In this document: positions 1 through 64,000 of the stretch, piece by piece
Position numbering within the stretch: the stretch's first letter is position 1
Layout of the letters: each line of letters opens with the position of its first letter
DNA from: Sphingomonas sp. SORGH_AS_0950
Lineage (GTDB): Bacteria > Pseudomonadota > Alphaproteobacteria > Sphingomonadales > Sphingomonadaceae
Assembly (NCBI RefSeq): GCF_030818415.1
Contig: NZ_JAUTAE010000001.1
Coordinates: 684,501 to 748,500 of the forward strand
DNA: 64,000 bases
Reading direction: 5' to 3'
Translations under genes and position numbers: made by a program
The notes under the pieces: generated by a model
What the model saw: the letters and a program-made list of their open reading frames with translations, nothing else
What the model was told of the DNA's origin: nothing
Database searches by the model: none

Positions 1-240
1 GACCCGGTCGCCGAAGTGACCAAAGGCGATCGCGCCAACCGGCCGCGCGACGAAGGCGAGCCCGAAACTGGCATAGGACAACAGCAATTGCGCCGCCGCC
101 GAGGAGGCCGGGAAGAAGAGCGGGCCGAACACCAGCGCCGCCGCTGTCGCATAGATATAGAAATCGTAGAACTCGACCGCCGTCCCGGTCAGGCTGGCCA
201 GCAGGATATGGCGGTGCGAAGGTGTCGAGGCACGGGTCAT
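1..240 (-). CDS. MFS transporter, metabolite:H+ symporter (MHS) type, N-terminal fragment
   Basis: Reading the minus strand from the ATG at 238-240 gives 80 residues that run off the window's left edge, so only the N-terminus is present. It starts MTRASTPSHRH and enters a membrane segment with TGTAVEFYDFYIYATAAALV, the first-helix signature of metabolite:H+ symporters (the ShiA/ProP/KgtP group of the major facilitator superfamily). A second hydrophobic stretch and the loop GAIAFGHFGDRV follow; GHFGDR is the conserved loop 2-3 motif of the superfamily. The substrate cannot be told from this part. The gene lies 66 bases downstream of the phosphate transporter on the same strand. The family is well supported; the specificity is open. 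Confidence 0.8.
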   Translation of the reverse strand, partial: MTRASTPSHRHILLASLTGTAVEFYDFYIYATAAALVFGPLFFPASSAAAQLLLSYASFGLAFVARPVGAIAFGHFGDRV

Positions 241-306
241 CCGCCCGCTGTGGCAGAAGCCAAATGCCGCCGTAAAGACCTATCCGCCGCGACCCGGCGG
301 GCCGGA

Positions 307-1947
307 TCAGCCCGCCAGCACCTCGGTCAGCTTCAGCAACAGCCAATAGAGCGTGCCCGACAGCAGCATCGCGACCGGCAGGGTCATGATCCAGGCGAGC
401 GCCATGTTGCGGATCGTCCGCGCCTGGAGCCCGGCGCCATTGGCGACCGAGGCACCGGCGACGCCGGAGGACAGGATATGCGTGGTCGACACCGGCCGCC
501 CCAGCTGGTCGGCGAGCAGGATCGTCGCCGCCGTCATCAGCTCGGCCGCCGCACCCATGCCATAGGTCAGATGCGTCTTGCCGATCCGCTCGCCGACCGT
601 GACCACGATCCGCCGCCAGCCGACCATCGTCCCCAGGCCCAGCGCCAGGGCGACCGTGATCTTCACCCAGAGCGGGATATAGCGGGTGCCGCGCTCCAGC
701 TGCTTGGCATAGCCGTTGAGCGACTCGATCTGGCCGGCGGTGAAACGGCTCTTGGCGCCTTCGTCCTTGGTCACCATCCGGGTGGTATCGAGAACCAAGT
801 ACATGTCGTTGCGCAGATTGGGAACGATCGCCGCCGGTACGCGGCTGAGCGTGCCGTAATCGGCGATCCGCTCGCCGATGTCGTGCGACAGGACCGACAG
901 GCCTTCATAGACCTGCGGCGTATCGATCGCCTTGGCGCGCACGCCATCGACGACGGCGGCGCGGGCCTGGTCCAGTGGGACCACATGGCCGGTGCCGTGC
1001 GCGGCATAGGCGGCGGAGGCGATGTCGGCGCTGCGGACAAAGGCGGCCATCGCACTTTCGGGCAGCGTCCGGTTGAGCGCATAGGCGGTGGGCGCGCAGC
1101 CGATCAGGATCAGCATGATCAGGCCCATCCCCTTCTGCCCGTCATTGCCGCCATGCGCGAAGCTGACCGCCGTGCAGGTGAAGATCAGCAGCGCCCGGAT
1201 GCCGCGCGGCGGGGGCGTATCGCCCTCGGGTTCGCGATACAGGCGGTCGTCGCGGAAAAAGCGCTTCATGACGAGGAGCAGCATCAGCGCACCGGCAAAG
1301 CCGATCAGCGGACTGAACAGCAGCGCGGAGAGGACCTTCCGCACCTGCTCCATGTCGACGCCCGATGTGCCGGGGATACTGGACAAAAGCTGGTTGGCGA
1401 GGCCGACTCCCAGGATCGATCCGATCAGCGCGTGGCTGGACGAATTGGGCAGCCCCACCGCCCAGGTCGCCAGATTCCAGATCACCGCCGCCAGTAGCAG
1501 CGCGAAGATCATCGCGAACCCGCCCGCCGATCCGACATGCAGCATCAGGTCGATCGGCAGCAGGGTGATGATCGAATAGGCGACCGCGCCGGTGGAGGTG
1601 ACGACGCCCAGGAAGTTGAAGAAACCCGACCATATGACGGCCACCGGCGCGGGCAGCGAATGGGTATAGATCACCGTCGCCACCGCATTGGCGGTATCGT
1701 GGAAGCCGTTGACGAACTCGAACCCCAACGCGATCAGCAGGGCCAGGCCCAGAAAGGCGAAGACACCGACCGCCATCGGCTCGCCGACCCGCGCCGTATC
1801 GCTCAGGATGCTGACCCCCGCATAGGCCAGGCCGCCGACGATCAGCGCGAGGAAAATCCACCGCCCCGACGGATGCAGCGACGCATCGAGCTTCGGTCCA
1901 CGAATGCGAGATTCGGATTCCCCGCCGGCAAGCGCATAAGGTGTCAT
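307..1947 (-). CDS. pit: Inorganic phosphate transporter, Pit family
   Basis: A 546-residue polytopic membrane protein. Seen: two homologous halves, the first with GFHDTANAVATVIYTHSLP and the second with GRPVSTTHILSSGVAGASVA, both hallmark repeats of Pit/PHO-4 low-affinity phosphate:cation symporters. Between them lies a hydrophilic stretch of about 130 residues (residues roughly 290-420), longer than in the shortest Pit proteins. The chosen ATG at 1945-1947 starts MTPYALAGGESES; an upstream in-frame ATG at 2109 would add 54 residues of Arg-rich sequence unlike the family. The family imports phosphate, usually as a metal-phosphate complex, with protons. No PhoU-like partner gene is adjacent. 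The family assignment is firm and the exact start less so, because no strong Shine-Dalgarno is visible. Confidence 0.9.
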   Translation of the reverse strand: MTPYALAGGESESRIRGPKLDASLHPSGRWIFLALIVGGLAYAGVSILSDTARVGEPMAVGVFAFLGLALLIALGFEFVNGFHDTANAVATVIYTHSLPAPVAVIWSGFFNFLGVVTSTGAVAYSIITLLPIDLMLHVGSAGGFAMIFALLLAAVIWNLATWAVGLPNSSSHALIGSILGVGLANQLLSSIPGTSGVDMEQVRKVLSALLFSPLIGFAGALMLLLVMKRFFRDDRLYREPEGDTPPPRGIRALLIFTCTAVSFAHGGNDGQKGMGLIMLILIGCAPTAYALNRTLPESAMAAFVRSADIASAAYAAHGTGHVVPLDQARAAVVDGVRAKAIDTPQVYEGLSVLSHDIGERIADYGTLSRVPAAIVPNLRNDMYLVLDTTRMVTKDEGAKSRFTAGQIESLNGYAKQLERGTRYIPLWVKITVALALGLGTMVGWRRIVVTVGERIGKTHLTYGMGAAAELMTAATILLADQLGRPVSTTHILSSGVAGASVANGAGLQARTIRNMALAWIMTLPVAMLLSGTLYWLLLKLTEVLAG

Positions 1948-2028
1948 GATAAACGTCCGTTGCGCCACGGAGGTGACGTTTTTATGACGCCGGGCCCGCG
2001 AGCCGTGGCGAATGCCATGCCGGTATGC

Positions 2029-2057
2029 GGCGGGACGTCCTCGTGCGACGTCCCGCC
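2029..2057 (-). terminator. Strong hairpin downstream of the UrcA gene
   Basis: An 11-bp perfect inverted repeat (GGCGGGACGTC and its complement) with a 7-nt loop lies 17 bases past the stop of the UrcA gene and upstream of pit. No U-run follows on the minus strand, so it may act as an RNA 3'-end stabiliser or a factor-dependent terminator rather than a classical intrinsic one. Confidence 0.45.
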
Positions 2058-2074
2058 CTATCCCGGACAGGCCC

Positions 2075-2383
2075 TTATCGCGTGCTGGCCAGCATGACGG
2101 GGGCGGCAAGCAGCGCGGCGACCTTCACGGCGGCGTCGGCCTGCATCTCCGCGCGGCACCGCGCCACGCCTTCGTTCTGCGCCAGATCATTGGTCATGGG
2201 TCCGCATGCGATCGCCGCCGCGCGGCGAATGCGGGCGTCGAGCATCGCCCGGTGATCGGGTCGATGGAGATCGAGATCGGCGTGACGGACCTTGATGCTG
2301 ACCGGTTCGCGCACCTGCGCCTCGACGGAGGCGCCGGACAGGAAAAACGAGGCCGCAAGGGCGACGGCAAAGATCTTGCTCAT
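2075..2383 (-). CDS. UrcA family protein
   Basis: A 102-residue protein with an N-terminal signal peptide (MSKIFAVALAASFFLSGASVEA, cleavage after the SVEA region). The mature part has the UrcA-family pattern: a V.V.HADLDL strand, a spaced arginine (DARIRRAAAIACG), a second Cys in VARCRAEMQADA and an alanine-rich tail. The two cysteines could form a disulfide in the periplasm. UrcA proteins are common in sphingomonads and have no established biochemical role. The start at 2383 is set by AGGAG about 8 bases upstream and by the signal peptide; a longer frame upstream is not protein-like. It is probably a single-gene unit ended by the hairpin at 2029-2057. Confidence 0.8.
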   Translation of the reverse strand: MSKIFAVALAASFFLSGASVEAQVREPVSIKVRHADLDLHRPDHRAMLDARIRRAAAIACGPMTNDLAQNEGVARCRAEMQADAAVKVAALLAAPVMLASTR

Positions 2384-2572
2384 GGGAAGCTCCTGCATGG
2401 GGTCGTGCCCGTCACGGCGGCGTCGGTGTTTCCACCCCGTCGCTCGTCGGCACGCACCGCCCCTAGGCCACCCGCATGTCGGTTTCGGGTCGGGCGTGGG
2501 ACGCCCGTGTGACATATCCCGCTATGACACAGCATCGCCATCGAACGACCGAAGGTTGCCCCGGCGGCCAAC

Positions 2573-2587
2573 GTTCCCTAACTGTTC
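2573..2587 (+). promoter_or_regulatory. Perfect alphaproteobacterial LexA (SOS) box upstream of pcrA
   Basis: GTTC-CCTAACT-GTTC, an exact match to the alphaproteobacterial LexA consensus GTTC-N7-GTTC, ends three bases before the helicase ATG. A possible -35 (TTGCCC, 2556-2561) and a poor -10 (TAACTG, 2579-2584) would place LexA over the -10 and transcription start near the ATG, so the mRNA might be leaderless. The motif is seen directly; its function is inferred. Confidence 0.65.
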
Positions 2588-2590
2588 GCG

Positions 2591-4903
2591 ATGACCGTCG
2601 CTCCCTCCGCCGATCCCGCCCGGATTTCCACCGGACAACTGGCCGATTACCCCTATCTGCGCACGCTGAACCCGGCACAGCGTGAGGCGGTGCTGACCAC
2701 CGATGGCCCGGTCCTGGTGCTGGCGGGCGCGGGCACGGGCAAGACGGCGGCGCTGACCGCGCGGCTGGCGCATCTGCTCTACACCCGCAAGGCCTGGCCT
2801 TCCGAAATCCTGTCCGTCACCTTCACGAACAAGGCCGCACGCGAGATGCGGGAACGCGTCGGGCGGCTGGTCGGCGATGCCGTCGAGGGGATGCCATGGC
2901 TGGGCACCTTCCATGCCATCGGTGCCAAGATGCTGCGCCGCCATGCCGAGCTGGTCGGGCTCCAGTCGAACTTCACCATCCTCGACACCGACGACCAGCT
3001 CCGCCTGCTCAAGCAGCTGATCGTCGCGGCCGATATCGACGAGAAGCGTTTCCCGGCGCGGGCGCTCGGCGGGCTGATCGACGAGTGGAAGAACAAGGGG
3101 CTGGTCCCCGGCGACATCGATGCGGGCGAGGCCGAACGCTATGCCAATGGCCGCGGGGCCGAGCTGTATCGCCAGTATCAGGACCGGCTGCGCAGCGTGA
3201 ACGCTTGCGACTTCGGCGATCTGCTGCTCCACATGCTGACCATCCTGAAGACGCATCGCGATGTGCTGGAGCATTATCAGCAGCGTTTCCGCTATATCAT
3301 GGTGGACGAATATCAGGACACCAACAGCGTCCAGTATCTCTGGCTGCGGCTGCTGGCGCAGGCGCGCAAGAATATCGCGTGCGTCGGCGACGACGACCAG
3401 TCCATCTATTCCTGGCGCGGCGCGCAGGTGGAGAATATCCTGCGCTTCGAACGCGACTTCCCCGGTGCCAAGGTCATCCGGCTGGAACAGAATTACCGTT
3501 CGACCCCGCATATCCTGGGGGCGGCGTCGGGCGTGATCGCCAATAATGGCGGACGGCTGGGCAAGACGCTGTGGACCGAACTCGACGTGGGCGAAAAGGT
3601 CCGCGTGCTGGGCGTATGGGACGGCCCCGAAGAGGCCCGGCGCGTCGGCGAGGAGATCGAGGCGGCGCGGCGATCCGGCACCTCCTATGGCGATATCGCG
3701 ATCCTGGTCCGCGCCTCGCACCAGACGCGCGAGTTCGAGGATCGCTTCATCGCGATCGGCCTGCCCTACCGGATCGTCGGCGGCTTCCGCTTTTACGAGC
3801 GTGCCGAAATCCGCGATGCGCTGGCCTATCTGCGGGTGGTCAACCAGCCATCGGACGATCTGGCGTTCGAGCGGATCGTCAACGTTCCCAAGCGCGGGCT
3901 GGGCGACAAGGCGCTGGCCAAGATCCATCAATTGGCGCGGGCCGAGGGCCTGCCGCTGACCCTGGCCTCGGCGCGTATCCTCGACACCGACGAACTGACC
4001 CCGCAGGCACGGCGGAGCCTGGGCAATCTGATCGGGGACATCGCCCGGTGGCGCGACATGGCCCGCGACCTGCCGCACCCCGAACTTGCCCGACAACTAC
4101 TGGACGAGAGCGGCTATACCGCCATGTACCAGAACGAGAAGTCGGCGGAGGCGGCCGGGCGGCTGGAGAACCTGTCCGAACTCGTCCGCGCGATGGAGGA
4201 TTACGAGTCGCTCGGCGCGTTTCTGGAGCATGTGTCGCTGGTCATGGAACGCGATGGCGACCAGCGCGAGCCCGAGGTGACGATCATGACGATCCACGCC
4301 GCCAAGGGGCTGGAGTTCGACACCGTCTTCCTCGCGGGCTGGGAGGAAGGGCTGTTCCCCTCGCAGCGCGCGATCGATGAAGGCGGCACGCGCAGCCTGG
4401 AGGAGGAGCGGCGCCTCGCCTATGTCGCGATCACCCGCGCGCGGCGCAAGGCGGTGATCCTGCATGCGGCCAACCGCCGCATCTATGGCCAATGGACCTC
4501 CAGCCTGCCGAGCCGCTTCGTCGGCGAGCTGCCGCCCGAGCATATCGACAGCGAGACGAGCATGACCGGCGGCGAAAGCCTGTGGCGCGCCAACTGGTCC
4601 GAACATGCCGACCCCTTCGCCAATGTGGCGCGGGGGACGGGGCGCGGGCCGGGATGGCAGCGGGCGGCGACCAGCCAGAACGCGACGCCGACGCGACCCG
4701 CGCGGATCGTCGAGTCGCGCGCGCCCTCGGTCGGGCTGGGGCAAAAGGGCCGGGACGACCTGGCCGTGGGCGACCGGGTCTTTCACCAGAAATTCGGATA
4801 TGGGGCGATCGCCGCGATCGAGGGAAACAAGCTGGAGATCGATTTCGAACAGGCGGGGCGCAAGCGGGTGATGGACAGCTTCGTCACCAAAAGCGTCGCC
4901 TGA
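2591..4903 (+). CDS. pcrA: ATP-dependent 3'-5' DNA helicase UvrD/PcrA
   Basis: A 770-residue superfamily 1A helicase used in nucleotide excision repair, mismatch repair and removal of stalled RNA polymerase and RecA filaments. Visible motifs in order: Q-motif (LNPAQREAV), Walker A GAGTGKT (residues 46-52), DEYQDTN (motif II), GDDDQSIYSWRGA (III), QNYRST (IV), TIHAAKGLEFD (V) and RRLAYVAITRAR (VI). The last 45 residues (VGDRVFHQKFGYG onward) match the C-terminal Tudor-like domain that binds RNA polymerase in PcrA/UvrD. The ATG at 2591 has no Shine-Dalgarno because the LexA box occupies that place, which fits a leaderless message or a start slightly further in. No partner gene is adjacent. Both names, uvrD and pcrA, are used for alphaproteobacterial members. 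Confidence 0.95.
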   Translation: MTVAPSADPARISTGQLADYPYLRTLNPAQREAVLTTDGPVLVLAGAGTGKTAALTARLAHLLYTRKAWPSEILSVTFTNKAAREMRERVGRLVGDAVEGMPWLGTFHAIGAKMLRRHAELVGLQSNFTILDTDDQLRLLKQLIVAADIDEKRFPARALGGLIDEWKNKGLVPGDIDAGEAERYANGRGAELYRQYQDRLRSVNACDFGDLLLHMLTILKTHRDVLEHYQQRFRYIMVDEYQDTNSVQYLWLRLLAQARKNIACVGDDDQSIYSWRGAQVENILRFERDFPGAKVIRLEQNYRSTPHILGAASGVIANNGGRLGKTLWTELDVGEKVRVLGVWDGPEEARRVGEEIEAARRSGTSYGDIAILVRASHQTREFEDRFIAIGLPYRIVGGFRFYERAEIRDALAYLRVVNQPSDDLAFERIVNVPKRGLGDKALAKIHQLARAEGLPLTLASARILDTDELTPQARRSLGNLIGDIARWRDMARDLPHPELARQLLDESGYTAMYQNEKSAEAAGRLENLSELVRAMEDYESLGAFLEHVSLVMERDGDQREPEVTIMTIHAAKGLEFDTVFLAGWEEGLFPSQRAIDEGGTRSLEEERRLAYVAITRARRKAVILHAANRRIYGQWTSSLPSRFVGELPPEHIDSETSMTGGESLWRANWSEHADPFANVARGTGRGPGWQRAATSQNATPTRPARIVESRAPSVGLGQKGRDDLAVGDRVFHQKFGYGAIAAIEGNKLEIDFEQAGRKRVMDSFVTKSVA

Positions 4904-4987
4904 TCCGGGGGCGTCGTTCAGGAACCATATCGATTCGTAGCCGTATCGGTCGCATCGCCCGATTGTCCGGGCGCTGGAGGATAACCG

Positions 4988-5548
4988 ATGGGCTTTCGCC
5001 GCCTGGCCACCGTCGCGATCACGACGGCCGTCACCCTGACCGCCATTCCCGCCACGGCACAGACCGCCGCCGACGATGCGCGCTTCCGCGCGGCACAGGC
5101 GCGGTTCGACCGGGAGTATCAGATCTATCGCCAGGAGGCCGAGCTGTATCTGTCGCGGCGGGAACGTGGCGGATATGACGACGGCTATGACCGCCCCGCC
5201 CCGCCGCCGCCCGGCGGTCCCGGCGGCTATCGTGTCGCCCCGTCGATCCCGGCGGATGGCTATGCCAATGGCGAACCCTATTACGACCCGGTCGGCGATT
5301 ATCGGGACGGCCCGCAATATCGCGAGCGTGTGCTGCAACCGCAGGACCGCGTCTATGCGGGCACCGACGGCCGCTATTATTGCCGCCGGTCGGACGGCAC
5401 GACCGGCCTGATCATCGGCGGCGCGGCGGGCGGCATATTGGGCAATCTGGTCGGCGGGCGAAGCAGCACGATCGCGACGCTGCTGGGCGCGGCCGGCGGT
5501 GCGCTGGCCGGGCGGTCGATCGAGCAGAACCAGGTCCGCTGCCGCTGA
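4988..5548 (+). CDS. Secreted glycine-zipper 2TM domain protein
   Basis: A 186-residue protein with a signal peptide (residues 1-24, ending PATAQ). It has a charged, tyrosine- and proline-rich middle (repeated YDDGYDRP, PPPPGGPGG, PYYDPVGDYRDG) and a C-terminal glycine-zipper pair (LIIGGAAGGILGNLVGG and TLLGAAGGALAGRSIEQ), preceded by RYYCRR and ending QVRCR. Paired glycine zippers with a Cys at each side are typical of outer-membrane or surface-associated 'glycine zipper 2TM' proteins such as the SlyB/RcnB-like group. GGAGG eight bases before the ATG supports the start. The function is unknown; a role in envelope stability is only an analogy. A weak EcfG-like element lies upstream (see rejected items). 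Confidence 0.75.
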   Translation: MGFRRLATVAITTAVTLTAIPATAQTAADDARFRAAQARFDREYQIYRQEAELYLSRRERGGYDDGYDRPAPPPPGGPGGYRVAPSIPADGYANGEPYYDPVGDYRDGPQYRERVLQPQDRVYAGTDGRYYCRRSDGTTGLIIGGAAGGILGNLVGGRSSTIATLLGAAGGALAGRSIEQNQVRCR

Positions 5549-5559
5549 TCCGATATTTG

Positions 5560-5587
5560 GGGGCGGTCGGGAACACCAGGCCGCCCC
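5560..5587. terminator. Hairpin between convergent genes
   Basis: GGGGCGG (5560-5566) and CCGCCCC (5581-5587) form a 7-bp stem with a 14-nt loop in the 58-bp space between two convergent genes. It could end transcription in both directions. There is no clear U-run. Confidence 0.4.
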
Positions 5588-5606
5588 GGATTTCAGCGAT
5601 ACCCGA

Positions 5607-5966
5607 TCAGGCGGGATCGACCATCATGAGGGCGCAGTTCCTGTACTTCTCCGCATCCCGCTCGAACAGCGCGCTGGCGGGGAAGCGGCGCGGGGTCAGG
5701 CGCAGCGAGCCCAGGCCCGCCAGCTTGAACGTCCCCATCTTTTCCTCGCGCGGCGGCTTGCCGTCCCGCTCGACGGTTGTGGCATCGACGTACAACTCGT
5801 CATGCCGCGTGTAGATCACATGGGGCGCCAACACCACTTCGCCGCGATTATACATGGCGGACACCGCCTGCATCTTCACAATGGCTTCGAAGATGATCGC
5901 AGGAGCGCCCGCCGCCGGCTCAGCCGGACGGCGCTCGGTCGTCGTCATATCGGTCATGCCCTGCAT
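5607..5966 (-). CDS. Hypothetical protein, about 119 aa
   Basis: I do not recognise a family. The product is a small soluble protein without signal or membrane segment: an N-terminal MQGMTDMTTTERRPAEP linker, then a mixed region (AIIFEAIVKMQAVSAMYN, VVLAPHVIYTRHDELYVDATTV) and a C-terminal half with several Arg/Phe positions (GSLRLTPRRFPASALFERD). Strand-rich wording such as HDELYVDATTVERDGK suggests a small beta-barrel, possibly a ligand- or nucleic-acid-binding domain, but this is a guess. Three in-frame ATGs lie close together (5966, 5957, 5948). The first has AGGA seven bases upstream and is chosen. It follows the peptidase gene on the same strand but is separated from it by a strong terminator. 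Confidence 0.6.
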   Translation of the reverse strand: MQGMTDMTTTERRPAEPAAGAPAIIFEAIVKMQAVSAMYNRGEVVLAPHVIYTRHDELYVDATTVERDGKPPREEKMGTFKLAGLGSLRLTPRRFPASALFERDAEKYRNCALMMVDPA

Positions 5967-6019
5967 TTGCCCGTCCTGCCGCAACGCAGCAAGAGCAATT
6001 ACGCCGCAATCGCCCATCG

Positions 6020-6055
6020 AAAAAGGGCGCGAGCGAACGGCATGCGCTCGCGCCC
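6020..6055 (-). terminator. Intrinsic terminator of the S9 peptidase gene
   Basis: An 11-bp perfect GC-rich stem (6025-6035 with 6045-6055), a 9-nt loop and, on the minus strand, a following run of five T (6020-6024). It begins 7 bases past the peptidase stop codon. This is a classical Rho-independent terminator. Confidence 0.85.
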
Positions 6056-6061
6056 CCTGGT

Positions 6062-8176
6062 TCACTTCGCCGGGCCCATCAGTTTCTGGGCGAAATAGAC
6101 CATCTGCTGGGCATTGAGCCGGGCGCCCTGCGCGATGTCGGCGTCGCCCGAATGGCCACCTGCCATATCCTCGTAGAAGAGATAGGGGATGCCATATTCA
6201 CCCAGCCGCGCCGCGAACTTGCGGGCATGTTGCGGCCCGACCCGATCGTCCTTGGTGGTCGTCCAGATATAGGGCTCGGGATAGGCGACGCCCTTGCGGA
6301 TATTGGCATAGGGCGAGATCTTGCGCAGGAACGTGGCCTCTTCGGGCACGTCGATCGAGCCATATTCGTCCTTCCACGAATCACCCGCCGCGATCTTCTG
6401 ATAGCGGACCATGTCGAGCAGCGGCACCTGGATCGTCACCGCCTTCCACAGTTCGGGATGCTGGGTCAACTCGACCCCCATCAGCAGGCCGCCGTTCGAG
6501 CCGCCATAGATGCCCAGCTTCTGCGGGCTGGTGATATGCCGCGCGAACAGGTCCTTGGCGACCGAGGCGAAGTCGTCATAGATGATCTGCCGCTTGGTCT
6601 TGCGGCCCGCGTCATGCCATTTCGGCCCGAACTCGCCACCACCCCGGATATTGGCGAGCACGAACGCCCCGCCGCGCTCGGTCCAGATCTTGCCGGTCGA
6701 CCCCAGATAATAGGGCAGCCGCGCAATCTCGAACCCGCCATAGGCGGTCATCAGCGTCGGCGTGGTGCCGTCCAGCTTCGCGCCCTTGGGCAGGACGACG
6801 AAATAGGGGATTTTGGTGCCGTCGGTCGACACCGCCTCATATTGATGGACCGTCGCGCCGGTCGCGTCAAACCGGGCGGGCAGCGTCTTGAGCACCTGCG
6901 GCGCGGAGGGTTTCGCCGCGTCGAAGCGCGACAGGACGGTCGGGGTCGTGAAGCCCGAGGTGGACAGATAGACGATGTCCGACCGGTCGCTCGTGCTGGC
7001 CACGTCGACGGTCATATTGTCGGGCACCTGCACCGCCGATGACGCCCAGCCGGTGGCGGTGGGCGCAAAGACGCTCGCCCGGCCCCGGACATTGTCGATA
7101 TAGGTGATAACCACGCGGTCCTTCGTGGTCGACACGCCCTCCACCGCCTGACGCTCGGTCGGGGTGAACAGCGCGCGCGGGGTGATCCTGCCCGCCTCCA
7201 GCTCGGACAGCGGCGCCCAGACGACCGAACCTGCCGGGAACGAGCCCCATGCGTCGCTGGTCTGGAAGATCACGCGGCCATCGACCATTCCGGCGGGGAA
7301 GGCGCGCGCGGGCATGGCGATCGCCTTGGCCCCGCCCTGCGGCGTCCAGAACAGCTTGTCGCCACCGAAAAAGGTTCGCCGCCGCTCGATCACGACCGCG
7401 CGGTGGCCCTGGGCATCGGTCAGCACACCCGCATAGGTGCCCAGCTCGTCCGACGGCTCGCCCCGGAAGATCTCGGTCGCCTGCGACAGCGGCTGTCCGC
7501 GCCGGACCATCTTCACGACGAAGGGATAGCTCGACTTGGTCAGCGTCCCCTGCCCCCAATCGCGGCTGACCAGCAGCGTGTCCTTGTCCAGCCATGCCAC
7601 GCCCTGCTTCGAGGTCGACAGGCGGAAACCATCGGGTACGAAGCCGCCGGTCGCCATGTCGAACTCGCGATATTCGATCGCATCCTCGCCGCCCTCCGAC
7701 AGCGCGACCAGGCAGAGTCTTTCCTCGGGGCTGAGGCAGCTGACGCCCTTCCACACCCATTTCTTGCCCTCGGCCTTGCTCAGCGCATCCAGGTCGAGCA
7801 GCGTCGTCCAGCGGGGATTGGCGGTGGCGTAATCGGCCTCGGTCGTCCAGCGCCACAGCCCCTGGGGGTGATCGGTGTCGCGCCAGAAGTTGACGATGCG
7901 GCCATACATCTGGCCCGGCATCGGAATGCGATCCTTCGCCGAGGCGATGGCCAGCGCTTCCTGGTAGAAGGTCTGATAGCGCGGATCATTCTGCAACCGG
8001 GGCAGTGTCTTGGCATTTTCGGCCTCGACCCAGGACAGCGCCTTGGCGCCGTCCTTCTCCTCCAGCCAGATATAGGGGTCATTCTCCGTCATCGTGCTCA
8101 TCTGGGCCATCGCCGGGGCCCCCGCAACCTGTGTCGCCAGCATCGATCCGGCCAGCATCCACCGCCATCCCCGCAT
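6062..8176 (-). CDS. Prolyl oligopeptidase family (S9A) serine peptidase, secreted
   Basis: A 704-residue peptidase with a signal peptide (residues 1-24, ending PAMA), so it should act in the periplasm. The N-terminal half is the seven-bladed propeller typical of S9A enzymes, starting from NDPYIWLEEKDGAKALSWVEAEN. The C-terminal alpha/beta-hydrolase domain carries the triad: nucleophile Ser560 in GGSNGGLLMG, Asp643 or Asp644 in TTKDDRVGPQHARKF, and His675 in AGGHSGDAD. The family cleaves short proline-containing peptides; the length is usual. Sphingomonads have many such secreted peptidases, so the substrate cannot be named. It is monocistronic, with its own terminator, and diverges from the haloperoxidase-like gene. 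Confidence 0.92.
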   Translation of the reverse strand: MRGWRWMLAGSMLATQVAGAPAMAQMSTMTENDPYIWLEEKDGAKALSWVEAENAKTLPRLQNDPRYQTFYQEALAIASAKDRIPMPGQMYGRIVNFWRDTDHPQGLWRWTTEADYATANPRWTTLLDLDALSKAEGKKWVWKGVSCLSPEERLCLVALSEGGEDAIEYREFDMATGGFVPDGFRLSTSKQGVAWLDKDTLLVSRDWGQGTLTKSSYPFVVKMVRRGQPLSQATEIFRGEPSDELGTYAGVLTDAQGHRAVVIERRRTFFGGDKLFWTPQGGAKAIAMPARAFPAGMVDGRVIFQTSDAWGSFPAGSVVWAPLSELEAGRITPRALFTPTERQAVEGVSTTKDRVVITYIDNVRGRASVFAPTATGWASSAVQVPDNMTVDVASTSDRSDIVYLSTSGFTTPTVLSRFDAAKPSAPQVLKTLPARFDATGATVHQYEAVSTDGTKIPYFVVLPKGAKLDGTTPTLMTAYGGFEIARLPYYLGSTGKIWTERGGAFVLANIRGGGEFGPKWHDAGRKTKRQIIYDDFASVAKDLFARHITSPQKLGIYGGSNGGLLMGVELTQHPELWKAVTIQVPLLDMVRYQKIAAGDSWKDEYGSIDVPEEATFLRKISPYANIRKGVAYPEPYIWTTTKDDRVGPQHARKFAARLGEYGIPYLFYEDMAGGHSGDADIAQGARLNAQQMVYFAQKLMGPAK

Positions 8177-8294
8177 TCGTCATGCTCCATATCCTGAATG
8201 GGGGCGAATGTGACTTCATCACCCGCCGCTGGCAATGCGTTACGTTCCGAAAAATCGCACGCGGTCCGCATGGCACTGATGGTGGCATGGCGAC

Positions 8295-8319
8295 GGAACG
8301 GTGGCTCGGGCGGCCCGTT
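8295..8319 (+). promoter_or_regulatory. Sigma-EcfG (general stress response) promoter
   Basis: GGAAC (8295-8299), a 16-base spacer and CGTT (8316-8319) match the alphaproteobacterial EcfG consensus exactly. The element lies 39 bases before the ATG of the hydrolase, giving a 5' leader of about 30 bases that carries AAGGAG. No experimental support is possible here. Confidence 0.7.
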
Positions 8320-8358
8320 CCCCCTTCCGCTTACCACAAGAACGTCAAGGAGTTGGCG

Positions 8359-9183
8359 ATGCCTTATGTGAAGACGCGTGACGGGACCGACATCTATGTC
8401 AAGGACTGGGGCGAAGGCCGTCCGGTCGTCCTCATCCATGGCTGGCCGCTGTCAGCCGACATGTGGGACACGCAGATGATGGGGCTGGCCGAAGCCGGTT
8501 TCCGCGCCATCGCCTATGATCGGCGCGGCTTTGGTCGTTCGGGCCAGCCCTGGTCGGGTTACGACTATGACACGCTGTCGGACGATCTGGCCGATGTGCT
8601 GGAGGCGACGGGCGCGCAGGATGCCGCGCTGATCGGCTTTTCGATGGGTGGCGGCGAGGTGGCCCGCTATATGAGCCGCCACGACGGCAAGGGCGTGATC
8701 GCCGCCGGGCTGATCGCGTCGGTCGTTCCCTATATGCCCAAGACCGACGACAATCCGCAGGGCACCGACCAGTCGGTGTTCGACCAGATCGCCCAGGGCC
8801 TGCGCGACGACCGCGCGCATTTCCTGCGCCACACCTTCTTCAAGCAGTTCTTCGGCGTGGGCTATATCTCCAGCCCGGTCAGCGACGAGGTGCTCGATTG
8901 GGCGACCAGCGTTGCGATGCAGGCGGGGCTGAAGCCCACGCTGGCCTGTGCCGAGGCCTTCAGCCAGACCGATTTCCGACCCGACCTGCCCGCCTTCCGC
9001 GTGCCGACATTGGTCGTCCATGGCACCGGCGACCAGACCGTGCCGATCGATCCGGCGGGCCGCGCGGCGGCGGCGGGTATCTCCGGATCGCAGCTGGTCG
9101 AATATGACGGCGCGCCGCACGGGCTCAACGTCACCCATGCCGATCGCCTGACCGGCGACCTGCTGACCTTCCTGGGTCGATAA
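8359..9183 (+). CDS. Alpha/beta hydrolase, cofactor-free haloperoxidase/arylesterase type
   Basis: A 274-residue cytoplasmic alpha/beta hydrolase. Seen: oxyanion loop LIHGWPLSADMW, RRGFGRSGQP, nucleophile Ser95 in GFSMGGGEVARY, Asp225 in VVHGTGDQTVPID and His254 in GAPHGLNVTH. GFSMGGGEVARY is diagnostic of the so-called non-haem chloroperoxidases, whose members work as esterases or perhydrolases; the peroxidase activity is probably incidental. The start at 8359 is set by AAGGAG six bases upstream and by family length; the frame is open further upstream but that part is not protein-like. An exact sigma-EcfG promoter precedes it, so stress induction is expected. The natural substrate is unknown. 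Confidence 0.9.
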   Translation: MPYVKTRDGTDIYVKDWGEGRPVVLIHGWPLSADMWDTQMMGLAEAGFRAIAYDRRGFGRSGQPWSGYDYDTLSDDLADVLEATGAQDAALIGFSMGGGEVARYMSRHDGKGVIAAGLIASVVPYMPKTDDNPQGTDQSVFDQIAQGLRDDRAHFLRHTFFKQFFGVGYISSPVSDEVLDWATSVAMQAGLKPTLACAEAFSQTDFRPDLPAFRVPTLVVHGTGDQTVPIDPAGRAAAAGISGSQLVEYDGAPHGLNVTHADRLTGDLLTFLGR

Positions 9184-9188
9184 TGGAA

Positions 9189-9216
9189 AAGGGCGGCCCC
9201 TGGCGGGGTCGCCCTT
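9189..9216. terminator. Bidirectional intrinsic terminator
   Basis: A 12-bp stem (9189-9200 with 9205-9216, one G-T pair) with tetraloop TGGC sits between the convergent hydrolase and ftsB genes. T-rich stretches follow on both strands (TTATTT on plus; CTTTTCC on minus). The plus-side arm includes part of the ftsB stop codon. Confidence 0.8.
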
Positions 9217-9535
9217 ATTTCAGCGGGACGATCACCTCGTCCGGATGCGCGACGTTCAGTTCCTTGCGCACCATCTCATCGACCATGTCCGGATTGGCAT
9301 GGTCGGGATCGAGCAGCGCGACACGGTTCTTCAGGATGGTCCGCCGCTTGTCGAGCGCGGCGTAATCCTGTTCGCGCTTCACCAACTGCCGCTGATACTC
9401 GCCATAAGCGAGCAGACCGTTGCGTCCCAGCACCGCATAGGCGCCGAAGAACGCAACGATCGTCAACCCGAGCGCGGGCAAGGCAGCCCGCCGCATGGTC
9501 CGCATGAAAGGCGTCGACTTGGTCACAGCGGCCAT
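9215..9535 (-). CDS. ftsB: Septum formation initiator family protein (FtsB/DivIC-like)
   Basis: A 106-residue bitopic membrane protein of the divisome. It has a short basic cytoplasmic N-terminus (MAAVTKSTPFMRTMRRA), one membrane helix (about residues 19-38) and then a periplasmic heptad-rich coil (YGEYQRQLVKREQDYAALDKR). The C-terminal MVDEMVRKELNVAHPDEVIV matches the FtsB/DivIC pattern in which a conserved acidic/aromatic region follows the coil. FtsB links FtsQ and FtsL and helps activate septal peptidoglycan synthesis. The gene starts 23 bases after enolase on the same strand, an arrangement found in many proteobacteria (eno-ftsB), and is probably co-transcribed with it. The much longer open frame upstream is antisense-like noise within eno. 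Confidence 0.88.
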   Translation of the reverse strand: MAAVTKSTPFMRTMRRAALPALGLTIVAFFGAYAVLGRNGLLAYGEYQRQLVKREQDYAALDKRRTILKNRVALLDPDHANPDMVDEMVRKELNVAHPDEVIVPLK

Positions 9536-9558
9536 ATTTGTATCGACGCCCTTCGATT

Positions 9559-10851
<1,293 letters not shown>

Positions 10852-10923
10852 CTACATCAGCCTTGAAGGTCTCGGCGGCGCTCTATCGCGTGACACGACG
10901 AAGGGCAATTGCGGGAAAAGCAT

Positions 10924-10949
10924 GGAACCGTGCTTCCGTCACCGGGGTT
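10924..10949 (+). promoter_or_regulatory. EcfG-like promoter of the YqjD-type cluster
   Basis: GGAAC (10924-10928), a 17-base spacer and GGTT (10946-10949) match the EcfG consensus except for G in place of the first C of CGTT. Transcription would begin near 10956, about 40 bases before the ATG at 10998. It is weaker evidence than the exact site at 8295 but suits a cluster of stress-type membrane proteins. Confidence 0.5.
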
Positions 10950-10997
10950 AGAACGCAAATCGCCCGGTGATCCGGGCCTTGGAGAAAGGATTTTCCT

Positions 10998-11522
10998 ATG
11001 GTCGACACCGACGGCACATTGCCGACGACACAGAGCACCAGTCCCAATTTTGCGGGCAATGCGGGCGTGGCGCCCGAAGTGGCTCCGTTCGCGAGCGAGG
11101 CGGAGGCGCATGACAAGCCCAAGGCGGGACTGGCGGATGCCAAGCAGTCGGTCAAGGAAGGTGCCACCAAGGTCCAGCGGCAGGCGGTGGACAAGGTCTA
11201 CGCGCTGGCGGGCGACGGCAAGGCCAAGGCGGGATCGGCACTCGATCAGGTCGCGCAGCTGCTCAACGATGCGGCCGGTCAGGTCGATGAGAAGCTGGGC
11301 AGCCAATATGGGCAATATGCCCGTTCGGCGGCCGACAGCGTGACCTCGCTATCCGGCGCGATCAAGGACAAGGACGTCGAGGAACTGCTCGACGACGCCC
11401 GCGCCTTCGTCGCGAAGAGCCCGGCGGTCGCGATCGGCATTGCGGCGGCATTGGGCTTCGTGCTGGCGCGCGTGGTACAGTCGGGTATCGAAACCCGCGA
11501 GCCGGGTGACGCCACGGCGTGA
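10998..11522 (+). CDS. YqjD/ElaB (DUF883)-like membrane-anchored protein
   Basis: A 174-residue protein. It has a long hydrophilic, Ala/Lys-rich helical part (KAGLADAKQSVKEGATKVQRQAVDKV, ALDQVAQLLNDAAGQVDEKL) followed by DDARAFVAKSPAVAIGIAAALGFVLARVV, a C-terminal anchor close to that of the E. coli YqjD/ElaB/YgaM family (DUF883). Those proteins are stationary-phase, inner-membrane proteins; YqjD binds 100S/70S ribosomes. The helical part is longer than in E. coli YqjD (about 100 residues). GAAAGGA precedes the ATG. The stop overlaps the next gene by four bases (GTGA), so translation is coupled. The order matches E. coli yqjD-yqjE-yqjK. Membrane association is clear; ribosome binding is only by analogy. 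Confidence 0.72.
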   Translation: MVDTDGTLPTTQSTSPNFAGNAGVAPEVAPFASEAEAHDKPKAGLADAKQSVKEGATKVQRQAVDKVYALAGDGKAKAGSALDQVAQLLNDAAGQVDEKLGSQYGQYARSAADSVTSLSGAIKDKDVEELLDDARAFVAKSPAVAIGIAAALGFVLARVVQSGIETREPGDATA

Positions 11523-11872
11523 CCCGGGCGGCTGCTCCCCTATCGGCGCGGGTGCCCGAGCCCGAGACGCTGACCTCGCTGGTGTCGCAGCTGGTCGATG
11601 ACGGTCGCTCGTTCATCGCGGCGGAGATCGATCTGGCCAAGGCGAAAGCCAGCGACAAGGTCGGCCGTTATCGCAGCGCGGCGATCTTCTTCGGTGCGGC
11701 GGCGGTCCTCGGGCTTGCGGCGCTGGTCGCGCTGCTCGTCGGGCTGATCCTGTCGCTGACACCATTGGTCGGCCCCTTTGGCGCGACGCTGATCGTCGTC
11801 GGCCTGGTCGTCGTCATTGCAGGCGTGTTGGCGATGATCGGCAAGGGCCGCTTGACGGGAGGTGCGGCATGA
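11519..11872 (+). CDS. Phage-holin-superfamily membrane protein, YqjE-like
   Basis: A 117-residue protein starting with GTG inside the previous gene's stop (GTGA overlap). The N-terminal 45 residues are cytoplasmic and helical (LTSLVSQLVDDGRSFIAAEIDLAKAKA). Two adjacent membrane helices follow (about 53-78 and 85-108), separated by a short PLVGPFG turn. This is the layout of the 'phage holin family/YqjE' group, whose members are chromosomal and not lytic. The segment RSFIAAEIDLAKAKASDKVGRYR is the family's usual pre-helix region. It is encoded between the YqjD-like and the small DUF3618-like protein and probably interacts with them in the inner membrane; this last point is inference. Confidence 0.75.
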   Translation: MTRAAAPLSARVPEPETLTSLVSQLVDDGRSFIAAEIDLAKAKASDKVGRYRSAAIFFGAAAVLGLAALVALLVGLILSLTPLVGPFGATLIVVGLVVVIAGVLAMIGKGRLTGGAA

Positions 11873-12120
11873 CCGTCGCCGAAGCCGAATTGCGGGCCGC
11901 CGAGGCGCGCGAGCGGCTGAACAAGACCGCCTCGCGCATCCAGGCGCGACTGGAGCCTCAGGCCCTGGCCGCGCAGGCGCGGGATGCGGGCCGGACCGCC
12001 GCCAAATGCGGCCTGGAGGGCGCGAAGAACAATCCCGGCGCGGTGGCGGGCGGCGTCGCCGTCATCGGGCTGCTGCTCAATCGTCGGCGGATCGCACGCC
12101 TGTTCAAGCGCAAGCGCTGA
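11869..12120 (+). CDS. Small DUF3618/YqjK-like protein
   Basis: An 83-residue protein beginning at an ATG that overlaps the previous stop (ATGA). It has an N-terminal amphipathic helix (ELRAAEARERLNKTASRIQARLEPQAL), a middle with AAKCGLEGAKNNPGAVAG, one short hydrophobic segment (GGVAVIGLLLNRRRIARLF) and a very basic end (KRKR). The RERLNKTASRIQARLEP pattern resembles DUF3618, and the position as third gene resembles E. coli YqjK. It is probably a membrane-tethered helix with its basic tail at the lipid or ribosome face. Function is unknown. Confidence 0.65.
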   Translation: MTVAEAELRAAEARERLNKTASRIQARLEPQALAAQARDAGRTAAKCGLEGAKNNPGAVAGGVAVIGLLLNRRRIARLFKRKR

Positions 12121-12175
12121 TTTGGTTTTCCGGCGGATGCGCCCGTCGGCACCGTAGTTCAGAAGGATGATCGCA

Positions 12176-12616
12176 ATGACCACCGAAATCCCTACCGATC
12201 AGCAGAATAGCCGGCTTCGCGAAACGCTGGACCATGGTCGTGAGACCGCGTCGCATGCCTATCACGATGCCAAGGACAAGGCTGGCGAGATCGCGCAGAA
12301 GACCGCGCGCACCATCGAGGGCAATCCGCTGGGCATCCTGGTCGGCGGCCTTGCGGTCGGTGCGCTCGCTGGGGCGCTGATCCCGCGTTCGCCGCGTGAA
12401 AAGCAGCTCCTGGCGCCGGTCGGCAAGAAGGTGGGCGAAACCATTCGCCAGGCCACCCAGGCGGCGCGCGAGACCGGCCTTCGCGAGCTGGAGGAAGCCG
12501 GGCTGACGAAGGATGCGGCGAAGGACCGCGCCAAGTCGCTGTTCGACGATGTCGTGAAGGCGGCGAGCAATGCCGGATCGGCGGCGGCCAAGGCGGCGGC
12601 GAACAAGTCAGCCTGA
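12176..12616 (+). CDS. Glycine-zipper membrane protein related to the YqjD/YtxH type
   Basis: A 146-residue protein. The N-terminal 45 residues are helical and charged (LRETLDHGRETASHAYHDAKDKAGEIAQKTA). A single hydrophobic glycine-zipper segment follows (NPLGILVGGLAVGALAGALIPRS), then a second long helix (KVGETIRQATQAARETGLRELEEAG, KDRAKSLFDDVVKAASN). The overall design parallels the first gene of the cluster and suggests a paralogous membrane-anchored coil. The start is the ATG at 12176 because AGAAGGA lies nine bases before it; the ATG at 12167 has no space for a ribosome binding site. It is 55 bases after the third gene and ends the cluster before a terminator. Confidence 0.65.
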   Translation: MTTEIPTDQQNSRLRETLDHGRETASHAYHDAKDKAGEIAQKTARTIEGNPLGILVGGLAVGALAGALIPRSPREKQLLAPVGKKVGETIRQATQAARETGLRELEEAGLTKDAAKDRAKSLFDDVVKAASNAGSAAAKAAANKSA

Positions 12617-12644
12617 CCCCGCCACGCCCCTTAACCTAGTGACG

Positions 12645-12682
12645 GCGCGCCGGACCAATAACATGGGTTACGGCGCGCTTTT
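12645..12682 (+). terminator. Probable intrinsic terminator of the YqjD-type cluster
   Basis: GCGCGCC (12645-12651) pairs with GGCGCGC (12672-12678) and is followed at once by TTTT. The 20-nt loop is large, so efficiency may be modest. It stands 29 bases after the last gene of the cluster. Confidence 0.5.
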
Positions 12683-12775
12683 CATGAGGAAGCGAAGCGG
12701 ACGACCGCGCCACCTTGTCGCCGGGGATTGCGGTTTATAGGGATAGGATCTCCTCGATCAGAACGGGATTTCCGC

Positions 12776-14605
12776 TTGCGCCTTCTGCCCCTTGCCGCCT
12801 TGCTCGCTGCCGCCACCCTGCCTGTTCCCTTCGCCATCGCGGCCGCCCAGGCGCTGCCCCCGTCGCCCGCCCAGCCCGGCGAGGGCAAGGAGGATGCCCG
12901 GCTCAAGCAGCTTTTCCATGACAGCGACGAAGCCAGCCTGGCGCGCAATCCGATCAGCGGTCTTTTCCGGGGCGACATGCGCCGCGCCGACCGGATCGGC
13001 GACTTCTATTCGGACGCCTATATCCAGGCCGAACGGCAGGCGGCGGAAAGCGATCTGAAGCGGCTCGGCCAGATCGACCGCGCCCGGCTGACCGTGACCA
13101 ACCAGATCGCCTATGACGTCTTTCGACAGCAGACCGAAACCACGCTCAAGGGCTATGACCCCGCCATCGTCGCGCTGACCATCGTGCGGCCGATGGACCA
13201 TTTCTACGGCATCCAGACCTTCTATCCCGAATTCGCCTCGGGCCAGGGCGCGGCGCCGTTCAATACGGTGGCGGACTATGAGAACAACCTGAAGCGCAAC
13301 GTCGAATATGCGCGGCTGCTCGACGAAGCCATCGGCCGCTTCCGGCAGGGCATGGCGAGCGGCGTGGTTCAGCCCAAGCTCGTCGTGCGCAACATGATCG
13401 CGCAGTTCGACAATCTGCTCGCCGGCCCGGTCGAGCAATCGACCTTCTACGGTCCGGTCCGTCAGTTTCCCGCAAGCGTCCCGGCGGCGGATCAGGCGCG
13501 GCTCAAGGCCGCCTATGCTGCGCAGATCCGCGATGTCATCCTCCCCGCCGAGCGGCGGATGCGGGCCTTTCTCGCCGATACCTATCTGCCCGCCGCGCGC
13601 GACAGTATCGGCCTGTCGGGAATGCCGGGCGGCGACCGGCTCTATGCCTATCTGATCGAGCAGAACACCACCCTGCCGCTCAAGGCCGAGGATGTACACC
13701 AGCTCGGCCTGTCCGAGGTCGCGCGTATCCTGAAGGCGATGGAGGTGCAGAAGCAGGCGGTCGGCTTCAAGGGCAGCCTGGCCGATTTCTTCACCTTCCT
13801 GCGCACCGACACGCGGTTTCAGCCCCAGTCGGCGGCACAGCTGCGCGAGGGCTATGAGGCGATCGGCCGCCGTATCGACGCCCGCGTCCGCGAGCAATTC
13901 TCGCTGATCCCCAAGACGCCGCTGGAAATCCGCCCCGTACCCGCCTTCAAGGAAAAGACCGATGCGGGCGGCTCCTATCAGGGCGGCACGCCCGACGGGA
14001 CGCGGCCGGGTGTCTTCTATTACAACACCTATGACCTGCCCTCGCGCTATATGTGGGAGATGGAGACGCTCTATCTCCATGAAGCGGTGCCGGGGCATCA
14101 TTTCCAGATCAGCCTGGCACAGGAAAATGCGGCCCTTCCCGCCTTCATGCGCTTCGGCGGCAACACCGCCTATGCGGAAGGCTGGGCGCTCTATGCCGAG
14201 ACGCTGTGGCCCGAACTGGGAATGGAGACCGATCCCTATCAGCGGATGGGCGGCCTGAGCGACGAGATGCTGCGCGCGATGCGGCTGGTGGTCGATACCG
14301 GCATCCATGCCAAGGGGTGGAGCCGCGACCAGGCCATCGCCTATATGCTGGCCAATTCGCCGATGGCGCGGACCGATGCCACCGCCGAGGTCGAACGCTA
14401 TATCGCCATTCCGGGCCAGGCGCTCGCCTACAAGATCGGACAGATCACGATCAGCCGCGCCAAGGCCAAGGCCAAGGCCGAACTCGGCGCGAAGTTCGAT
14501 CCGCGGCGCTTCCACGCGGTGGTGCTGGACACCGGCGCTCTGCCGATGCCGGTGCTGGAGAAGAAAATCGACGACTGGATCGCGGCGGAAAAACGCCGGG
14601 GTTGA
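12776..14605 (+). CDS. DUF885 family protein, putative secreted metallo-peptidase
   Basis: About 609 residues. If translation begins at the TTG at 12776, the protein opens with a textbook signal peptide (MRLLPLAALLAAATLPVPFAIAAAQA); a TTG at 12728 would add 16 residues without a better ribosome site. The body is the all-helical DUF885 fold. It carries LYLHEAVPGHHFQ (about residues 433-445), an HExxxGHH arrangement that is the probable zinc site, followed by TAYAEGWALYAE, which supplies a further acidic ligand. This resembles the gluzincin logic of M2/M32-like peptidases. Sphingomonad genomes hold several paralogues. Substrate and activity have not been shown for the family in general. It converges on regA. 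Confidence 0.82.
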   Translation: MRLLPLAALLAAATLPVPFAIAAAQALPPSPAQPGEGKEDARLKQLFHDSDEASLARNPISGLFRGDMRRADRIGDFYSDAYIQAERQAAESDLKRLGQIDRARLTVTNQIAYDVFRQQTETTLKGYDPAIVALTIVRPMDHFYGIQTFYPEFASGQGAAPFNTVADYENNLKRNVEYARLLDEAIGRFRQGMASGVVQPKLVVRNMIAQFDNLLAGPVEQSTFYGPVRQFPASVPAADQARLKAAYAAQIRDVILPAERRMRAFLADTYLPAARDSIGLSGMPGGDRLYAYLIEQNTTLPLKAEDVHQLGLSEVARILKAMEVQKQAVGFKGSLADFFTFLRTDTRFQPQSAAQLREGYEAIGRRIDARVREQFSLIPKTPLEIRPVPAFKEKTDAGGSYQGGTPDGTRPGVFYYNTYDLPSRYMWEMETLYLHEAVPGHHFQISLAQENAALPAFMRFGGNTAYAEGWALYAETLWPELGMETDPYQRMGGLSDEMLRAMRLVVDTGIHAKGWSRDQAIAYMLANSPMARTDATAEVERYIAIPGQALAYKIGQITISRAKAKAKAELGAKFDPRRFHAVVLDTGALPMPVLEKKIDDWIAAEKRRG

Positions 14606-14610
14606 TCGAC

Positions 14611-14639
14611 CGGGGGAGCGGCACGCGGTCGCTCCCCCG
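14611..14639. terminator. Hairpin between convergent DUF885 and regA genes
   Basis: A 10-bp perfect stem (CGGGGGAGCG at 14611-14620 with its complement at 14630-14639) and a 9-nt loop fill the space between two convergent genes. There is no U-run, but position and strength suggest a bidirectional transcript end. Confidence 0.55.
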
Positions 14640-14647
14640 CCACCGCG

Positions 14648-15181
14648 TCAGGGGACGTGGCGCTTTTCGAGTTTGCGCGCGAGCGTCCGGCGGTGCATCC
14701 CCAGCCGCCGCGCGGTTTCCGAGATGTTGAAGTTGGTATCGGCCAGCGTCTCGTTGATCCGTTCCCATTCCAGCGTCTTGATCGAGCTGGGCCGATCGGT
14801 GATCGCGGTCGTCGCATCGCCGCTCGCCTTGTGGAAGGCCGCCTCGATATCGTCGGTGTTGGACGGCTTGGCGAGATAGTGGCACGCCCCCAGCTTGATC
14901 GCCTCGACCGCCGTGGCGATGCTGGCAAAGCCGGTCAGCACGACGATCAGCATTTCGGGATCATGCGCATGAAGGGTCTGCACGCATGCCAGACCCGAGG
15001 CCTGGCCCAGCTTGAGGTCGACCACGGCATAGCGCGGCGTCATCTCCGCCAGCGTCGCGACGAGCATGTCGGGCGTTCCCGCCACCCGCACCTGATAGCC
15101 GCGCCGCTCGAACGAACGTTGCAGCGTGCGCGCGAAAGTCTCGTCATCCTCGACGATTATCAGCGATCGTTCGCCGTCCAT
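14648..15181 (-). CDS. regA: Redox response regulator RegA/PrrA/ActR
   Basis: A 177-residue response regulator. Residues 1-120 are a receiver domain with acidic pocket EDD (residues 11-13), phospho-acceptor Asp55 (YAVVDLKLG), Thr83 and Lys105. A short Pro linker leads to a Fis-type helix-turn-helix (INETLADTNFNISETARRLGMHRRTLARKLEKR) that is nearly invariant in the RegA/PrrA/ActR family. These regulators control respiration, terminal oxidases and other redox functions in alphaproteobacteria. The ATG overlaps the stop of the kinase gene by one base (TGATG), so the pair is translated together. It is the last gene of the cyo-SURF1-regBA run, which implies that the oxidase and its regulator may share a transcript. 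Confidence 0.92.
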   Translation of the reverse strand: MDGERSLIIVEDDETFARTLQRSFERRGYQVRVAGTPDMLVATLAEMTPRYAVVDLKLGQASGLACVQTLHAHDPEMLIVVLTGFASIATAVEAIKLGACHYLAKPSNTDDIEAAFHKASGDATTAITDRPSSIKTLEWERINETLADTNFNISETARRLGMHRRTLARKLEKRHVP

Positions 15182-16494
15182 CACATGTCCCGATCCGAAA
15201 AGCCTATCATGCTGAGAGGTAGGGTCAGCGTCACCGTCGCGCCACCCTCGACGCGGTTGATCGCCTCGACCCGGCCGCCCAGCTTGCGAACCACGCTGGA
15301 GGCGAGGAACAGCCCGACGCCGTGCCCCTCGCCCTTGGTCGATTGCTGCGGTCGTCCGAACTGCGCCAGCGTGGCGGCGGTGAAGCCGGGGCCACGATCG
15401 GAGACTCGGACCGCCACCACCTCGCCCTCGCGCACGACGCTCAACGCTACCCAATGCGGCGAAGCCTCTGCGGCATTGTCCAGCACGTTCCACACCGCCT
15501 GCTTGATCGCCGGGTCGGACACGATCGGCGCATCGTCGTCGATCGAGCGGTAGTCGAGCGGGATCTGGCCATGACTGCGCCGCCATTCGCCGACGATCGC
15601 GTCGATGAAGCTGCCCACCTCGGACAGCTCCGCGGCCTCGCCGCGCGGTTCGCCTGCCGATTGCAGGATGCTGGTGACGATCGCCTTGCACCGCTGCACC
15701 TCGGCCTGCATCTCGGCGATCTCGCCCATCAGCTCGGCGTCGTCGCGCAGCTTGGGGACGCGGCGCCAGTCGCTCAGGATGACCGAGAGGCTGGCCAGCG
15801 GCGTGCCCAGCTCATGCGCCGCCCCCGAGGCGAGCAGGCCCATGCGGACGATATGCTCCTCCTCCGACGCCTGTTGGCGCAGATCGGCGAGCCGTGCGGC
15901 GCTGCGCCGCAGATTGCGGCTGATCCGGGTCACGAAGAGGATCAGCAGCCCGGCGACGATCGCGAAGCTGAGCCAGTTGCCCAGCGTGTGGAGCCCGGCA
16001 ATATCGCCGAACAGCCAGGACGGAAAGGCCAGCGGGCGGTGATGCAGCGACAAGAGGCCGAAGCACAGCCCCGTGATCCCGGCCAGCGCCCAGGCGGACC
16101 AGGTCTCCAGCAAGACCGCCCCGAGCACCACCTGGATCAGATAAAGCGAGATGAAGGGATTGGTCGCCCCGCCCGACAGGAACAGCTGAAGCGTCAGCGT
16201 GCCGACATCGAACATCAGCGCGAACAGCAATTCGGTGTTGGTGATCCGGTGGAAGCGAAGGCGCAGATGGCTGAGCAGGTTGATCCCCACCGCCATGGCC
16301 AGCACGCCCATCATCGCCGCAACAGGCAGCTGCACGCCCATGATGCGGTTGACGACCAGGATCGTCACCAGCTGCCCCACCACCGCCATCCAGCGCAGAT
16401 GGATCAGCTGGCGCATGTTCGCCGTGCCCGCCGTCGCGTCGGGCTCGCGCGGACGGACGGTGAACGGCAGGAAGGGCGGAGCGCCCGGCGTCAC
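15181..16494 (-). CDS. regB: Redox sensor histidine kinase RegB/PrrB/ActS
   Basis: A 437-residue membrane kinase with six hydrophobic segments (about residues 35-190). Two RegB hallmarks are visible: GGATNPFISLYLI (residues 108-120), the quinone-binding loop, and Cys269 in EVQRCKAIVTSIL, at the place of the redox-active Cys265 of Rhodobacter RegB. The H-box is ASGAAHELGTPLA with His227. The ATPase domain has NVLDNAAEAS, DRGPGF and GHGVGLFLA. The GTG start at 16492-16494 overlaps the SURF1 stop (GTGA) and has AGGAG six bases before it; this restores the N-terminal family segment before NMRQLIHLRWMAVVGQ. It should phosphorylate RegA when the quinone pool is reduced. The downstream regA overlaps by one base. 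Confidence 0.93.
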   Translation of the reverse strand: MTPGAPPFLPFTVRPREPDATAGTANMRQLIHLRWMAVVGQLVTILVVNRIMGVQLPVAAMMGVLAMAVGINLLSHLRLRFHRITNTELLFALMFDVGTLTLQLFLSGGATNPFISLYLIQVVLGAVLLETWSAWALAGITGLCFGLLSLHHRPLAFPSWLFGDIAGLHTLGNWLSFAIVAGLLILFVTRISRNLRRSAARLADLRQQASEEEHIVRMGLLASGAAHELGTPLASLSVILSDWRRVPKLRDDAELMGEIAEMQAEVQRCKAIVTSILQSAGEPRGEAAELSEVGSFIDAIVGEWRRSHGQIPLDYRSIDDDAPIVSDPAIKQAVWNVLDNAAEASPHWVALSVVREGEVVAVRVSDRGPGFTAATLAQFGRPQQSTKGEGHGVGLFLASSVVRKLGGRVEAINRVEGGATVTLTLPLSMIGFSDRDM

Positions 16495-17213
16495 TCGGAA
16501 CTCCTGTCCCGACCGCCCCGCCAGAGGATCACAAGCCCCACGCCCGTCAGGATCGCCAGACCGAACCAGGTCAGCGCATAGGACAGATGGCTGTTGCGGA
16601 AGGTGACGACGGTCAGTCCGCCGACCGGATAGCCGCCCGGATTGGCCGTGGCGTCGGCATCGATGAAATAAGGGGCGACGGGGCCAAGGCGCTTGGCGGC
16701 GGCAATGGCGGCGACGTCGCGCGAATACCAGCGATCCTGCACGGGATCGTTGGAGCGAAGGAAGCCGCCCTTGGGCTCGGTCATCCGGATCAGGCCGGTC
16801 ACCGAAACCGGGTAGGTAGGACGGTCGTGAACGGCGCGTTTTTCCGCCGGAACGAAGCCGCGATTGACCAGCACGGTAAATTGCGGGCCGACCAGCGGGG
16901 TCAGCACCCAATAGCCGGGACCGCGCTCGGTCACCGCCTGAACGAAGGTTTCGCGATCGTTGCGGAAGACACCGCGTGCCGTCACGCGGCGATAGGTATC
17001 GTCGGCATCGGCGACGGGCGGGGCCGCCACCGGGGAGGCATGGAGCCGTGCCTCAACGCGGGCGATCAGGTCCAGCTTCCAGACCCGGCGCTGCAACTGC
17101 CAGACGCCGAGGGAGACGAAGCCCGCGATCAGGGCGATCCCGATCGCGGACAGGATCGCCAGCCCCAGCGGCGAGCGGCCCCGCCGCTCACCGCTTGTGC
17201 CGGCGTCCGTCAT
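16491..17213 (-). CDS. SURF1 family oxidase assembly protein
   Basis: A 240-residue protein with two membrane helices, one near the N-terminus (residues 17-39, containing FVSLGVWQLQRR) and one at the C-terminus (about 210-232). The long periplasmic part contains RRVTARGVFRNDRETFV and WVLTPLVGPQFTVLVNRGFVP, the usual SURF1 signatures. SURF1 proteins help insert haem into haem-copper oxidases. Here it sits between cyoD and regB with one-base (TAATG) and four-base overlaps, so its likely client is the bo3 oxidase encoded upstream. The length is typical for bacteria. Confidence 0.9.
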   Translation of the reverse strand: MTDAGTSGERRGRSPLGLAILSAIGIALIAGFVSLGVWQLQRRVWKLDLIARVEARLHASPVAAPPVADADDTYRRVTARGVFRNDRETFVQAVTERGPGYWVLTPLVGPQFTVLVNRGFVPAEKRAVHDRPTYPVSVTGLIRMTEPKGGFLRSNDPVQDRWYSRDVAAIAAAKRLGPVAPYFIDADATANPGGYPVGGLTVVTFRNSHLSYALTWFGLAILTGVGLVILWRGGRDRSSE

Positions 17214-17620
17214 TACATGCCACCGCCCATCTGGGCGGCCATGTCGGGCATCATGTTGGTGTTCATGTGATACATGACCCAGATCGACCCGCTGAGCGTG
17301 ATGACGACCAGCACGGCGGTAAAGACCAGGGCCATCATCGTCCAGCCCCCCTCCGACTTGGTGTTCATGTGGAGGAAGTAGATCATGTGGACGACGATCT
17401 GGACGAAGGCCAGCCCCATGATGACGAGCGCGGTCGTCTGGGTGTCGCCCAGCGCGCCGGTCATGACCGCCCAGAACGGGATGGCCGTCAGGATGACCGA
17501 CAGCACGAACCCGATCATATAGCCCTTCATCGAGCCGTGACCGTGCGTGTCGCCATGCGCGTGGAGGTCATGGTCCAGATTGGCGTGATCGCCATGGCCA
17601 TGCGGAGGATGAGCGCTCAA
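17213..17620 (-). CDS. cyoD: Cytochrome bo3 quinol oxidase subunit IV
   Basis: A 135-residue small subunit with a His-rich cytoplasmic N-terminus ([26 protein letters not shown]) and three membrane helices. [15 protein letters not shown] between helices two and three is typical of CyoD. Translation is inferred to start at TTG 17618-17620, which overlaps the cyoC stop (TTGA) and has GGGAG seven bases upstream; a longer frame is not needed. CyoD assists assembly of the CuB-haem centre. The His cluster is longer than in E. coli and could bind metal, which is an inference. The stop overlaps the SURF1 ATG by one base. Confidence 0.9.
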
Positions 17621-18255
17621 CGGAGAACTCCCAGCAGATAGACAAAGGTGAAGACGCCGATCCAGACGACGTCCAGGAAGTGCCAGAACATCGACAGGCA
17701 CATCAGGCGCCGCTTGTTCGCCTCGATCAGGCCGAAGCGGCCGACCTGCACCATCAGCGTGACCAGCCAGATCGAACCGAAGGTGACGTGCAGACCGTGC
17801 GTGCCGACCAGCGTGAAGAAGGACGACAGGAAGGCCGAACGCTGCGGACCCGCGCCCTCATGGATCAGGTTGGCGAATTCGTAGAGCTCGATCGACAGGA
17901 AGGCGAGACCGAACAGGCCGGTGATGCCCAGCCAGATCAGCGTGTTCGACTTCTGGTTCTTCTCCATCGCAATCATGGCGAAACCATAGGTGATCGACGA
18001 CAGCAGCAGCATCGAGGTGTTGAGCGCGACCAGCGGGAGCTCGAAAATCTCCCGCGGGGTCGGCCCGCCCGCATAGCTGGTGCCCAGCACGCCATAGGTG
18101 GCGAACAGGATGGCGAAGATGAGGCAGTCGCTCATCAGGTACATCCAGAAGCCGATGGCGGTCGAGCCACCGGATTCGTGATGATGATCCTCGTCCTCGA
18201 CCAAGTAATAGGTCGGGTTCTTCGCCGGATCGGCGCTCAGAACATCGGTCGACAT
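17617..18255 (-). CDS. cyoC: Cytochrome bo3 quinol oxidase subunit III
   Basis: A 212-residue membrane protein of the haem-copper oxidase subunit III family with five hydrophobic helices. Family features: [20 protein letters not shown] in the first helix, the conserved glutamate in [26 protein letters not shown], and the last helix ending [22 protein letters not shown]. The N-terminus has an acidic/His stretch ([10 protein letters not shown]). Subunit III stabilises the core and the proton uptake path. It begins 3 bases after cyoB and overlaps cyoD by four bases. Confidence 0.95.
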
Positions 18256-18258
18256 GGA

Positions 18259-20253
18259 TCAGGCCCCCTGACCGAGCAGGCGCCGCCGCTCGTTTTCCGT
18301 TGCCACGACTTCATCGACGGGGATGTAGTAATCGCGGTCATAGTTGAACGTGTGCCAGATGGCGACGACGACGACACCGATCAGGCCCAAGGCGGCGAGC
18401 CACCACATGTACCAGATCATGCCAAAGCCCGCGGCGGTCGACAGACCGGCGATGATGACGCCGGTGCCCGTGTTCTTGGGCATGTGGATCGGACGATAGC
18501 CTTCAGCCGGAGCCTGCGCCTTCTTGTCCTTCATGTCGTACCAGGCATCCAGCTCGTGGATGACGGGCGTGAACGCGAAGTTGTAATCCGGCGGCGGCGA
18601 CGAGGTCGCCCATTCCAGCGTACGGCCGTCCCACGGATCGCCCGTCACGTCGCGCAGTTCTTCCTTCTTCCAGATCGACACGCCGATCTGAACCAGGAAG
18701 GCCCCGATGCCGCCTGCGATCATCAGCGCGCCGAGCAGCGCGACGACGAAATAGATCTGCAGCGACGGATCGTCGAAGTGATGGAGGCGACGCGTCACGC
18801 CCATGAAGCCCAGGATGTAGAGCGGCGTGAAGGCGACCCAGAAGCCGACGACCCACAGCCAGAACGACACCTTGCCCCAGAACTGGTTGAGCTTGAACCC
18901 GAAGGCCTTGGGCCACCAGTAGTTGATCGCGGCGAAGGCGCCGAACAGCACGCCGCCGATGATCACGTTGTGGAAGTGCGCGATCAGGAACAGCGAGTTG
19001 TGCAGCACGAAGTCGGCGGGCGGAACGGCCAGCAGAACGCCGGTCATGCCACCGATGGTGAAGGTCAGCATGAACGCGATGGTCCACATCATCGGCAGCT
19101 CGAACCGGATGCGCCCCTTGTACATGGTGAACAGCCAGTTGAAGATCTTCGCACCCGTCGGGATCGAGATCACCATGGTGGTGATGCCGAAGAACGAGTT
19201 GACGCTCGCGCCCGAACCCATGGTGAAGAAGTGGTGCAGCCAGACGAGGTACGACAGGATCGTGATGACGATCGTAGCGTAGACCATCGAGGTATAGCCG
19301 AACAGACGCTTGCCCGAGAAGGTCGAGGTGACTTCCGAGAACACGCCGAACAGCGGCAGGATCAGGATGTAAACCTCCGGGTGGCCCCAGATCCAGATCA
19401 GGTTCACGTACATCATCGGGTTGCCGCCGAGATTGTTCGTGAAGAAGTTGGTGCCGACATAACGGTCGAGCGACAGCAGGACGAGCGTGGCGGTCAGCAC
19501 GGGGAAGCTGGCGACGATCAGGACGTTCGCGCACAGCGAGGTCCAGCAGAACACCGGCAGCTTCATCATGGTCATGCCCGGCGCGCGCATCTTGATGATG
19601 GTCGCGATCAGGTTGATGCCCGACAGGGTCGTACCGACACCGGCCACCTGGAGGGCCCAGATGTAATAGTCGACGCCGACATCGGGACTGAAGTCCAGTT
19701 CCGACAGCGGCGGGAAGGCCAGCCAGCCGGTCCGCGCGAACTCGCCGATGAACAGCGAGGCCATGACCAGCACGACGCCGCCTGCGGTCATCCAGAAGCT
19801 CAGATTGTTGAGATACGGGAAGGACACGTCGCGCGCACCGATCTGGAGCGGCACCACATAGTTCATCAGGCCGGTGATGATCGGCATCGCCACGAAGAAG
19901 ATCATGATGACGCCGTGCGCGGTGAACACCTGATCATAGTGGTGCGAGTTCAGGAAGCCCTGATTGTCGCCGAACGCAATGGCCTGCTGGCCACGCATCA
20001 TCAGCGCGTCGGCAAAGCCACGCAGCAGCATCACGATGCCCAGGATCATGTACATGATCCCGATGCGCTTGTGATCGACCGTGGTGAACCACTCCTTCCA
20101 GAGATAGCCCCACAGCTTGAACTTGGTGATGAGCGCCAGCACCGCGATGCCGCCGACCGCGACACCCAGGAAGGTACCGACGACGATCGGCTCGTGGATC
20201 GGCAGCGATTCGATCGATAGCCGTCCGAAGATGGTCTTTATGATGTGTTCCAT
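18259..20253 (-). CDS. cyoB: Cytochrome bo3 quinol oxidase subunit I
   Basis: A 664-residue catalytic subunit with about 15 helices. It has the haem and copper ligands: [11 protein letters not shown] (low-spin haem), [12 protein letters not shown] (CuB His plus the cross-linked Tyr), [11 protein letters not shown] (two CuB histidines) and [12 protein letters not shown] (haem ligands). The N-terminal SLPIHEPI and the [17 protein letters not shown] segment with the ubiquinol-site Arg/Asp region are those of CyoB and not of cytochrome c oxidases. The enzyme oxidises ubiquinol, reduces oxygen to water and pumps protons. It lies 11 bases after cyoA. Confidence 0.97.
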
Positions 20254-20264
20254 GATGGCGTGCC

Positions 20265-21476
20265 TCAGCCGCGACCCGCACCGGCATGACCAAAGGTCTG
20301 CGGGCCGGGGGTCTGCGGGATGGAAAGGAAGGACATGCGGCGGTTCTTCATCTCACCGGGCTCCTGCACGCCCTTCGACGGGACAGGCTCCTTGCTCTGA
20401 TGCGGCGAGGTCTGGATTTCCTCCGGCGACTTTTCGAGCGCGCCCTTGGTCCGATCACCGTGCATGGGGCCGGTATTGTTGACCGGCGGATTGCCCTCGC
20501 CGACCTTCATCTTGTGCGGATCGCCGCCACCGGTCATCCGGTCGTGCATCATCACGTCCGACATGCACGGCGTGTTGTCGGCGACGCAGCGATTGACGAC
20601 GCGATCGAACAGGCCGCCCTGCACGCCGTTGAAATACATGGCGGGCACATATTCGCTGGGCTTCTCGACCGTCAGGAAGGCGGCGCGGGTCAGCTGGCCA
20701 TGGCCCTTGCCCTGACCGGCCTGCGAGGTCCGGACCTTCTCGACCCACTGGTCGAAGCCGTTCGCCTGGAGCGCATAGACCGGGAAGTGCATGCCCGAGA
20801 AACCGGCACCGCTATAGTGCGACGAAAGGCCCTTGAACGTGCCCTCGCGGTTGATGACCGCATGCAGCTGCGTCTCCATGCCGGGCATGGTGTAGATCAT
20901 GCCGGCCATGGCGGGGACGTAGAAGGCGTTCATCACCGAGGTGCCGGTCAGGCGGAACTCGACGGGACGATCGACCGGCAGCGCCAGTTCGTTGATCGTG
21001 GCGATGCCCTGCTCGGGATAGATGAACAGCCATTTCCAGTCGAGCGCGACGACCTGGACCTCGAGCGGCTTGACGCTGGAGGCGATCGGCTGGCCGGGAG
21101 CCGTCCGTTCGATCGGGCGATACGGGTCGAGCAGATGGGTGCTCGTCCACGTCACCGCGCCCAGACAGATGATGATCAGCAGCGGTGCCGACCAGATCAC
21201 CAGTTCGAGCATAGTGGAGTGATCGAACTCCGGATCATATTCGGCCTGCGTGTTGCTCTTGCGATAGCGCCACGCGAACAGCACCGTCAGCGCCATCACC
21301 GGAATGATGATGAGCAGCATCAGGGCCGTCGCGATCAGCACCAGATCGCGTTGCTGCACGGCAACGTCACCGGCAGGGTTTAGCACGACCGCATCGCATC
21401 CCCCCAGCATGGCCAGGAGGGGCAAGGCGGCCCAGCGAAGAGGGCGCAGGCGCGCAAGGCTCGACGAATGAGACAT
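20265..21476 (-). CDS. cyoA: Cytochrome bo3 quinol oxidase subunit II, with long C-terminal tail
   Basis: A 403-residue lipoprotein. The signal ends in the lipobox LLAMLGGC (Cys27), followed by two membrane helices and a periplasmic cupredoxin-like domain. The CuA ligands of cytochrome c oxidases are absent, as expected for a quinol oxidase ([35 protein letters not shown]). E. coli CyoA is about 315 residues. Here roughly 80 extra residues follow PGLFD-like [13 protein letters not shown]: a polar, Pro/Met/His-rich tail with two cysteines ([10 protein letters not shown]) and no predicted fold. It heads the cyo operon. The ATG at 21476 is chosen by the signal peptide. A palindromic site lies 39-57 bases upstream. 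Confidence 0.93.
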
Positions 21477-21514
21477 ATGGCAAGGGCCGCTACGCCTTTG
21501 CTGCACCTGCGCAC

Positions 21515-21533
21515 ATTGGACAGTTTGTCCAAT
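21515..21533. promoter_or_regulatory. Perfect 19-bp palindrome in the cyoA/MFS divergent promoter region
   Basis: ATTGGACA-GTT-TGTCCAAT, two perfect 8-base arms with a 3-base centre, in the 172 bp between the divergent cyoA and MFS genes. It is not an FNR/FixK box (TTGAT-N4-ATCAA) and not a RegA/RegR box that I can match. Symmetry and position point to a dimeric repressor or activator operator; the regulator is unknown. Confidence 0.65.
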
Positions 21534-21648
21534 CCCCCCGGCCCGACGAAAGGCGCATAGGCGCAACAGAATGGCGGTTTTGTGCGGTCGTTTTGCGCCG
21601 CCACCGTTCCGCCGAGATGAAAATGCAAGAAATCAGGACTGGCAGCCG

Positions 21649-22983
21649 ATGAGCGCAGAGTTAACCGCATCGACCTCGACGCCCCTTGAGCGGGACGCGC
21701 GGCTGGTCAATGCCCGCGATCCGCACCATGTCGCCCCGGGCGACATCGCCATCGGCGTCATCATCGGGCGTACGTCGGAGTTCTTCGACTTCTTTGTGTA
21801 CGCCATCGCCTCGGTGCTGGTCTTCCCGTCGCTGATCTTTCCGTACGTCGACGCGCTGACCGGCACGATCTATTCGTTCGCGCTGTTCGCGCTGGCGTTC
21901 ATCGCCCGCCCGATCGGCACCTTCATCTTCATGGCGGTCGACCGCAATCTCGGTCGCGGCGTCAAGCTGACCATCGCGCTCTTCCTGCTCGGCGGGTCGA
22001 CCATGGCGATCGCCTTCCTGCCCGGCTATGCGCAGATCGGCACGTCGGCGGCCGTGCTGCTCGGCATCTTCCGCGTCATGCAGGGCCTGGCGCTGGGCGG
22101 GGCATGGGACGGCCTGCCGTCGCTCCTGTCGCTCAACGCGCCCGAGCGTCGTCGCGGCTGGTATGCGATGATCCCGCAGCTGGGCGCACCGCTCGGCCTG
22201 CTGGTGGCCAACGGCCTGTTCGCCTTCTTCCTGACCACCCTCAGTCGGGCGGACTTCCTCGACTGGGGCTGGCGCTATCCGTTCTTCGTGGCGTTCGCGA
22301 TCAACGTCGTGGCGCTGTTCGCACGCCTGCGCATCGTCGCCACGCCCGAGTTCCAGCGCCTGTTCGAAAGCCGGGAACTTCAGCCCGCGCTGGTTGGTGA
22401 GACGCTGAGCACCGAAGGCCGCACCGTCCTTCTGGGCGCCTTCGCGCCGCTCGCCAGCTTCGCCATGTTCCACATCGTGACCGTGTTCCCGCTATCCTGG
22501 GTCGTCCTGTTCAACAAGGAGCGCCCGCAGGACTTCATGATGATCGAGATCATCGGCAGCATCGTCGGCGTGTTCGCCATCCTCGCCTCGGGCAAGATCG
22601 CCGACCGGGTCGGCCGTCGCACGCTGCTGGGCTTTTCGGCGGCGGGCATCGCGGCCTTTGCCGGCTTCGCACCGCAGCTGCTGGACAATGGTGGCACGGG
22701 CGAGACGATCTACATCGTGCTCGGCTTCCTGCTGCTCGGCCTGGGCTTCGGCCAGTCGTCGGGTGCGATCAACTCGGGCTTCTCGTCGCTTCGCCGCTAC
22801 ACCGGCGCCGCGATCACCTCGGACCTTGCCTGGCTGATCGGTGCGGGCTTCGCACCGCTCGCCGCGCTGCTGCTGTCGAGCCATTTCGGCCTGCTGTCGG
22901 TCGGCGCCTATCTGCTGTCGGGTGCGGTCGCCACGCTCGCCGCGCTGGGGATCAACAAGGAACTCGCCAAGCGCGCGTCCTGA
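21649..22983 (+). CDS. MFS transporter of the MHS type, divergent from cyoA
   Basis: A 444-residue transporter with 12 hydrophobic segments. The first helix has GVIIGRTSEFFDFFVYAIAS, and FIARPIGTFIFMAVDRNLGRG replaces the usual GxxGDRxGRR loop; GKIADRVGRRTLLG is the matching loop in the second half. This is the metabolite:H+ symporter layout, yet the first loop lacks the standard motif, which separates it from the transporter at the left edge of the window. The substrate is unknown. It is divergent from the quinol oxidase and shares its control region, so it may be co-regulated with respiration. The start at 21649 gives a normal N-terminus; AGGA lies about ten bases before it. Confidence 0.82.
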   Translation: MSAELTASTSTPLERDARLVNARDPHHVAPGDIAIGVIIGRTSEFFDFFVYAIASVLVFPSLIFPYVDALTGTIYSFALFALAFIARPIGTFIFMAVDRNLGRGVKLTIALFLLGGSTMAIAFLPGYAQIGTSAAVLLGIFRVMQGLALGGAWDGLPSLLSLNAPERRRGWYAMIPQLGAPLGLLVANGLFAFFLTTLSRADFLDWGWRYPFFVAFAINVVALFARLRIVATPEFQRLFESRELQPALVGETLSTEGRTVLLGAFAPLASFAMFHIVTVFPLSWVVLFNKERPQDFMMIEIIGSIVGVFAILASGKIADRVGRRTLLGFSAAGIAAFAGFAPQLLDNGGTGETIYIVLGFLLLGLGFGQSSGAINSGFSSLRRYTGAAITSDLAWLIGAGFAPLAALLLSSHFGLLSVGAYLLSGAVATLAALGINKELAKRAS

Positions 22984-23008
22984 TCCCGATCGACCAATCT
23001 CATGCGGG

Positions 23009-23044
23009 CGGCCGGTGGAGCGATCCACCGGCCGTTTTGTTTTG
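23009..23044 (+). terminator. Intrinsic terminator of the MFS gene
   Basis: An 11-bp perfect stem (23009-23019 with 23024-23034), GCGA tetraloop, then TTTTGTTTT. It lies 25 bases past the stop codon and is a classical Rho-independent terminator. Confidence 0.88.
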
Positions 23045-23098
23045 GCCGGATCGCGCCCTACATCGGTTTTCGACAGGGGATGCGTGACGGGAAACAGG

Positions 23099-23527
23099 AT
23101 GACGAACAGGAAGCGCTGGATAGCAATGGCCGCCGCGGCGATGGCAGGGATCGGCATGGCCGGAGCGGCGGACGCGCGGGTGCCTGCGGGCACCTGGGCC
23201 AATCCGTCCAACACCGTGCAGGTCCGCTTCGCCCCCTGCGGCCGTGGCCCCGACGCGGAGCTGATGTGCGGCACGGTGGTCTGGGCGAGCGAACAGGCCA
23301 AGGCCGATGCCGCGCGCGGCGGCTCGCCCCGTCTGGTGGGCACCCGGCTGTTCACCGATTTCGAGGAGGAAGAGCCGGGGCGCTGGGCGGGCACGGTCTT
23401 CGTTCCGGACATCGGTCGCGAGGTCGAGGGCACGATCACCCAACTCGATGCGCGGACTTTGGTCGGCGAGGGATGCCTGCTCGGGCGGCTAGGCTGTCGC
23501 GAGCAGCGCTGGCACCGGGTAAAATAA
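23099..23527 (+). CDS. DUF2147 family secreted protein
   Basis: A 142-residue protein with a signal peptide (residues 1-26, ending GAADARV). The mature part has the DUF2147 layout: PAGTWANPSNTVQVRFAPCG at the beginning, CGTVVWASE, a central GTRLFTDFEEEEPGRWAG, and a closing beta region LDARTLVGEGCLLGRLGCREQRWHRV. This family is built like a small lipocalin-type barrel and is common in the periplasm of Gram-negatives; no function is established. Four cysteines are visible in the mature chain, probably in disulfides. GGGA seven bases upstream supports the ATG at 23099. It stands alone between two terminator-bounded regions. Confidence 0.78.
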   Translation: MTNRKRWIAMAAAAMAGIGMAGAADARVPAGTWANPSNTVQVRFAPCGRGPDAELMCGTVVWASEQAKADAARGGSPRLVGTRLFTDFEEEEPGRWAGTVFVPDIGREVEGTITQLDARTLVGEGCLLGRLGCREQRWHRVK

Positions 23528-23596
23528 CCGCACTCGATCAGGGAACCCGGGGGCGTCTGCCGCGTCCCCGTCGCGAACATTCAGGAAAGGCACGCC

Positions 23597-23869
23597 ATGG
23601 CGGACGACACGCTGACGGTCATCAAGGAAACGGTCGAGGACAATGTCGCGGACCGGCAAGTCGAATTCGTGGCCGAGCTGGAGGGCGAGGAATATCAGTT
23701 CGCCGTCCAATATGACCTGCTCGAAGCCCTGAGCGGCGACGTGCCCGATGGCGATGCCGTCGAGATGTTCGATCGCTACTCCGACGATATTCTCGACGCC
23801 GCGCTGACCGCGCTGGGCCGGGACATGGAGCAGGCGCTGGTCGTGGTCAGCGAGAATGATCTCGACTGA
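23597..23869 (+). CDS. Small acidic protein, possibly DUF1488-like
   Basis: A 90-residue, strongly acidic cytoplasmic protein without signal or membrane segment. The pattern VEFVAELEGEEYQFAVQYDLLEAL, then a linker, then MFDRYSDDILDAALTALGRD and a C-terminal strand ALVVVSENDLD, resembles the DUF1488 arrangement (strand-helix-helix-strand). I cannot confirm that by eye alone. AGGAAAGG precedes the ATG. It converges with the hybrid kinase gene, three bases apart. Function is unknown; the acidity (net charge strongly negative) might reflect a protein-binding role. Confidence 0.65.
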   Translation: MADDTLTVIKETVEDNVADRQVEFVAELEGEEYQFAVQYDLLEALSGDVPDGDAVEMFDRYSDDILDAALTALGRDMEQALVVVSENDLD

Positions 23870-23872
23870 GCG

Positions 23873-25921
23873 TCAGACCCCGAACAGCCGATCGATCTGC
23901 TGGGCGAGCTCCGCAAGCGTATAGGGTTTGCGGAGCAACGCGAAGCCATGGCTCCCCTCGTCGGCAATGACCCGGCTATAGCCGCTGGTGAGCAGAATGC
24001 GCAGCTCTGGGTGGAGCCGGGCGATATCATGCGCGAAGTCGATGCCCGACTGACCCGGCATCATGACGTCGGAAAATACCAAGTCGAACCGCTCCGCCCC
24101 GGCCTTCAGTTCCTCCATAGCCGCCGCCGCATTGGTCGCGATGACCGTGCGATAGCCCAGCGTCTGTAGCGCCTCGACCGCGAACTGCCCGACCTCGACA
24201 TTGTCCTCGACCACCAGCACGCAGCGCTCGGTCCCGTTCGCTGCGCGCGGATCGCCCTGCTGCCGATCGGCGGCGGGCAGGCCGTCGGTCCGGGGCAGGA
24301 CCAGGGTGAAGGTCGCGCCCTGCCCCGGTGTGCTGGCGACATGCACATCGCCGCCGGACTGGCGCGCAAAGCCGAACACCTGGCTGAGACCCAGGCCGGT
24401 GCCCGCCCCCAGCCGCTTGGTGGTGAAGAAGGGCTCGAAGATCTGATCGAGCCGGTCGGCGGGAATGCCCTCGCCGGTATCGATGATCGCGATCCGGACC
24501 TGATCCGCTCCTTGCGGCTCCGCCTCCGACCAGACGCGGATGGTCAGCGTCCCTTGCCCCGCCATCGCGTCGCGGGCATTGACCGCCATATTGACGATCG
24601 CGGTGTCGAACTGGCTGCGGTCGACATGGGCATGGCACGGCCGATCCGGCAGATCGAAGACCAGCCGGATGCCCGGCCCCGACAGCGTGGCGATCATCTC
24701 GGACAGCGTCATGATGCTTGCCCCGACATCGACCACCTCGGGCGTCAGAGGTTGCCGCCGGGCAAAGGCCAGCAACTGTGCGGTCAGCTTGGCGGCGCGG
24801 TCGGCCGCATCCGCGATCGCCTCGATCTGGCGCTGGCGGCGCTCGGGCGGGAATCCGGGTCGGCGGATCAGGTCGATCGATCCGCGAATGACGGTCAGCA
24901 GATTGTTGAAGTCGTGCGCGACGCTGCCGGTCAGCTGGCCGATCGCCTCCAGCTTCTGCGCCTGACGCAGCTGTTCCTCGGTCTGGCGCAGCGCCTCCTC
25001 CGCCGCTTTCTGCTGGGTGATATGGCGGCCGACCGCGAAGACTTCGCGCGCGCTGGAGGCACCGACCCAAGCGATCCACTCATAATCGCCCTGGGCGTGG
25101 CGCATTCGAACCTCGATCCGCGAGACCTGGCGAGTCAGCGAATTGCTGAGGGCCTCTTGCGCCCCGGCCAGATCGTCGGGGTGAACCAACTCCATCACCG
25201 ATCGCCCGACCAGCGCCTGTCCGCCATAGCCGAGCAGCTTGCCCCAGGCCGGGTTGGTCCGCTGGATCACGCCCTCGGCATTGAGCACGGCGAGCAGGTC
25301 GGGCGATACGTCCCACATGCGGTCGCGCTCGGCGGTCCGTTCGATGATCCGCTGTTCGAGCGTGACGTTGAGCCCGCGCAGTTCCTCCAGCGCCTGCGAC
25401 AATTGCAACTGGCTGTCGCGCAGCGCCGCGTCGGCATGGACGCGCGCCGTCGTCTCGTTGGTGAAGATGAACAGCCCCGCGACATCACCCCGGCCGTCGA
25501 GAACGCGCGAATAGGAAAAGGACCAGAAGGTGTGCGCCTCGCCCCGGTCGGTATCCAGCTTCCAGGGCAGATCGACGAAACGCTGGGTCCGCCCCGCCAG
25601 CGCATCGTCGATGATCGGCCGCGCCTGCTCCAGCGCATCGGCCCATACCTCGTCGAAACGCGCGCCCATCGCCCAGGGCAGACGGGGGCCGAGCAGCGGA
25701 AAATAGGTTTCGTTGAAGAAGAAATGCAGTTCCGGCCCCCAGGCCAGGATCATCGATTCCGGTGAGTTGAGCACCAGGCTGAGCGCGACGCGCAACGTCT
25801 CCGGCCAATTCCGGGGCGGCCCCAGAGGATGGTCGGTCCAGTCGCGCGCGAGGATCAGGCGTGTCGCCTCGCCGCCCCCGTCGAGGAAGGCCAAGTCGGG
25901 ATCGGGCTGGGCGGCGGTCAT
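23873..25921 (-). CDS. Hybrid sensor histidine kinase, PAS-PAS-HisKA-HATPase-REC
   Basis: A 682-residue cytoplasmic hybrid kinase with no membrane segment. Order: N-terminal PAS (about residues 15-160: GGGEATRLILARDWTDHPLGP, WGPELHFFFNETY), a coiled coil (160-200), a second PAS (200-305, HPDDLAGAQEAL), HisKA with His336 in VAHDFNNLL, an ATPase domain (NMAVNARDAM, DTGEGIP, GTGLGLSQVFG) and a C-terminal receiver with Asp618 in DLVFSDVMMPGQSG. The N-terminal PAS is clearly paralogous to that of the kinase at 40626. The start at 25921 fits the domain boundary. No separate response regulator is adjacent, so phosphate is probably passed to an unlinked partner. The signal sensed is unknown. Confidence 0.9.
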   Translation of the reverse strand: MTAAQPDPDLAFLDGGGEATRLILARDWTDHPLGPPRNWPETLRVALSLVLNSPESMILAWGPELHFFFNETYFPLLGPRLPWAMGARFDEVWADALEQARPIIDDALAGRTQRFVDLPWKLDTDRGEAHTFWSFSYSRVLDGRGDVAGLFIFTNETTARVHADAALRDSQLQLSQALEELRGLNVTLEQRIIERTAERDRMWDVSPDLLAVLNAEGVIQRTNPAWGKLLGYGGQALVGRSVMELVHPDDLAGAQEALSNSLTRQVSRIEVRMRHAQGDYEWIAWVGASSAREVFAVGRHITQQKAAEEALRQTEEQLRQAQKLEAIGQLTGSVAHDFNNLLTVIRGSIDLIRRPGFPPERRQRQIEAIADAADRAAKLTAQLLAFARRQPLTPEVVDVGASIMTLSEMIATLSGPGIRLVFDLPDRPCHAHVDRSQFDTAIVNMAVNARDAMAGQGTLTIRVWSEAEPQGADQVRIAIIDTGEGIPADRLDQIFEPFFTTKRLGAGTGLGLSQVFGFARQSGGDVHVASTPGQGATFTLVLPRTDGLPAADRQQGDPRAANGTERCVLVVEDNVEVGQFAVEALQTLGYRTVIATNAAAAMEELKAGAERFDLVFSDVMMPGQSGIDFAHDIARLHPELRILLTSGYSRVIADEGSHGFALLRKPYTLAELAQQIDRLFGV

Positions 25922-25967
25922 CGCCCCGCTGCTAGCAAGTCGGCCGCAGGTCCGCCACCATGCTCGC

Positions 25968-27773
25968 CTAAAGTTCCTCGCCCGCCAGCGTGGCCGCCGC
26001 CTGAATGACCGCCAAATGGGTCAGCCCCTGCGGCATGTTGCCCAGATAATGCCCCGTCTTGGGATCGATCATCTCGGCATAGAGCCCCGCCCCCCGGCTA
26101 TCGAGCGCCTGTGTCGCGGCGTCGAACGCGGCCTGGGCCGCCTCCTGCTGGCCCAGGATCGCGCGCGCCTCGATCATCCAGAAGGTGCAGGCCAGGAAGC
26201 ACGCCTCCTCCTTATCGACTCCCGAGTAGCGATAATGGAATGCCCCCGCTCCCAGTTCGCGGTCGAGCGCGTCCAGCGTCCGGGCCAGCCGGTCCTGCCC
26301 ATCGAACCGGAAACGCACGGCAAGCGCCAGGCTGGCGTCGAGCGCGTCGCTGTCGGGGTGCATCAGATAGGCGCCGCGCGCTTCCGACCAGCAATGCTCG
26401 CCGATCCACGCCTCGATCCGGTCCCGTTCCCGCGCCCAGCGGTCGCGACAGGTGGTCGGAATCTGCCCCTCGTCGGCCAGTTCCACCGCGCGGGCGAGCG
26501 CCTGCCAGCAGCTGATCTTGGACATGGTGTAATGCCGTTCCTCCGGCAATTCCCAGATGCCTGCATCGGGCTGGCGCCAGCGATCCGCGCAGGCATCGGC
26601 CAGATGCGACAGCGTCTCCGCGCTTGAGGTGTCGAGGAAATTGCCGCACGCGACGAAGCGGCTCGCCGTCTCGAATATGTCGCCATAGATGCCATGCTGA
26701 TGCTGGCCACCCGCCAGATTGCCGACACGCACCGGCCGGGAATGGCGATAGCCGCTCACCGCGATCTCGCGCTCGGCGGGCACGGGGCGTCCGTCGAGCG
26801 TGTAGCAGACCTGGGGCTGTCCCTCGCCCAGCCGCTTGAGCAGCCAGGTAAAGGCCGCCTTTGCCTCGGCATGCGCGCCTATCCGCAGGAACGCCTTGAT
26901 CGTATAGCCCGCGTCGCGAACCCAGGCGTAGCGATAGTCGTAATTCTTCTGCCCGCCGATCCCCTCGGGCAAGGAGGTCGTCGCCGCCGCCGTGATCGCG
27001 CCGGTGGGCGAATAGAGCAGCAGCTTCAGGGCGAGCGCGCTGCGCAACACCCGGTCGCGCTGGGCCTCCGGCACTTTCAGTCCGGCGGTCCATTGCCGCC
27101 ATTCGGCGTCGGACAAGTCGATCCGCGCATCGATCTGTTCAATATCCTGGCAGACCAGCGGCTCGTCCTCTCCGGCGATCAGCGCGATCCGGGCGCGATC
27201 GCCCGGTGCGACCGAGGTATGGCCCGTCACCAGCCCATCCTCCAGATGATCGATCACGACATGGCCGCAATGCCGGAATATGCCGAGCACCCGGTCGACG
27301 TGGAAGACATTATGCCCCCCGGCGGGCGCGAAATAGGGGCTGACCGTGTCCGCGCGTCGGCTGAAGCGCAGGGTGATGCCGAAGCGGACATGGCCGTCCA
27401 GCCCCTCCACCCGCCGCGCCAGCTCCGCCCAGGGCAATCGCCCCGCCGTGCCGCTGTTGATCGACTCGACCAGCTTGGCGCGGCCCGATGCGGTGGTGAA
27501 GATCGTCTCCAGCACATTGCTGTCGGGGCGATAGCGGCGCTCGACCGTGAACGGTTCGACCGGGGTGATCGCGAAGGTGCCGCCGCGTTCGGCGTCGAGC
27601 AGCCGGTCGAACAGCGGCGGGGAGTCCATGTTGGGCACGCACCACCAGTCGATCGCCCCGTCCGCGCCGCTCAGCGCCACGCTACGCCCGTCACCGAGCG
27701 CGGCATAATCTTCGAGGTGGAGAAAGCCGTGCTGGTCGCGAAGCGGGTCGGGGTGCTGATCGGGCAGTGTCAC
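25968..27773 (-). CDS. Glycoside hydrolase family 15 protein (glucoamylase/trehalase type)
   Basis: A 601-residue cytoplasmic enzyme with the bacterial GH15 layout: an N-terminal beta-sandwich (LEDYAALGDGRSVALSGADG, IDWWCVPNMDSPPLFDRLLD) and a C-terminal (alpha/alpha)6 barrel. Barrel motifs: KNYDYRYAWVRDAGYTIKAF, GIWELPEERHYTMSKISCW with the probable catalytic Glu, and the second acid in DKEEACFLACTFWMIEA. Members remove glucose from alpha-1,4 glucans or cleave trehalose; which one is not readable here. Its location next to GlgX, TreZ, MalQ and TreY suggests alpha-glucan or trehalose turnover. The GTG at 27771-27773 is the inferred start, giving MTLPDQHPDPLRDQHGFLHL. An open frame upstream is not protein-like. 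Divergent from the Gfo/Idh gene. Confidence 0.88.
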   Translation of the reverse strand: MTLPDQHPDPLRDQHGFLHLEDYAALGDGRSVALSGADGAIDWWCVPNMDSPPLFDRLLDAERGGTFAITPVEPFTVERRYRPDSNVLETIFTTASGRAKLVESINSGTAGRLPWAELARRVEGLDGHVRFGITLRFSRRADTVSPYFAPAGGHNVFHVDRVLGIFRHCGHVVIDHLEDGLVTGHTSVAPGDRARIALIAGEDEPLVCQDIEQIDARIDLSDAEWRQWTAGLKVPEAQRDRVLRSALALKLLLYSPTGAITAAATTSLPEGIGGQKNYDYRYAWVRDAGYTIKAFLRIGAHAEAKAAFTWLLKRLGEGQPQVCYTLDGRPVPAEREIAVSGYRHSRPVRVGNLAGGQHQHGIYGDIFETASRFVACGNFLDTSSAETLSHLADACADRWRQPDAGIWELPEERHYTMSKISCWQALARAVELADEGQIPTTCRDRWARERDRIEAWIGEHCWSEARGAYLMHPDSDALDASLALAVRFRFDGQDRLARTLDALDRELGAGAFHYRYSGVDKEEACFLACTFWMIEARAILGQQEAAQAAFDAATQALDSRGAGLYAEMIDPKTGHYLGNMPQGLTHLAVIQAAATLAGEEL

Positions 27774-27908
27774 GATGGCGCAGGCTCCGCTGGCGGAAAG
27801 ACAATCTAGGTTAGGAGCATGGAAACTCGCCAGAACCGTTAAATCTCCGTGGGACCTTCCCGTGATTTGCGCGTTGCAACATCCGACCTGTCTATTGGGA
27901 GCATCGCC

Positions 27909-29045
27909 ATGAGCCTGGCATCGGCATTCGGATTCGGCACCAAGAAAGTGCGCTACGCAGTCGTCGGCGCGGGCGACATCACCCAATCGGCGATGCTGCC
28001 CGGCATCCGCCATACCGGCAATTCCGAACTGACCGCGATCGTCACCGGCGATGCGGAAAAGGGGCGCCTGCTCGCCGAGAAATACGGTGTCGAGCATGTC
28101 TATTCCTATGACGAGTTCGGCAAGCTGCTGACCGCCAATGTCTGCGATGCCATCTATCTGGGCACGCCCAATTGGCGCCATGCCGAATTCGCCATTCCAG
28201 CGCTGGAGGCGGGCATCCATGTCCTGTGCGAAAAGCCGCTGGAAATCTCGGTCGAACAGGGCCGCGCCATTCAGGACGCCGAGCGCCGCTCCTCGGCCAA
28301 GCTGATGACCGCCTATCGCCTGCATTTCGAGCCGGGCACACTCGACGCGATCGAGAAGATTCGCAACGGCGAACTGGGCGAACTGGTCGCCTTCACCTCC
28401 TGCTTCGGGCAGAAGCTGGACCCCGACAACCACCGCGCCAAACATGGTCTGGAGGCCGGGCCGCTGCTCGACATGGCGCCTTATCCGATCAACGCCATCC
28501 GCTATCTGTTCGGGGCCGAGCCGGTCGCGGTCGAAAGCGCGGTCGCCACGCGCCAGCCGAGCGCGGGTCTGGGCGATCTGGACGATACCTTCGCCGTTGT
28601 GCTGCGGATGCCGGGCGACAAGCTCGCCAGCTTCACCGTCAGCTATGCGATGAACGATGTCGACAGCCTGATCGTCGCGGGCATGAAGGGCTCGATCCAT
28701 ATGAGCCCGGCCTATGGCTTCCAGTCGGCCATCGAGCAGAATGTGACGATCGGCGACAAGAAGAGCCATGAAGCCTTCAAGCACACCGATCATTTCGGCG
28801 GCGAGATGCGCTATTTCTCCGACTGCATCCTGAACGATCGCGATCCGGAGCCGGATGCGGAGGAAGGCCTGTCCGACCTGCGCGTGATCGAGGGGATCAA
28901 GCAGGCGCTGAAGACCGGCGGCCGGGTGGAACTGCCGCCCTTCACCCGTACCCGGCGGATCGATCCCGCCAGCCAGCGCCAGACCCTGTCCGCCGTCGAT
29001 CGCCCGGCGCCGGTCAAGGTCAAGTCGCCCACCGGCGCCAGTTGA
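27909..29045 (+). CDS. Gfo/Idh/MocA family oxidoreductase
   Basis: A 378-residue NAD(P)-dependent sugar oxidoreductase. N-terminal Rossmann fold with YAVVGAGDITQSAMLPGI (GxGxxx), GTPNWRHAEFAIPALEAG, and the family Lys in HVLCEKPLEIS (Lys109). A C-terminal alpha/beta domain has RLHFEPGTLDAI, GPLLDMAPYPINAIRYLFG and GSIHMSPAYG. It is close to glucose-fructose oxidoreductase and related dehydrogenases but lacks a Tat signal, so it is cytoplasmic. The C-terminal 30 residues (RTRRIDPASQRQTLSAV) are polar and may be disordered. GGGAG seven bases before the ATG fixes the start. It diverges from the GH15 gene. The substrate is unknown; a sugar or sugar derivative is expected. Confidence 0.88.
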   Translation: MSLASAFGFGTKKVRYAVVGAGDITQSAMLPGIRHTGNSELTAIVTGDAEKGRLLAEKYGVEHVYSYDEFGKLLTANVCDAIYLGTPNWRHAEFAIPALEAGIHVLCEKPLEISVEQGRAIQDAERRSSAKLMTAYRLHFEPGTLDAIEKIRNGELGELVAFTSCFGQKLDPDNHRAKHGLEAGPLLDMAPYPINAIRYLFGAEPVAVESAVATRQPSAGLGDLDDTFAVVLRMPGDKLASFTVSYAMNDVDSLIVAGMKGSIHMSPAYGFQSAIEQNVTIGDKKSHEAFKHTDHFGGEMRYFSDCILNDRDPEPDAEEGLSDLRVIEGIKQALKTGGRVELPPFTRTRRIDPASQRQTLSAVDRPAPVKVKSPTGAS

Positions 29046-29131
29046 TCATTATCTATTCGCTTCTTGGGGAGCGGAATGACAGGATCAATCGTTACGCTGC
29101 CGATGACAATTGATGTCACTTCAGGGAGTCG

Positions 29132-29425
29132 ATGGTGGACAACAGGGACGAACAGCTTCGCGAACGGGCCTATGGCATTTGGCAAGCCGAAGGTGAGCCG
29201 CATGGGCGCGACCGCGAGCATTGGGAAATGGCAGAACGCGAACTGGCCGGTGCCGAGCCCGTCCAGACCAAGGACGAGCCCCAGGCTGCGGAACCCGCTC
29301 CCCAGCCCAAGGCCGCCGTCACGCGTCGGAAAAGCAGCAAGCTGACCTCCCCGGCCGAAACCGAAGCCGCGGCTCCCGCCCCCAAGCCCAAGGCGCGCAA
29401 GCCGCGCGCCGCCAAGACCGAATAA
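29132..29425 (+). CDS. DUF2934 domain protein
   Basis: A 97-residue protein. Residues 6-40 carry the DUF2934 motif (LRERAYGIWQAEGEPHGRDREHWEMAERE). The remaining 55 residues are low complexity and rich in Ala, Pro and Lys (AAEPAPQPKAAVTRRKSSKL, APKPKARKPRAAK), probably disordered and basic, which would suit binding of nucleic acid. DUF2934 proteins are often encoded next to glgX and trehalose genes in alphaproteobacteria, and the same is seen here. Function is unknown. AGGGAG lies just upstream of the ATG; a GTG three bases later is an alternative start. Confidence 0.75.
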   Translation: MVDNRDEQLRERAYGIWQAEGEPHGRDREHWEMAERELAGAEPVQTKDEPQAAEPAPQPKAAVTRRKSSKLTSPAETEAAAPAPKPKARKPRAAKTE

Positions 29426-29537
29426 CGCCGCCCGCCTGGCGGGTGGTTCAAGAGCGACGGGCCGGATGCGGCCCCTCGTTTCCCCCTTCTTGCGTTGACC
29501 CCACGGATAGTCGTTCGACTTTTGCCGGAGACCCTCT

Positions 29538-31640
29538 TTGACCGCTTTGCCCGACCAGATGCTTGCCGGTTCGCCCCATCCGCTGGGTGCCACGTTCGAT
29601 GGCGAAGGTGTCAACTTCGCCGTCTTCTCCGCCAATGCCGACCGGATCGAACTCTGCATCTTCGACCCCCAGGGCAAGCGCGAGTTGCGCCGCTATACGC
29701 TGCCCGAATGCACGGACGAGGTGTGGCACGGCTATCTGTCCGATGTCGGGCCCGGCCTCCTCTATGGCTATCGCGCGTATGGCCCCTATGAGCCGGAGGC
29801 GGGGCATCGTTTCAACCCCAACAAGCTGTTGCTCGATCCCTATGCGCGCAAGCTGCATGGCGAGATCAAATGGACCGATGCGCTGCACGGCTATCAGATC
29901 CGTTCCAAGAAGGAGGATCTGAGCTTCGACAAGCGCGACAGCGCCGCCGCCATGCCCAAGGCGGTGGTGGTGGACGATCATTTCGACTGGTCGCGCGATG
30001 TAAAGCCCAACACGCCCTGGTCCGAAACCGTTATCTACGAAGCGCACGTCAAGGGGCTGACCAAGCTGATGGAACTGGTGCCGCCGCGCGAGCGGGGCAC
30101 CTATGCCGGGCTCGGCCATCCGGCGGTCATCAAGCATCTGAAGCGGATCGGCGTCACCGCGATCGAACTGCTGCCGATCCACAGCTTCACCCAGGACCGT
30201 TTCCTTCAGGAAAAGGGACTGCGCAACTATTGGGGCTATAATACGCTGGGCTTCTTCGCGCCCGAACAGGCCTATTTCGCGACCGATACGCAGGACGAGC
30301 TTCGCCGTGCGGTGCACCGGCTGCACAAGGCGGGGATCGAGGTGATCCTGGACGTCGTCTACAACCATACCTGCGAAGGGTCGGAAAAGGGCCCGACCCT
30401 GTCGTGGCGCGGTCTCGACAATGCCAGCTATTACCGGCTGGTCCAGGATCAGCCCCGCTATACGATCAACGACACCGGAACCGGCAATACGCTGAACCTG
30501 TCCAAGGCGCGGGTGATCCAGATGGTCGCGGACTCGCTGCGCTACTGGGCGACCAGCTTCGGCGTGGACGGCTTTCGCTTCGACCTCGGCCTGACGCTGG
30601 GGCGCGAGGTGGACGGTTTCGATCCGGGCTCGGCCTTTTTCGACGTGCTGCGGCAGGACCCGGTGCTGGGGCGGCTCAAGCTGCTGACCGAGCCCTGGGA
30701 TGTCGGACCCGGCGGCTATCAGCTCGGCAATTTCCCGCCCGGCTTTTCCGAATGGAACGACAAGTACCGCGACACCGTGCGCAAATATTGGCGGGGCGAC
30801 CCCGGCCAGCGCGGCGAACTGGCCGCGCGACTGGCCGGATCGGGGGACCTGTTCGACCGGCGGGCGCGGCGTCCCTGGGCCAGCCTCAACATGCTGGCGG
30901 CGCATGACGGCTTCACCCTGGCCGATACCGTCATGTACGAAGAGCGGCATAACGAGGCCAATAAGGAGGACAATCGCGACGGCCATTCCGAGAATTACTC
31001 GCGCAACTGGGGCGCGGAGGGGCCGACCGACGATCCGAGGATCAACGCGGCGCGCGGCCGGGTGATGCGGTCGATGATGACGACGCTCCTCACCTCGCTC
31101 GGCACGCCGATGATCGTGGCGGGGGACGAGTTCGGCCGGACGCAGCACGGCAACAACAACGCCTACTGCCAGGATAACGAGATCAGCTGGCTCGACTGGA
31201 AGGCGGCGGCGTCGGAGGATGGCGAGACGATGATCGCCTTCACCGCACGGCTGGCCGAGTTGCGCCGCCGCTTCTCGGTGCTGCGTGCACCCCAGTTCCT
31301 CTATGGCCAGGATACGCCGGGGCACGGGATCAACGATATCGAATGGTGGGACGAGCGCGGCAACCAGCTGTCGCCCGAGGACTGGCAGAACCCGGAAGGC
31401 CGCGCGCTGATGATGCGTCGGGCCTCGGCGACCGAGGATGGCGAGGTCGAGGCGGTGTCGCTGCTCCTCAACGCGTCGGCCGATCCGATCACCTTCACCC
31501 TGCCCCCGCCCCATGCCGACCGCACCGTCCTGATCGACAGCGCCAAGCCGGAGCAGGGCGAGGTCGCGATCGACGACAGCTATGAGGTCGAGCCGCAAAG
31601 TGCCGTACTGGTCACCTGGCGCAATGGGATCACGGCATGA
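29538..31640 (+). CDS. glgX: Glycogen debranching enzyme GlgX (isoamylase type, GH13)
   Basis: A 700-residue GH13 debranching enzyme that hydrolyses alpha-1,6 branches, mostly of phosphorylase-limit glycogen. N-terminal CBM48 domain (PLGATFDGEGVNFAVFSANAD), then the catalytic barrel: DVVYNHT, nucleophile Asp in GVDGFRFDLGLTLG, acid Glu in LLTEPWDVG and the transition-state Asp in LAAHDGFTLAD. GlgX-specific HNEANKEDNRDGHSENYSRNWG is present. The start is TTG at 29538-29540 with CGGAG seven bases upstream. Its stop overlaps the treZ start (ATGA), so the two are coupled. It feeds linear maltodextrins to TreY and MalQ encoded downstream. Confidence 0.94.
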   Translation: MTALPDQMLAGSPHPLGATFDGEGVNFAVFSANADRIELCIFDPQGKRELRRYTLPECTDEVWHGYLSDVGPGLLYGYRAYGPYEPEAGHRFNPNKLLLDPYARKLHGEIKWTDALHGYQIRSKKEDLSFDKRDSAAAMPKAVVVDDHFDWSRDVKPNTPWSETVIYEAHVKGLTKLMELVPPRERGTYAGLGHPAVIKHLKRIGVTAIELLPIHSFTQDRFLQEKGLRNYWGYNTLGFFAPEQAYFATDTQDELRRAVHRLHKAGIEVILDVVYNHTCEGSEKGPTLSWRGLDNASYYRLVQDQPRYTINDTGTGNTLNLSKARVIQMVADSLRYWATSFGVDGFRFDLGLTLGREVDGFDPGSAFFDVLRQDPVLGRLKLLTEPWDVGPGGYQLGNFPPGFSEWNDKYRDTVRKYWRGDPGQRGELAARLAGSGDLFDRRARRPWASLNMLAAHDGFTLADTVMYEERHNEANKEDNRDGHSENYSRNWGAEGPTDDPRINAARGRVMRSMMTTLLTSLGTPMIVAGDEFGRTQHGNNNAYCQDNEISWLDWKAAASEDGETMIAFTARLAELRRRFSVLRAPQFLYGQDTPGHGINDIEWWDERGNQLSPEDWQNPEGRALMMRRASATEDGEVEAVSLLLNASADPITFTLPPPHADRTVLIDSAKPEQGEVAIDDSYEVEPQSAVLVTWRNGITA

Positions 31641-33332
31641 CGCATTGGGGCCCCGAACTGCGCGACGGCGCGGATACCCGCTTCCGTCTGTGGGCACCGG
31701 ACCGGCCGTCGGTCACGCTGGAGATCGACGGCGGCGGCGAGGTCGCCATGGTGCGCGTCGCCGACGGCTGGTTCACCGGCGAGGCCCCTGCCCCGCCGGG
31801 CACCCGCTACCGGTTCAGGGTCGCCCCCGATCTTGCCGTTCCCGATCCCGCCTCGCGGCTCCAGTCGGGGGGCGTCCATGGCTGGAGCGTGGTCGTCGAT
31901 CCGTCCTTCGCCTGGAGCGCGACCGAATGGCGCGGACGCCCCTGGGAAGAGACGGTGCTGCTGGAGGTGCATGCGGGCACGCTTGGCGGCTTTTCGGGGT
32001 GTTCGCGAACGGCTGGGCGCGATCGCCGCGTCGGGGATCACCGCGATCGAGTTGATGCCGGTCAACGCCTTTGGCGGCACCCGCAACTGGGGCTATGATG
32101 GCGTCCTGCCCTATGCGGTCGCCGAAGCCTATGGTTCGCCCGCCGAGCTGAAGACGCTGGTCGACACCGCGCATTCGCTGGGCCTCTCGGTCTTTCTCGA
32201 CGTGGTCTACAACCATTTCGGGCCGGACGGGAATTATCTGGGCGCCTATGCCGGTGCCTTCTTCCATCAGGATATCGATACGCCCTGGGGTGGTGCAGTG
32301 GCGGTCGATGCCGATCCGGTCCATCGCTATTTCGTCGACAACGCCCTGATGTGGCTGCGCGACTATCGGATCGACGGGCTCCGTTTCGACGCGGTCCATG
32401 CGATCGAGAATGACGGCTTCCTCGACCGGATGGCCGCCGAAATCCGCGCCGCCCTGCCCGAGCGGCATGTCCATCTCGTGCTGGAAAACGAGAAGAACGA
32501 TGCGGAGCGCCTGACGCCGGGCGGCTATGACGCGCAGTGGAACGACGATTTCCACAACGTCCTCCATGTCCTTCTAACGGGAGAGACGAGCGCCTATTAT
32601 GGCGACTTCGCGGATCGTCCGGCCGAGCGGCTGGCACGCTGCCTGAAGGAAGGCTTCATCTATCAGGGCGAGGGTTCGCCCAACCATGACGGCAAGCCGC
32701 GTGGCAAGCCGTCGGGCGACCTGCCCAGCACCGCCTTCGTCGCGTTCCTCCAGAATCATGACCAGGTCGGCAACCGGGCGATGGGCGAGCGGCTGATCCG
32801 GCTGACCGACCGCGAACGGCTGCGCGCGGCGACCGCGCTGCTGCTGCTCGGGCCGCAGATCCCGCTATTGTTCATGGGCGAGGATGAGGGGAGCGAGAGT
32901 CCGTTCCTGTTCTTTACCGATTTCCATGACGAACTGGCCGATGCGGTGCGCGAGGGGCGCCGCCGGGAATTCGCCAAGTTCGACGCCTTTGCCGACGAGG
33001 CAGCACGCGCGCGCATTCCCGACCCCAATGCACGCTCGACCTTTGAGGTGTCGGTCCCCGAGCCGGGACCGAAGGCGGGCGAGTGGCGGGCGCTGTACCG
33101 CGAATTGCTGAGCCTGCGCCATGCGCATATCGTGCCGCGCCTGAAGGACACGGTCGGGCTGGCGGCGGAGGTCTGCGGTCCGGCAGCGGTCAAGGCCCGC
33201 TGGCGGATGGGGGACGGCGCGACGCTGACCATCGCGATCGATCTGGGCGAGGCGCCGTCGCCGATCGGTGACGAGGAGGCGGAACTGATCTTTCGCGAAG
33301 GCGACCGCTTCGCCGCATGGATCGCACGATGA
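31637..33332 (+). pseudogene. treZ: Malto-oligosyltrehalose trehalohydrolase, frameshifted in this sequence
   Basis: Two frames together make a complete TreZ of about 564 residues. The first (31637 to about 31990) holds the N-terminal CBM48-like domain (WGPELRDGADTRFRLWAPDRP, ETVLLEVHAGTLGGF). The second continues from GVRERLGAIAASGITAIELMPVNAF to the end and has the catalytic set: DVVYNHFGPDGN, DGLRFDAVHAI, LVLENE and LQNHDQVGNRA. The change of frame falls at TTTT followed by CGGGG (31991-31998); one base too many explains it. Homology is continuous on both sides with no gap, which favours a recent mutation or a sequencing error over decay. TreZ cleaves trehalose from the TreY product. Both junctions (glgX and malQ) keep their ATGA overlaps. 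Confidence 0.9.
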
Positions 33333-35227
33333 GCGACCTTCACGCCCGCGCCGAAGACGCCGGTCTGTCGATCGCGTGGCAGGATGCCAAGGGCCGGGAC
33401 CAGCAGGTCTCGGACGAGGCACTGGGCGCGATCCTCGACCGGCTGGATACCGCAGTCGGGGAAGAGACGTTCGTCTCCGCCGATCTGGGCGATGCCATCC
33501 TTCTGCCAGCGGGTTGGCGGGCGGGGAATGCACGGCTGATCGTGGAAGATGGCGAGACTTGCGCTGTCGTCCTGACCGGCCATGCCGACCGGGTGTCGCT
33601 TCCCGCGCCGACGTCATGGGGCTATCATCGACTGGAGCAGGACGACCGTTTCGTGACGGTCGCCGTCGCACCGCTTCGCTGCCCGGCACCGCCCGCCGGA
33701 CGCCATTGGGGCAGCGCGGTCCAGATCCCGTCGCTTCGGGAAGGCGGCGGCGCCTATGGCGACTTTGCGAGCCTCGCCGGGGCGGCGGGCGCCCTGGCCC
33801 GCGCGGGGGCTTCCGCCCTGGCGATCAGCCCGGTCCACGCCCTGTTCCCCGCCGATGCCAGCCGTTTCAGCCCCTATGCACCGTCGAGCCGCCTGTTCCG
33901 CAACGTCTGGCTGGCGCCAGCGGGGGAGCCTGTGCCGGATCAGCCCGAGCTGATCGACTGGACCAGCGCCGCGCCGGACCGGATGCGCGACCTACGCGCG
34001 GTCTTTGATCAGCTGGCCGAGACAGATCGGCACGCCTTCGTGCTCTGGCGCGACCGGCAGGGCGAGGTGCTGGAGCATCAGGCCCTGTTCGACGCGCTGC
34101 AAGGCTATTTCCACGCCCGCACCGGCGCGCAAGGGTGGCGCGACTGGCCCGCGGATTATCGTGATTTCGCCGGTCCGGCGGTGCAGGCCTTCGCCGACGA
34201 GCACCGGGATGCGATCGCCTTCCATGCCTTTGCCCAATGGCATGCCGACCGCGCGCTGCATGACGCCGCCATGGCCGCGCGGGATGGCGGGATGGGTATC
34301 GGGCTGATCGCCGATCTCGCCATCGGCGTGGCCGGGGACGGCGCGGACGCCTGGAGCCGCCCCGACGAGCTGCTCACCGGCCTGTCCATCGGTGCGCCGC
34401 CGGACCCGCTGGGCCCCGACGGACAGAATTGGGGGATCACAGCGCTCTCGCCCTTCGCGCTGCGCAGACAGGGGTTCGCGCCTTTCATCGCCACGCTGCG
34501 CGCCGTGTTCGCGCATGCCGGTGGCGTGCGGATCGACCATGCGCTCGGCCTGTGCCGCTTGTGGGTCATCCCCGAAGGCGCCGCCGCCGATCAGGGCGCC
34601 TATCTGGCGATGCCGTTCGAGGACATGCTGCGCATCCTGAAGATCGAGGCGCACCGCGCCAATCAGGGACGCGGCGCCATCGTCATCGGCGAGGATCTGG
34701 GCACCGTGCCGCCGGGATTCCGGGACAGGATGGCGGAGGCCGGGATGCTCGGCATGCGTGTCCTGCCGTTCGAGCGGAACGCGGACGGCGGCTTCATCCC
34801 GCCGGAGGAATGGGATGCCGAGGCCATTTCGATGACCGCGACGCATGACATCGCGACGGTCGCGGGATGGTGGCGCGGCCGCGATCTCGAATGGCGGGCG
34901 CGGATCGCGGGCAAGCCGGTGTCGGGCGAAGACGCCGCCAGCCGCGATAGCGAACGCGAGGCGCTATGGGCGGTGATCGGCGATGCCGCCGCCCTGCCCG
35001 ACGACCCCGCCGCCGTCGTCGGTGCCGCGATCGCGGCGGTGGCCGCCACCCCCTGCCCGCTCGCGATCGTGCCGATCGAGGATCTGCTGGCGCTGGAGGA
35101 ACAGCCCAACCTGCCCGGCACCACCGACGAGCACCCCAATTGGCGCCGCCGCCTGCCCGACAGGCTGGAGCCGCTGCTGGCGGACGCCGACGTCGCCAAC
35201 CGCATCGCCACGCTCAACGCCCGCTGA
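33329..35227 (+). CDS. malQ: 4-alpha-glucanotransferase
   Basis: A 632-residue GH77 amylomaltase that moves glucan segments between maltodextrins and frees glucose. Motifs: SRFSPYAPSSRLFRNVW near the N-terminal region, GVRIDHALGLCRLWVIPEG (nucleophile Asp), IGEDLGTVPPGFRD (acid/base Glu) and SMTATHDIATVAGWW (third Asp). The first 110 residues form the extra N-terminal domain seen in proteobacterial MalQ. The ATG at 33329 overlaps the treZ stop (ATGA) and is preferred over one 12 bases upstream. It disproportionates the short chains left by TreY/TreZ. The gene is followed by treY after 25 bases. Confidence 0.92.
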   Translation: MSDLHARAEDAGLSIAWQDAKGRDQQVSDEALGAILDRLDTAVGEETFVSADLGDAILLPAGWRAGNARLIVEDGETCAVVLTGHADRVSLPAPTSWGYHRLEQDDRFVTVAVAPLRCPAPPAGRHWGSAVQIPSLREGGGAYGDFASLAGAAGALARAGASALAISPVHALFPADASRFSPYAPSSRLFRNVWLAPAGEPVPDQPELIDWTSAAPDRMRDLRAVFDQLAETDRHAFVLWRDRQGEVLEHQALFDALQGYFHARTGAQGWRDWPADYRDFAGPAVQAFADEHRDAIAFHAFAQWHADRALHDAAMAARDGGMGIGLIADLAIGVAGDGADAWSRPDELLTGLSIGAPPDPLGPDGQNWGITALSPFALRRQGFAPFIATLRAVFAHAGGVRIDHALGLCRLWVIPEGAAADQGAYLAMPFEDMLRILKIEAHRANQGRGAIVIGEDLGTVPPGFRDRMAEAGMLGMRVLPFERNADGGFIPPEEWDAEAISMTATHDIATVAGWWRGRDLEWRARIAGKPVSGEDAASRDSEREALWAVIGDAAALPDDPAAVVGAAIAAVAATPCPLAIVPIEDLLALEEQPNLPGTTDEHPNWRRRLPDRLEPLLADADVANRIATLNAR

Positions 35228-35252
35228 CCCGCTCGAACCAAAGGACGTCGCC

Positions 35253-37658
35253 ATGACGCCGCGCGCCACCTATCGATTCCAGTTCCACAAGGACTTCCCC
35301 TTCGCCCGTGCGGAAGTGTTGCTGCCCTATCTCGATCGATTGGGGATCAGCCATGTCTATGCCTCGCCGATCACCACCGCCACGGCGGGGTCGATGCACG
35401 GTTATGACGTGATCGACCCGACGCGGATCAATCCCGAACTGGGGGGTGAGGATGGCTTCCGGTCACTGGCCCTGGCGGCGCGGGCGCGCGGCATGGGCGT
35501 CATCATCGATATAGTGCCCAACCATATGGGCGTGGCGGGCGGCAGTAACGAATGGTGGAACGACGTGCTGCGCGCGGGGCCCGACAGCCGCTATGCCCGG
35601 TTCTTCGACATCGACTGGTCGCGCAGGATCGTCCTGCCCATCCTGGGCGACCCGCTTTCCCACGTCCTGGCCGAAGGACAGATCACCGTCGAGCGGACCG
35701 ACGGACGGGCGGAGGTCGTCGCCTATGGCGAACACCGCCTGCCGATCCGCGACGCCGATCAGGACGAGGCCGAAATCCTGCCGATCGCCGAACTGCTCGA
35801 CCGCCAGCATTACCGGCTGGCCTCGTGGCGCGTGTCCAATGACGAACTCAACTGGCGGCGCTTCTTCACGATCAACGAACTGGCCGGGCTTCGCGTCGAG
35901 GACGATGCCGTCTTCGAGGAGACCCATGCGCTCTATTTCCGCCTTTATGCCGAGGGGCTGATCGACGGCGTGCGGATCGACCATATCGACGGGCTGACCG
36001 ACCCGATCGGCTATGGCCGGAAACTGCGCGCGCGATTCGGTGCCATCCCCCGCGACGACGGCAACCGCGCCTATATCGTGGTCGAGAAGATCCTGGGCGC
36101 CGACGAGGCGATGGGGCGCGACTGGGGTGTCGACGGCACCAGCGGCTATGATTTCATGGAAGAGGTTGCCGCCCTTCTCCATGCCCCGGAAGGCACGCGA
36201 CCGCTCGCCGAACTCTGGGCGCAGCTAAGCGGACGATCGGCCGATTTCGCGCCCGAGGAATTGCAGGCGCGGCAGGATCTGCTCGCCTGGCAGTTCGCAG
36301 GACAGCTGGACGGATGCGTGGCGGCCTTCGCCGCGCTGACGGCATCCGACCCGGCGCTGGAGGGGGCGATCACGACCGCGATGCTCCGCCGCGCGATCGA
36401 GCGCCTGCTCTGGGTCTTCCCGGTCTATCGCACCTATGGCCCGGACGCGCCCGCGACGGATGCCGAGGTGCGCGGGCAGGCCCGGTCACGGGTCGAGCGT
36501 TTCATCCCGCCGGGCGAAACCTTCGTGGTCGACCATATCCTCGCCTGGCTGGCGGGTGAAGGTGACGCAGACCGCGCCCTGCTGGCCGAGGCGGTGCGCC
36601 GTTTCCAGCAATTGTCCGCACCGATCGCCGCCAAGGCGGTCGAGGATACCGCCTTTTATCGGCATGGCGTCCTGCTCTCGCGCAATGATGTGGGGTTCGA
36701 CGCGGCGCGGATGAGCCTGCCGATCGCGGCCTTTCACGACCGAATGTCGGGAAGGGCCAAGACATTCCCGCATGCCATGCTGACCACTGCCACCCATGAC
36801 CATAAACGCGGCGAGGATGTGCGCGCCCGCCTTGCGGTGTTGAGCGCGGTCCCGGACGAATGGCGCATCGCGGTCGAAGGGTGGCGGCAGGACACGCTGG
36901 CCCTGTCCGAAGGGGTCGATCCAGCGGACTGGTACATGCTCATCCAGACGCTGGTCGGTGCCTGGCCCCGGCCGGAGGATCTGGGCGATTTCACGGAGCG
37001 GGTGACGGCGTGGCAGGAAAAGGCCCTGCGAGAGGCCAAGCTGCGCTCGTCCTGGGAAGCCCCGGACGAGGATTATGAGGGGCGCTGCAACGCTCTGGCC
37101 GAAGCCCTGATCGACGGCGCGGAGGGTGCGTCGTTTCGAGCGCGGCTGCACGACCTGCTGCGGCGGATCGCACCGGCGGCCTCGGCCAATTCGCTGGTGC
37201 AACTGGCGCTGCGCTATACGGTGCCGGGGATACCCGATTGCTATCAGGGTACGGAGTTCGCCGACCTCAGCCTGGTCGACCCTGACAATCGTCGTCCGGT
37301 CGACTATCCCGCCCGCGAACAGGCGCTGGCGGAAGGCGGCAATGCGAAGCTGGACCTGCTCGCCGGGTTGCTTGGCGCGCGCCGTCGAGCCCCCGCACTG
37401 TTTGCCGAGGGCGATTACCGGCCGCTTCCCGTCAAGGGGCATGGCCGCGACCGGGTGATCGCGTTCGAGCGGCGGCACGGCGATGCGGTGCTGACCTGCG
37501 TCATGGGGCTTCGCCTGGCCCCGCTGATGGATGCGCAGGGCCAGGTCGACTGGCGGGATACCGCCGTGGTGCTGGCGGAGGGCCCCCGCCTGGTGGCCGA
37601 TTTGCTGGCGGACGGGCCGGTCTGGTATGACGTCCGGCCCGGCACCGACAAAGGATAG
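35253..37658 (+). CDS. treY: Maltooligosyl trehalose synthase
   Basis: An 801-residue GH13 enzyme that turns the reducing-end alpha-1,4 bond of maltodextrins into the alpha,alpha-1,1 bond of trehalose. Typical features: [15 protein letters not shown] at the start, [30 protein letters not shown], nucleophile in [13 protein letters not shown], acid in IVVEKILG and [19 protein letters not shown], which is nearly diagnostic for TreY. The end has [22 protein letters not shown]. The length is slightly above average. AAGGA seven bases upstream fixes the ATG; the longer open frame overlapping malQ is spurious. It is intact, unlike treZ, so maltooligosyl trehalose could accumulate if the treZ lesion is real. 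Confidence 0.95.
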
Positions 37659-37660
37659 GC

Positions 37661-38965
37661 ATGGCCGTCACCGATATCGCGACACGGACATGGGACCATG
37701 GCTGGCGGCTGGACCCCATCGTCCGCAGCCTGCTCGACACCGATTTCTACAAGCTGCTGATGCTGCAAATGATCCGGAACCTCTATCCGGATACGCAGGC
37801 GACCTTCGCGCTCCACAACCGGACGCGATCGGTTCGCCTGGCGGACGTCATCGACGAGGGGGAGTTGCGCGCGCAGCTCGACCATGCCCGGACGTTGCGC
37901 TTCACGAAGAAGGAATTGATCTGGCTGGCCGGCAACAGCTTTTACGGCCAGACCCGGATGTTCGCGCCGGATTTCCTGGCGTGGCTGGCCGATTTCCAGC
38001 TTCCCGATTACGATCTGAGCCGCCGCGACGGACAGTTCGAGCTGCGCTTTCACGGTCCCTGGTGCGCGACGACGATGTGGGAAATCCCCGCGCTCGCCAT
38101 CGTCAACGAACTGCGGGCCCGTGCGGCGCTGCATGCCAAGGGCCGCTTCGCACTCGACATCCTCTATGCCCGCGCCAAGGCCAAGCTCTGGGGCAAGGTG
38201 GAGCGGTTGCGGGCGCTTCCCGATCTGGCCATTTCCGATTTCGGTACGCGGCGACGCCATGGTTTCCTGTGGCAGCGCTGGTGCGTGGAGGCGCTGAAGG
38301 AAGGGCTTGGCGACCGGCTGATCGGCACCTCGAACGTGCTGCTGGCGATGGACAATGATCTGGAGGCGATCGGCACCAACGCGCATGAGCTGCCCATGGC
38401 GGTCGCGGCGATGGCGCGGACCGATGACGAGCTGCGCCAGGCCCCCTACCGCGTCCTTCAGGAATGGCGGCAGCATTATCACGGCAACCTCCTGATCGTC
38501 CTGCCCGACGCGTTCGGCACCGCCGCCTTCCTGCGCGATGCACCCGATTGGGTCGCCGACTGGACCGGCTTCCGACCCGACAGCGCGCCGCCGATCGAAG
38601 CGGGCGAGGCGATCCTAGACTGGTGGCGCCAGCATGGCCGCGATCCGCGCGACAAGCTGCTGATCTTTTCGGATGGCATGGACGTCGACACGATCGAGCG
38701 GACCTATCGGCATTTCAACGGCCGCGTTCGGATGAGCTTTGGCTGGGGCACCAACCTGACCAACGACTTCCGCGATTGCGATCCCGACGGGCTGCCGGGG
38801 CTGGAGCCGATCTCGCTGGTCGCAAAGGTCATCGAGGTGAATGGCCGCCCCGCCGTCAAGCTTTCCGACAATCCGGCCAAGGCCAATGGCGATCCCGCGG
38901 AGATCGCGCGCTATCTGGCCGTCTTCGGCAATGACGGGCGAAAGGCCCGCACCACTGAGGTATGA
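37661..38965 (+). CDS. pncB: Nicotinate phosphoribosyltransferase
   Basis: A 434-residue enzyme of NAD salvage, making nicotinate mononucleotide from nicotinate and PRPP with ATP hydrolysis. Visible: the N-terminal [36 protein letters not shown] (the PRPP and nicotinate site), [25 protein letters not shown] with the probable phospho-acceptor His242, [17 protein letters not shown] and [12 protein letters not shown]. It follows treY after only two bases and overlaps the glycosylase gene by four, so it appears to be transcribed with the trehalose genes. That combination is metabolically unexpected. Length is normal. Confidence 0.95.
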
Positions 38966-39558
38966 TGATGCTGCCGCCCGACTTTTACGGGCAGGAGGTT
39001 GATGTCGTCGCGCGCGCGCTGCTCGGCGTGACCCTACTGGTGGACGGCGTCGGCGGCCCGATCGTGGAGACCGAGGCCTATGATGCCGCCGATCCGGCCT
39101 CGCACAGCTTCGCCGGCCGGACCGCACGCAATGCGGCGATGTTCGGAGCGGTCGGCCATGCCTATGTCTATCGCATCTACGGGCTGCATCATTGCCTCAA
39201 CATCGTCTGCGGCACGCCCGGCAGCGCCGTCCTCATTCGTGCCATCGAGCCGGTCCATGGCCTGGAGGTCATGCACCGGCGGCGCGGCGGGCGGGTCACC
39301 ATCAGGCAGCTTTGCGCCGGCCCCGGGCGGCTGTGCGCGGCTCTGGGTGTCGACCAGGGCCTGGACGGGGCCTTTCTTGACGAGTCCCCCTTCAATCTGC
39401 TCCCGACCGCCACCGATGTCGCGATCGTCAGCGGAGCGCGCATCGGCATTACCCGCGCTGCGGAACGCCCCCGCCGGTTCGGCATCGCCGAATCTCCATG
39501 GCTGAGCCGCCCATTTCCGCAAGGTCCTGACGCGGTGCAGCATCGATCGGGCAAGTAA
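38962..39558 (+). CDS. mpg: DNA-3-methyladenine glycosylase, AAG/MPG type
   Basis: A 198-residue base-excision-repair glycosylase of the human AAG/MPG family (not the HhH AlkA or Tag types). It has [34 protein letters not shown] with the catalytic Glu and the Tyr that intercalates, [41 protein letters not shown] and [12 protein letters not shown]. It removes alkylated and deaminated purines. The first ATG overlaps the pncB stop (ATGA); three ATG-type codons follow one another so the start could be three to six bases later. It is the last gene of the glgX-to-mpg run; linkage to NAD salvage might be accidental. Confidence 0.92.
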
Positions 39559-39643
39559 TGCCATGCGGTGCAGCATCTATTTTGCTTGATCTCACACCTA
39601 TTTGTCGCGAGCCTCGCTGGGATAACGATAAGGGGACGAGTCG

Positions 39644-39832
39644 ATGGAGTGGATCAAGGTCCTGGCGGTGGTCGCCATGGTCTATGGCGTCTGGGCGGCC
39701 TATCGTTCGCTGGGCGCACCAGTTCTTCACAACGGCATTCGCTATTTCCGTCAACCCGACGGCAGCTTCCGCCGCTGGTATGGCGGCCAGCGTTTCAGCG
39801 CGTCCGATGTCGGGGTTGCGGATCAGGGCTGA
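39644..39832 (+). CDS. Small membrane-anchored protein, 62 aa
   Basis: A 62-residue protein without recognised domain. Residues 3-22 form a hydrophobic helix (WIKVLAVVAMVYGVWAAY) that should anchor it in the inner membrane. A polar part follows with GAPVLHNGIRYFRQPDGSFRRWYGGQRFSASDVG. The repeated aromatic-Arg pattern and Gly turns suggest a small beta-hairpin outside or inside the membrane. AAGGGG about nine bases upstream supports the ATG. It lies between mpg and the retropepsin-like protease on the same strand. I have no function to propose. Confidence 0.6.
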   Translation: MEWIKVLAVVAMVYGVWAAYRSLGAPVLHNGIRYFRQPDGSFRRWYGGQRFSASDVGVADQG

Positions 39833-39920
39833 TCGCGTCACGGTCAGCAACGGTACAGACGGATTCCGCGATACAGCCTAATCCGGCCTTTTCCTGGCCC
39901 GACAAGGATATAGCGGTTTC

Positions 39921-40559
39921 ATGTTTGTCGATTGGGGCATCCCCACGCCCTTGCTGCTCGTCGTCGTGGCGATCGTCGTCGCAGGCATCGTCGCGCGTCG
40001 TCGCGTGCCGTTCCTGCGGTTGGCGATCAACCTGGTCAGCTGGCTGGTGCTGGGCGGCCTGCTTCTGGTCGTGCTGCAACAGCGCGAACAGTTTGATCCC
40101 TATATCCAGCGGGCGATGCAGGTCCTCAATCTGCAGGACCAGAGCGTCGTCGGTGACACGGTGCGCATCCGGATGTCGCCGGACGGGCATTTCTGGGCAC
40201 GGGTGACGCTCGACGGGGTCAGCCGACGGATGCTGGTCGACAGCGGCGCGACGCTGACCGCCTTGTCGACCGACACCGCGCGCGCCGCCGGGCTGCGGCC
40301 GTCCGCCCCGGTCTTTCCCGTGGTGCTGAACACGGCCAACGGCATGATCCGCGCGCAGACCGGACGCGTGAAGACGCTGGAGATCGGTACGATCCGTGCC
40401 GACGGCATCCCCGTCGTCATCTCCCCCGCTTTCGGCGAGACGGACGTGCTGGGCATGAACTTCCTGTCGCGGCTCAAGAGCTGGCGGGTCGAGGGATCGA
40501 CGCTGATCCTGGAGCCGCACCACCCACAGCCATTAACCCACCGGTCATCGCCTGCGTGA
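39921..40559 (+). CDS. Retropepsin-like aspartic protease, membrane-bound
   Basis: A 212-residue protein with two N-terminal membrane helices (about residues 9-25 and 33-52). A retroviral-type aspartic protease domain in the C-terminal half follows: GHFWARVTLDGVSRRMLVDSGATLTALS with catalytic Asp107 in VDSGAT, a central NTANGMIRAQTGRVKTLEIG (the flap-like strand), and ETDVLGMNFLSRLKSWRVEGSTLIL, the usual 'LGMNFL' end. It matches the clan AA aspartic protease group often annotated TIGR02281. The single domain has one Asp, so it must dimerise to be active. The location of the domain (probably periplasmic) and substrate are unknown. SD is weak. Confidence 0.85.
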   Translation: MFVDWGIPTPLLLVVVAIVVAGIVARRRVPFLRLAINLVSWLVLGGLLLVVLQQREQFDPYIQRAMQVLNLQDQSVVGDTVRIRMSPDGHFWARVTLDGVSRRMLVDSGATLTALSTDTARAAGLRPSAPVFPVVLNTANGMIRAQTGRVKTLEIGTIRADGIPVVISPAFGETDVLGMNFLSRLKSWRVEGSTLILEPHHPQPLTHRSSPA

Positions 40560-40582
40560 TAGGAAGATGATGGAAATCAATG

Positions 40583-40604
40583 CAATCGGCGACACCGCCG
40601 ATTG
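40583..40604. promoter_or_regulatory. Perfect 22-bp inverted repeat before the hybrid kinase gene
   Basis: CAATCGGCG-ACAC-CGCCGATTG, 9-base arms with a 4-base centre, between the protease stop (40559) and the kinase ATG (40626). It could be an operator or an RNA hairpin ending the upstream transcript; no U-run follows. Confidence 0.5.
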
Positions 40605-40625
40605 ACTTGGCGGTTTAGCTTACCC

Positions 40626-43600
40626 ATGCGTCAATCCATGAACACTCCCCTGTCGCGAATGCTGCCGCTCCCGGCGCAGCTCGACCGATATGTCGTCCAT
40701 GCCATTGAAACCGGCCGTTTTCCCGACGAGCACGCGCTGCTGGTCGCGGCGGTCGAGCGGCTGCGCGCGGAGCAGCCTTTCGACGAGGCGACCGCCTGGT
40801 TGGTCGGCGGCGGCGAATGCGGGCAGCGGGTGCGCGATCACGACTGGGCCGCCACGGCGCTGGGCCCGATCGGCGGCTGGCCCGCCGCGCTGCGCACGAC
40901 CGTGGCGAACATCGTCCATTCGCCGATTGCCAAGGTCCTGATGTGGGGTCCGGATCATGTGATGATCTATAACGACTCCTATCGCACCATCGCCGGCCCG
41001 CGCCATCCGTCGGCGTTCGGTGGCCTGGTGCCGGAGGTCTGGCCCGAAATATGGGACTGGAATCGCGATATCCTGTCGCGGGGATTCCAGGGCGAGGATC
41101 TGGCCTTTCACGATCAGAAGCTGATCGTCACCCGCGCGGGGCAGCCCGAAGAGGTGGTGTTCGACCTGTATTACACGCCGGTCTATCTCGACCATGGCGA
41201 TGTCGGCGGGGTGATGTGTACCGTCGTCGAGAATACCGGACGGGTCGCGGCGGAGCGGCGGCTGGCGGAGAGCGAGGCCGAGTTGCGGGTCATCACCGAC
41301 TCGCTGCCCGTGCTGGTCGCCTTTGTCGATCGCGAGGAACGCTATCGCTTCGCCAACAGCTATTACCGCGAGTTCCTGGGCGTCGACCCCGACGCCATGC
41401 TGGGCACCCGGATCAGCGACGTGCTGACCGACGAGGATTATGCCGAGCGGCGCCCGCTGATCGAGCGGGCGCTAGCGGGCGAGACGGTGGTCGCCGATGT
41501 CCGGATCCAGCATCGTGACGGCAGCCATCGGCGCGCCGAGACGCGCTATATTCCCCGCCGGGATGAACAGGGCGCGGTCGTCGGCTTCCATATCCTGGTC
41601 TTCGATGTCGACGAGCGGATGCGCCATGCCGAGGTGATCGAGCGCAGCAATCGCCGGTTCCGCGCCGCGATGGACGCCGTCCACGGGGTGCTGTGGACCA
41701 ACAGCGCCGATGGACGGATGGTCGGCGAGCAGCCCGGATGGGCCGCGATCACCGGCCAGACCCGCGAGGAATATCAGAATTTCGGTTGGGCGAATGCCGT
41801 CCATCCGGACGATGCGGCGGACAGCATCGTCGCCTGGAACAAGGCGGTGGCGGCCAAGGGCATGTTCGTTCACGAACACCGCGTCCGTCGCCATGACGGC
41901 GAATGGCGCACCTATGCGATCCGGGGCCTGCCGATCGTCGGGGCCGATGGCGAACTGGTCGAATGGGTTGGCGTCCATACCGACATCACCGAGCAGCGCG
42001 CGGCCGAACAGGCGCTTCGCGACCAGGCCAATGTGCTGGCACGTCAGGTCCATCACCGCGAACGCGCCGAGGCGCAGCTCCGCCAGCTCAACGAGACGCT
42101 GGAGAGCCGCGTCATCGAGGAGATCGCCGAGCGCCGCCAGGCCGAGATGAAGCTGGCCCAGGCGCAGAAGATGGAGACGATCGGCAAGCTGACCGGCGGC
42201 GTCGCGCACGACTTCAACAATCTGCTTCAGGTCGTGTCGGGCAACCTCCAGCTGCTCGGCAAGGACGTGGCGGGCAACAGCCGTGCCGAACAGCGGGTCG
42301 CCAATGCCATGGCGGGCGTCTCGCGCGGGTCGAAGCTGGCGTCGCAATTGCTGGCCTTCGGGCGGCGGCAGGCGCTGGAACCCAAGGTCGTCAACGTCAC
42401 CCGCTTCGTGCAGGGCATGGACGACATGCTGCGCCGTGCGATCGGCGAGGGCGTGGAGATCGAGACGATCGTCGGCGGCGGCCTGTGGAACACCTTCATC
42501 GACCCCGCCCAGATCGAGAATGCGCTGCTGAATCTGGCGATCAACGCGCGCGACGCGATGGATGGCCAGGGCAAGCTGACCATCGAGCTGGGCAATGCGC
42601 ATCTCGACGACGCCTATGCGCGCACCCATGACGAGGTGGTGCCGGGCCAATATGTCATGCTGGCGGTGTCCGACACCGGCAGCGGCATGTCCGAGGACAT
42701 CATCCAGAAGGTCTTCGAGCCCTTCTTCTCGACCAAGAGCGAGGGCAAGGGATCGGGGCTGGGCCTGTCGATGGTCTATGGCTTCGTCAAACAGTCGGGC
42801 GGCCATGTGAAGATCTATTCCGAGGTCGGCCACGGCACCACGATCAAGCTCTACCTGCCGCGCGCGATGGAGGCCGAGGATGTCGAGGTGGCGGTCGACA
42901 CTGGCCCGATCACCGGCGGCACCGAGACCGTGCTGGTCGTCGAGGACGATGCCGAAGTGCGCGCGACCGTGGTCGAGCTGCTGTCGGACCTGGGTTACCG
43001 CGTCCTGAAGGCGGTCGACGCGCAGAGCGCGCTCAACGTCATCGAAAGCGGCATTCCGATCGACATGCTCTTCACCGATGTCGTCATGCCCGGCACGCTG
43101 AAAAGCCCCGAACTGGCGCGCAAGGCACGCGAGCGGCTGCCCGATATCGCGGTGCTGTTCACATCTGGCTATACCGAGAATTCGATTGTCCATGGCGGAC
43201 GGCTGGACAAGGGCGTCGAGCTGTTGTCCAAGCCCTATACCCGCGAGGCGCTGGCGCGGAAGTTCCGCCATGTCCTGGCCAATCAGCGGCAACGCAAGAT
43301 GCCCAGGGACGATGCGGGCCACGCCGCACCGGGCGACCCGGTCGACAGCCAGCCGGTCGTCCATCCGCTGCACGACGGACAGACCATCCTGCTGGTGGAG
43401 GATGACGACCTGATCCGCGCCAATACCGCCGAGGTGTTGCAGGAAGCGGGTTTCGTCGTGGTCCATGCCGTGACCGCCGAGGAAGCGATGACCGCGCTTC
43501 AGACGGCGCAGATCGACGTGCTGGTGACCGACATCAACCTGCCGGGCGAATCCGGGATCGAGCTGGCGGGACGGGCGCGGCTATTGCGGCCGACGCTGTC

Positions 43601-43748
43601 GATCGTGTTCGCGACGGGCGACGGCGGAATGGCGGGCGATGCGGCGGAACTGGACGCGGCGCTGCTGACGAAGCCCTATTCGGCGGGGCAGCTGCTCAAC
43701 GCGATCCGGGGCCGGCTGGGTGTTACGGAGCAGGCGGCCCGACCCTGA
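40626..43748 (+). CDS. Large hybrid histidine kinase, PAS x3-HisKA-HATPase-REC-REC, with ParD-like N-terminus
   Basis: About 1040 residues, cytoplasmic. Order: residues 12-50 resemble a ParD/CopG-type segment (LPAQLDRYVVHAIETGRFPD then ALLVAAVERLRAE). A PAS paralogous to that of the kinase at 23873 follows (GGGECGQRVRDHDWAATALGP), then two more PAS domains (about 220-330 and 345-455), coiled coil, HisKA with His near residue 528 in VAHDFNNLLQVV, ATPase (NLAINARDAMDG, DTGSGMS, GSGLGLSMVYGFV) and two receiver domains (Asp in DMLFTDVVMPG and in DVLVTDINLPGESG). The start is uncertain: ATG 40626, ATG 40638 and TTG 40602 are all possible and no strong SD is seen. No response regulator is adjacent. 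Confidence 0.9.
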   Translation: MRQSMNTPLSRMLPLPAQLDRYVVHAIETGRFPDEHALLVAAVERLRAEQPFDEATAWLVGGGECGQRVRDHDWAATALGPIGGWPAALRTTVANIVHSPIAKVLMWGPDHVMIYNDSYRTIAGPRHPSAFGGLVPEVWPEIWDWNRDILSRGFQGEDLAFHDQKLIVTRAGQPEEVVFDLYYTPVYLDHGDVGGVMCTVVENTGRVAAERRLAESEAELRVITDSLPVLVAFVDREERYRFANSYYREFLGVDPDAMLGTRISDVLTDEDYAERRPLIERALAGETVVADVRIQHRDGSHRRAETRYIPRRDEQGAVVGFHILVFDVDERMRHAEVIERSNRRFRAAMDAVHGVLWTNSADGRMVGEQPGWAAITGQTREEYQNFGWANAVHPDDAADSIVAWNKAVAAKGMFVHEHRVRRHDGEWRTYAIRGLPIVGADGELVEWVGVHTDITEQRAAEQALRDQANVLARQVHHRERAEAQLRQLNETLESRVIEEIAERRQAEMKLAQAQKMETIGKLTGGVAHDFNNLLQVVSGNLQLLGKDVAGNSRAEQRVANAMAGVSRGSKLASQLLAFGRRQALEPKVVNVTRFVQGMDDMLRRAIGEGVEIETIVGGGLWNTFIDPAQIENALLNLAINARDAMDGQGKLTIELGNAHLDDAYARTHDEVVPGQYVMLAVSDTGSGMSEDIIQKVFEPFFSTKSEGKGSGLGLSMVYGFVKQSGGHVKIYSEVGHGTTIKLYLPRAMEAEDVEVAVDTGPITGGTETVLVVEDDAEVRATVVELLSDLGYRVLKAVDAQSALNVIESGIPIDMLFTDVVMPGTLKSPELARKARERLPDIAVLFTSGYTENSIVHGGRLDKGVELLSKPYTREALARKFRHVLANQRQRKMPRDDAGHAAPGDPVDSQPVVHPLHDGQTILLVEDDDLIRANTAEVLQEAGFVVVHAVTAEEAMTALQTAQIDVLVTDINLPGESGIELAGRARLLRPTLSIVFATGDGGMAGDAAELDAALLTKPYSAGQLLNAIRGRLGVTEQAARP

Positions 43749-43755
43749 GGTCGGA

Positions 43756-43797
43756 CCGCCCACCCCCTTCGATCGGGCTCATGCCGGAGGGGGGCGG
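43756..43797. terminator. Hairpin between convergent genes
   Basis: CCGCCC (43756-43761) pairs with GGGCGG (43792-43797), extended inward with one mismatch. It lies between the hybrid kinase stop and the convergent small membrane-protein gene. Confidence 0.4.
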
Positions 43798-43828
43798 CAG
43801 GGGAGCCCGGACGAAACCGGGTAAGGGG

Positions 43829-43933
43829 TTAGCGGGCCTTCCAGCCCTCGATCGCGGCGAAGGTGATGATCACCGCGAGCACCAGCAGGGCACCCTGCAA
43901 TTCCAGTGCGGTCAAATCAAACTCCATCGTCAT
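43829..43933 (-). CDS. Small membrane protein, 34 aa
   Basis: Read from the sequence: ATG at 43931-43933 to TAA at 43829-43831 gives 34 residues. After a short polar start (MTMEFDLTALEL) comes a single hydrophobic helix (GALLVLAVIITFAAI) and a basic end (EGWKAR). GGGAG stands eight bases before the ATG, a good ribosome binding site. The size and design resemble small accessory subunits of larger membrane complexes (for example KdpF- or CydX-like peptides), but the sequence matches neither and no such complex is encoded near it. It lies about 265 bases downstream of the EnvZ-type kinase on the same strand. Confidence 0.55.
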   Translation of the reverse strand: MTMEFDLTALELQGALLVLAVIITFAAIEGWKAR

Positions 43934-44198
43934 CGGTCATGCTCCCGAATGATGTCAAAACAACGAACCGTTCGGCGGCCTCTTCGCAAGATGCGGATGA
44001 CCGTCGCAGGATGGTGCCGAAGCATAAAGGTGCCTCGGCATTCGTGACGGACCGTCGACCTCGCGCCTCTTCCATGATCGCTGGCTTCAATACTTCTGAA
44101 GCCGGTCATGGCCGCTGATCGACGACCCGTCACTCCTCTCCTCTACGGACAGGATATACGCGTTGTTTTTTGCTGTCGTGCAGCGCGTTCGTGACAAA

Positions 44199-45521
44199 TC
44201 ATGTCCGACAGTGCGGCAGGCGAATTTCCGCGCACAGCCCGCCTTCGGGCCGGTTGGCGAGGGTCAGTTCCCCACCTTCGGCCGCGACGACCCGCGCGAC
44301 GATCGACAGGCCAAGGCCAAAGCCCACCGTGTCGCGCCGCCGCGCCGCGTCCAGCCGGACGAACGGCTCCAGGACCAGTTCGAGCGACTCCTCGGGAATG
44401 CCGGGTCCGTCATCCTCGACCCGGATGCGCACCGCGTCGCTGCGTTCGACGTCCAGCGTGATGACCGCATGCTGGCCATAATGCAGCGCATTCTCGACCA
44501 GATTGGTCAGCGCACGCTTCATCCCGAAGCGGCGAAGACGACAGTCGAAATGATCGGGCCCGGCATAGCGGACGTCGCGCCCGTGATCGGCGGCATCGTC
44601 GGCCAGATTGGCGCATAATATGGCCAGGTCGGTCAATTCGGGCTGTTCGACATCCCCTTCCCCGCCCAGGAACGCCAGAAGCGACGAGACCATCGCTTCC
44701 ATCTCCTCGATATCATTGCCGATCGCGTCGCGAACCTCGGCCTCGCGGATGGAATCGGCCCGCAAGCGCAATCGTGCGAGCGGCGTGCGCAGGTCATGGC
44801 CCACCGCGGCCAGGGCGCGCGTCTGTTCGTCGATCAATCGCCCGATCCGCGCCTGCATCCGGTTGAAGGCGCGGGTGACGTGGCGCACCTCCTTCGGCCC
44901 CCGCTCGGGAACGATCAGGGCACTGGCGCCCTGCCCCCGCCCCAGCTTGTCGGCCGCGCGGGCCAAAGTGCGGAGCGGATGCAGGATCCGCCCGATCAGC
45001 GCGCCGCTGACGAACATCAGCGCGATCGCCGGGATCAGCGCCAGCAGCACCCGCCCCAGGGCCAGATCGAGCGTCCGCACCCCCTCGCGCATCCGAAAGC
45101 TCAACAGCGACCCGTCGTCCAGCCGCAAATCCCCCGACACCATCGAGGTCCGTCCCGGCGAGGTCAGCCGCAAATGGATGTCGGTCGCGGCCAGCGACGG
45201 CTCCCAATCGACGATCTGGCGGCGCATGCTGTCCATCGCAGGCGCAATGGTCGGGCGCGGCGGGGTCTGGGTGGACCAGCCGACGATATAGCGGTCGGTG
45301 GTCAATTCCTCGGCGACTTCGGGGCGTTCGATCGCGGGCCGCTCGTTAAGGACGCGGCGCGCGACGATCAGATGCTCGGCCAGCCGCCGTGCCTCATCGT
45401 CACGGACCGAGACATGGCTGGCGCGCTCGTAGAGATAAGTGGAGACGGCGAACTCGATCGTCACCGCCAGCAGCAGGATCGCGACGATCCGGCCGAGCAG
45501 GCCGACCGAGGGGCGGATCAT
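44199..45521 (-). CDS. Sensor histidine kinase, EnvZ-like with HAMP domain
   Basis: A 440-residue membrane kinase: TM1 at residues 9-28, a periplasmic domain of about 120 residues, TM2 at about 153-176, then HAMP (RILHPLRTLARAADKLGRGQG). The dimerisation domain has His242 in LAAVGHDLRTPLARLRLRAD and the ATPase domain has NLVENALHYG, DDGPGIP and GFGLGLSIVARV. The layout is that of EnvZ/OmpR-family kinases. The ATG overlaps the stop of the response regulator (ATGA). The periplasmic domain shows no known sensor fold. It is the last listed gene of a run that begins with malate synthase. Confidence 0.92.
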   Translation of the reverse strand: MIRPSVGLLGRIVAILLLAVTIEFAVSTYLYERASHVSVRDDEARRLAEHLIVARRVLNERPAIERPEVAEELTTDRYIVGWSTQTPPRPTIAPAMDSMRRQIVDWEPSLAATDIHLRLTSPGRTSMVSGDLRLDDGSLLSFRMREGVRTLDLALGRVLLALIPAIALMFVSGALIGRILHPLRTLARAADKLGRGQGASALIVPERGPKEVRHVTRAFNRMQARIGRLIDEQTRALAAVGHDLRTPLARLRLRADSIREAEVRDAIGNDIEEMEAMVSSLLAFLGGEGDVEQPELTDLAILCANLADDAADHGRDVRYAGPDHFDCRLRRFGMKRALTNLVENALHYGQHAVITLDVERSDAVRIRVEDDGPGIPEESLELVLEPFVRLDAARRRDTVGFGLGLSIVARVVAAEGGELTLANRPEGGLCAEIRLPHCRT

Positions 45522-46228
45522 CGCCGCTCCACCGGCACGTTGAGCATGTAACCGACGCCGCGCACCGTGACGATCGGCGCGGCACCCCCCGCCCCCGACA
45601 GCTTGCGGCGCAACCGGCTGACCAGCACGTCGATGCTGCGATCCGAACTGTCGCCGATCCGCGCGCGCGACAGCTCGATCAGGCGTTCGCGCGCGATGAC
45701 GCGCTGGGCATTGTCGAGAAAGGCGACGAGCAGGTCGAACTCGGCCCCCGTCAACTCGACTTGGGCGCCCGACGGCGACATCAGCTCGCGCCGAGGCAGG
45801 TTGGCGGTCCAGCCGTCAAAGCCCAATATGCCCGCCTCGCGCTCGCCCGGCGTGCTCTCCAGCCCGCCGCGTCGCAGCACCGCGCGGATGCGGGCGACCA
45901 GCTCGCGCGTGCCGAACGGCTTGGCGAGATAATCGTCCGCACCCAGCTCCAGCCCGACGACGCGATCGACCTCGCTGCCCTTGGCGCTGATGAAGATGAT
46001 CGGGACGGGGCTCTTCTGGCGGACCTGGCGGCACAGGTCGATGCCGCTGGTGCCGGGCAGCATGATGTCGAGCAGGATCAGGTCGATCTGCCCGACCTCC
46101 AGCGCCTGCCACATTTCGGGCGCGGCATTGGCCAGCTTCACAGCAAATCCGTTCTCCTGAAGCGCGCGCGCGGTCAGGGTGCGGAGGGCGGGATCGTCCT
46201 CGACGATCAGGATGGTAGGCGGCGTCAC
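45518..46228 (-). CDS. OmpR-family response regulator
   Basis: A 236-residue regulator: receiver domain with acidic pocket EDD (10-12), phospho-acceptor Asp54 in DLILLDIMLPGTSG, Lys in DDYLAKPFGTRELVAR, and a C-terminal winged helix (LTGAEFDLLVAFLDNAQRVIARERL, SDRSIDVLVSRLRRKL, IVTVRGVGYML). It is the partner of the kinase encoded four bases overlapping downstream. The start is GTG (46226-46228), nine bases after the gamma-carbonic-anhydrase-like gene. The target genes are unknown. Because of the spacing, it may be co-transcribed with malate synthase, linking it to two-carbon metabolism; that is inference. Confidence 0.93.
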   Translation of the reverse strand: MTPPTILIVEDDPALRTLTARALQENGFAVKLANAAPEMWQALEVGQIDLILLDIMLPGTSGIDLCRQVRQKSPVPIIFISAKGSEVDRVVGLELGADDYLAKPFGTRELVARIRAVLRRGGLESTPGEREAGILGFDGWTANLPRRELMSPSGAQVELTGAEFDLLVAFLDNAQRVIARERLIELSRARIGDSSDRSIDVLVSRLRRKLSGAGGAAPIVTVRGVGYMLNVPVERR

Positions 46229-46237
46229 CCCATCTGG

Positions 46238-46807
46238 CTAGGCAGGTGCGACGCCGTCGTCAACGGCCGCTCCGGACCGATCCCCGTCAAGTCGCTGCAA
46301 CTGCACGGCATATCGCTGCGCACGGTCGGCATAGCCGTCTGCGGACCGCCGCAGCCGCGCCAGATCTTCGGGCGTGAGCGTCCGGATCGCCTTTGCGGGC
46401 GCCCCCACGATCAGGCTGGCGGGCGGGAAGACCTTGCCCTCGGTCACCAGCGCGCCCGCGCCGACCAGCGAACCGGCACCGATCACCGCATCGTTGAGGA
46501 TGGTCGCGCCCATGCCGATCAGACAGCCCTCCTCGACGGTGCAGCCATGCAGGATCGCCCGGTGACCGATGGTGCAGTCCTGTCCGATCGTCAGCGGGCT
46601 GTCCGGATCGGAATGCAGCACCGCGCCGTCCTGCACATTGGTCCGCGCGCCGACCCGGATCGGCGTGTTGTCGGCGCGCACCACCGCCCCGAACCAGAGG
46701 CTGGCCTCCGCCTCGATCACCGCCTGTCCGATGACATCGGCGGAGGGGGCGATCCAGGCGCTGGCATGGACGTCCGGGCGATGCGCACCTAGGGCATAGA
46801 GCGGCAT
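46238..46807 (-). CDS. Gamma-carbonic anhydrase family protein (YrdA/PaaY type)
   Basis: A 189-residue left-handed beta-helix protein with hexapeptide repeats. The three zinc histidines are present: His65 in GAVLHSD, His82 and His87 in TIGHRAILHGCTV. VVRADNTPIRVGARTNVQDG is the usual start of the helix and GAPAKAIRTLTPED the C-terminal helix. Members bind zinc and some hydrate CO2; others (PaaY) are thioesterases, so activity is not certain. The last 20 residues extend beyond the usual end (GDRSGAAVDDGVAPA). The ATG overlaps the malate synthase stop by one base (TGATG), so the two are coupled. Confidence 0.9.
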   Translation of the reverse strand: MPLYALGAHRPDVHASAWIAPSADVIGQAVIEAEASLWFGAVVRADNTPIRVGARTNVQDGAVLHSDPDSPLTIGQDCTIGHRAILHGCTVEEGCLIGMGATILNDAVIGAGSLVGAGALVTEGKVFPPASLIVGAPAKAIRTLTPEDLARLRRSADGYADRAQRYAVQLQRLDGDRSGAAVDDGVAPA

Positions 46808-48915
46808 CAGGCGGCCTCCCCCAGTGCCGAGCCCTGTTTTGCGGCCTGGCGGAAACGATGGAGCAGCGGCTCGGTATAGCCGTTCGGCTGCGCCACCCCC
46901 TCGAAGATCAGCGCACGGGCCGCGGCGAGCGCCACGCTGTCCGCCCGTCCGGCCATCGGCCGATAGGCCGGATCGCCCCGGTTCTGGGCATCGACCTTTG
47001 CGGCCATCCGCATCAGTGCCGCCTCGACCTGGCCCGCATCGACGATCCCGTGTTGCAGCCAATTGGCGATATGCTGGGCGGAAATGCGCAGCGTCGCGCG
47101 ATCCTCCATCAGTCCGATGTCATGGATGTCGGGCACCTTGGAGCAGCCGATACCCTGATCGATCCAGCGGACCACATAGCCGAGCAGCCCTTGCGCATTA
47201 TTCTCCAGTTCGTCGGCGATCTGCTCGGCCGTCCAATCGGGATCGACCGCGATCGGCGGCGTCAGCAGGCGTTCGAGCGCGGCGACCGGCTCGGCCGCAC
47301 GGGCCCGCTGGCGCGCGGCGACGTCGACGCGGTGATAATGGGTCGCGTGGAGCGTCGCGGCGGTCGGCGACGGAACCCAGGCGGTCGACGCGCCGCTCAT
47401 CGGATGCGCGTGTTTCTGCGCGAGCATATCGGCCATCCGGTCGGGTGCGGCCCACATCCCCTTGCCGATCTGCGCCCGCCCGGCAAAGCCGCAGGCCAGG
47501 CCGATCTGGACGTTGCGATCCTCATAGGCGGCGATCCAGTCGCATGCCTTCATCGCGCCCTTGCGCACAACTGGACCGGCCTGCATCGCGCTGTGGATCT
47601 CGTCGCCGGTCCGGTCGAGAAAGCCGGTGTTGATGAAGACGATCCGATCCATCACCGCATGGATGCAGGCCGCCAGATTGGCCGAGGTCCGGCGCTCCTC
47701 GTCCATCACCCCGATCTTGATCCGGTGCCGGTCGAGCCCCAGCATATCCTCGACCGCGTCGAACAGCCGGTCGGCAAAGGCGGCTTCCTCGGGGCCGTGC
47801 ATCTTGGGCTTGACGATATAGATCGAACCCGTCCGCCCGTTGCGCAAGGGCGCTCCGTTCCGGCCGTCGCGCATTGCGATCAGGCTGGTGACGATCGCGT
47901 CGAGAATGCCTTCCGGTGCTTCGGTACCATCGGCCAGGCGGACGGCGGGCGTGGTCATCAGATGCCCGACATTGCGCACGAAGAGCAGGCTTCGACCGGG
48001 CAAGGTGAAGGCCGTCCCGTCGGGTGCCCGATAGGCGCGGTCCCCGGCCAACCGCCGGGTGGTCGTAAGGCCGTTCTTCTCGACCGATGCGGTCAGCGTG
48101 CCGTCGATCAGCCCCAGCCAATTGGCATAGCCCGCCACCTTGTCGGCCGCGTCGACCGCCGCGACCGAATCCTCCAGATCGCAGATGGTGGTCAGCGCCG
48201 ATTCCAGCACCACATCGGCGATCCCCGCCGGGTCGCTCCGACCGATCGGATGGCTGCGGTCGACCGTCACCTCGATATGAAGCCCATGATGGCGGAACAG
48301 CCATCCCGTCTCGCTGCGCCCGACGAACTGCGAAGGATCGTCCAGCGCGGCGACCGCATCGGCCAGATCGGTCACCGCCGACCAGCCACCCGCGACCGGC
48401 ACCGCCATGTCTAGGAAAGCGCGGGCCCAGTCGATCACCCCCGCCCCGCGTTCGGGATCATAGCCCCCGGCAGCTCCGATGGGGGCGATGGCATCGGTCC
48501 CGTAGAGCGCGTCATACAGGCTTCCCCAGCGCGCATTCGCCGCGTTGAGCAGGAACCGTGCATTGAGCATCGGCACGACCAGCTGCGGCCCGGCGAGCAG
48601 GGCGACCTCGGGATCGACCTTATCGGGCGCGATGGTGAACGGCGGCGGTTCGGGCACCAGATAGCCGATCCCGGTCAGGAAGCGCCGCTGCGCCGCACCG
48701 TCATGGAGCCCGCCACCGCGATACCAGTCGTCGATCGCCGCCTGCATCGCGTCGCGCTTGCGCAATAGCGCGGAGTTTTCCGGCGCGAAGTGAGCCATGA
48801 CGGCGGCCATGCCGGTCCAGAAGCGATCCGCATCGATCCCGCTTCCCGGCAAGGCGCGCTCCTCCAGGAAGCGGACCAGTTCCGGCGCGACGGACAGGCC
48901 TTGGCGATCGATCAT
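46807..48915 (-). CDS. glcB: Malate synthase G
   Basis: A 702-residue enzyme that condenses glyoxylate with acetyl-CoA to malate, the second step of the glyoxylate bypass and of glycolate use. Typical G-isoform features: [40 protein letters not shown] (Mg ligand region), [34 protein letters not shown], and [15 protein letters not shown]-terminal [26 protein letters not shown] contains the catalytic-domain Cys also sensitive to oxidation in this isoform. It diverges from a LysR-type gene. A small inverted repeat overlaps its ribosome binding site. No aceA (isocitrate lyase) lies within the window. Confidence 0.96.
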
Positions 48916-48924
48916 CGATACTCT

Positions 48925-48943
48925 CCCGAACTGGCATTTCGGG
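48925..48943. promoter_or_regulatory. Inverted repeat over the glcB ribosome binding site
   Basis: CCCGAA-N7-TTCGGG lies 10-28 bases before the glcB ATG in the 101-bp space shared with the LysR gene. The arm nearer glcB overlaps its GGGAG Shine-Dalgarno, so the repeat could be a LysR operator or an RNA hairpin that limits translation. Confidence 0.4.
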
Positions 48944-49016
48944 GGTCAGAATAGGCCATCGCCATATCCTTCGGTAGAGGGCATAATCGCAACGCTGTCG
49001 ATCGCCGGAGGAACGA

Positions 49017-49889
49017 ATGGACCCCGATATCGCCCTGTTCGTCGATGTGGTGCGCGAGGCCAGCCTGGCAGGCGCGGCGCGGGCACAGCGGCTGTCCCCC
49101 GCCATGGTGTCCAAGCGGATCGCGCGGCTCGAGGCTCGGCTGGGCGTCCGGCTGCTTCATCGCACGACGCGACGACTGACGATGACCCAGGCGGGAGAGG
49201 CCTTTCACGCGGATGTCGCGCCGCTGGTCGCCGGGCTCCGCATGGCGGAGGCGCGGATCAGCCAGACCGCCGCCGCCCCGGCCGGGCCGTTGCGGCTGAC
49301 CGTTCCGACCTCCTTCGGGCGGCTTTGGGTCGCACCCTGCCTTCCCGCCTTTCTCGATCGCTATCCGGCGGTCCGGCTGCAACTCGATCTGTCGGACGAT
49401 TATGTCGATCTGGCCGCGGCGCGGGTCGATCTGGCGATCCGGATCACCACCGCGCCGCCGCCGGGGCTTGCCGGGCATCGCTTTGCCGACAATCGCCGCC
49501 TGCTCTGCGCCAGCCCGGCCTATCTGGAGCGCGCAGGCCGTCCCACGACGGTCGCGGAGCTTCGCCGCCACCGGCTGATCGCCGCACAGGGGCAATTGCC
49601 CTGGCGCCTGACCGGCGCGACGGTCGAGGGCGAGAGCCGGGTGGAAACCAATTCCAGCGAAGCCGTGCGGGAACTGGCGCTGGCGGGCGCGGGCATTGCG
49701 CTTCGCTCGCTCTGGGACGTGGCCGATGCGCTGGCCGATGGACGGCTGGTTCGCGTGCTTCCCGAACGGCAGGGATCGGTCGAGGTCGGCATCTGGGGCC
49801 TCCACGCGCCGGTCGGCGCCCCCGCCGCGGTTCCCGCGCTGATCGCCCATCTGACCGAGCAATGGCGCGGGGCGGCCTGGATGACATGA
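49017..49889 (+). CDS. LysR-family transcriptional regulator
   Basis: A 290-residue regulator: winged-helix domain (residues 1-60: FVDVVREASLAGAARAQRLSPAMVSKRIARLEARLGVRLLHR, then TTRRLTMTQAGEAF) and a periplasmic-binding-protein-like effector domain (GPLRLTVPTSFGRLWVAPCLP onward). The SPAMVSKRIARLE recognition helix replaces the more common SQPAVSRQI. It reads divergently from glcB with 101 bases between the starts, the classical arrangement for a LysR regulator that controls its neighbour. GGAGG precedes the ATG. The effector is unknown; glyoxylate or glycolate is a natural candidate but only an inference. Confidence 0.9.
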   Translation: MDPDIALFVDVVREASLAGAARAQRLSPAMVSKRIARLEARLGVRLLHRTTRRLTMTQAGEAFHADVAPLVAGLRMAEARISQTAAAPAGPLRLTVPTSFGRLWVAPCLPAFLDRYPAVRLQLDLSDDYVDLAAARVDLAIRITTAPPPGLAGHRFADNRRLLCASPAYLERAGRPTTVAELRRHRLIAAQGQLPWRLTGATVEGESRVETNSSEAVRELALAGAGIALRSLWDVADALADGRLVRVLPERQGSVEVGIWGLHAPVGAPAAVPALIAHLTEQWRGAAWMT

Positions 49890-49905
49890 CGGCGGCGTCA
49901 TTTTT
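49886..49905 (+). terminator. Short intrinsic terminator of the LysR gene
   Basis: ATGACG (49886-49891) with CGTCAT (49896-49901), GCGG loop, then TTTT. The stem begins within the stop codon. It is short, so activity may be modest. Confidence 0.5.
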
Positions 49906-49966
49906 CCGTGCATCGGCCCGACACAGGCTTTAGGCACTGCCCATCAATTTGGGGAGTTACGGTTCG

Positions 49967-50905
49967 ATGGCAGGGGGTCTGGTCGCATTGCTGGACGACG
50001 TGGCGGCGATCGCCAAGCTGGCGGCGGCGTCGCTCGACGATGTCGCGGCGGCGTCCGCCCGCGCCGGGGCCAAGGCCGCCGGGGTGGTGATCGACGACAC
50101 CGCCGTCACGCCGCGCTATGTCGTCGGGCTGTCGCCGCAGCGCGAATTGCCGATCATCGGCAAGATCGCGCTGGGGTCGCTGCGGAACAAGCTGTTGTTC
50201 CTGCTTCCCGCCGCCCTGCTGCTCAGCGCCTTCGCGCCCTGGGCGATCACCCCGATCCTGATGGCGGGCGGTGCCTTTCTGTGCTTCGAAGCGAGCGAGA
50301 AGATCCTCGAATCGCTGATCGGCGGGCATGGCGAGGCCGAGGAGGAAGCGGCGGTCGATGCCAAAACGCTGGAAGATCGCCAGGTTTCGGGGGCGATCCG
50401 CACCGACCTGATCCTGTCCGCCGAGATCATGGCGATCGCGCTATCCGAACTGCCCGACCTGTCGATCGGGACCCAGGCGATCGCGCTGGCGCTGGTCGGG
50501 ATCGCGATCACCGTCGGCGTGTACGGACTGGTCGCCGCCATCGTGAAGATGGACGATATCGGCCTGCACCTGACACAGCGCGACAATGCGCTGGCGCAGA
50601 CGGTCGGGCGCGGGCTGGTCAAGGCGATGCCGGTCTTGCTGCGTATCCTGGCGATCGTCGGCACCGCCGCGATGGTCTGGGTCGGTGGCGGGATCATCGT
50701 GCACGGCATGGAAGAGTTCGGGCTGACCACCCTGCCCCATCTGATCCACGACACCGCGCACCATGCGGGCGAGGCGCTGCCCTTTGCCGGGGCCGCGATC
50801 GCCTGGATCGTCAGCGCGATCGGTGCCGCGATCGTCGGGTTGATCGTCGGCGGGGTGATTGCGGGCGGGCTTCACCTGCTCCCGTCCCGCAAGGGCGCGC
50901 ACTGA
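49967..50905 (+). CDS. DUF808 family membrane protein, YedI-like
   Basis: A 312-residue inner membrane protein with about five to six hydrophobic segments. It begins with the family's soluble N-terminus (MAGGLVALLDDVAAIAKLAAASLDD, then VVIDDTAVTPRYVVGLSPQRELPII). The first membrane part contains KLLFLLPAALLLSAFAPWAI and the segment GGAFLCFEASEKILESL, which is strongly conserved in YedI. DUF808 proteins have no established function. GGGGAG about ten bases upstream supports the ATG at 49967; a TTG at 49949 is less likely. The gene converges with the small DUF5818-like gene, five bases apart. Confidence 0.88.
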   Translation: MAGGLVALLDDVAAIAKLAAASLDDVAAASARAGAKAAGVVIDDTAVTPRYVVGLSPQRELPIIGKIALGSLRNKLLFLLPAALLLSAFAPWAITPILMAGGAFLCFEASEKILESLIGGHGEAEEEAAVDAKTLEDRQVSGAIRTDLILSAEIMAIALSELPDLSIGTQAIALALVGIAITVGVYGLVAAIVKMDDIGLHLTQRDNALAQTVGRGLVKAMPVLLRILAIVGTAAMVWVGGGIIVHGMEEFGLTTLPHLIHDTAHHAGEALPFAGAAIAWIVSAIGAAIVGLIVGGVIAGGLHLLPSRKGAH

Positions 50906-50910
50906 TCCGC

Positions 50911-51174
50911 TCAGGCGGCGCGCACGCCATCCGCCTCCAGCAGGTCGGGGCCGAGCAACCGGCCGATGATCGTCACCGACTTGCCGACATGATCGACGGG
51001 CACGCGCGACAGACGTAACTCGAATGTCGCACCGTCATCGCATTGCAGGATGAAGGCGCCGTGCCGCCGCACCAGCCGGCCTGTCAGCGAGTGGGTGGGC
51101 GTGTCCGAAAGGGCGTCGTCGTTCGTCATCATCGGGCCAACGGTGGCGCCCACCTCCAGTTCCCGCAAGGTCAT
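50911..51174 (-). CDS. Small beta-rich protein, possibly DUF5818-like
   Basis: An 87-residue soluble protein. The first 25 residues are a variable lead; SLTGRLVRRHGAFILQCDDG starts a small barrel, continued by ATFELRLSRVPVDHVGKSVTI and GRLLGPDLLEADGVR. This pattern of about 60 residues is close to what I know as DUF5818 in sphingomonads, an OB-like fold, but I cannot confirm it. The ATG overlaps the stop of the diguanylate cyclase (ATGA), so the two are coupled and this protein may be a partner of the cyclase. A second in-frame ATG pair lies 14-15 codons later. Confidence 0.6.
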   Translation of the reverse strand: MTLRELEVGATVGPMMTNDDALSDTPTHSLTGRLVRRHGAFILQCDDGATFELRLSRVPVDHVGKSVTIIGRLLGPDLLEADGVRAA

Positions 51175-54100
51175 CCATCGGCCCTTTCCAGATCGCGGGC
51201 CTGCTCCACCCTGTCGCGGCCGCCCCGCTTGGCGCGGTAGAGCGCTTCGTCCGCGCGGCGCATCAGGTCGCCCGCGATATTGCCCGCCCGCCAATGGGCG
51301 ACCCCGGCGCTCATCGTGACGGGCACCGGGCCATGGTCGGCCATGACCGGAGATTCGGCGATCTGGCGCCGCAGCCGCTCGACGATGGCGGTGGCGATCT
51401 CCAGCCCGGTGTCGGGAAACAGGATCGCGATCTCTTCCCCGCCATAGCGCGCGACGCAGTCCTTCGCGCGCACCGCCCCCTGGATACGTCGCGCCACCTC
51501 GACCAGCACGGCATCGCCGACGCTGTGGCCATGTTCGTCGTTGATCCGCTTGAAATGGTCGAGGTCGAGCAGCGCGAAGGCGAAGCCGCCGCCCGAACGG
51601 CATGCCCGCTCGGCGGCCTGCTCCATTTCGTTCATCAAGGTGCGGCGATTGGCCAGGCCGGTCAGCGGGTCGGTGCTGGCCAGCCGGTCGAGTTGGGCGT
51701 TCGCGACGCGCAGCGCGCTGGTCCGCTCGGCCACGATCGCCTCCAGCACGTCGGCGCGCCGCCGGATCACCGCCGTCACCAGCCAGAAGGCGCCGCCGAT
51801 CGACACCAGCAGCAACAGGCTCAGGCCGATCCGGGCGGGCCAGGTTTCATACCATTGCGGATCGACGGTGATCCGCACCTGTCGCGTCACCGTCCGCGCC
51901 GCCAGCCCCGGCACATGTGCGCTGAGCGTCAGCCAGTAATCGCCCGAGGGCAGGTTGGTATAGATGGCGGTGGCAGGGGTGCCCGCAGGCACCGTCATCC
52001 AGTCGGCATCGAACCCTTCGAGCCGATAGCGATAGCGTATCTCCTCGGGCGCCGCATAATCGGTCAGCGAAAAGCCCAGCCGCAACGTCCGGCCCTGACG
52101 ATCGAGATGCACCACCGGGTCGCGCGCGACCGAGTCGATCGCCAGCAGCCGCCCGTTGATATCCGCCTGGCTGACGATCAACTGGGCGGTATCGCTCCTG
52201 TCCCGCCGTCCCAGCAGCAGATCGGGTTGCAGGACCATCAACCCCTCGGGCGATCCGAACAGCAACGATCCGTCGTTCATGGTGGCCGCCGCACGCTGGT
52301 TGAACGCACGCATCGGCATGCCGTCGCGCTGGCTCATTTCCAGGACATGGAGCGTGGTCGGATCGATGACCGATATCCCGCCCGCGCTCGCCGTCCACAG
52401 CCGACGCCGGGCGTCGGGCGTCAGCGAGGCGACATTGTCGCCCGCCAGCCCCTGCGCCTCGCCGATCGCGCGGAATTTCCAGCCGCCGCGCGTCGTGCGG
52501 CCGAGCGCCACGCCGCCATAGGTGCCGACCCATAATCTCCGTCCGTCGGGCACCATCGACCCGACATAATCCTGCGGCAGGCTAAAGGGATCGTTCGCCC
52601 GATTGGCATAGCAGACGAACCGGCCGCTGCGCGGATCGAACTGCCCGATCCCGCCGGGCGTGGCGACCAGCACCTGGCCATCGGGCCGCGGCAGGATGTT
52701 GATGACCTCGTTATTGGGCAGGCTGCGCGGGTCCGCCGGATCGTGCCGGTACACCGTCACCCGCCCGGTCGCCCGGTCGCGCTTGTACAGTCCCTTATAG
52801 GTGCCGATCAGCAGATCGCGCTTCGTCTCGGCCAGCGAAATGACCGGCAGGTCGCCAAGCTCGGGGATGACGAGATCATGGGTGGCGAGCGTCCGGGGAT
52901 CGATTGCCACGACACCGCGCGCGCCGATCAGGATCGACCCATCCGACGATTCGAGCAGCGCCTTGATATCCTGACCGGCATGATGCCCGGCAAGCGCAAG
53001 GTGGCGGACCTGCCCCGCCGCCCGGTCGAGCCGATCGACCGAGCCGTTGCTGAAGCCCAGCCATATCTGCTGGCGACGATCGACCAGCACGCCCCGGACA
53101 TTGTCATCGGCCAGCGACAGCCGAGGGTCGTGCATCGCCGAACCGATGCGCAGCACGCCGCCCCCCGGCCCCTGGGTCCGCGACGCGCCCAGTTCGGTCG
53201 CGGCCCAGATCCCGCCGCCATCATCCATCGCAAGGGCTCGCACCGTATCCCCGGCCAGCGCCAGCGGATTGCCCGTGTCGTGACGCAGCCCGCTGGCGGC
53301 GAACCCGCGCGCCGGGTCGAGCAGGACGATGCCCATGCCGTCGGTCGCGATCCATATCCGCCCGAGCCGGTCCTCGGCAAAGGCGCGGATCGTCCGGTGC
53401 CCGATCAACGGCGCATCGCTGGTCAGCGTGGGCAGCTGGACGAAATGCCGGGGATCGCCATTCTCGGACAGGTACACGCCATCCGACCCGGTACCGACCC
53501 AAAGCCGCCCCCGGCGGTCGCGCAGGATCGACCAGACATCGCCCGATGGCTTGTGTGCGCCCAGCGGAACATTCGTAAACGGGCTCGTACCCGGCGCACG
53601 CCTCCATAGGCCATGGTCGGAGCCTGCCCACAAGGTGCCGTCGCCGTCGCGGAACACCGCAAAGGCGCCCTGGGGGCGGCCATCGGGCGAGGGTATCGCG
53701 CTATCGGTCATCGGATCGACGCGATCGAGCCTGGCGATATAATGGTGCACGCCGCCATCCGAGCCGATATAGGCGCCGCCCGCCCCGTCCGGCGTGAAGC
53801 TGAAGATGCGGGCTCCCATCGCGCCGTGCGTCGGCTTGAGCCGGATGAACGCGTCCCGTTGCGGGTCGTAGCGGGCCAGGCCACCGACATTGGTGCCGAT
53901 CAGCACGCCCCCGCCCGGCAGCGCCATCAGCGAGCGGACATAATTGTCGGGCAGCGAATGGGGATCGGCCTGGCGCTGCTTGAAGGTCCGCACCCGTTGG
54001 GTCAGGCCGTCATAGCGGGTCAGGCCACCGCGGGTGCCGATCCACATCGTCCCGTCACGCGCGCGCACGACCGCGGTGGTCGTGATATGCGGCAGGCCGA

Positions 54101-54233
54101 TCGCTTCGCCGAGGCTCGCGAACGACGTCCATCGCCATGCCGCCCACGAATCGGCCGCCTCAAGGCGCCCCAGGGGCAGGATCATGACCGAAAGGAACAG
54201 GGCCAGCGCGGCCAGGGGACGGTATGGCTTCAT
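51171..54233 (-). CDS. Two-component-regulator-propeller / Y_Y_Y / GGDEF diguanylate cyclase
   Basis: About 1020 residues. Signal or anchor at residues 1-26 (ALALFLSVMILPLGRLEAA). A large periplasmic beta-propeller follows made of repeats such as DGTMWIGTRGGLTRYDG, GTLWAGSDHGLWRR, GRIWIATDGMGIVL and RRLWVGTYGGVAL. A Y_Y_Y domain (IRYRYRLEGFDADWMTVP) comes next, then one membrane helix and a short coil. The cyclase domain has an intact active site GGEEI (931-935), DLDHFKRINDEHGHSVGD, and an inhibitory site RAKD (922-925) five residues upstream. So c-di-GMP synthesis with product inhibition is expected. This design senses periplasmic ligands, often polysaccharide-derived. The ATG at 54233 is set by the signal peptide. 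Confidence 0.92.
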   Translation of the reverse strand: MKPYRPLAALALFLSVMILPLGRLEAADSWAAWRWTSFASLGEAIGLPHITTTAVVRARDGTMWIGTRGGLTRYDGLTQRVRTFKQRQADPHSLPDNYVRSLMALPGGGVLIGTNVGGLARYDPQRDAFIRLKPTHGAMGARIFSFTPDGAGGAYIGSDGGVHHYIARLDRVDPMTDSAIPSPDGRPQGAFAVFRDGDGTLWAGSDHGLWRRAPGTSPFTNVPLGAHKPSGDVWSILRDRRGRLWVGTGSDGVYLSENGDPRHFVQLPTLTSDAPLIGHRTIRAFAEDRLGRIWIATDGMGIVLLDPARGFAASGLRHDTGNPLALAGDTVRALAMDDGGGIWAATELGASRTQGPGGGVLRIGSAMHDPRLSLADDNVRGVLVDRRQQIWLGFSNGSVDRLDRAAGQVRHLALAGHHAGQDIKALLESSDGSILIGARGVVAIDPRTLATHDLVIPELGDLPVISLAETKRDLLIGTYKGLYKRDRATGRVTVYRHDPADPRSLPNNEVINILPRPDGQVLVATPGGIGQFDPRSGRFVCYANRANDPFSLPQDYVGSMVPDGRRLWVGTYGGVALGRTTRGGWKFRAIGEAQGLAGDNVASLTPDARRRLWTASAGGISVIDPTTLHVLEMSQRDGMPMRAFNQRAAATMNDGSLLFGSPEGLMVLQPDLLLGRRDRSDTAQLIVSQADINGRLLAIDSVARDPVVHLDRQGRTLRLGFSLTDYAAPEEIRYRYRLEGFDADWMTVPAGTPATAIYTNLPSGDYWLTLSAHVPGLAARTVTRQVRITVDPQWYETWPARIGLSLLLLVSIGGAFWLVTAVIRRRADVLEAIVAERTSALRVANAQLDRLASTDPLTGLANRRTLMNEMEQAAERACRSGGGFAFALLDLDHFKRINDEHGHSVGDAVLVEVARRIQGAVRAKDCVARYGGEEIAILFPDTGLEIATAIVERLRRQIAESPVMADHGPVPVTMSAGVAHWRAGNIAGDLMRRADEALYRAKRGGRDRVEQARDLERADG

Positions 54234-54349
54234 AGGCTTATGCTGGGAACCTATAGCAGGCGACCTCATAAAACCGGGTTAATCGCGCCATGCGCCGCGT
54301 GTCGGCCTTTCACGGCGAGCGACGGGATCCGACTTGACGAACCGCCCGC

Positions 54350-54364
54350 GTTCCTGTTTCGTTT
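54350..54364 (+). promoter_or_regulatory. Near-consensus LexA box upstream of dinB
   Basis: GTTC-CTGTTTC-GTTT differs from GTTC-N7-GTTC only at the last base and lies 46 bases before the dinB GTG start. A LexA role is plausible because dinB belongs to the SOS set in many bacteria; the mismatch lowers confidence. Confidence 0.4.
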
Positions 54365-54410
54365 CCAGGGCCGTGCCTGATCGGCCGACGAACCTGACGA
54401 GCTTTTTTCC

Positions 54411-55520
54411 GTGTCGCTCCAGCCCCCTGCCCCCGACCCCGTCGGCGACAACCGCAAGATCATCCATGTGGATATGGACGCCTTCTATGCGTCGGTCGAA
54501 CAGCGAGACGATCCCGGTCTGCGTGGACGGCCGGTCGCCGTGGGGGGATCGCGCGCGCGGGGCGTGGTGGCGGCGGCCAGTTACGAGGCGCGGGGCTATG
54601 GCGTCCGGTCCGCGATGCCGTCGGTCACCGCGCTGCGCCGCTGTCCCGACCTGGTGTTCGTTCCCCCGCGCTTCGACGTATATCGCAGCGTTTCGCAGCA
54701 GATCCGGGCGATCTTCGCGCGCTATACCGACCAGATCGAGCCGCTGTCGCTGGACGAGGCCTATCTGGACGTCACCAGCGATCGGGCCGGGCTGGGTTCG
54801 GCCACCGCGATCGCCGAGGCGATCCGGGCCGCCATTCGCGAGGAGACCGGGCTGACCGCCTCGGCCGGGGTCAGCTACAACAAGTTCATCGCCAAGCTCG
54901 CCTCCGACCAGAACAAGCCCGATGGCATTTGCATCATCCCTCCGGCGCAAGGACCGGCCTTCGTCGCCGCCCTGCCGGTCAAGCGTTTCCACGGCGTCGG
55001 TCCGGTCACCGCGCGCAAGATGGAGGCGCTGGGCATCCTCACCGGACAGGATCTGCGCGAGCGGCCGCTGGATGTCCTGCAACGGCATTTCGGCAGCTAT
55101 GCCGACTATCTGCACGGTGCGGCGCGTGGCATCGACCACCGCCCGGTCCGCGCCCATCGCGAGGCCAAGTCGGTGGGCGCCGAGCGGACCTTCGAGAACG
55201 ACCTGACCGAACGCGACGCGCTGCGGGCCGCGCTGGAGCGGGTGGTCGAGGCCGCATGGGTCCGGATCGAGCGGAGCGGCGTCGCCGGGCGGACCGTGAC
55301 GATGAAATTGCGATACAGCGACTTCCGTACCATCACCCGCGCCCGCTCGACCGGCCACCCGATCACCGAGCGAGCGCAATTCCTGGCGATCGGTCTCGAC
55401 CTTCTCGACCAGCAATTGCCGCTGGCCGGCGGCGTCCGGCTGTTGGGGCTGACGCTGTCGGGCCTCAACGCGGCGCATGGCGGCGGGGATGGGCCGAGCC
55501 AGGCCGAACTGCCCTTATAG
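54411..55520 (+). CDS. dinB: DNA polymerase IV
   Basis: A 369-residue Y-family translesion polymerase. N-terminal IIHVDMDAFYASVEQRDDP (metal ligands Asp), YEARGYGVRSAMPS, PPRFDVYRSVSQQI, PLSLDEAYLDVT (catalytic Asp-Glu), GVSYNKFIAKLASDQNKPDG and VKRFHGVGPVTARKME (helix-hairpin-helix). The C-terminus ends QAELPL, a probable beta-clamp-binding peptide. Translation begins with GTG at 54411; no strong SD is visible. Length is typical. It performs error-prone synthesis past lesions. It converges with the kinase gene, with eight bases between stops. Confidence 0.96.
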   Translation: MSLQPPAPDPVGDNRKIIHVDMDAFYASVEQRDDPGLRGRPVAVGGSRARGVVAAASYEARGYGVRSAMPSVTALRRCPDLVFVPPRFDVYRSVSQQIRAIFARYTDQIEPLSLDEAYLDVTSDRAGLGSATAIAEAIRAAIREETGLTASAGVSYNKFIAKLASDQNKPDGICIIPPAQGPAFVAALPVKRFHGVGPVTARKMEALGILTGQDLRERPLDVLQRHFGSYADYLHGAARGIDHRPVRAHREAKSVGAERTFENDLTERDALRAALERVVEAAWVRIERSGVAGRTVTMKLRYSDFRTITRARSTGHPITERAQFLAIGLDLLDQQLPLAGGVRLLGLTLSGLNAAHGGGDGPSQAELPL

Positions 55521-55528
55521 GCCTTTGG

Positions 55529-57334
55529 TCACACGGCCCGGTCGGCGTCCGCTTCCGTCTCCTCAGCGGCCTCGAGGACCAGGATCGCAACCGCCCCCAA
55601 TCCTTGCCCATGGCTATGCAGTTCGAGCGATCCACCCATCGCGGCCGTGGAATTGGCGCACCAGTGGAGACCCAGCCCGCCGGATTTCTCGGTCCGGGTG
55701 GAAAAGCCCGACCGGAACAGCTTGGTCGCCAGCGCCGGGTCGAAGCCTTCCCCGTCATCCATGATCCGCACCGTCACCCGGCCACCCTCCGATTGGATGG
55801 TGACGGTGATCGCACCATGGTCGCGCCCGGTCGCGGCGATCGCCTCGATCGCATTGGCGAACAGATTGCCGACCACCTGGCTCAGGATCACCCGATTGGC
55901 CAGCACGGTAAAGGGCCGGGCGGGAAAGGCGAAATGGATCGAGGCGGCCTGCGAATAGCGGGCGATGGTGGCGTTGCGCGCGATGATGTCGGTGACGTCG
56001 CAGCGTTCGCGTGGAGGGCGTTCATGCGCCCTGGCCTGTTGCGCCCCGATGATCTCCAGCGTCTGACGCATCGCATCGCGCCCGATATCGATCCGTGCCC
56101 GCACCGCCTCGCGCGCCTTGGCCTCGGCATCGAGCGCGCCCCTGATGAACGCCACCAGCTTGGTCCGGCGTTCGGGCGCAACGTCCTCCCCCGCCAGTTC
56201 CGCCAAGGCCCGGTCGATCAGCGCGCGATCATAGGCGGGCGACCGATCGCCGCCATGGCTGAGGATGGCGCCGAGCGGGGATAGCGCGTTGCGGACATTG
56301 TGCAGCACCGCCACCGCGCTTTCCGAGCGGCCAAGCGCGAAGCTCTGTATCTCATTCTGTTCGCGCAGGTCCTTCAACTGGCTGAGCATCGCATTGAAAC
56401 TGCGGCCGAGCGAACCGAATTCGTCGTCGCGCCCCTCCCTGTCGTGATAGGGAGAAAGGACGCCCGACGCCTGGACCCGCTGCATATGGCGCTCGACCCG
56501 GCCGAGCGGTGCCAGCACCAGCCATCCCAGCGCACGCCGCAGCATCAGCAGCGTGAAGACCAGGAGCAGGATCGATCCGGCCGTCGCCAACAGGAGAACC
56601 CGACGGCCAAGCAACGTGACCTCACGCGAGATCCGGAACCGCGCCATGCCGACCGCGCGACCATCCAGACCCTGAACCGGAACGGCAATCTCCATGCGCC
56701 GCGTGCCCTTGAACATGGTCCGGTCCGGTCCGGATGCGGGGCCGGTCAGGCGCGCCGTCTTGTGCATTGCGTGGGACAGGTGGGCGGGGGTCAGAATGCG
56801 GGCGACGGCGAGATAGTCGCGTGGTCGTCCCACTATGCCGGTGACGGTGGCGATACCGATGGCGGCGATCCGCCCGCGCAGCGGCAGATAGAAGCTGTTG
56901 GAATCCCGTCCTTCAAGCAGCTGCGAAAGGTCCCTGCGGTTCAGCACATCCGCCAGCGCGGACGCCATGGCGTCCGCCTCGTCCGGATGTCCGGGATCGC
57001 GCCACCGTGCCTTCCACCGCCCATCGGCAGCGGTCCGATAGGCCACACCCTGGATCGGATGATTGGGAAACACATCCGGCACGATACCGGCATGATCGCG
57101 CGCGATCTCCTCGACCCGCTGGGTGATATCGGCCAACAGGGTCTGCGCCCGTTGGCGATAGCCCATGATCGCCTGCTGCTCCAGCCGGTCGAAACTGGGT
57201 GAGATCACGAGCGCCAGGAAGGTCGCGACCGCTACCGCACCGCCGATCCCGGTCAGCGTCAGCATCGCGACCATCGTATTGCGCAGCGATCGGCGACGCG
57301 ACCATTCGCCCAACCACCGGATCGCGGTACGCAT
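55529..57334 (-). CDS. Membrane sensor kinase with CHASE4-like domain and atypical H-box
   Basis: A 601-residue protein: TM1 (about 20-44), a periplasmic region of 200 residues whose start (SFDRLEQQAIMGYRQRAQTLLADI) resembles CHASE4, TM2 (about 246-266) and HAMP (APLGRVERHMQRVQASG). A coil leads to SAVAVLHNVRNALSPLGAIL with His345, then a normal ATPase domain (NLFANAIEAI, DDGEGFD, GGLGLHWCANSTAAM). The H-box HNVRNAL lacks the acidic residue after His seen in HExxTP kinases. It starts five bases after the REC-GGDEF-EAL gene and is probably its partner, phosphorylating Asp84 of that protein. This pairing is inference from proximity. Confidence 0.88.
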   Translation of the reverse strand: MRTAIRWLGEWSRRRSLRNTMVAMLTLTGIGGAVAVATFLALVISPSFDRLEQQAIMGYRQRAQTLLADITQRVEEIARDHAGIVPDVFPNHPIQGVAYRTAADGRWKARWRDPGHPDEADAMASALADVLNRRDLSQLLEGRDSNSFYLPLRGRIAAIGIATVTGIVGRPRDYLAVARILTPAHLSHAMHKTARLTGPASGPDRTMFKGTRRMEIAVPVQGLDGRAVGMARFRISREVTLLGRRVLLLATAGSILLLVFTLLMLRRALGWLVLAPLGRVERHMQRVQASGVLSPYHDREGRDDEFGSLGRSFNAMLSQLKDLREQNEIQSFALGRSESAVAVLHNVRNALSPLGAILSHGGDRSPAYDRALIDRALAELAGEDVAPERRTKLVAFIRGALDAEAKAREAVRARIDIGRDAMRQTLEIIGAQQARAHERPPRERCDVTDIIARNATIARYSQAASIHFAFPARPFTVLANRVILSQVVGNLFANAIEAIAATGRDHGAITVTIQSEGGRVTVRIMDDGEGFDPALATKLFRSGFSTRTEKSGGLGLHWCANSTAAMGGSLELHSHGQGLGAVAILVLEAAEETEADADRAV

Positions 57335-57339
57335 CAGGG

Positions 57340-59229
57340 TCAGCCTTGCACGCCGGCCATCGGGGGTTGCGTAGGCGGCATACCGTCCAGCGACATGTAA
57401 CGCTGCACCGCCAGCGCCCGCGCCTGTTCGGCGGGAATCGGGTGGGAGAAGAGATACCCCTGCAGGTGACTGGCCCCTGCGACGCGCAGCGCCTGGGCCT
57501 GCGCCTCGGTTTCGACCCCCTCGGCGATCACGCCCAACCCAAGGGCGCGGCCGAGATGGATGATCGAGTGGACGATCGCGTCGGACTCGCGCTCACGCCC
57601 CATGCCGTCGATGAAGCTGCGATCGATCTTCAGACAGTCGAGCGCGAATTTGCGGATATTGTACAGGCTGGAATAACCCGTGCCGAAATCGTCGAGAGCG
57701 ATGCGGAAGCCCAGGTCGCGCAGTTCGCACAGCGTCTCGGCCGCGCGCTCGGCATCGTCGAAGATCGCCGTCTCGGTAATCTCGATCTGGACCCGGCCGG
57801 GGGCGACCCCCGCCCTCTGCACGCTGTCGAGGATATGCGCGACGAAATGCGAACGGCGGAACTGGATCGGGCTGAAATTGACCGAAACATATTGATCGGG
57901 CCAGTGGCGCAACTCGGCCAGCGCATGGTCGAGCACCCAGTCGCCCAGTTCGTGAATGAGATTGCTCTCCTCGGCGATGGGGATGAAGATGGTTGGGCTG
58001 ACCGCGCCATGTTCGACGGTGTCCCACCGGACCAGCGCCTCGAACCCGACAATGTCGAGATCGGCGCGCCCGACGATCGGCTGGAAGGCCAGGGTCAGCT
58101 CGTCACGGGCGAGCGCCTGAGTCAGCCCGGCCTCGACACCGCGACGCAGGCGAATGCCGTCGTCCATCTGCGCATCGAACAGCCGGACGACGCCGCGCCC
58201 GGCGCGCTTGGCCTCGTTCAGCGCCATGTCCGCCTGGCGGATCAGGTCGATCGAATCGCCATCGGTGCCGCCCTGCCGAACCACCAGTCCGCATGACGCG
58301 CCGCAGCGCACCGAATGCCCCAATATGCTGAAGGTGGTCGCACAGGCGGTCACGATCCGCTCGCACGCGGCGACGGCCACCTCATGATGCGCGCTGTCGA
58401 ACAGGATGCCGAACTCGTCGCCGCCCAGCCGCGCGATCAGCGCACCGGTGGGTGCGGCCTGGTTCAGCGTGGCATACACCTCGCGGATCAGTTCGTCGCC
58501 CGCCAGATGGCCGAGTGTGTCGTTGACCAGCTTGAACCGGTCGAGGTCCAGCATCGCCGTCACGAACCGGCCGCCCCGGCGACCCCGCTCGTCCAGCGCG
58601 CGCAGAAAGGCGACGCGATTGGGCGCGTCGGTCAAGGCATCATGCAGCGCCAGATGCATGGCGCGGCTCTCATTGGCCTCCAGCTCGGCGGTCTTTTCCT
58701 CCAGCGCGGCGACCTGCGCGGCCAGCAGAACCCGCGTCGCCGCCAGCTCGCGCTCATTCTGCCAGCGACGGCACAGCGCCAGCGCGGTCTGCCAGATCTC
58801 GGCGACCTCGAACGGCTTGGCGATATAGAAGATCTTGTCGGCGGGCCCGGCGACCTTGCTGATCTCGACCGGCGAAAAGTCGGAATAGCCGGTGACGATC
58901 ACCAGATGAATATCGGGGTCCAGCGCCCGGATCCGCCGTGCCGTCTCGCGTCCGTCGAACCCCGGCGGCATCCGGATGTCGATGAAGGCGACGGCAAAGG
59001 GCGTGCCGTCGGCCAGCGCCCGCTCGACCGCCGCGACGGCATCCTGGCCCTGGCGATAATGGTGACGCTCGAACACCGCATCGCCTTCGTCATCCGATGC
59101 TTGGGGCTTGCCGAACAGGTCGGCGGCCATGGCGTCGAGCATCGCGTCCTGCGCCAGACCCTGGCCGGAAAAGCACAATGCATAGCTGTCGTGGATTGCC
59201 GGTTCGTCGTCGACGATCAGTATGCGCAT
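57340..59229 (-). CDS. Response regulator with GGDEF and EAL domains
   Basis: A 629-residue cytoplasmic protein. The receiver (residues 1-150) has DDE at 7-9, phospho-acceptor Asp84 (AVAFIDIRMPPG) and Lys138; it carries an insert of about 40 residues (25-65) against a standard receiver. A coil (about 155-195) leads to a GGDEF domain with intact GGDEF (269-273) but no RxxD inhibitory site, then an EAL domain with EAL (397-399), VNFSPIQFR, EITE, DDFGTGYSSL, KIDRSFI and AEGVET all conserved. Both cyclase and phosphodiesterase activity are possible, with one probably dominant. The ATG lies inside a strong RNA hairpin, so translation may be controlled. Confidence 0.94.
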   Translation of the reverse strand: MRILIVDDEPAIHDSYALCFSGQGLAQDAMLDAMAADLFGKPQASDDEGDAVFERHHYRQGQDAVAAVERALADGTPFAVAFIDIRMPPGFDGRETARRIRALDPDIHLVIVTGYSDFSPVEISKVAGPADKIFYIAKPFEVAEIWQTALALCRRWQNERELAATRVLLAAQVAALEEKTAELEANESRAMHLALHDALTDAPNRVAFLRALDERGRRGGRFVTAMLDLDRFKLVNDTLGHLAGDELIREVYATLNQAAPTGALIARLGGDEFGILFDSAHHEVAVAACERIVTACATTFSILGHSVRCGASCGLVVRQGGTDGDSIDLIRQADMALNEAKRAGRGVVRLFDAQMDDGIRLRRGVEAGLTQALARDELTLAFQPIVGRADLDIVGFEALVRWDTVEHGAVSPTIFIPIAEESNLIHELGDWVLDHALAELRHWPDQYVSVNFSPIQFRRSHFVAHILDSVQRAGVAPGRVQIEITETAIFDDAERAAETLCELRDLGFRIALDDFGTGYSSLYNIRKFALDCLKIDRSFIDGMGRERESDAIVHSIIHLGRALGLGVIAEGVETEAQAQALRVAGASHLQGYLFSHPIPAEQARALAVQRYMSLDGMPPTQPPMAGVQG

Positions 59230-59286
59230 CCGGTCACCATGAATCCATCGATCCCCGTTATATGGATCAATGGTAACCGGATACGC
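59224..59286 (-). promoter_or_regulatory. RNA hairpin enclosing the start codon of the REC-GGDEF-EAL gene
   Basis: Arms 59224-59248 and 59262-59286 (25 nt each) with a 13-nt loop. On the minus-strand transcript 21 pairs are Watson-Crick, three are G-U and one is a mismatch, so 24 of 25 positions pair. On the plus strand the same positions would be A-C or other mismatches. The ATG (59227-59229) and the bases before it lie in the 3' arm. It starts 36 bases downstream of glmS. Confidence 0.65.
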
Positions 59287-59321
59287 TTAAAGTGACGTAA
59301 ATGGTCAGGTCTGGCTCCCCG

Positions 59322-61145
59322 TCACTCGACGGTGACGCTCTTGGCCAGGTTGCGGGGCTGGTCGACATCGGTGCCCTTGGCGACCGCGACATGATAGGCG
59401 AGCAGCTGGACCGGCACCGCATAGACGATCGGCGCGATCAGCGGGTGGACCTTGGGCATGGTGATGGTCGCGATACAGCCCTCGCCCGCCGCCTCGATCC
59501 CGTCATAGTCGGAGATCAGCACGACCTTGCCGCCGCGCGCCTGGACCTCCTGCATGTTGGAGACGGTCTTCTCGAACAGCGGGCCGGACGGCGCGATGAC
59601 GATCACGGGAACATGCTCGTCGATCAGCGCGATCGGGCCGTGCTTCATTTCGCCCGCCGCATAGCCTTCGGCATGGATGTAGCTGATTTCCTTGAGCTTC
59701 AGCGCGCCTTCCAGCGCCAGCGGATAGTCGGTGCCGCGGCCCAGATACAGCACATCGCGCGCGCCGGCGACGGTGCCCGCCATGCCTTCGATCGCCTCGT
59801 CATAGGCCAGCGCGCCGTTGATCGCGGCGGGTGCTTCGGCCAGATGGCGGACGATCTGCCGTTCCTCGTCGGCGGACAGACGCCCCTTGGCCTTGGCGAG
59901 ATTGGCGGCGAGTGCGGCCAGCACGCTCAGCTGGCAGGTAAAGGCCTTGGTCGAGGCGACGCCGATCTCCGGCCCGGCATGGGTCGGGAGCAGCAGGTCG
60001 GCCTCGCGCGCCATCGAGCTGGTCGGCACGTTGACGACGGCGGCGATCGTCTGCCCCTCGGCCTTGGCGTGGCGGAGCGCGGCGAGCGTGTCGGCGGTTT
60101 CACCCGACTGGCTGATGACGATCATCAGCCCGCCCGGCTCCATCACCGGCGCACGGTAGCGGAATTCGGAGGCGACATCGAGGTCGACCGGCACGCGCGC
60201 GAACTGCTCGAACCAGTATTTCGCGACCATGCCCGCATAGAAGCTGGTGCCGCATGCGACGATGGTGACGCGCTTGATCCCTGACAGGTCGAATTCGGGA
60301 ATGGGAAGCGCGATCTTGCCCTCAAGCCGTTGAAGATACGAACGAAGCGTCTGGGCGACGACGATCGGCTGCTCGTAAATCTCCTTCTGCATGAAGTGGC
60401 GGTGATTGCCCTTGTCGATCAGCGCGCCGGTCACGCCCGAGATCGTGACGGGCCGCTCGACCGGATTGTTGTCGCGGTCATAGACCTGCGCGCCCTCGCG
60501 GGTGCAGACGACCCAATCGCCTTCGTCGAGATAGGCGATGCGCTGGGTGAGCGGGGCCAGCGCCAGCGCGTCCGATCCCAGATAGGTTTCGTCATCGCCA
60601 TATCCCACGACCAGCGGCGAGCCCAGTCGCGCGCCGATCAGCAGATCGGGCTGGTCGCGAAACAGGATGGCGAGCGCGAAGGCACCGTGCAGGCGCGGCA
60701 GCACCTCGCGGACCGCCGCAACCGGATCGAGCCCCTGTTCGACCTTCTCGCTGACCAGATGGGCGACGACCTCGGTGTCGGTCTCGCTGGTGAAGACGTG
60801 GCCACGACCGATCAGTTCGTCGCGCAACGCCTTGAAATTCTCGATGATTCCATTGTGGACGACCGCGACATGATCGGTCGCATGGGGGTGTGCGTTGTTG
60901 GTGGTGGGGCCGCCATGCGTCGCCCAGCGGGTATGGGCGATACCGATAGTGCCGGGCAGCGGATGCGCGGCAAGCTCGCGCGCCAGATTGACCAGCTTGC
61001 CCGATGCGCGACGCCGCTCGATCGAACCCTGGTCGATCGTCGCGATACCCGCCGAGTCATATCCGCGATATTCCAGGCGACGCAGCCCGTCGAGCAGCCG
61101 CTCGGCAACGTCGTCTCCGCCCAGAATTCCTACGATACCGCACAT
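59322..61145 (-). CDS. glmS: Glutamine--fructose-6-phosphate aminotransferase (isomerising)
   Basis: A 607-residue enzyme that makes glucosamine-6-phosphate, the entry to peptidoglycan and LPS amino sugars. The glutaminase domain starts with Cys2 after Met removal (MCGIVGILGG), then RRLEYRGYDSAGIA and HTRWATHGGPTTNNAHPH. Two SIS isomerase domains follow (SGIKRVTIVACGTSFYAG, ISQSGETADTLAAL, EGALKLKEISYIHAEGYAAGE); the end is PRNLAKSVTVE, typical of GlmS. No glmS ribozyme is expected outside Firmicutes and none is seen. It starts seven bases after glmU and is co-transcribed with it. Confidence 0.97.
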   Translation of the reverse strand: MCGIVGILGGDDVAERLLDGLRRLEYRGYDSAGIATIDQGSIERRRASGKLVNLARELAAHPLPGTIGIAHTRWATHGGPTTNNAHPHATDHVAVVHNGIIENFKALRDELIGRGHVFTSETDTEVVAHLVSEKVEQGLDPVAAVREVLPRLHGAFALAILFRDQPDLLIGARLGSPLVVGYGDDETYLGSDALALAPLTQRIAYLDEGDWVVCTREGAQVYDRDNNPVERPVTISGVTGALIDKGNHRHFMQKEIYEQPIVVAQTLRSYLQRLEGKIALPIPEFDLSGIKRVTIVACGTSFYAGMVAKYWFEQFARVPVDLDVASEFRYRAPVMEPGGLMIVISQSGETADTLAALRHAKAEGQTIAAVVNVPTSSMAREADLLLPTHAGPEIGVASTKAFTCQLSVLAALAANLAKAKGRLSADEERQIVRHLAEAPAAINGALAYDEAIEGMAGTVAGARDVLYLGRGTDYPLALEGALKLKEISYIHAEGYAAGEMKHGPIALIDEHVPVIVIAPSGPLFEKTVSNMQEVQARGGKVVLISDYDGIEAAGEGCIATITMPKVHPLIAPIVYAVPVQLLAYHVAVAKGTDVDQPRNLAKSVTVE

Positions 61146-61152
61146 AAGCCCT

Positions 61153-62517
61153 TTACTCCCCAGCCTTTTTCGCGGCCTTCCTGGCCGTCATCATCTCTCT
61201 GAAACGCTTGGCCCAACCCGCCTTGGTCTGCCGCTCCGCCCGGACCAGCGCCAGCGCGTCAGCCTCGACATCGCTCGTCACGACCGAGCCCGCGCCGACG
61301 ATCGCGCCCGCACCCACCTGGACCGGGGCGACCAGCGCCGAGTTGGAACCGATGAACGCGCCCTCGCCGATCACGGTGCGATATTTGAGGAAGCCGTCAT
61401 AATTGCAGGTGATCGTACCCGCGCCGATATTGGCGTTCGCGCCGACCTCGGCATCGCCCAGATAGGTCAGGTGGTTCGCCTTGGCACCGGGGCCGAGCAC
61501 CGCCTTCTTCATCTCGACGAAATTGCCGACCCGTGCGCCCTCGCGCACATCGGCACCGGGGCGGAGGCGTGCATAGGGGCCGATATCGGCGCCGCTCGCC
61601 ACGGTCGCGCCCTCCAGATGGCTGAAGGCATGGATGGTCACGCCGTCCGCCACATGGACGCCGGGGCCGAAGACGACATGGGGTTCGATCACCACGTCAC
61701 GGCCGATCCGGGTGTCATGGGCGAACCACACCGTCTCCGGCGCGATCAGCGTGGCGCCGTCGGCCATCGCACGGGCGCGGCGACGGACCTGCCAGTCGCC
61801 CTCCACCACCGCCAGCTCGGCGCGGCTGTTGACGCCCGCCACTTCCCCGGCGCTCGTCTCGATCACCGCCGAAGGACGTCCGTCGCCGGCCGCCAGCATG
61901 ACGATATCGGGCAGATAATATTCGCCCGCCGCATTGTCGTTGCCGACCCGGTCGAGCAGGCCGAACAGATCCTCCGAACGGACCGCCATGAGGCCCGAAT
62001 TGCAAAGGGTTACGGCACGCTCTTCGGCACTGGCATCCTTGAACTCGACCATGCGGTCGATGCGTCCGTCGGCATCGGCGATCACCCGGCCATAGGCGGC
62101 GGGGTCGGCGGGTCGGAAGCCGAGCACCACCGCCGCAGGACTGTCCGCCTCGGCCAGCCGATCGATCATCCGGCGCATCGTCGCGGTCTCGACCAGCGGC
62201 ACGTCGCCATACAGGATCAGCACATCGCCCATAAAGCCCGACAGCGCGTCGCGCGCCTGCGCCACCGCATGCGCCGTACCGAGCTGCTCGGCCTGAAGCG
62301 CGGTACGCACGCCCAGCGGCGTCACGGCCGCCTCGACCTGCTCGCGCCCGGCGCCCGTCACCACGACCATGCGTTCGGGCGAGAGCGCCCCGACGCTGTC
62401 GATCAGGTGGAGCAGCATCGGCCGCCCGGCGATCGGGTGAAGGACCTTGTGCAGGTCGGACTTCATGCGGGTGCCCTTGCCCGCGGCAAGGATGATGGCG
62501 GCGACTGGTCTCGTCAT
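61153..62517 (-). CDS. glmU: Bifunctional GlcN-1-P acetyltransferase / GlcNAc-1-P uridylyltransferase
   Basis: About 454 residues. The N-terminal pyrophosphorylase has AAIILAAGKGTRMKSDLHKVLHPIAGRPM, LGTAHAVAQAR and LYGDVPLV. The C-terminal left-handed helix carries acetyltransferase residues (GPYARLRPGADVREGARVGNFVEMKKA, NHLTYLGDAEVGANANIGAGTITCNYDG). It makes UDP-GlcNAc from the GlmS product after GlmM. The start at 62517 gives MTRPVAAIILAAG, like other family members; an ATG 18 bases upstream (62535) is an alternative. AGG is about ten bases before 62517. It diverges from gph, and the next gene glmS follows after seven bases. Confidence 0.95.
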   Translation of the reverse strand: MTRPVAAIILAAGKGTRMKSDLHKVLHPIAGRPMLLHLIDSVGALSPERMVVVTGAGREQVEAAVTPLGVRTALQAEQLGTAHAVAQARDALSGFMGDVLILYGDVPLVETATMRRMIDRLAEADSPAAVVLGFRPADPAAYGRVIADADGRIDRMVEFKDASAEERAVTLCNSGLMAVRSEDLFGLLDRVGNDNAAGEYYLPDIVMLAAGDGRPSAVIETSAGEVAGVNSRAELAVVEGDWQVRRRARAMADGATLIAPETVWFAHDTRIGRDVVIEPHVVFGPGVHVADGVTIHAFSHLEGATVASGADIGPYARLRPGADVREGARVGNFVEMKKAVLGPGAKANHLTYLGDAEVGANANIGAGTITCNYDGFLKYRTVIGEGAFIGSNSALVAPVQVGAGAIVGAGSVVTSDVEADALALVRAERQTKAGWAKRFREMMTARKAAKKAGE

Positions 62518-62580
62518 GATGGTTGCGCCTGCCATGGATTTCTTGCCAAAGCCATACCGAGACTTGGCGCAGGATGGCTC

Positions 62581-63273
62581 ATGGACGCGAATTCACCCGA
62601 CCGTTTTCCTTTTTCCATCGTGGGCTTCGATCTGGACGGCACCTTGCTCGACACCAGCGGCGACCTGGCGGCGGCGGTCAATCATGCGCTGGCCTCGATC
62701 GGGCGTCCGGCCCTCGATGTCGAGGCGGTGAAGCCGATGATCGGCGGGGGTGCGCGGCGGATGCTGGAACATGGGCTGGCGGCGACCGGGGGATGCGATA
62801 ACGAGACGCTGGATGTTCTGCACCAGCGGCTGCTGGACCATTATGAGGCGCATCTGGCGGATCATACATGCCCCTTTCCGGGCACGCTGGCGGCGCTCGA
62901 CGAGCTGGCACTGCGCGGCGTCCGGCTGGGCGTCATGACCAACAAGCTGGAACGCTTCGCACGGGCGATCCTGGACGGGCTGGGGCTGACCGACCGGTTC
63001 GATGCGATCATCGGTGGCGACACGATGGGCGTCGCCAAGCCCTCGCCGGTGCCGATCCAGGCGCTCGTCGCCCGGTGCGGCGGCGGGGCGGCGGCCTTTG
63101 TCGGCGATTCGATCTTCGACGTGCAGGCCGCCAAGGCCGCCGGCCTGCCGGTGATCGCCTGTTCCTTCGGCTTCCTGAGCCAGCCGGTCGAGACGCTGGG
63201 CGCCGATGCGATCATCGACGGCTATGACGACCTCATCCCGACGCTGGAGCGGCTCGCGCCTTCCGCCCCTTGA
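62581..63273 (+). CDS. gph: Phosphoglycolate phosphatase (HAD superfamily)
   Basis: A 230-residue HAD phosphatase. Motif I is FDLDGTLLDTSGD, motif II VMTNK, motif III the Lys in MGVAKPSPVP and motif IV VGDSIFDVQAAKAAG. The cap domain (residues about 25-90) is of the Gph/CbbZ type, with GGGARRMLEHG. It clears 2-phosphoglycolate, produced by repair of oxidised DNA ends. CAGGA about seven bases before the ATG. It diverges from glmU. Its last 41 bases overlap, in antisense, the end of the next gene. Confidence 0.9.
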   Translation: MDANSPDRFPFSIVGFDLDGTLLDTSGDLAAAVNHALASIGRPALDVEAVKPMIGGGARRMLEHGLAATGGCDNETLDVLHQRLLDHYEAHLADHTCPFPGTLAALDELALRGVRLGVMTNKLERFARAILDGLGLTDRFDAIIGGDTMGVAKPSPVPIQALVARCGGGAAAFVGDSIFDVQAAKAAGLPVIACSFGFLSQPVETLGADAIIDGYDDLIPTLERLAPSAP

Positions 63274-64000
63274 TCCACAGGTGCCGCAGGAGGAGCGGCA
63301 GGGGCATCCGGATCAGGTGCGAACGCAGATAGAAGGCCAGGCGGGTCAGGGGATGCCGCCCGCCTCCCCAGCCGTCACGCGCCAGGATGCGGCGGCGATA
63401 GAGACGGTCGGCCAGCGTCAGCGCCTGCCATTGCGGCGGCACGGGCGTGCCGAACAGCACATGGCTCAACCGCATCGCGCGGGCGACGGCTCGGTCCAGC
63501 CCATGATGGCGGGCCCGCTCGGCCAGCCCCTCGCAGCCCCCTTCGCCGACCAGCGCGTGGATATCCCAGAGATTGCGCAGCCCGCCCGTCAGGTCGCCAT
63601 CGGCGAACAGATGCGCGGCGCCATGGACGATCATGTCGAGGTGCGACAACACGGCCAGCCCATGGGCCAGCGGCACCGCCCCCGCGATCAGCCCGGCCGC
63701 GTCGGGATTGGGTCGCGCGGTCGGGGGCAGGATGGTGTGATGCACGTCGAGCATCCGGTCGCGGTCGCGATGGATCAGCGGCGGCAGTTCGTGCATCCAT
63801 CGCCGATAGTAAAGATCGTCATAGGGGTCGGGCTTGACCCACTCCCATCCCGCCTCGATCAGCCAGGCCTCGGCCCGGTCCAGATCGGTCTGGGGCAGCA
63901 ATATGTCGCAATCGCCGATCGATCGCCCACACCCCGCCGCCAGCCCCGCCGCCACGAAGGCCGTTCCCTTCAGCAGGATGACCGGACGACCCAGCGGGGC
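63233..64000 (-). CDS. Nucleotidyltransferase-fold family protein (NTP_transf_5 type), 5' part missing
   Basis: The frame stays open to the window's right edge, so the N-terminus is missing; 255 residues are present. VILLKGTAFVAAGLAAGCGRSIGDCDILLPQTDLDRAEAW matches the putative nucleotidyltransferase family (NTP_transf_5), with GRSIGDCDIL corresponding to the G-S/D-D catalytic region, though it is more degenerate than in true polymerase-beta enzymes. HELPPLIHRDRDRMLDVHHTI follows, then a helical C-terminus. The family is often encoded with polysaccharide or lasso-peptide clusters; here no such context is visible. It converges with gph and overlaps its end by 41 bases. Confidence 0.78.
   Translation of the reverse strand, partial: APLGRPVILLKGTAFVAAGLAAGCGRSIGDCDILLPQTDLDRAEAWLIEAGWEWVKPDPYDDLYYRRWMHELPPLIHRDRDRMLDVHHTILPPTARPNPDAAGLIAGAVPLAHGLAVLSHLDMIVHGAAHLFADGDLTGGLRNLWDIHALVGEGGCEGLAERARHHGLDRAVARAMRLSHVLFGTPVPPQWQALTLADRLYRRRILARDGWGGGRHPLTRLAFYLRSHLIRMPLPLLLRHLWIKGRKARAAPASG

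Follow-up and report, generated by a model that had tools for sequence, protein, structure and literature searches.

The window is a 64,000-nucleotide stretch of the genome of Sphingomonas sp. SORGH_AS_0950 (contig NZ_JAUTAE010000001.1, positions 684,501 to 748,500). It encodes a REC-GGDEF-EAL protein downstream of glmU and glmS, and an RNA hairpin is predicted over the start of that gene. A HAMP/HATPase sensor kinase gene follows and presumably belongs to the same operon. The region just past the kinase gene (51171-54269 and 54411-55520) encodes a second GGDEF protein (propeller plus Y_Y_Y) and a DNA polymerase of the impB/mucB/samB type. The features of the locus are as follows.

55529..57334, minus strand: HAMP/HATPase sensor kinase gene, 5 nt behind the REC-GGDEF-EAL gene
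57340..59229, minus strand: REC-GGDEF-EAL protein gene, with its start covered by the hairpin
59224..59286, minus strand: whole hairpin, 24 of 25 positions paired, three of them G-U; the form expected in RNA reading in from glmS
59230..59280, minus strand: core helix, in which columns 22 to 38 (59280-59264) are paired with -1 to -17 (59230-59246)
59261..59265, minus strand: predicted transcription start, column 39 (59263 ± 2), inferred from sequence, at the loop edge
59270..59275, minus strand: TACCAT, presumed -10, within the 5′ arm of the hairpin
59287..59301, minus strand: CtrA-like box TTTACG-N5-TTAA (TTTA-N7-TTAA), conserved in the genus; presumed site where an activator acts on the gene's own promoter
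59322..61145, minus strand: glmS, co-directional and upstream, presumed source of read-through
61153-62535: glmU, which precedes glmS

Hairpin structure and rarity

The hairpin has a 5′ arm at 59286-59262, a 13-nt loop at 59261-59249, and a 3′ arm at 59248-59224, all on the minus strand. The one unpaired position of the stem is a U-C mismatch on that strand. The 3′ arm holds the ATG (59229-59227) of the REC-GGDEF-EAL gene. Refolding bore out the coordinates and the pairing that the initial annotation had given from the sequence of this locus. That annotation had also set the element 36 bases past glmS, and the measured distance from the glmS stop codon is 35 to 36 nt.

Both strands of the window were scanned for stems of 25 positions with loops of 3 to 40 nt. 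A stem with 24 pairs was reached once, at 59224-59286, and all stems with 23 pairs were shifted registers of this hairpin. Twelve first-order Markov resamples of the window contained no stem with at least 23 pairs and 14 stems with 22. The folding z score was -3.7, and 0 of 200 shuffles folded equally well. The start region of the REC-GGDEF-EAL gene had an opening cost of 24.6 kcal/mol. This was the highest value among the 34 long open reading frames scored in the window (mean, 11.7 kcal/mol; standard deviation, 4.6), whose starts were assigned mechanically. When the leader was compared with its own 4.39-Mb genome, it gave, besides itself, only chance matches of 14 to 20 nt and no second copy.

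Two other repeats were seen in the window. The sole other stem with 22 of 25 pairs lies at 17154-17208 on the minus strand (loop of 3 to 5 nt; chance scan). A short inverted repeat with 20-nt arms that are 85% complementary and a 7-nt loop lies at 2020-2066.

Relatives and their upstream genes

Relatives were retrieved by protein searches of the genus that covered 151 genomes at first and 295 thereafter; the later search applied a strict cutoff and was aimed at the nearest relatives. Public genome contigs were also searched. In a family-wide search of 199 genomes, the only hits above the cutoff outside the genus came from a pair of genomes in a sister genus (g72). The box was absent from the 150 nt read by eye in these two (L179 and L180).

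Leaders were fetched from 141 loci, leaving out hits that lay at contig ends, were partial, or matched only at paralogue level, together with a few near duplicates. The first pass located 118 of the 141 starts. It gave 97 distinct leaders once 17 duplicates and 4 leaders whose box position holds no TTAA were set aside. Three of these 4 (L078, L079, and L081) have a GTAACC variant, and the fourth is L120. A laxer cutoff located 139 of the 141 starts, 8 of them without a TTAA box, and added 17 further distinct leaders. Twelve of these additions were in the accessibility range, and 5 of the 17 had only a poor box.

The accessibility set contained 75 of the 97 leaders (box-to-start distance, 58 to 95 nt). 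The start-column set contained 90 of the 97 (box score of at least 9); because the TAC columns contribute to this score, TAC is overcounted in the set. A 59-leader alignment provides a less selected TAC count than the 90-leader set.

The near clade comprises 15 distinct leaders with 76 to 80% protein identity. In each of them, glmS ends 74 to 111 nt upstream of the start. Across the 97 leaders, a co-directional upstream gene was identified in 80 (within 200 nt in 77 of them) and none was identified in 17. The identified genes were a ROK kinase (58 leaders), glmS (19), and an S9 peptidase (3). We take the first and last of these to be ROK-type sugar kinase and S9 peptidase genes, names assigned from the sequence and not drawn from a family search. 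Five of the 17 leaders without an identified neighbor (L122, L125, L128, L129, and L132) have, as read by eye, what we take to be a divergent CitE-like gene. The ROK-type kinase gene lies directly upstream in many relatives (L013, L031, L039, L041, and others), and in several it lies between glmS and the REC-GGDEF-EAL gene. It is absent from the locus in the clade of the window, where glmS is the direct neighbor.

Covariation of the helix

The 15 near-clade leaders were placed in a fixed register with column 22 opposite -1. The 25-position stem was paired in 320 of 375 cells (85.3%), and sliding the register by 1 to 3 columns gave 33 to 45%. Its core helix (columns 22 to 38; 17 pairs), which ends just before the ATG, was paired in 235 of 255 cells (92%). 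RNAalifold draws this core unaided, with 18 pairs, six of which show double changes. Column 34 is paired in 15/15 leaders and uses five pair types. Arms swapped between species within the near clade paired in 86% of core cells, against the 92% of cognate arms. The sequence of the loop and inner stem varies between leaders.

The initial annotation had proposed a covariation search in relatives, and compensatory changes were found. Double-change cells numbered 25, against 10.7 (standard deviation, 2.8) in 500 shuffles, none of which was as high. The covariation score was 0.306, against 0.195 in the shuffles, again with 0 of 500 as high. Two weaker measures were the number of pairs with a double change (7 versus 5.0; 21 of 500 shuffles) and the number of further pair types (29 versus 24.8; 9 of 500 shuffles).

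The mismatch and wobble cells of the core were 46 sense-strand G-U, 6 A-C (equal to G-U on the other strand), and 14 other mismatches. In columns 31 to 38, away from the promoter T's, there were 20 G-U and 5 A-C cells. Changes in columns 22 to 40 were also mapped onto a tree of the coding sequences; the counts come from one reconstruction among several equal ones. Single changes affected paired positions 39 times; 28 kept the pair and 11 broke it, with 8.2 expected to be kept under random mutation. Of the single changes at unpaired positions, 20 formed a pair and 9 did not. Of the 10 double changes, 3 replaced one pair by another, 5 created a pair, and 2 destroyed one. Fixed promoter T's that face the purine-rich ribosome-binding arm may account for some of the G-U excess and some of the tree count.

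By this comparative evidence, a sense-strand RNA helix that ends just before the start codon is under selection, because its core is kept by compensatory change in the 15 near-clade leaders. Selection on the RNA strand had been proposed from the single sequence, and both the covariation and the strand bias of the G-U cells support it. The ATG and its upstream region had likewise been placed in the stem. This is correct for the present genome, but only 2 of 15 leaders (the window and L010) keep the outer six pairs, with the ATG, intact. We rejected these outer pairs as a conserved feature.

Putative promoter in the 5′ arm

The 59 distinct leaders of the less selected set were aligned on the box. 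TTAA was present in 59 of 59, as expected for the column used to find the box. TAC stood at a fixed spacing from the box (T in 54, A in 53, and C in 53 of 59 leaders). It was not used to find the box, and it is also present where other genes lie upstream. The near-clade -10 reads TACCAT in 13 of 15 leaders and TACCGT in 2. The presumed -10 matches TATAAT at only four of six positions, and a plain sigma-70 scan of 58800-59500 found no promoter.

We placed the transcription start at column 39 because the conserved A was read as -11. Column 39 lies 11 nt past this A, and A is its commonest base. It was found there in 56 of the 89 leaders long enough (one leader was too short), namely in 53 of 74 outside the near clade versus 3 of 15 inside.

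The box resembles a CtrA site. One description of the CtrA full site gives TTAA-N7-TTAA, near -35 when CtrA activates (PMC6180460). The box of the window (TTTA-N7-TTAA) contains seven of these eight bases. The genome encodes CtrA, which scored 419 bits against a cutoff of 350. The CckA-ChpT-CtrA relay has been reported as conserved in Sphingomonadales (PMC2877005).

TTWA-N7-TTAAC was found at 6 sites in the genome versus 15 for the reversed control and was not enriched. We rejected the CtrA box as a common genomic motif on these counts, and CtrA is a lead only, because the motif is not enriched. TTTACS-N5-TTAACC had no site in the window's own genome. The full block TTWA-N7-TTAA-N10-TTAC was found once in the genome, at the hairpin locus. 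Five relatives contained 13 TTTAC-N6-TTAACC sites versus 2 in the control. Four of the 13 are the box of the REC-GGDEF-EAL gene itself, and the other nine are without TAC at promoter spacing. The same box recurs in several relatives (L165, L168, and L171) upstream of what we take to be a lytic-transglycosylase-like gene, possibly another CtrA target.

From the alignment, the conserved TTTA-N7-TTAA and TAC block looks like the REC-GGDEF-EAL gene's own promoter. The mRNA from this promoter would not carry the 5′ arm, because the predicted start near 59263 is at the loop. The initial annotation had counted a transcription start in the loop, which removes one arm, against the element. The comparative promoter evidence predicts such a start. 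The hairpin does not become meaningless by this; its likely substrate then becomes read-through RNA.

Predicted accessibility of the ribosome-binding site

The opening cost was computed from predicted folds for the region from -16 to +3, and each leader was compared with 25 chimeras carrying the 5′ segments of other species. The mean cost in the 15 near-clade leaders was 24.7 kcal/mol for the read-through RNA, 14.4 kcal/mol for the chimeras, and 6.3 kcal/mol for RNA beginning at column 39. The read-through cost exceeded the own-mRNA cost by >3 in all 15. In the predicted folds of these leaders, the ribosome-binding region or the start codon is buried in the helix of the longer transcript. The earlier claim that the translation start is hidden thus stands as a prediction, given the 24.7 versus 6.3 kcal/mol. 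Sliding the start along the sequence lowered the mean cost from 25 kcal/mol (at or before column 16) to 6.8 kcal/mol or less (column 36 onward). A start that uses TAC as its -10 would free the ribosome-binding site, within an uncertainty of two or three bases.

Leaders elsewhere in the genus

The 60 leaders outside the near clade had mean costs of 13.6 kcal/mol for read-through RNA, 7.7 kcal/mol for own mRNA, and 11.8 kcal/mol for chimeras, a weak effect on average. A strong excess over the chimeras (fraction of ≤0.08) was found in 12 of 15 near-clade leaders. It was not found in 56 of 72 leaders outside the clade. We rejected a genus-wide hairpin as strong as that of the near clade; elsewhere it is mostly weak. 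RNA duplex energies were also compared with those of segments from other species in 96 leaders (L035 was too short for a valid energy). By one comparison, 15 of the 81 leaders outside the clade had their cognate segment in the top 5%; by the other, 6 of 81 did.

Cognate hairpins of other sequence were found in several of these leaders, and in them the ribosome-binding site pairs with bases immediately preceding the predicted start. They are L013, L014, L015, L074, and L143; L042; and L123, L127, and L131. The last three contain a very strong hairpin that covers the ribosome-binding site behind an S9 peptidase-like gene, and the first half of their promoter box is degraded. The hairpin type of L123 and L127 is CCCCCTCG / CGAGGGGG. 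The hairpin of these three leaders is apparently an independent case.

Outside the clade, a strong excess was found in 14 of 46 leaders with a co-directional gene within 320 nt versus 2 of 26 without one identified (Fisher one-sided P, 0.022; two-sided P, 0.037; the counts ignore kinship). Before the 12 leaders were added, the counts were 14 of 45 versus 0 of 15 (Fisher P, 0.0096; rank test P, 0.076), and the additions weakened the result. L106, in the group without a neighbor, seems to have a co-directional gene. The link between a co-directional neighbor and a strong hairpin is suggestive only.

Alternative explanations

The hairpin may instead be a translational switch within a normal leader. 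The main mRNA would then start upstream of it, and an RNA, a protein, temperature, or a metabolite would open it. A helix that covers the start region and covaries agrees with such a switch, but the 5′ arm contains a -10-like TAC, and transcription from it would leave the ribosome-binding site free. There also seems to be no conserved ligand pocket, because the sequences of the loop and inner arm vary. An Rfam scan of 58900-59500 gave four weak matches, all far below the gathering score. We rejected a ligand switch or a known RNA family as the best reading on the Rfam result and the variable loop and inner stem. The initial annotation had suggested a switch opened by RNA, protein, or metabolite; these results and the apparent -10 in the 5′ arm leave that suggestion unsupported, and we consider a switch of this kind unlikely. 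The hairpin may also serve mainly as a 3′ end of the glmU-glmS mRNA, that is, as a processing, Rho-linked, or exonuclease-blocking stem, with the cover of the start codon secondary. Its position 35 nt past glmS fits this role, as does an opening cost that is highest where glmS adjoins (24.7 versus 13.6 kcal/mol in the 60 other leaders). Against it, a terminator scan of 58800-59500 found no G+C-rich stem with a U-run and no terminator-like site, and an intrinsic terminator of glmS was rejected for that region. The 3′ arm also stays in a fixed register with the ATG in the 15 leaders, with distances of 74 to 111 nt from the glmS stop to the start. Some leaders behind ROK-kinase and S9-peptidase genes also pair the ribosome-binding site with sequence immediately before the predicted start. 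The initial annotation had raised this 3′ end while remarking that no U-run follows; the missing U-run was confirmed, and the role itself appears rather improbable.

An inverted repeat can also act as DNA. The hairpin overlaps the presumed -10 and start site, as a promoter operator or cruciform might, and a quasi-palindrome could be kept by template-switch mutation without selection. There is evidently no common operator, however, because the arm sequences differ between species while the pairing is kept. The G-U cells favor the transcribed strand by 46 to 6 (20 to 5 in columns 31 to 38), and the genome matches of the leader besides itself are at chance level. A DNA operator or dispersed repeat was rejected on the strand-biased G-U cells and on the single genome copy. 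We regard these DNA-level readings as very improbable.

Proposed read-through shield

We lean toward reading the hairpin as a gene e-type (phage T4) read-through shield that guards the c-di-GMP gene from glmU-glmS transcription. This reading builds on what the sequence itself shows: a helix that covaries, a conserved block, an overlap of this block with the arm, and the predicted accessibilities. The co-directional genes upstream of most leaders (80 of 97) and the association of strong hairpins with such genes also count in its favor. The rarity of A at column 39 in the near clade, the poor -10, the unenriched CtrA motif, and the weak effect elsewhere in the genus count against it. Transcripts of glmU-glmS that run into the REC-GGDEF-EAL gene would carry both arms and fold. 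In the folded read-through RNA, the ribosome-binding region would be buried, as would the ATG in this genome, and the gene would not be translated from it. The gene's presumed own promoter (the CtrA-like box and the TAC-type -10) overlaps the 5′ arm, so that its -10 appears to be built into the arm DNA. Transcripts from this promoter would begin at the loop edge without the 5′ arm and would be translated. The output of the c-di-GMP enzyme would then follow its own promoter and not the housekeeping transcription of glmUS.

Published accounts of gene e (lysozyme) of phage T4 describe a start that is hidden on transcripts from upstream promoters. Short transcripts, which lack the 5′ strand and are translated, come from a promoter placed within the DNA that encodes this strand; I-TevI, segB, and Aeh1 mobE have been described as similarly arranged (PMC3014915, PMC2988022). 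As far as these accounts describe the phage gene, the Sphingomonas locus resembles it in a predicted helix that covers the start on the long RNA, and it may also have its own promoter within the arm. Unlike gene e, it is a regulatory gene on a bacterial chromosome, and its presumed promoter is CtrA-like where that of the phage gene is a late promoter. The hairpin appears to work like that of gene e, with no homology suggested. It is filed as such, and not as a homologous member, because its predicted anatomy matches that of gene e; the Sphingomonas case is known from sequence. It may be a variant of the gene e-type arrangement that is new in being on a bacterial chromosome. A literature search within the scope of one library found no paper that combines Sphingomonas, GGDEF, and glmS.

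Read-through RNA also folds over the start region in the transposase genes of IS10/Tn10 and IS50 and in lacI-lacZ, where the native transcript starts inside. Unlike IS10/Tn10 and IS50, the Sphingomonas gene has a housekeeping neighbor and not random insertion sites, and it encodes a c-di-GMP enzyme and not a transposase. Riboswitches and RNA thermometers likewise have a helix that covers the start region. The Sphingomonas hairpin differs from them in that no conserved sensor part was seen and its own mRNA is predicted to be without one arm.

Bacterial genes are closely spaced and terminators leak, and the independence of a signaling gene from a housekeeping neighbor is a practical question. 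The hairpin is a compact candidate for RNA-level insulation that has evolutionary support. If the read-through shield is real, a timing device of phage T4 has its counterpart at a chromosomal c-di-GMP gene. A wider role is possible but doubtful, as a general Sphingomonas insulation device for packed genes. In such a device, the -10 and discriminator would be complementary to the gene's own ribosome-binding region, incoming transcripts would silence the gene, and its own transcript would be free. It would have been rebuilt with different sequences behind glmS, the ROK kinase, and the S9 peptidase. A promoter -10 that is complementary to the ribosome-binding site may provide a signature for wider searching.
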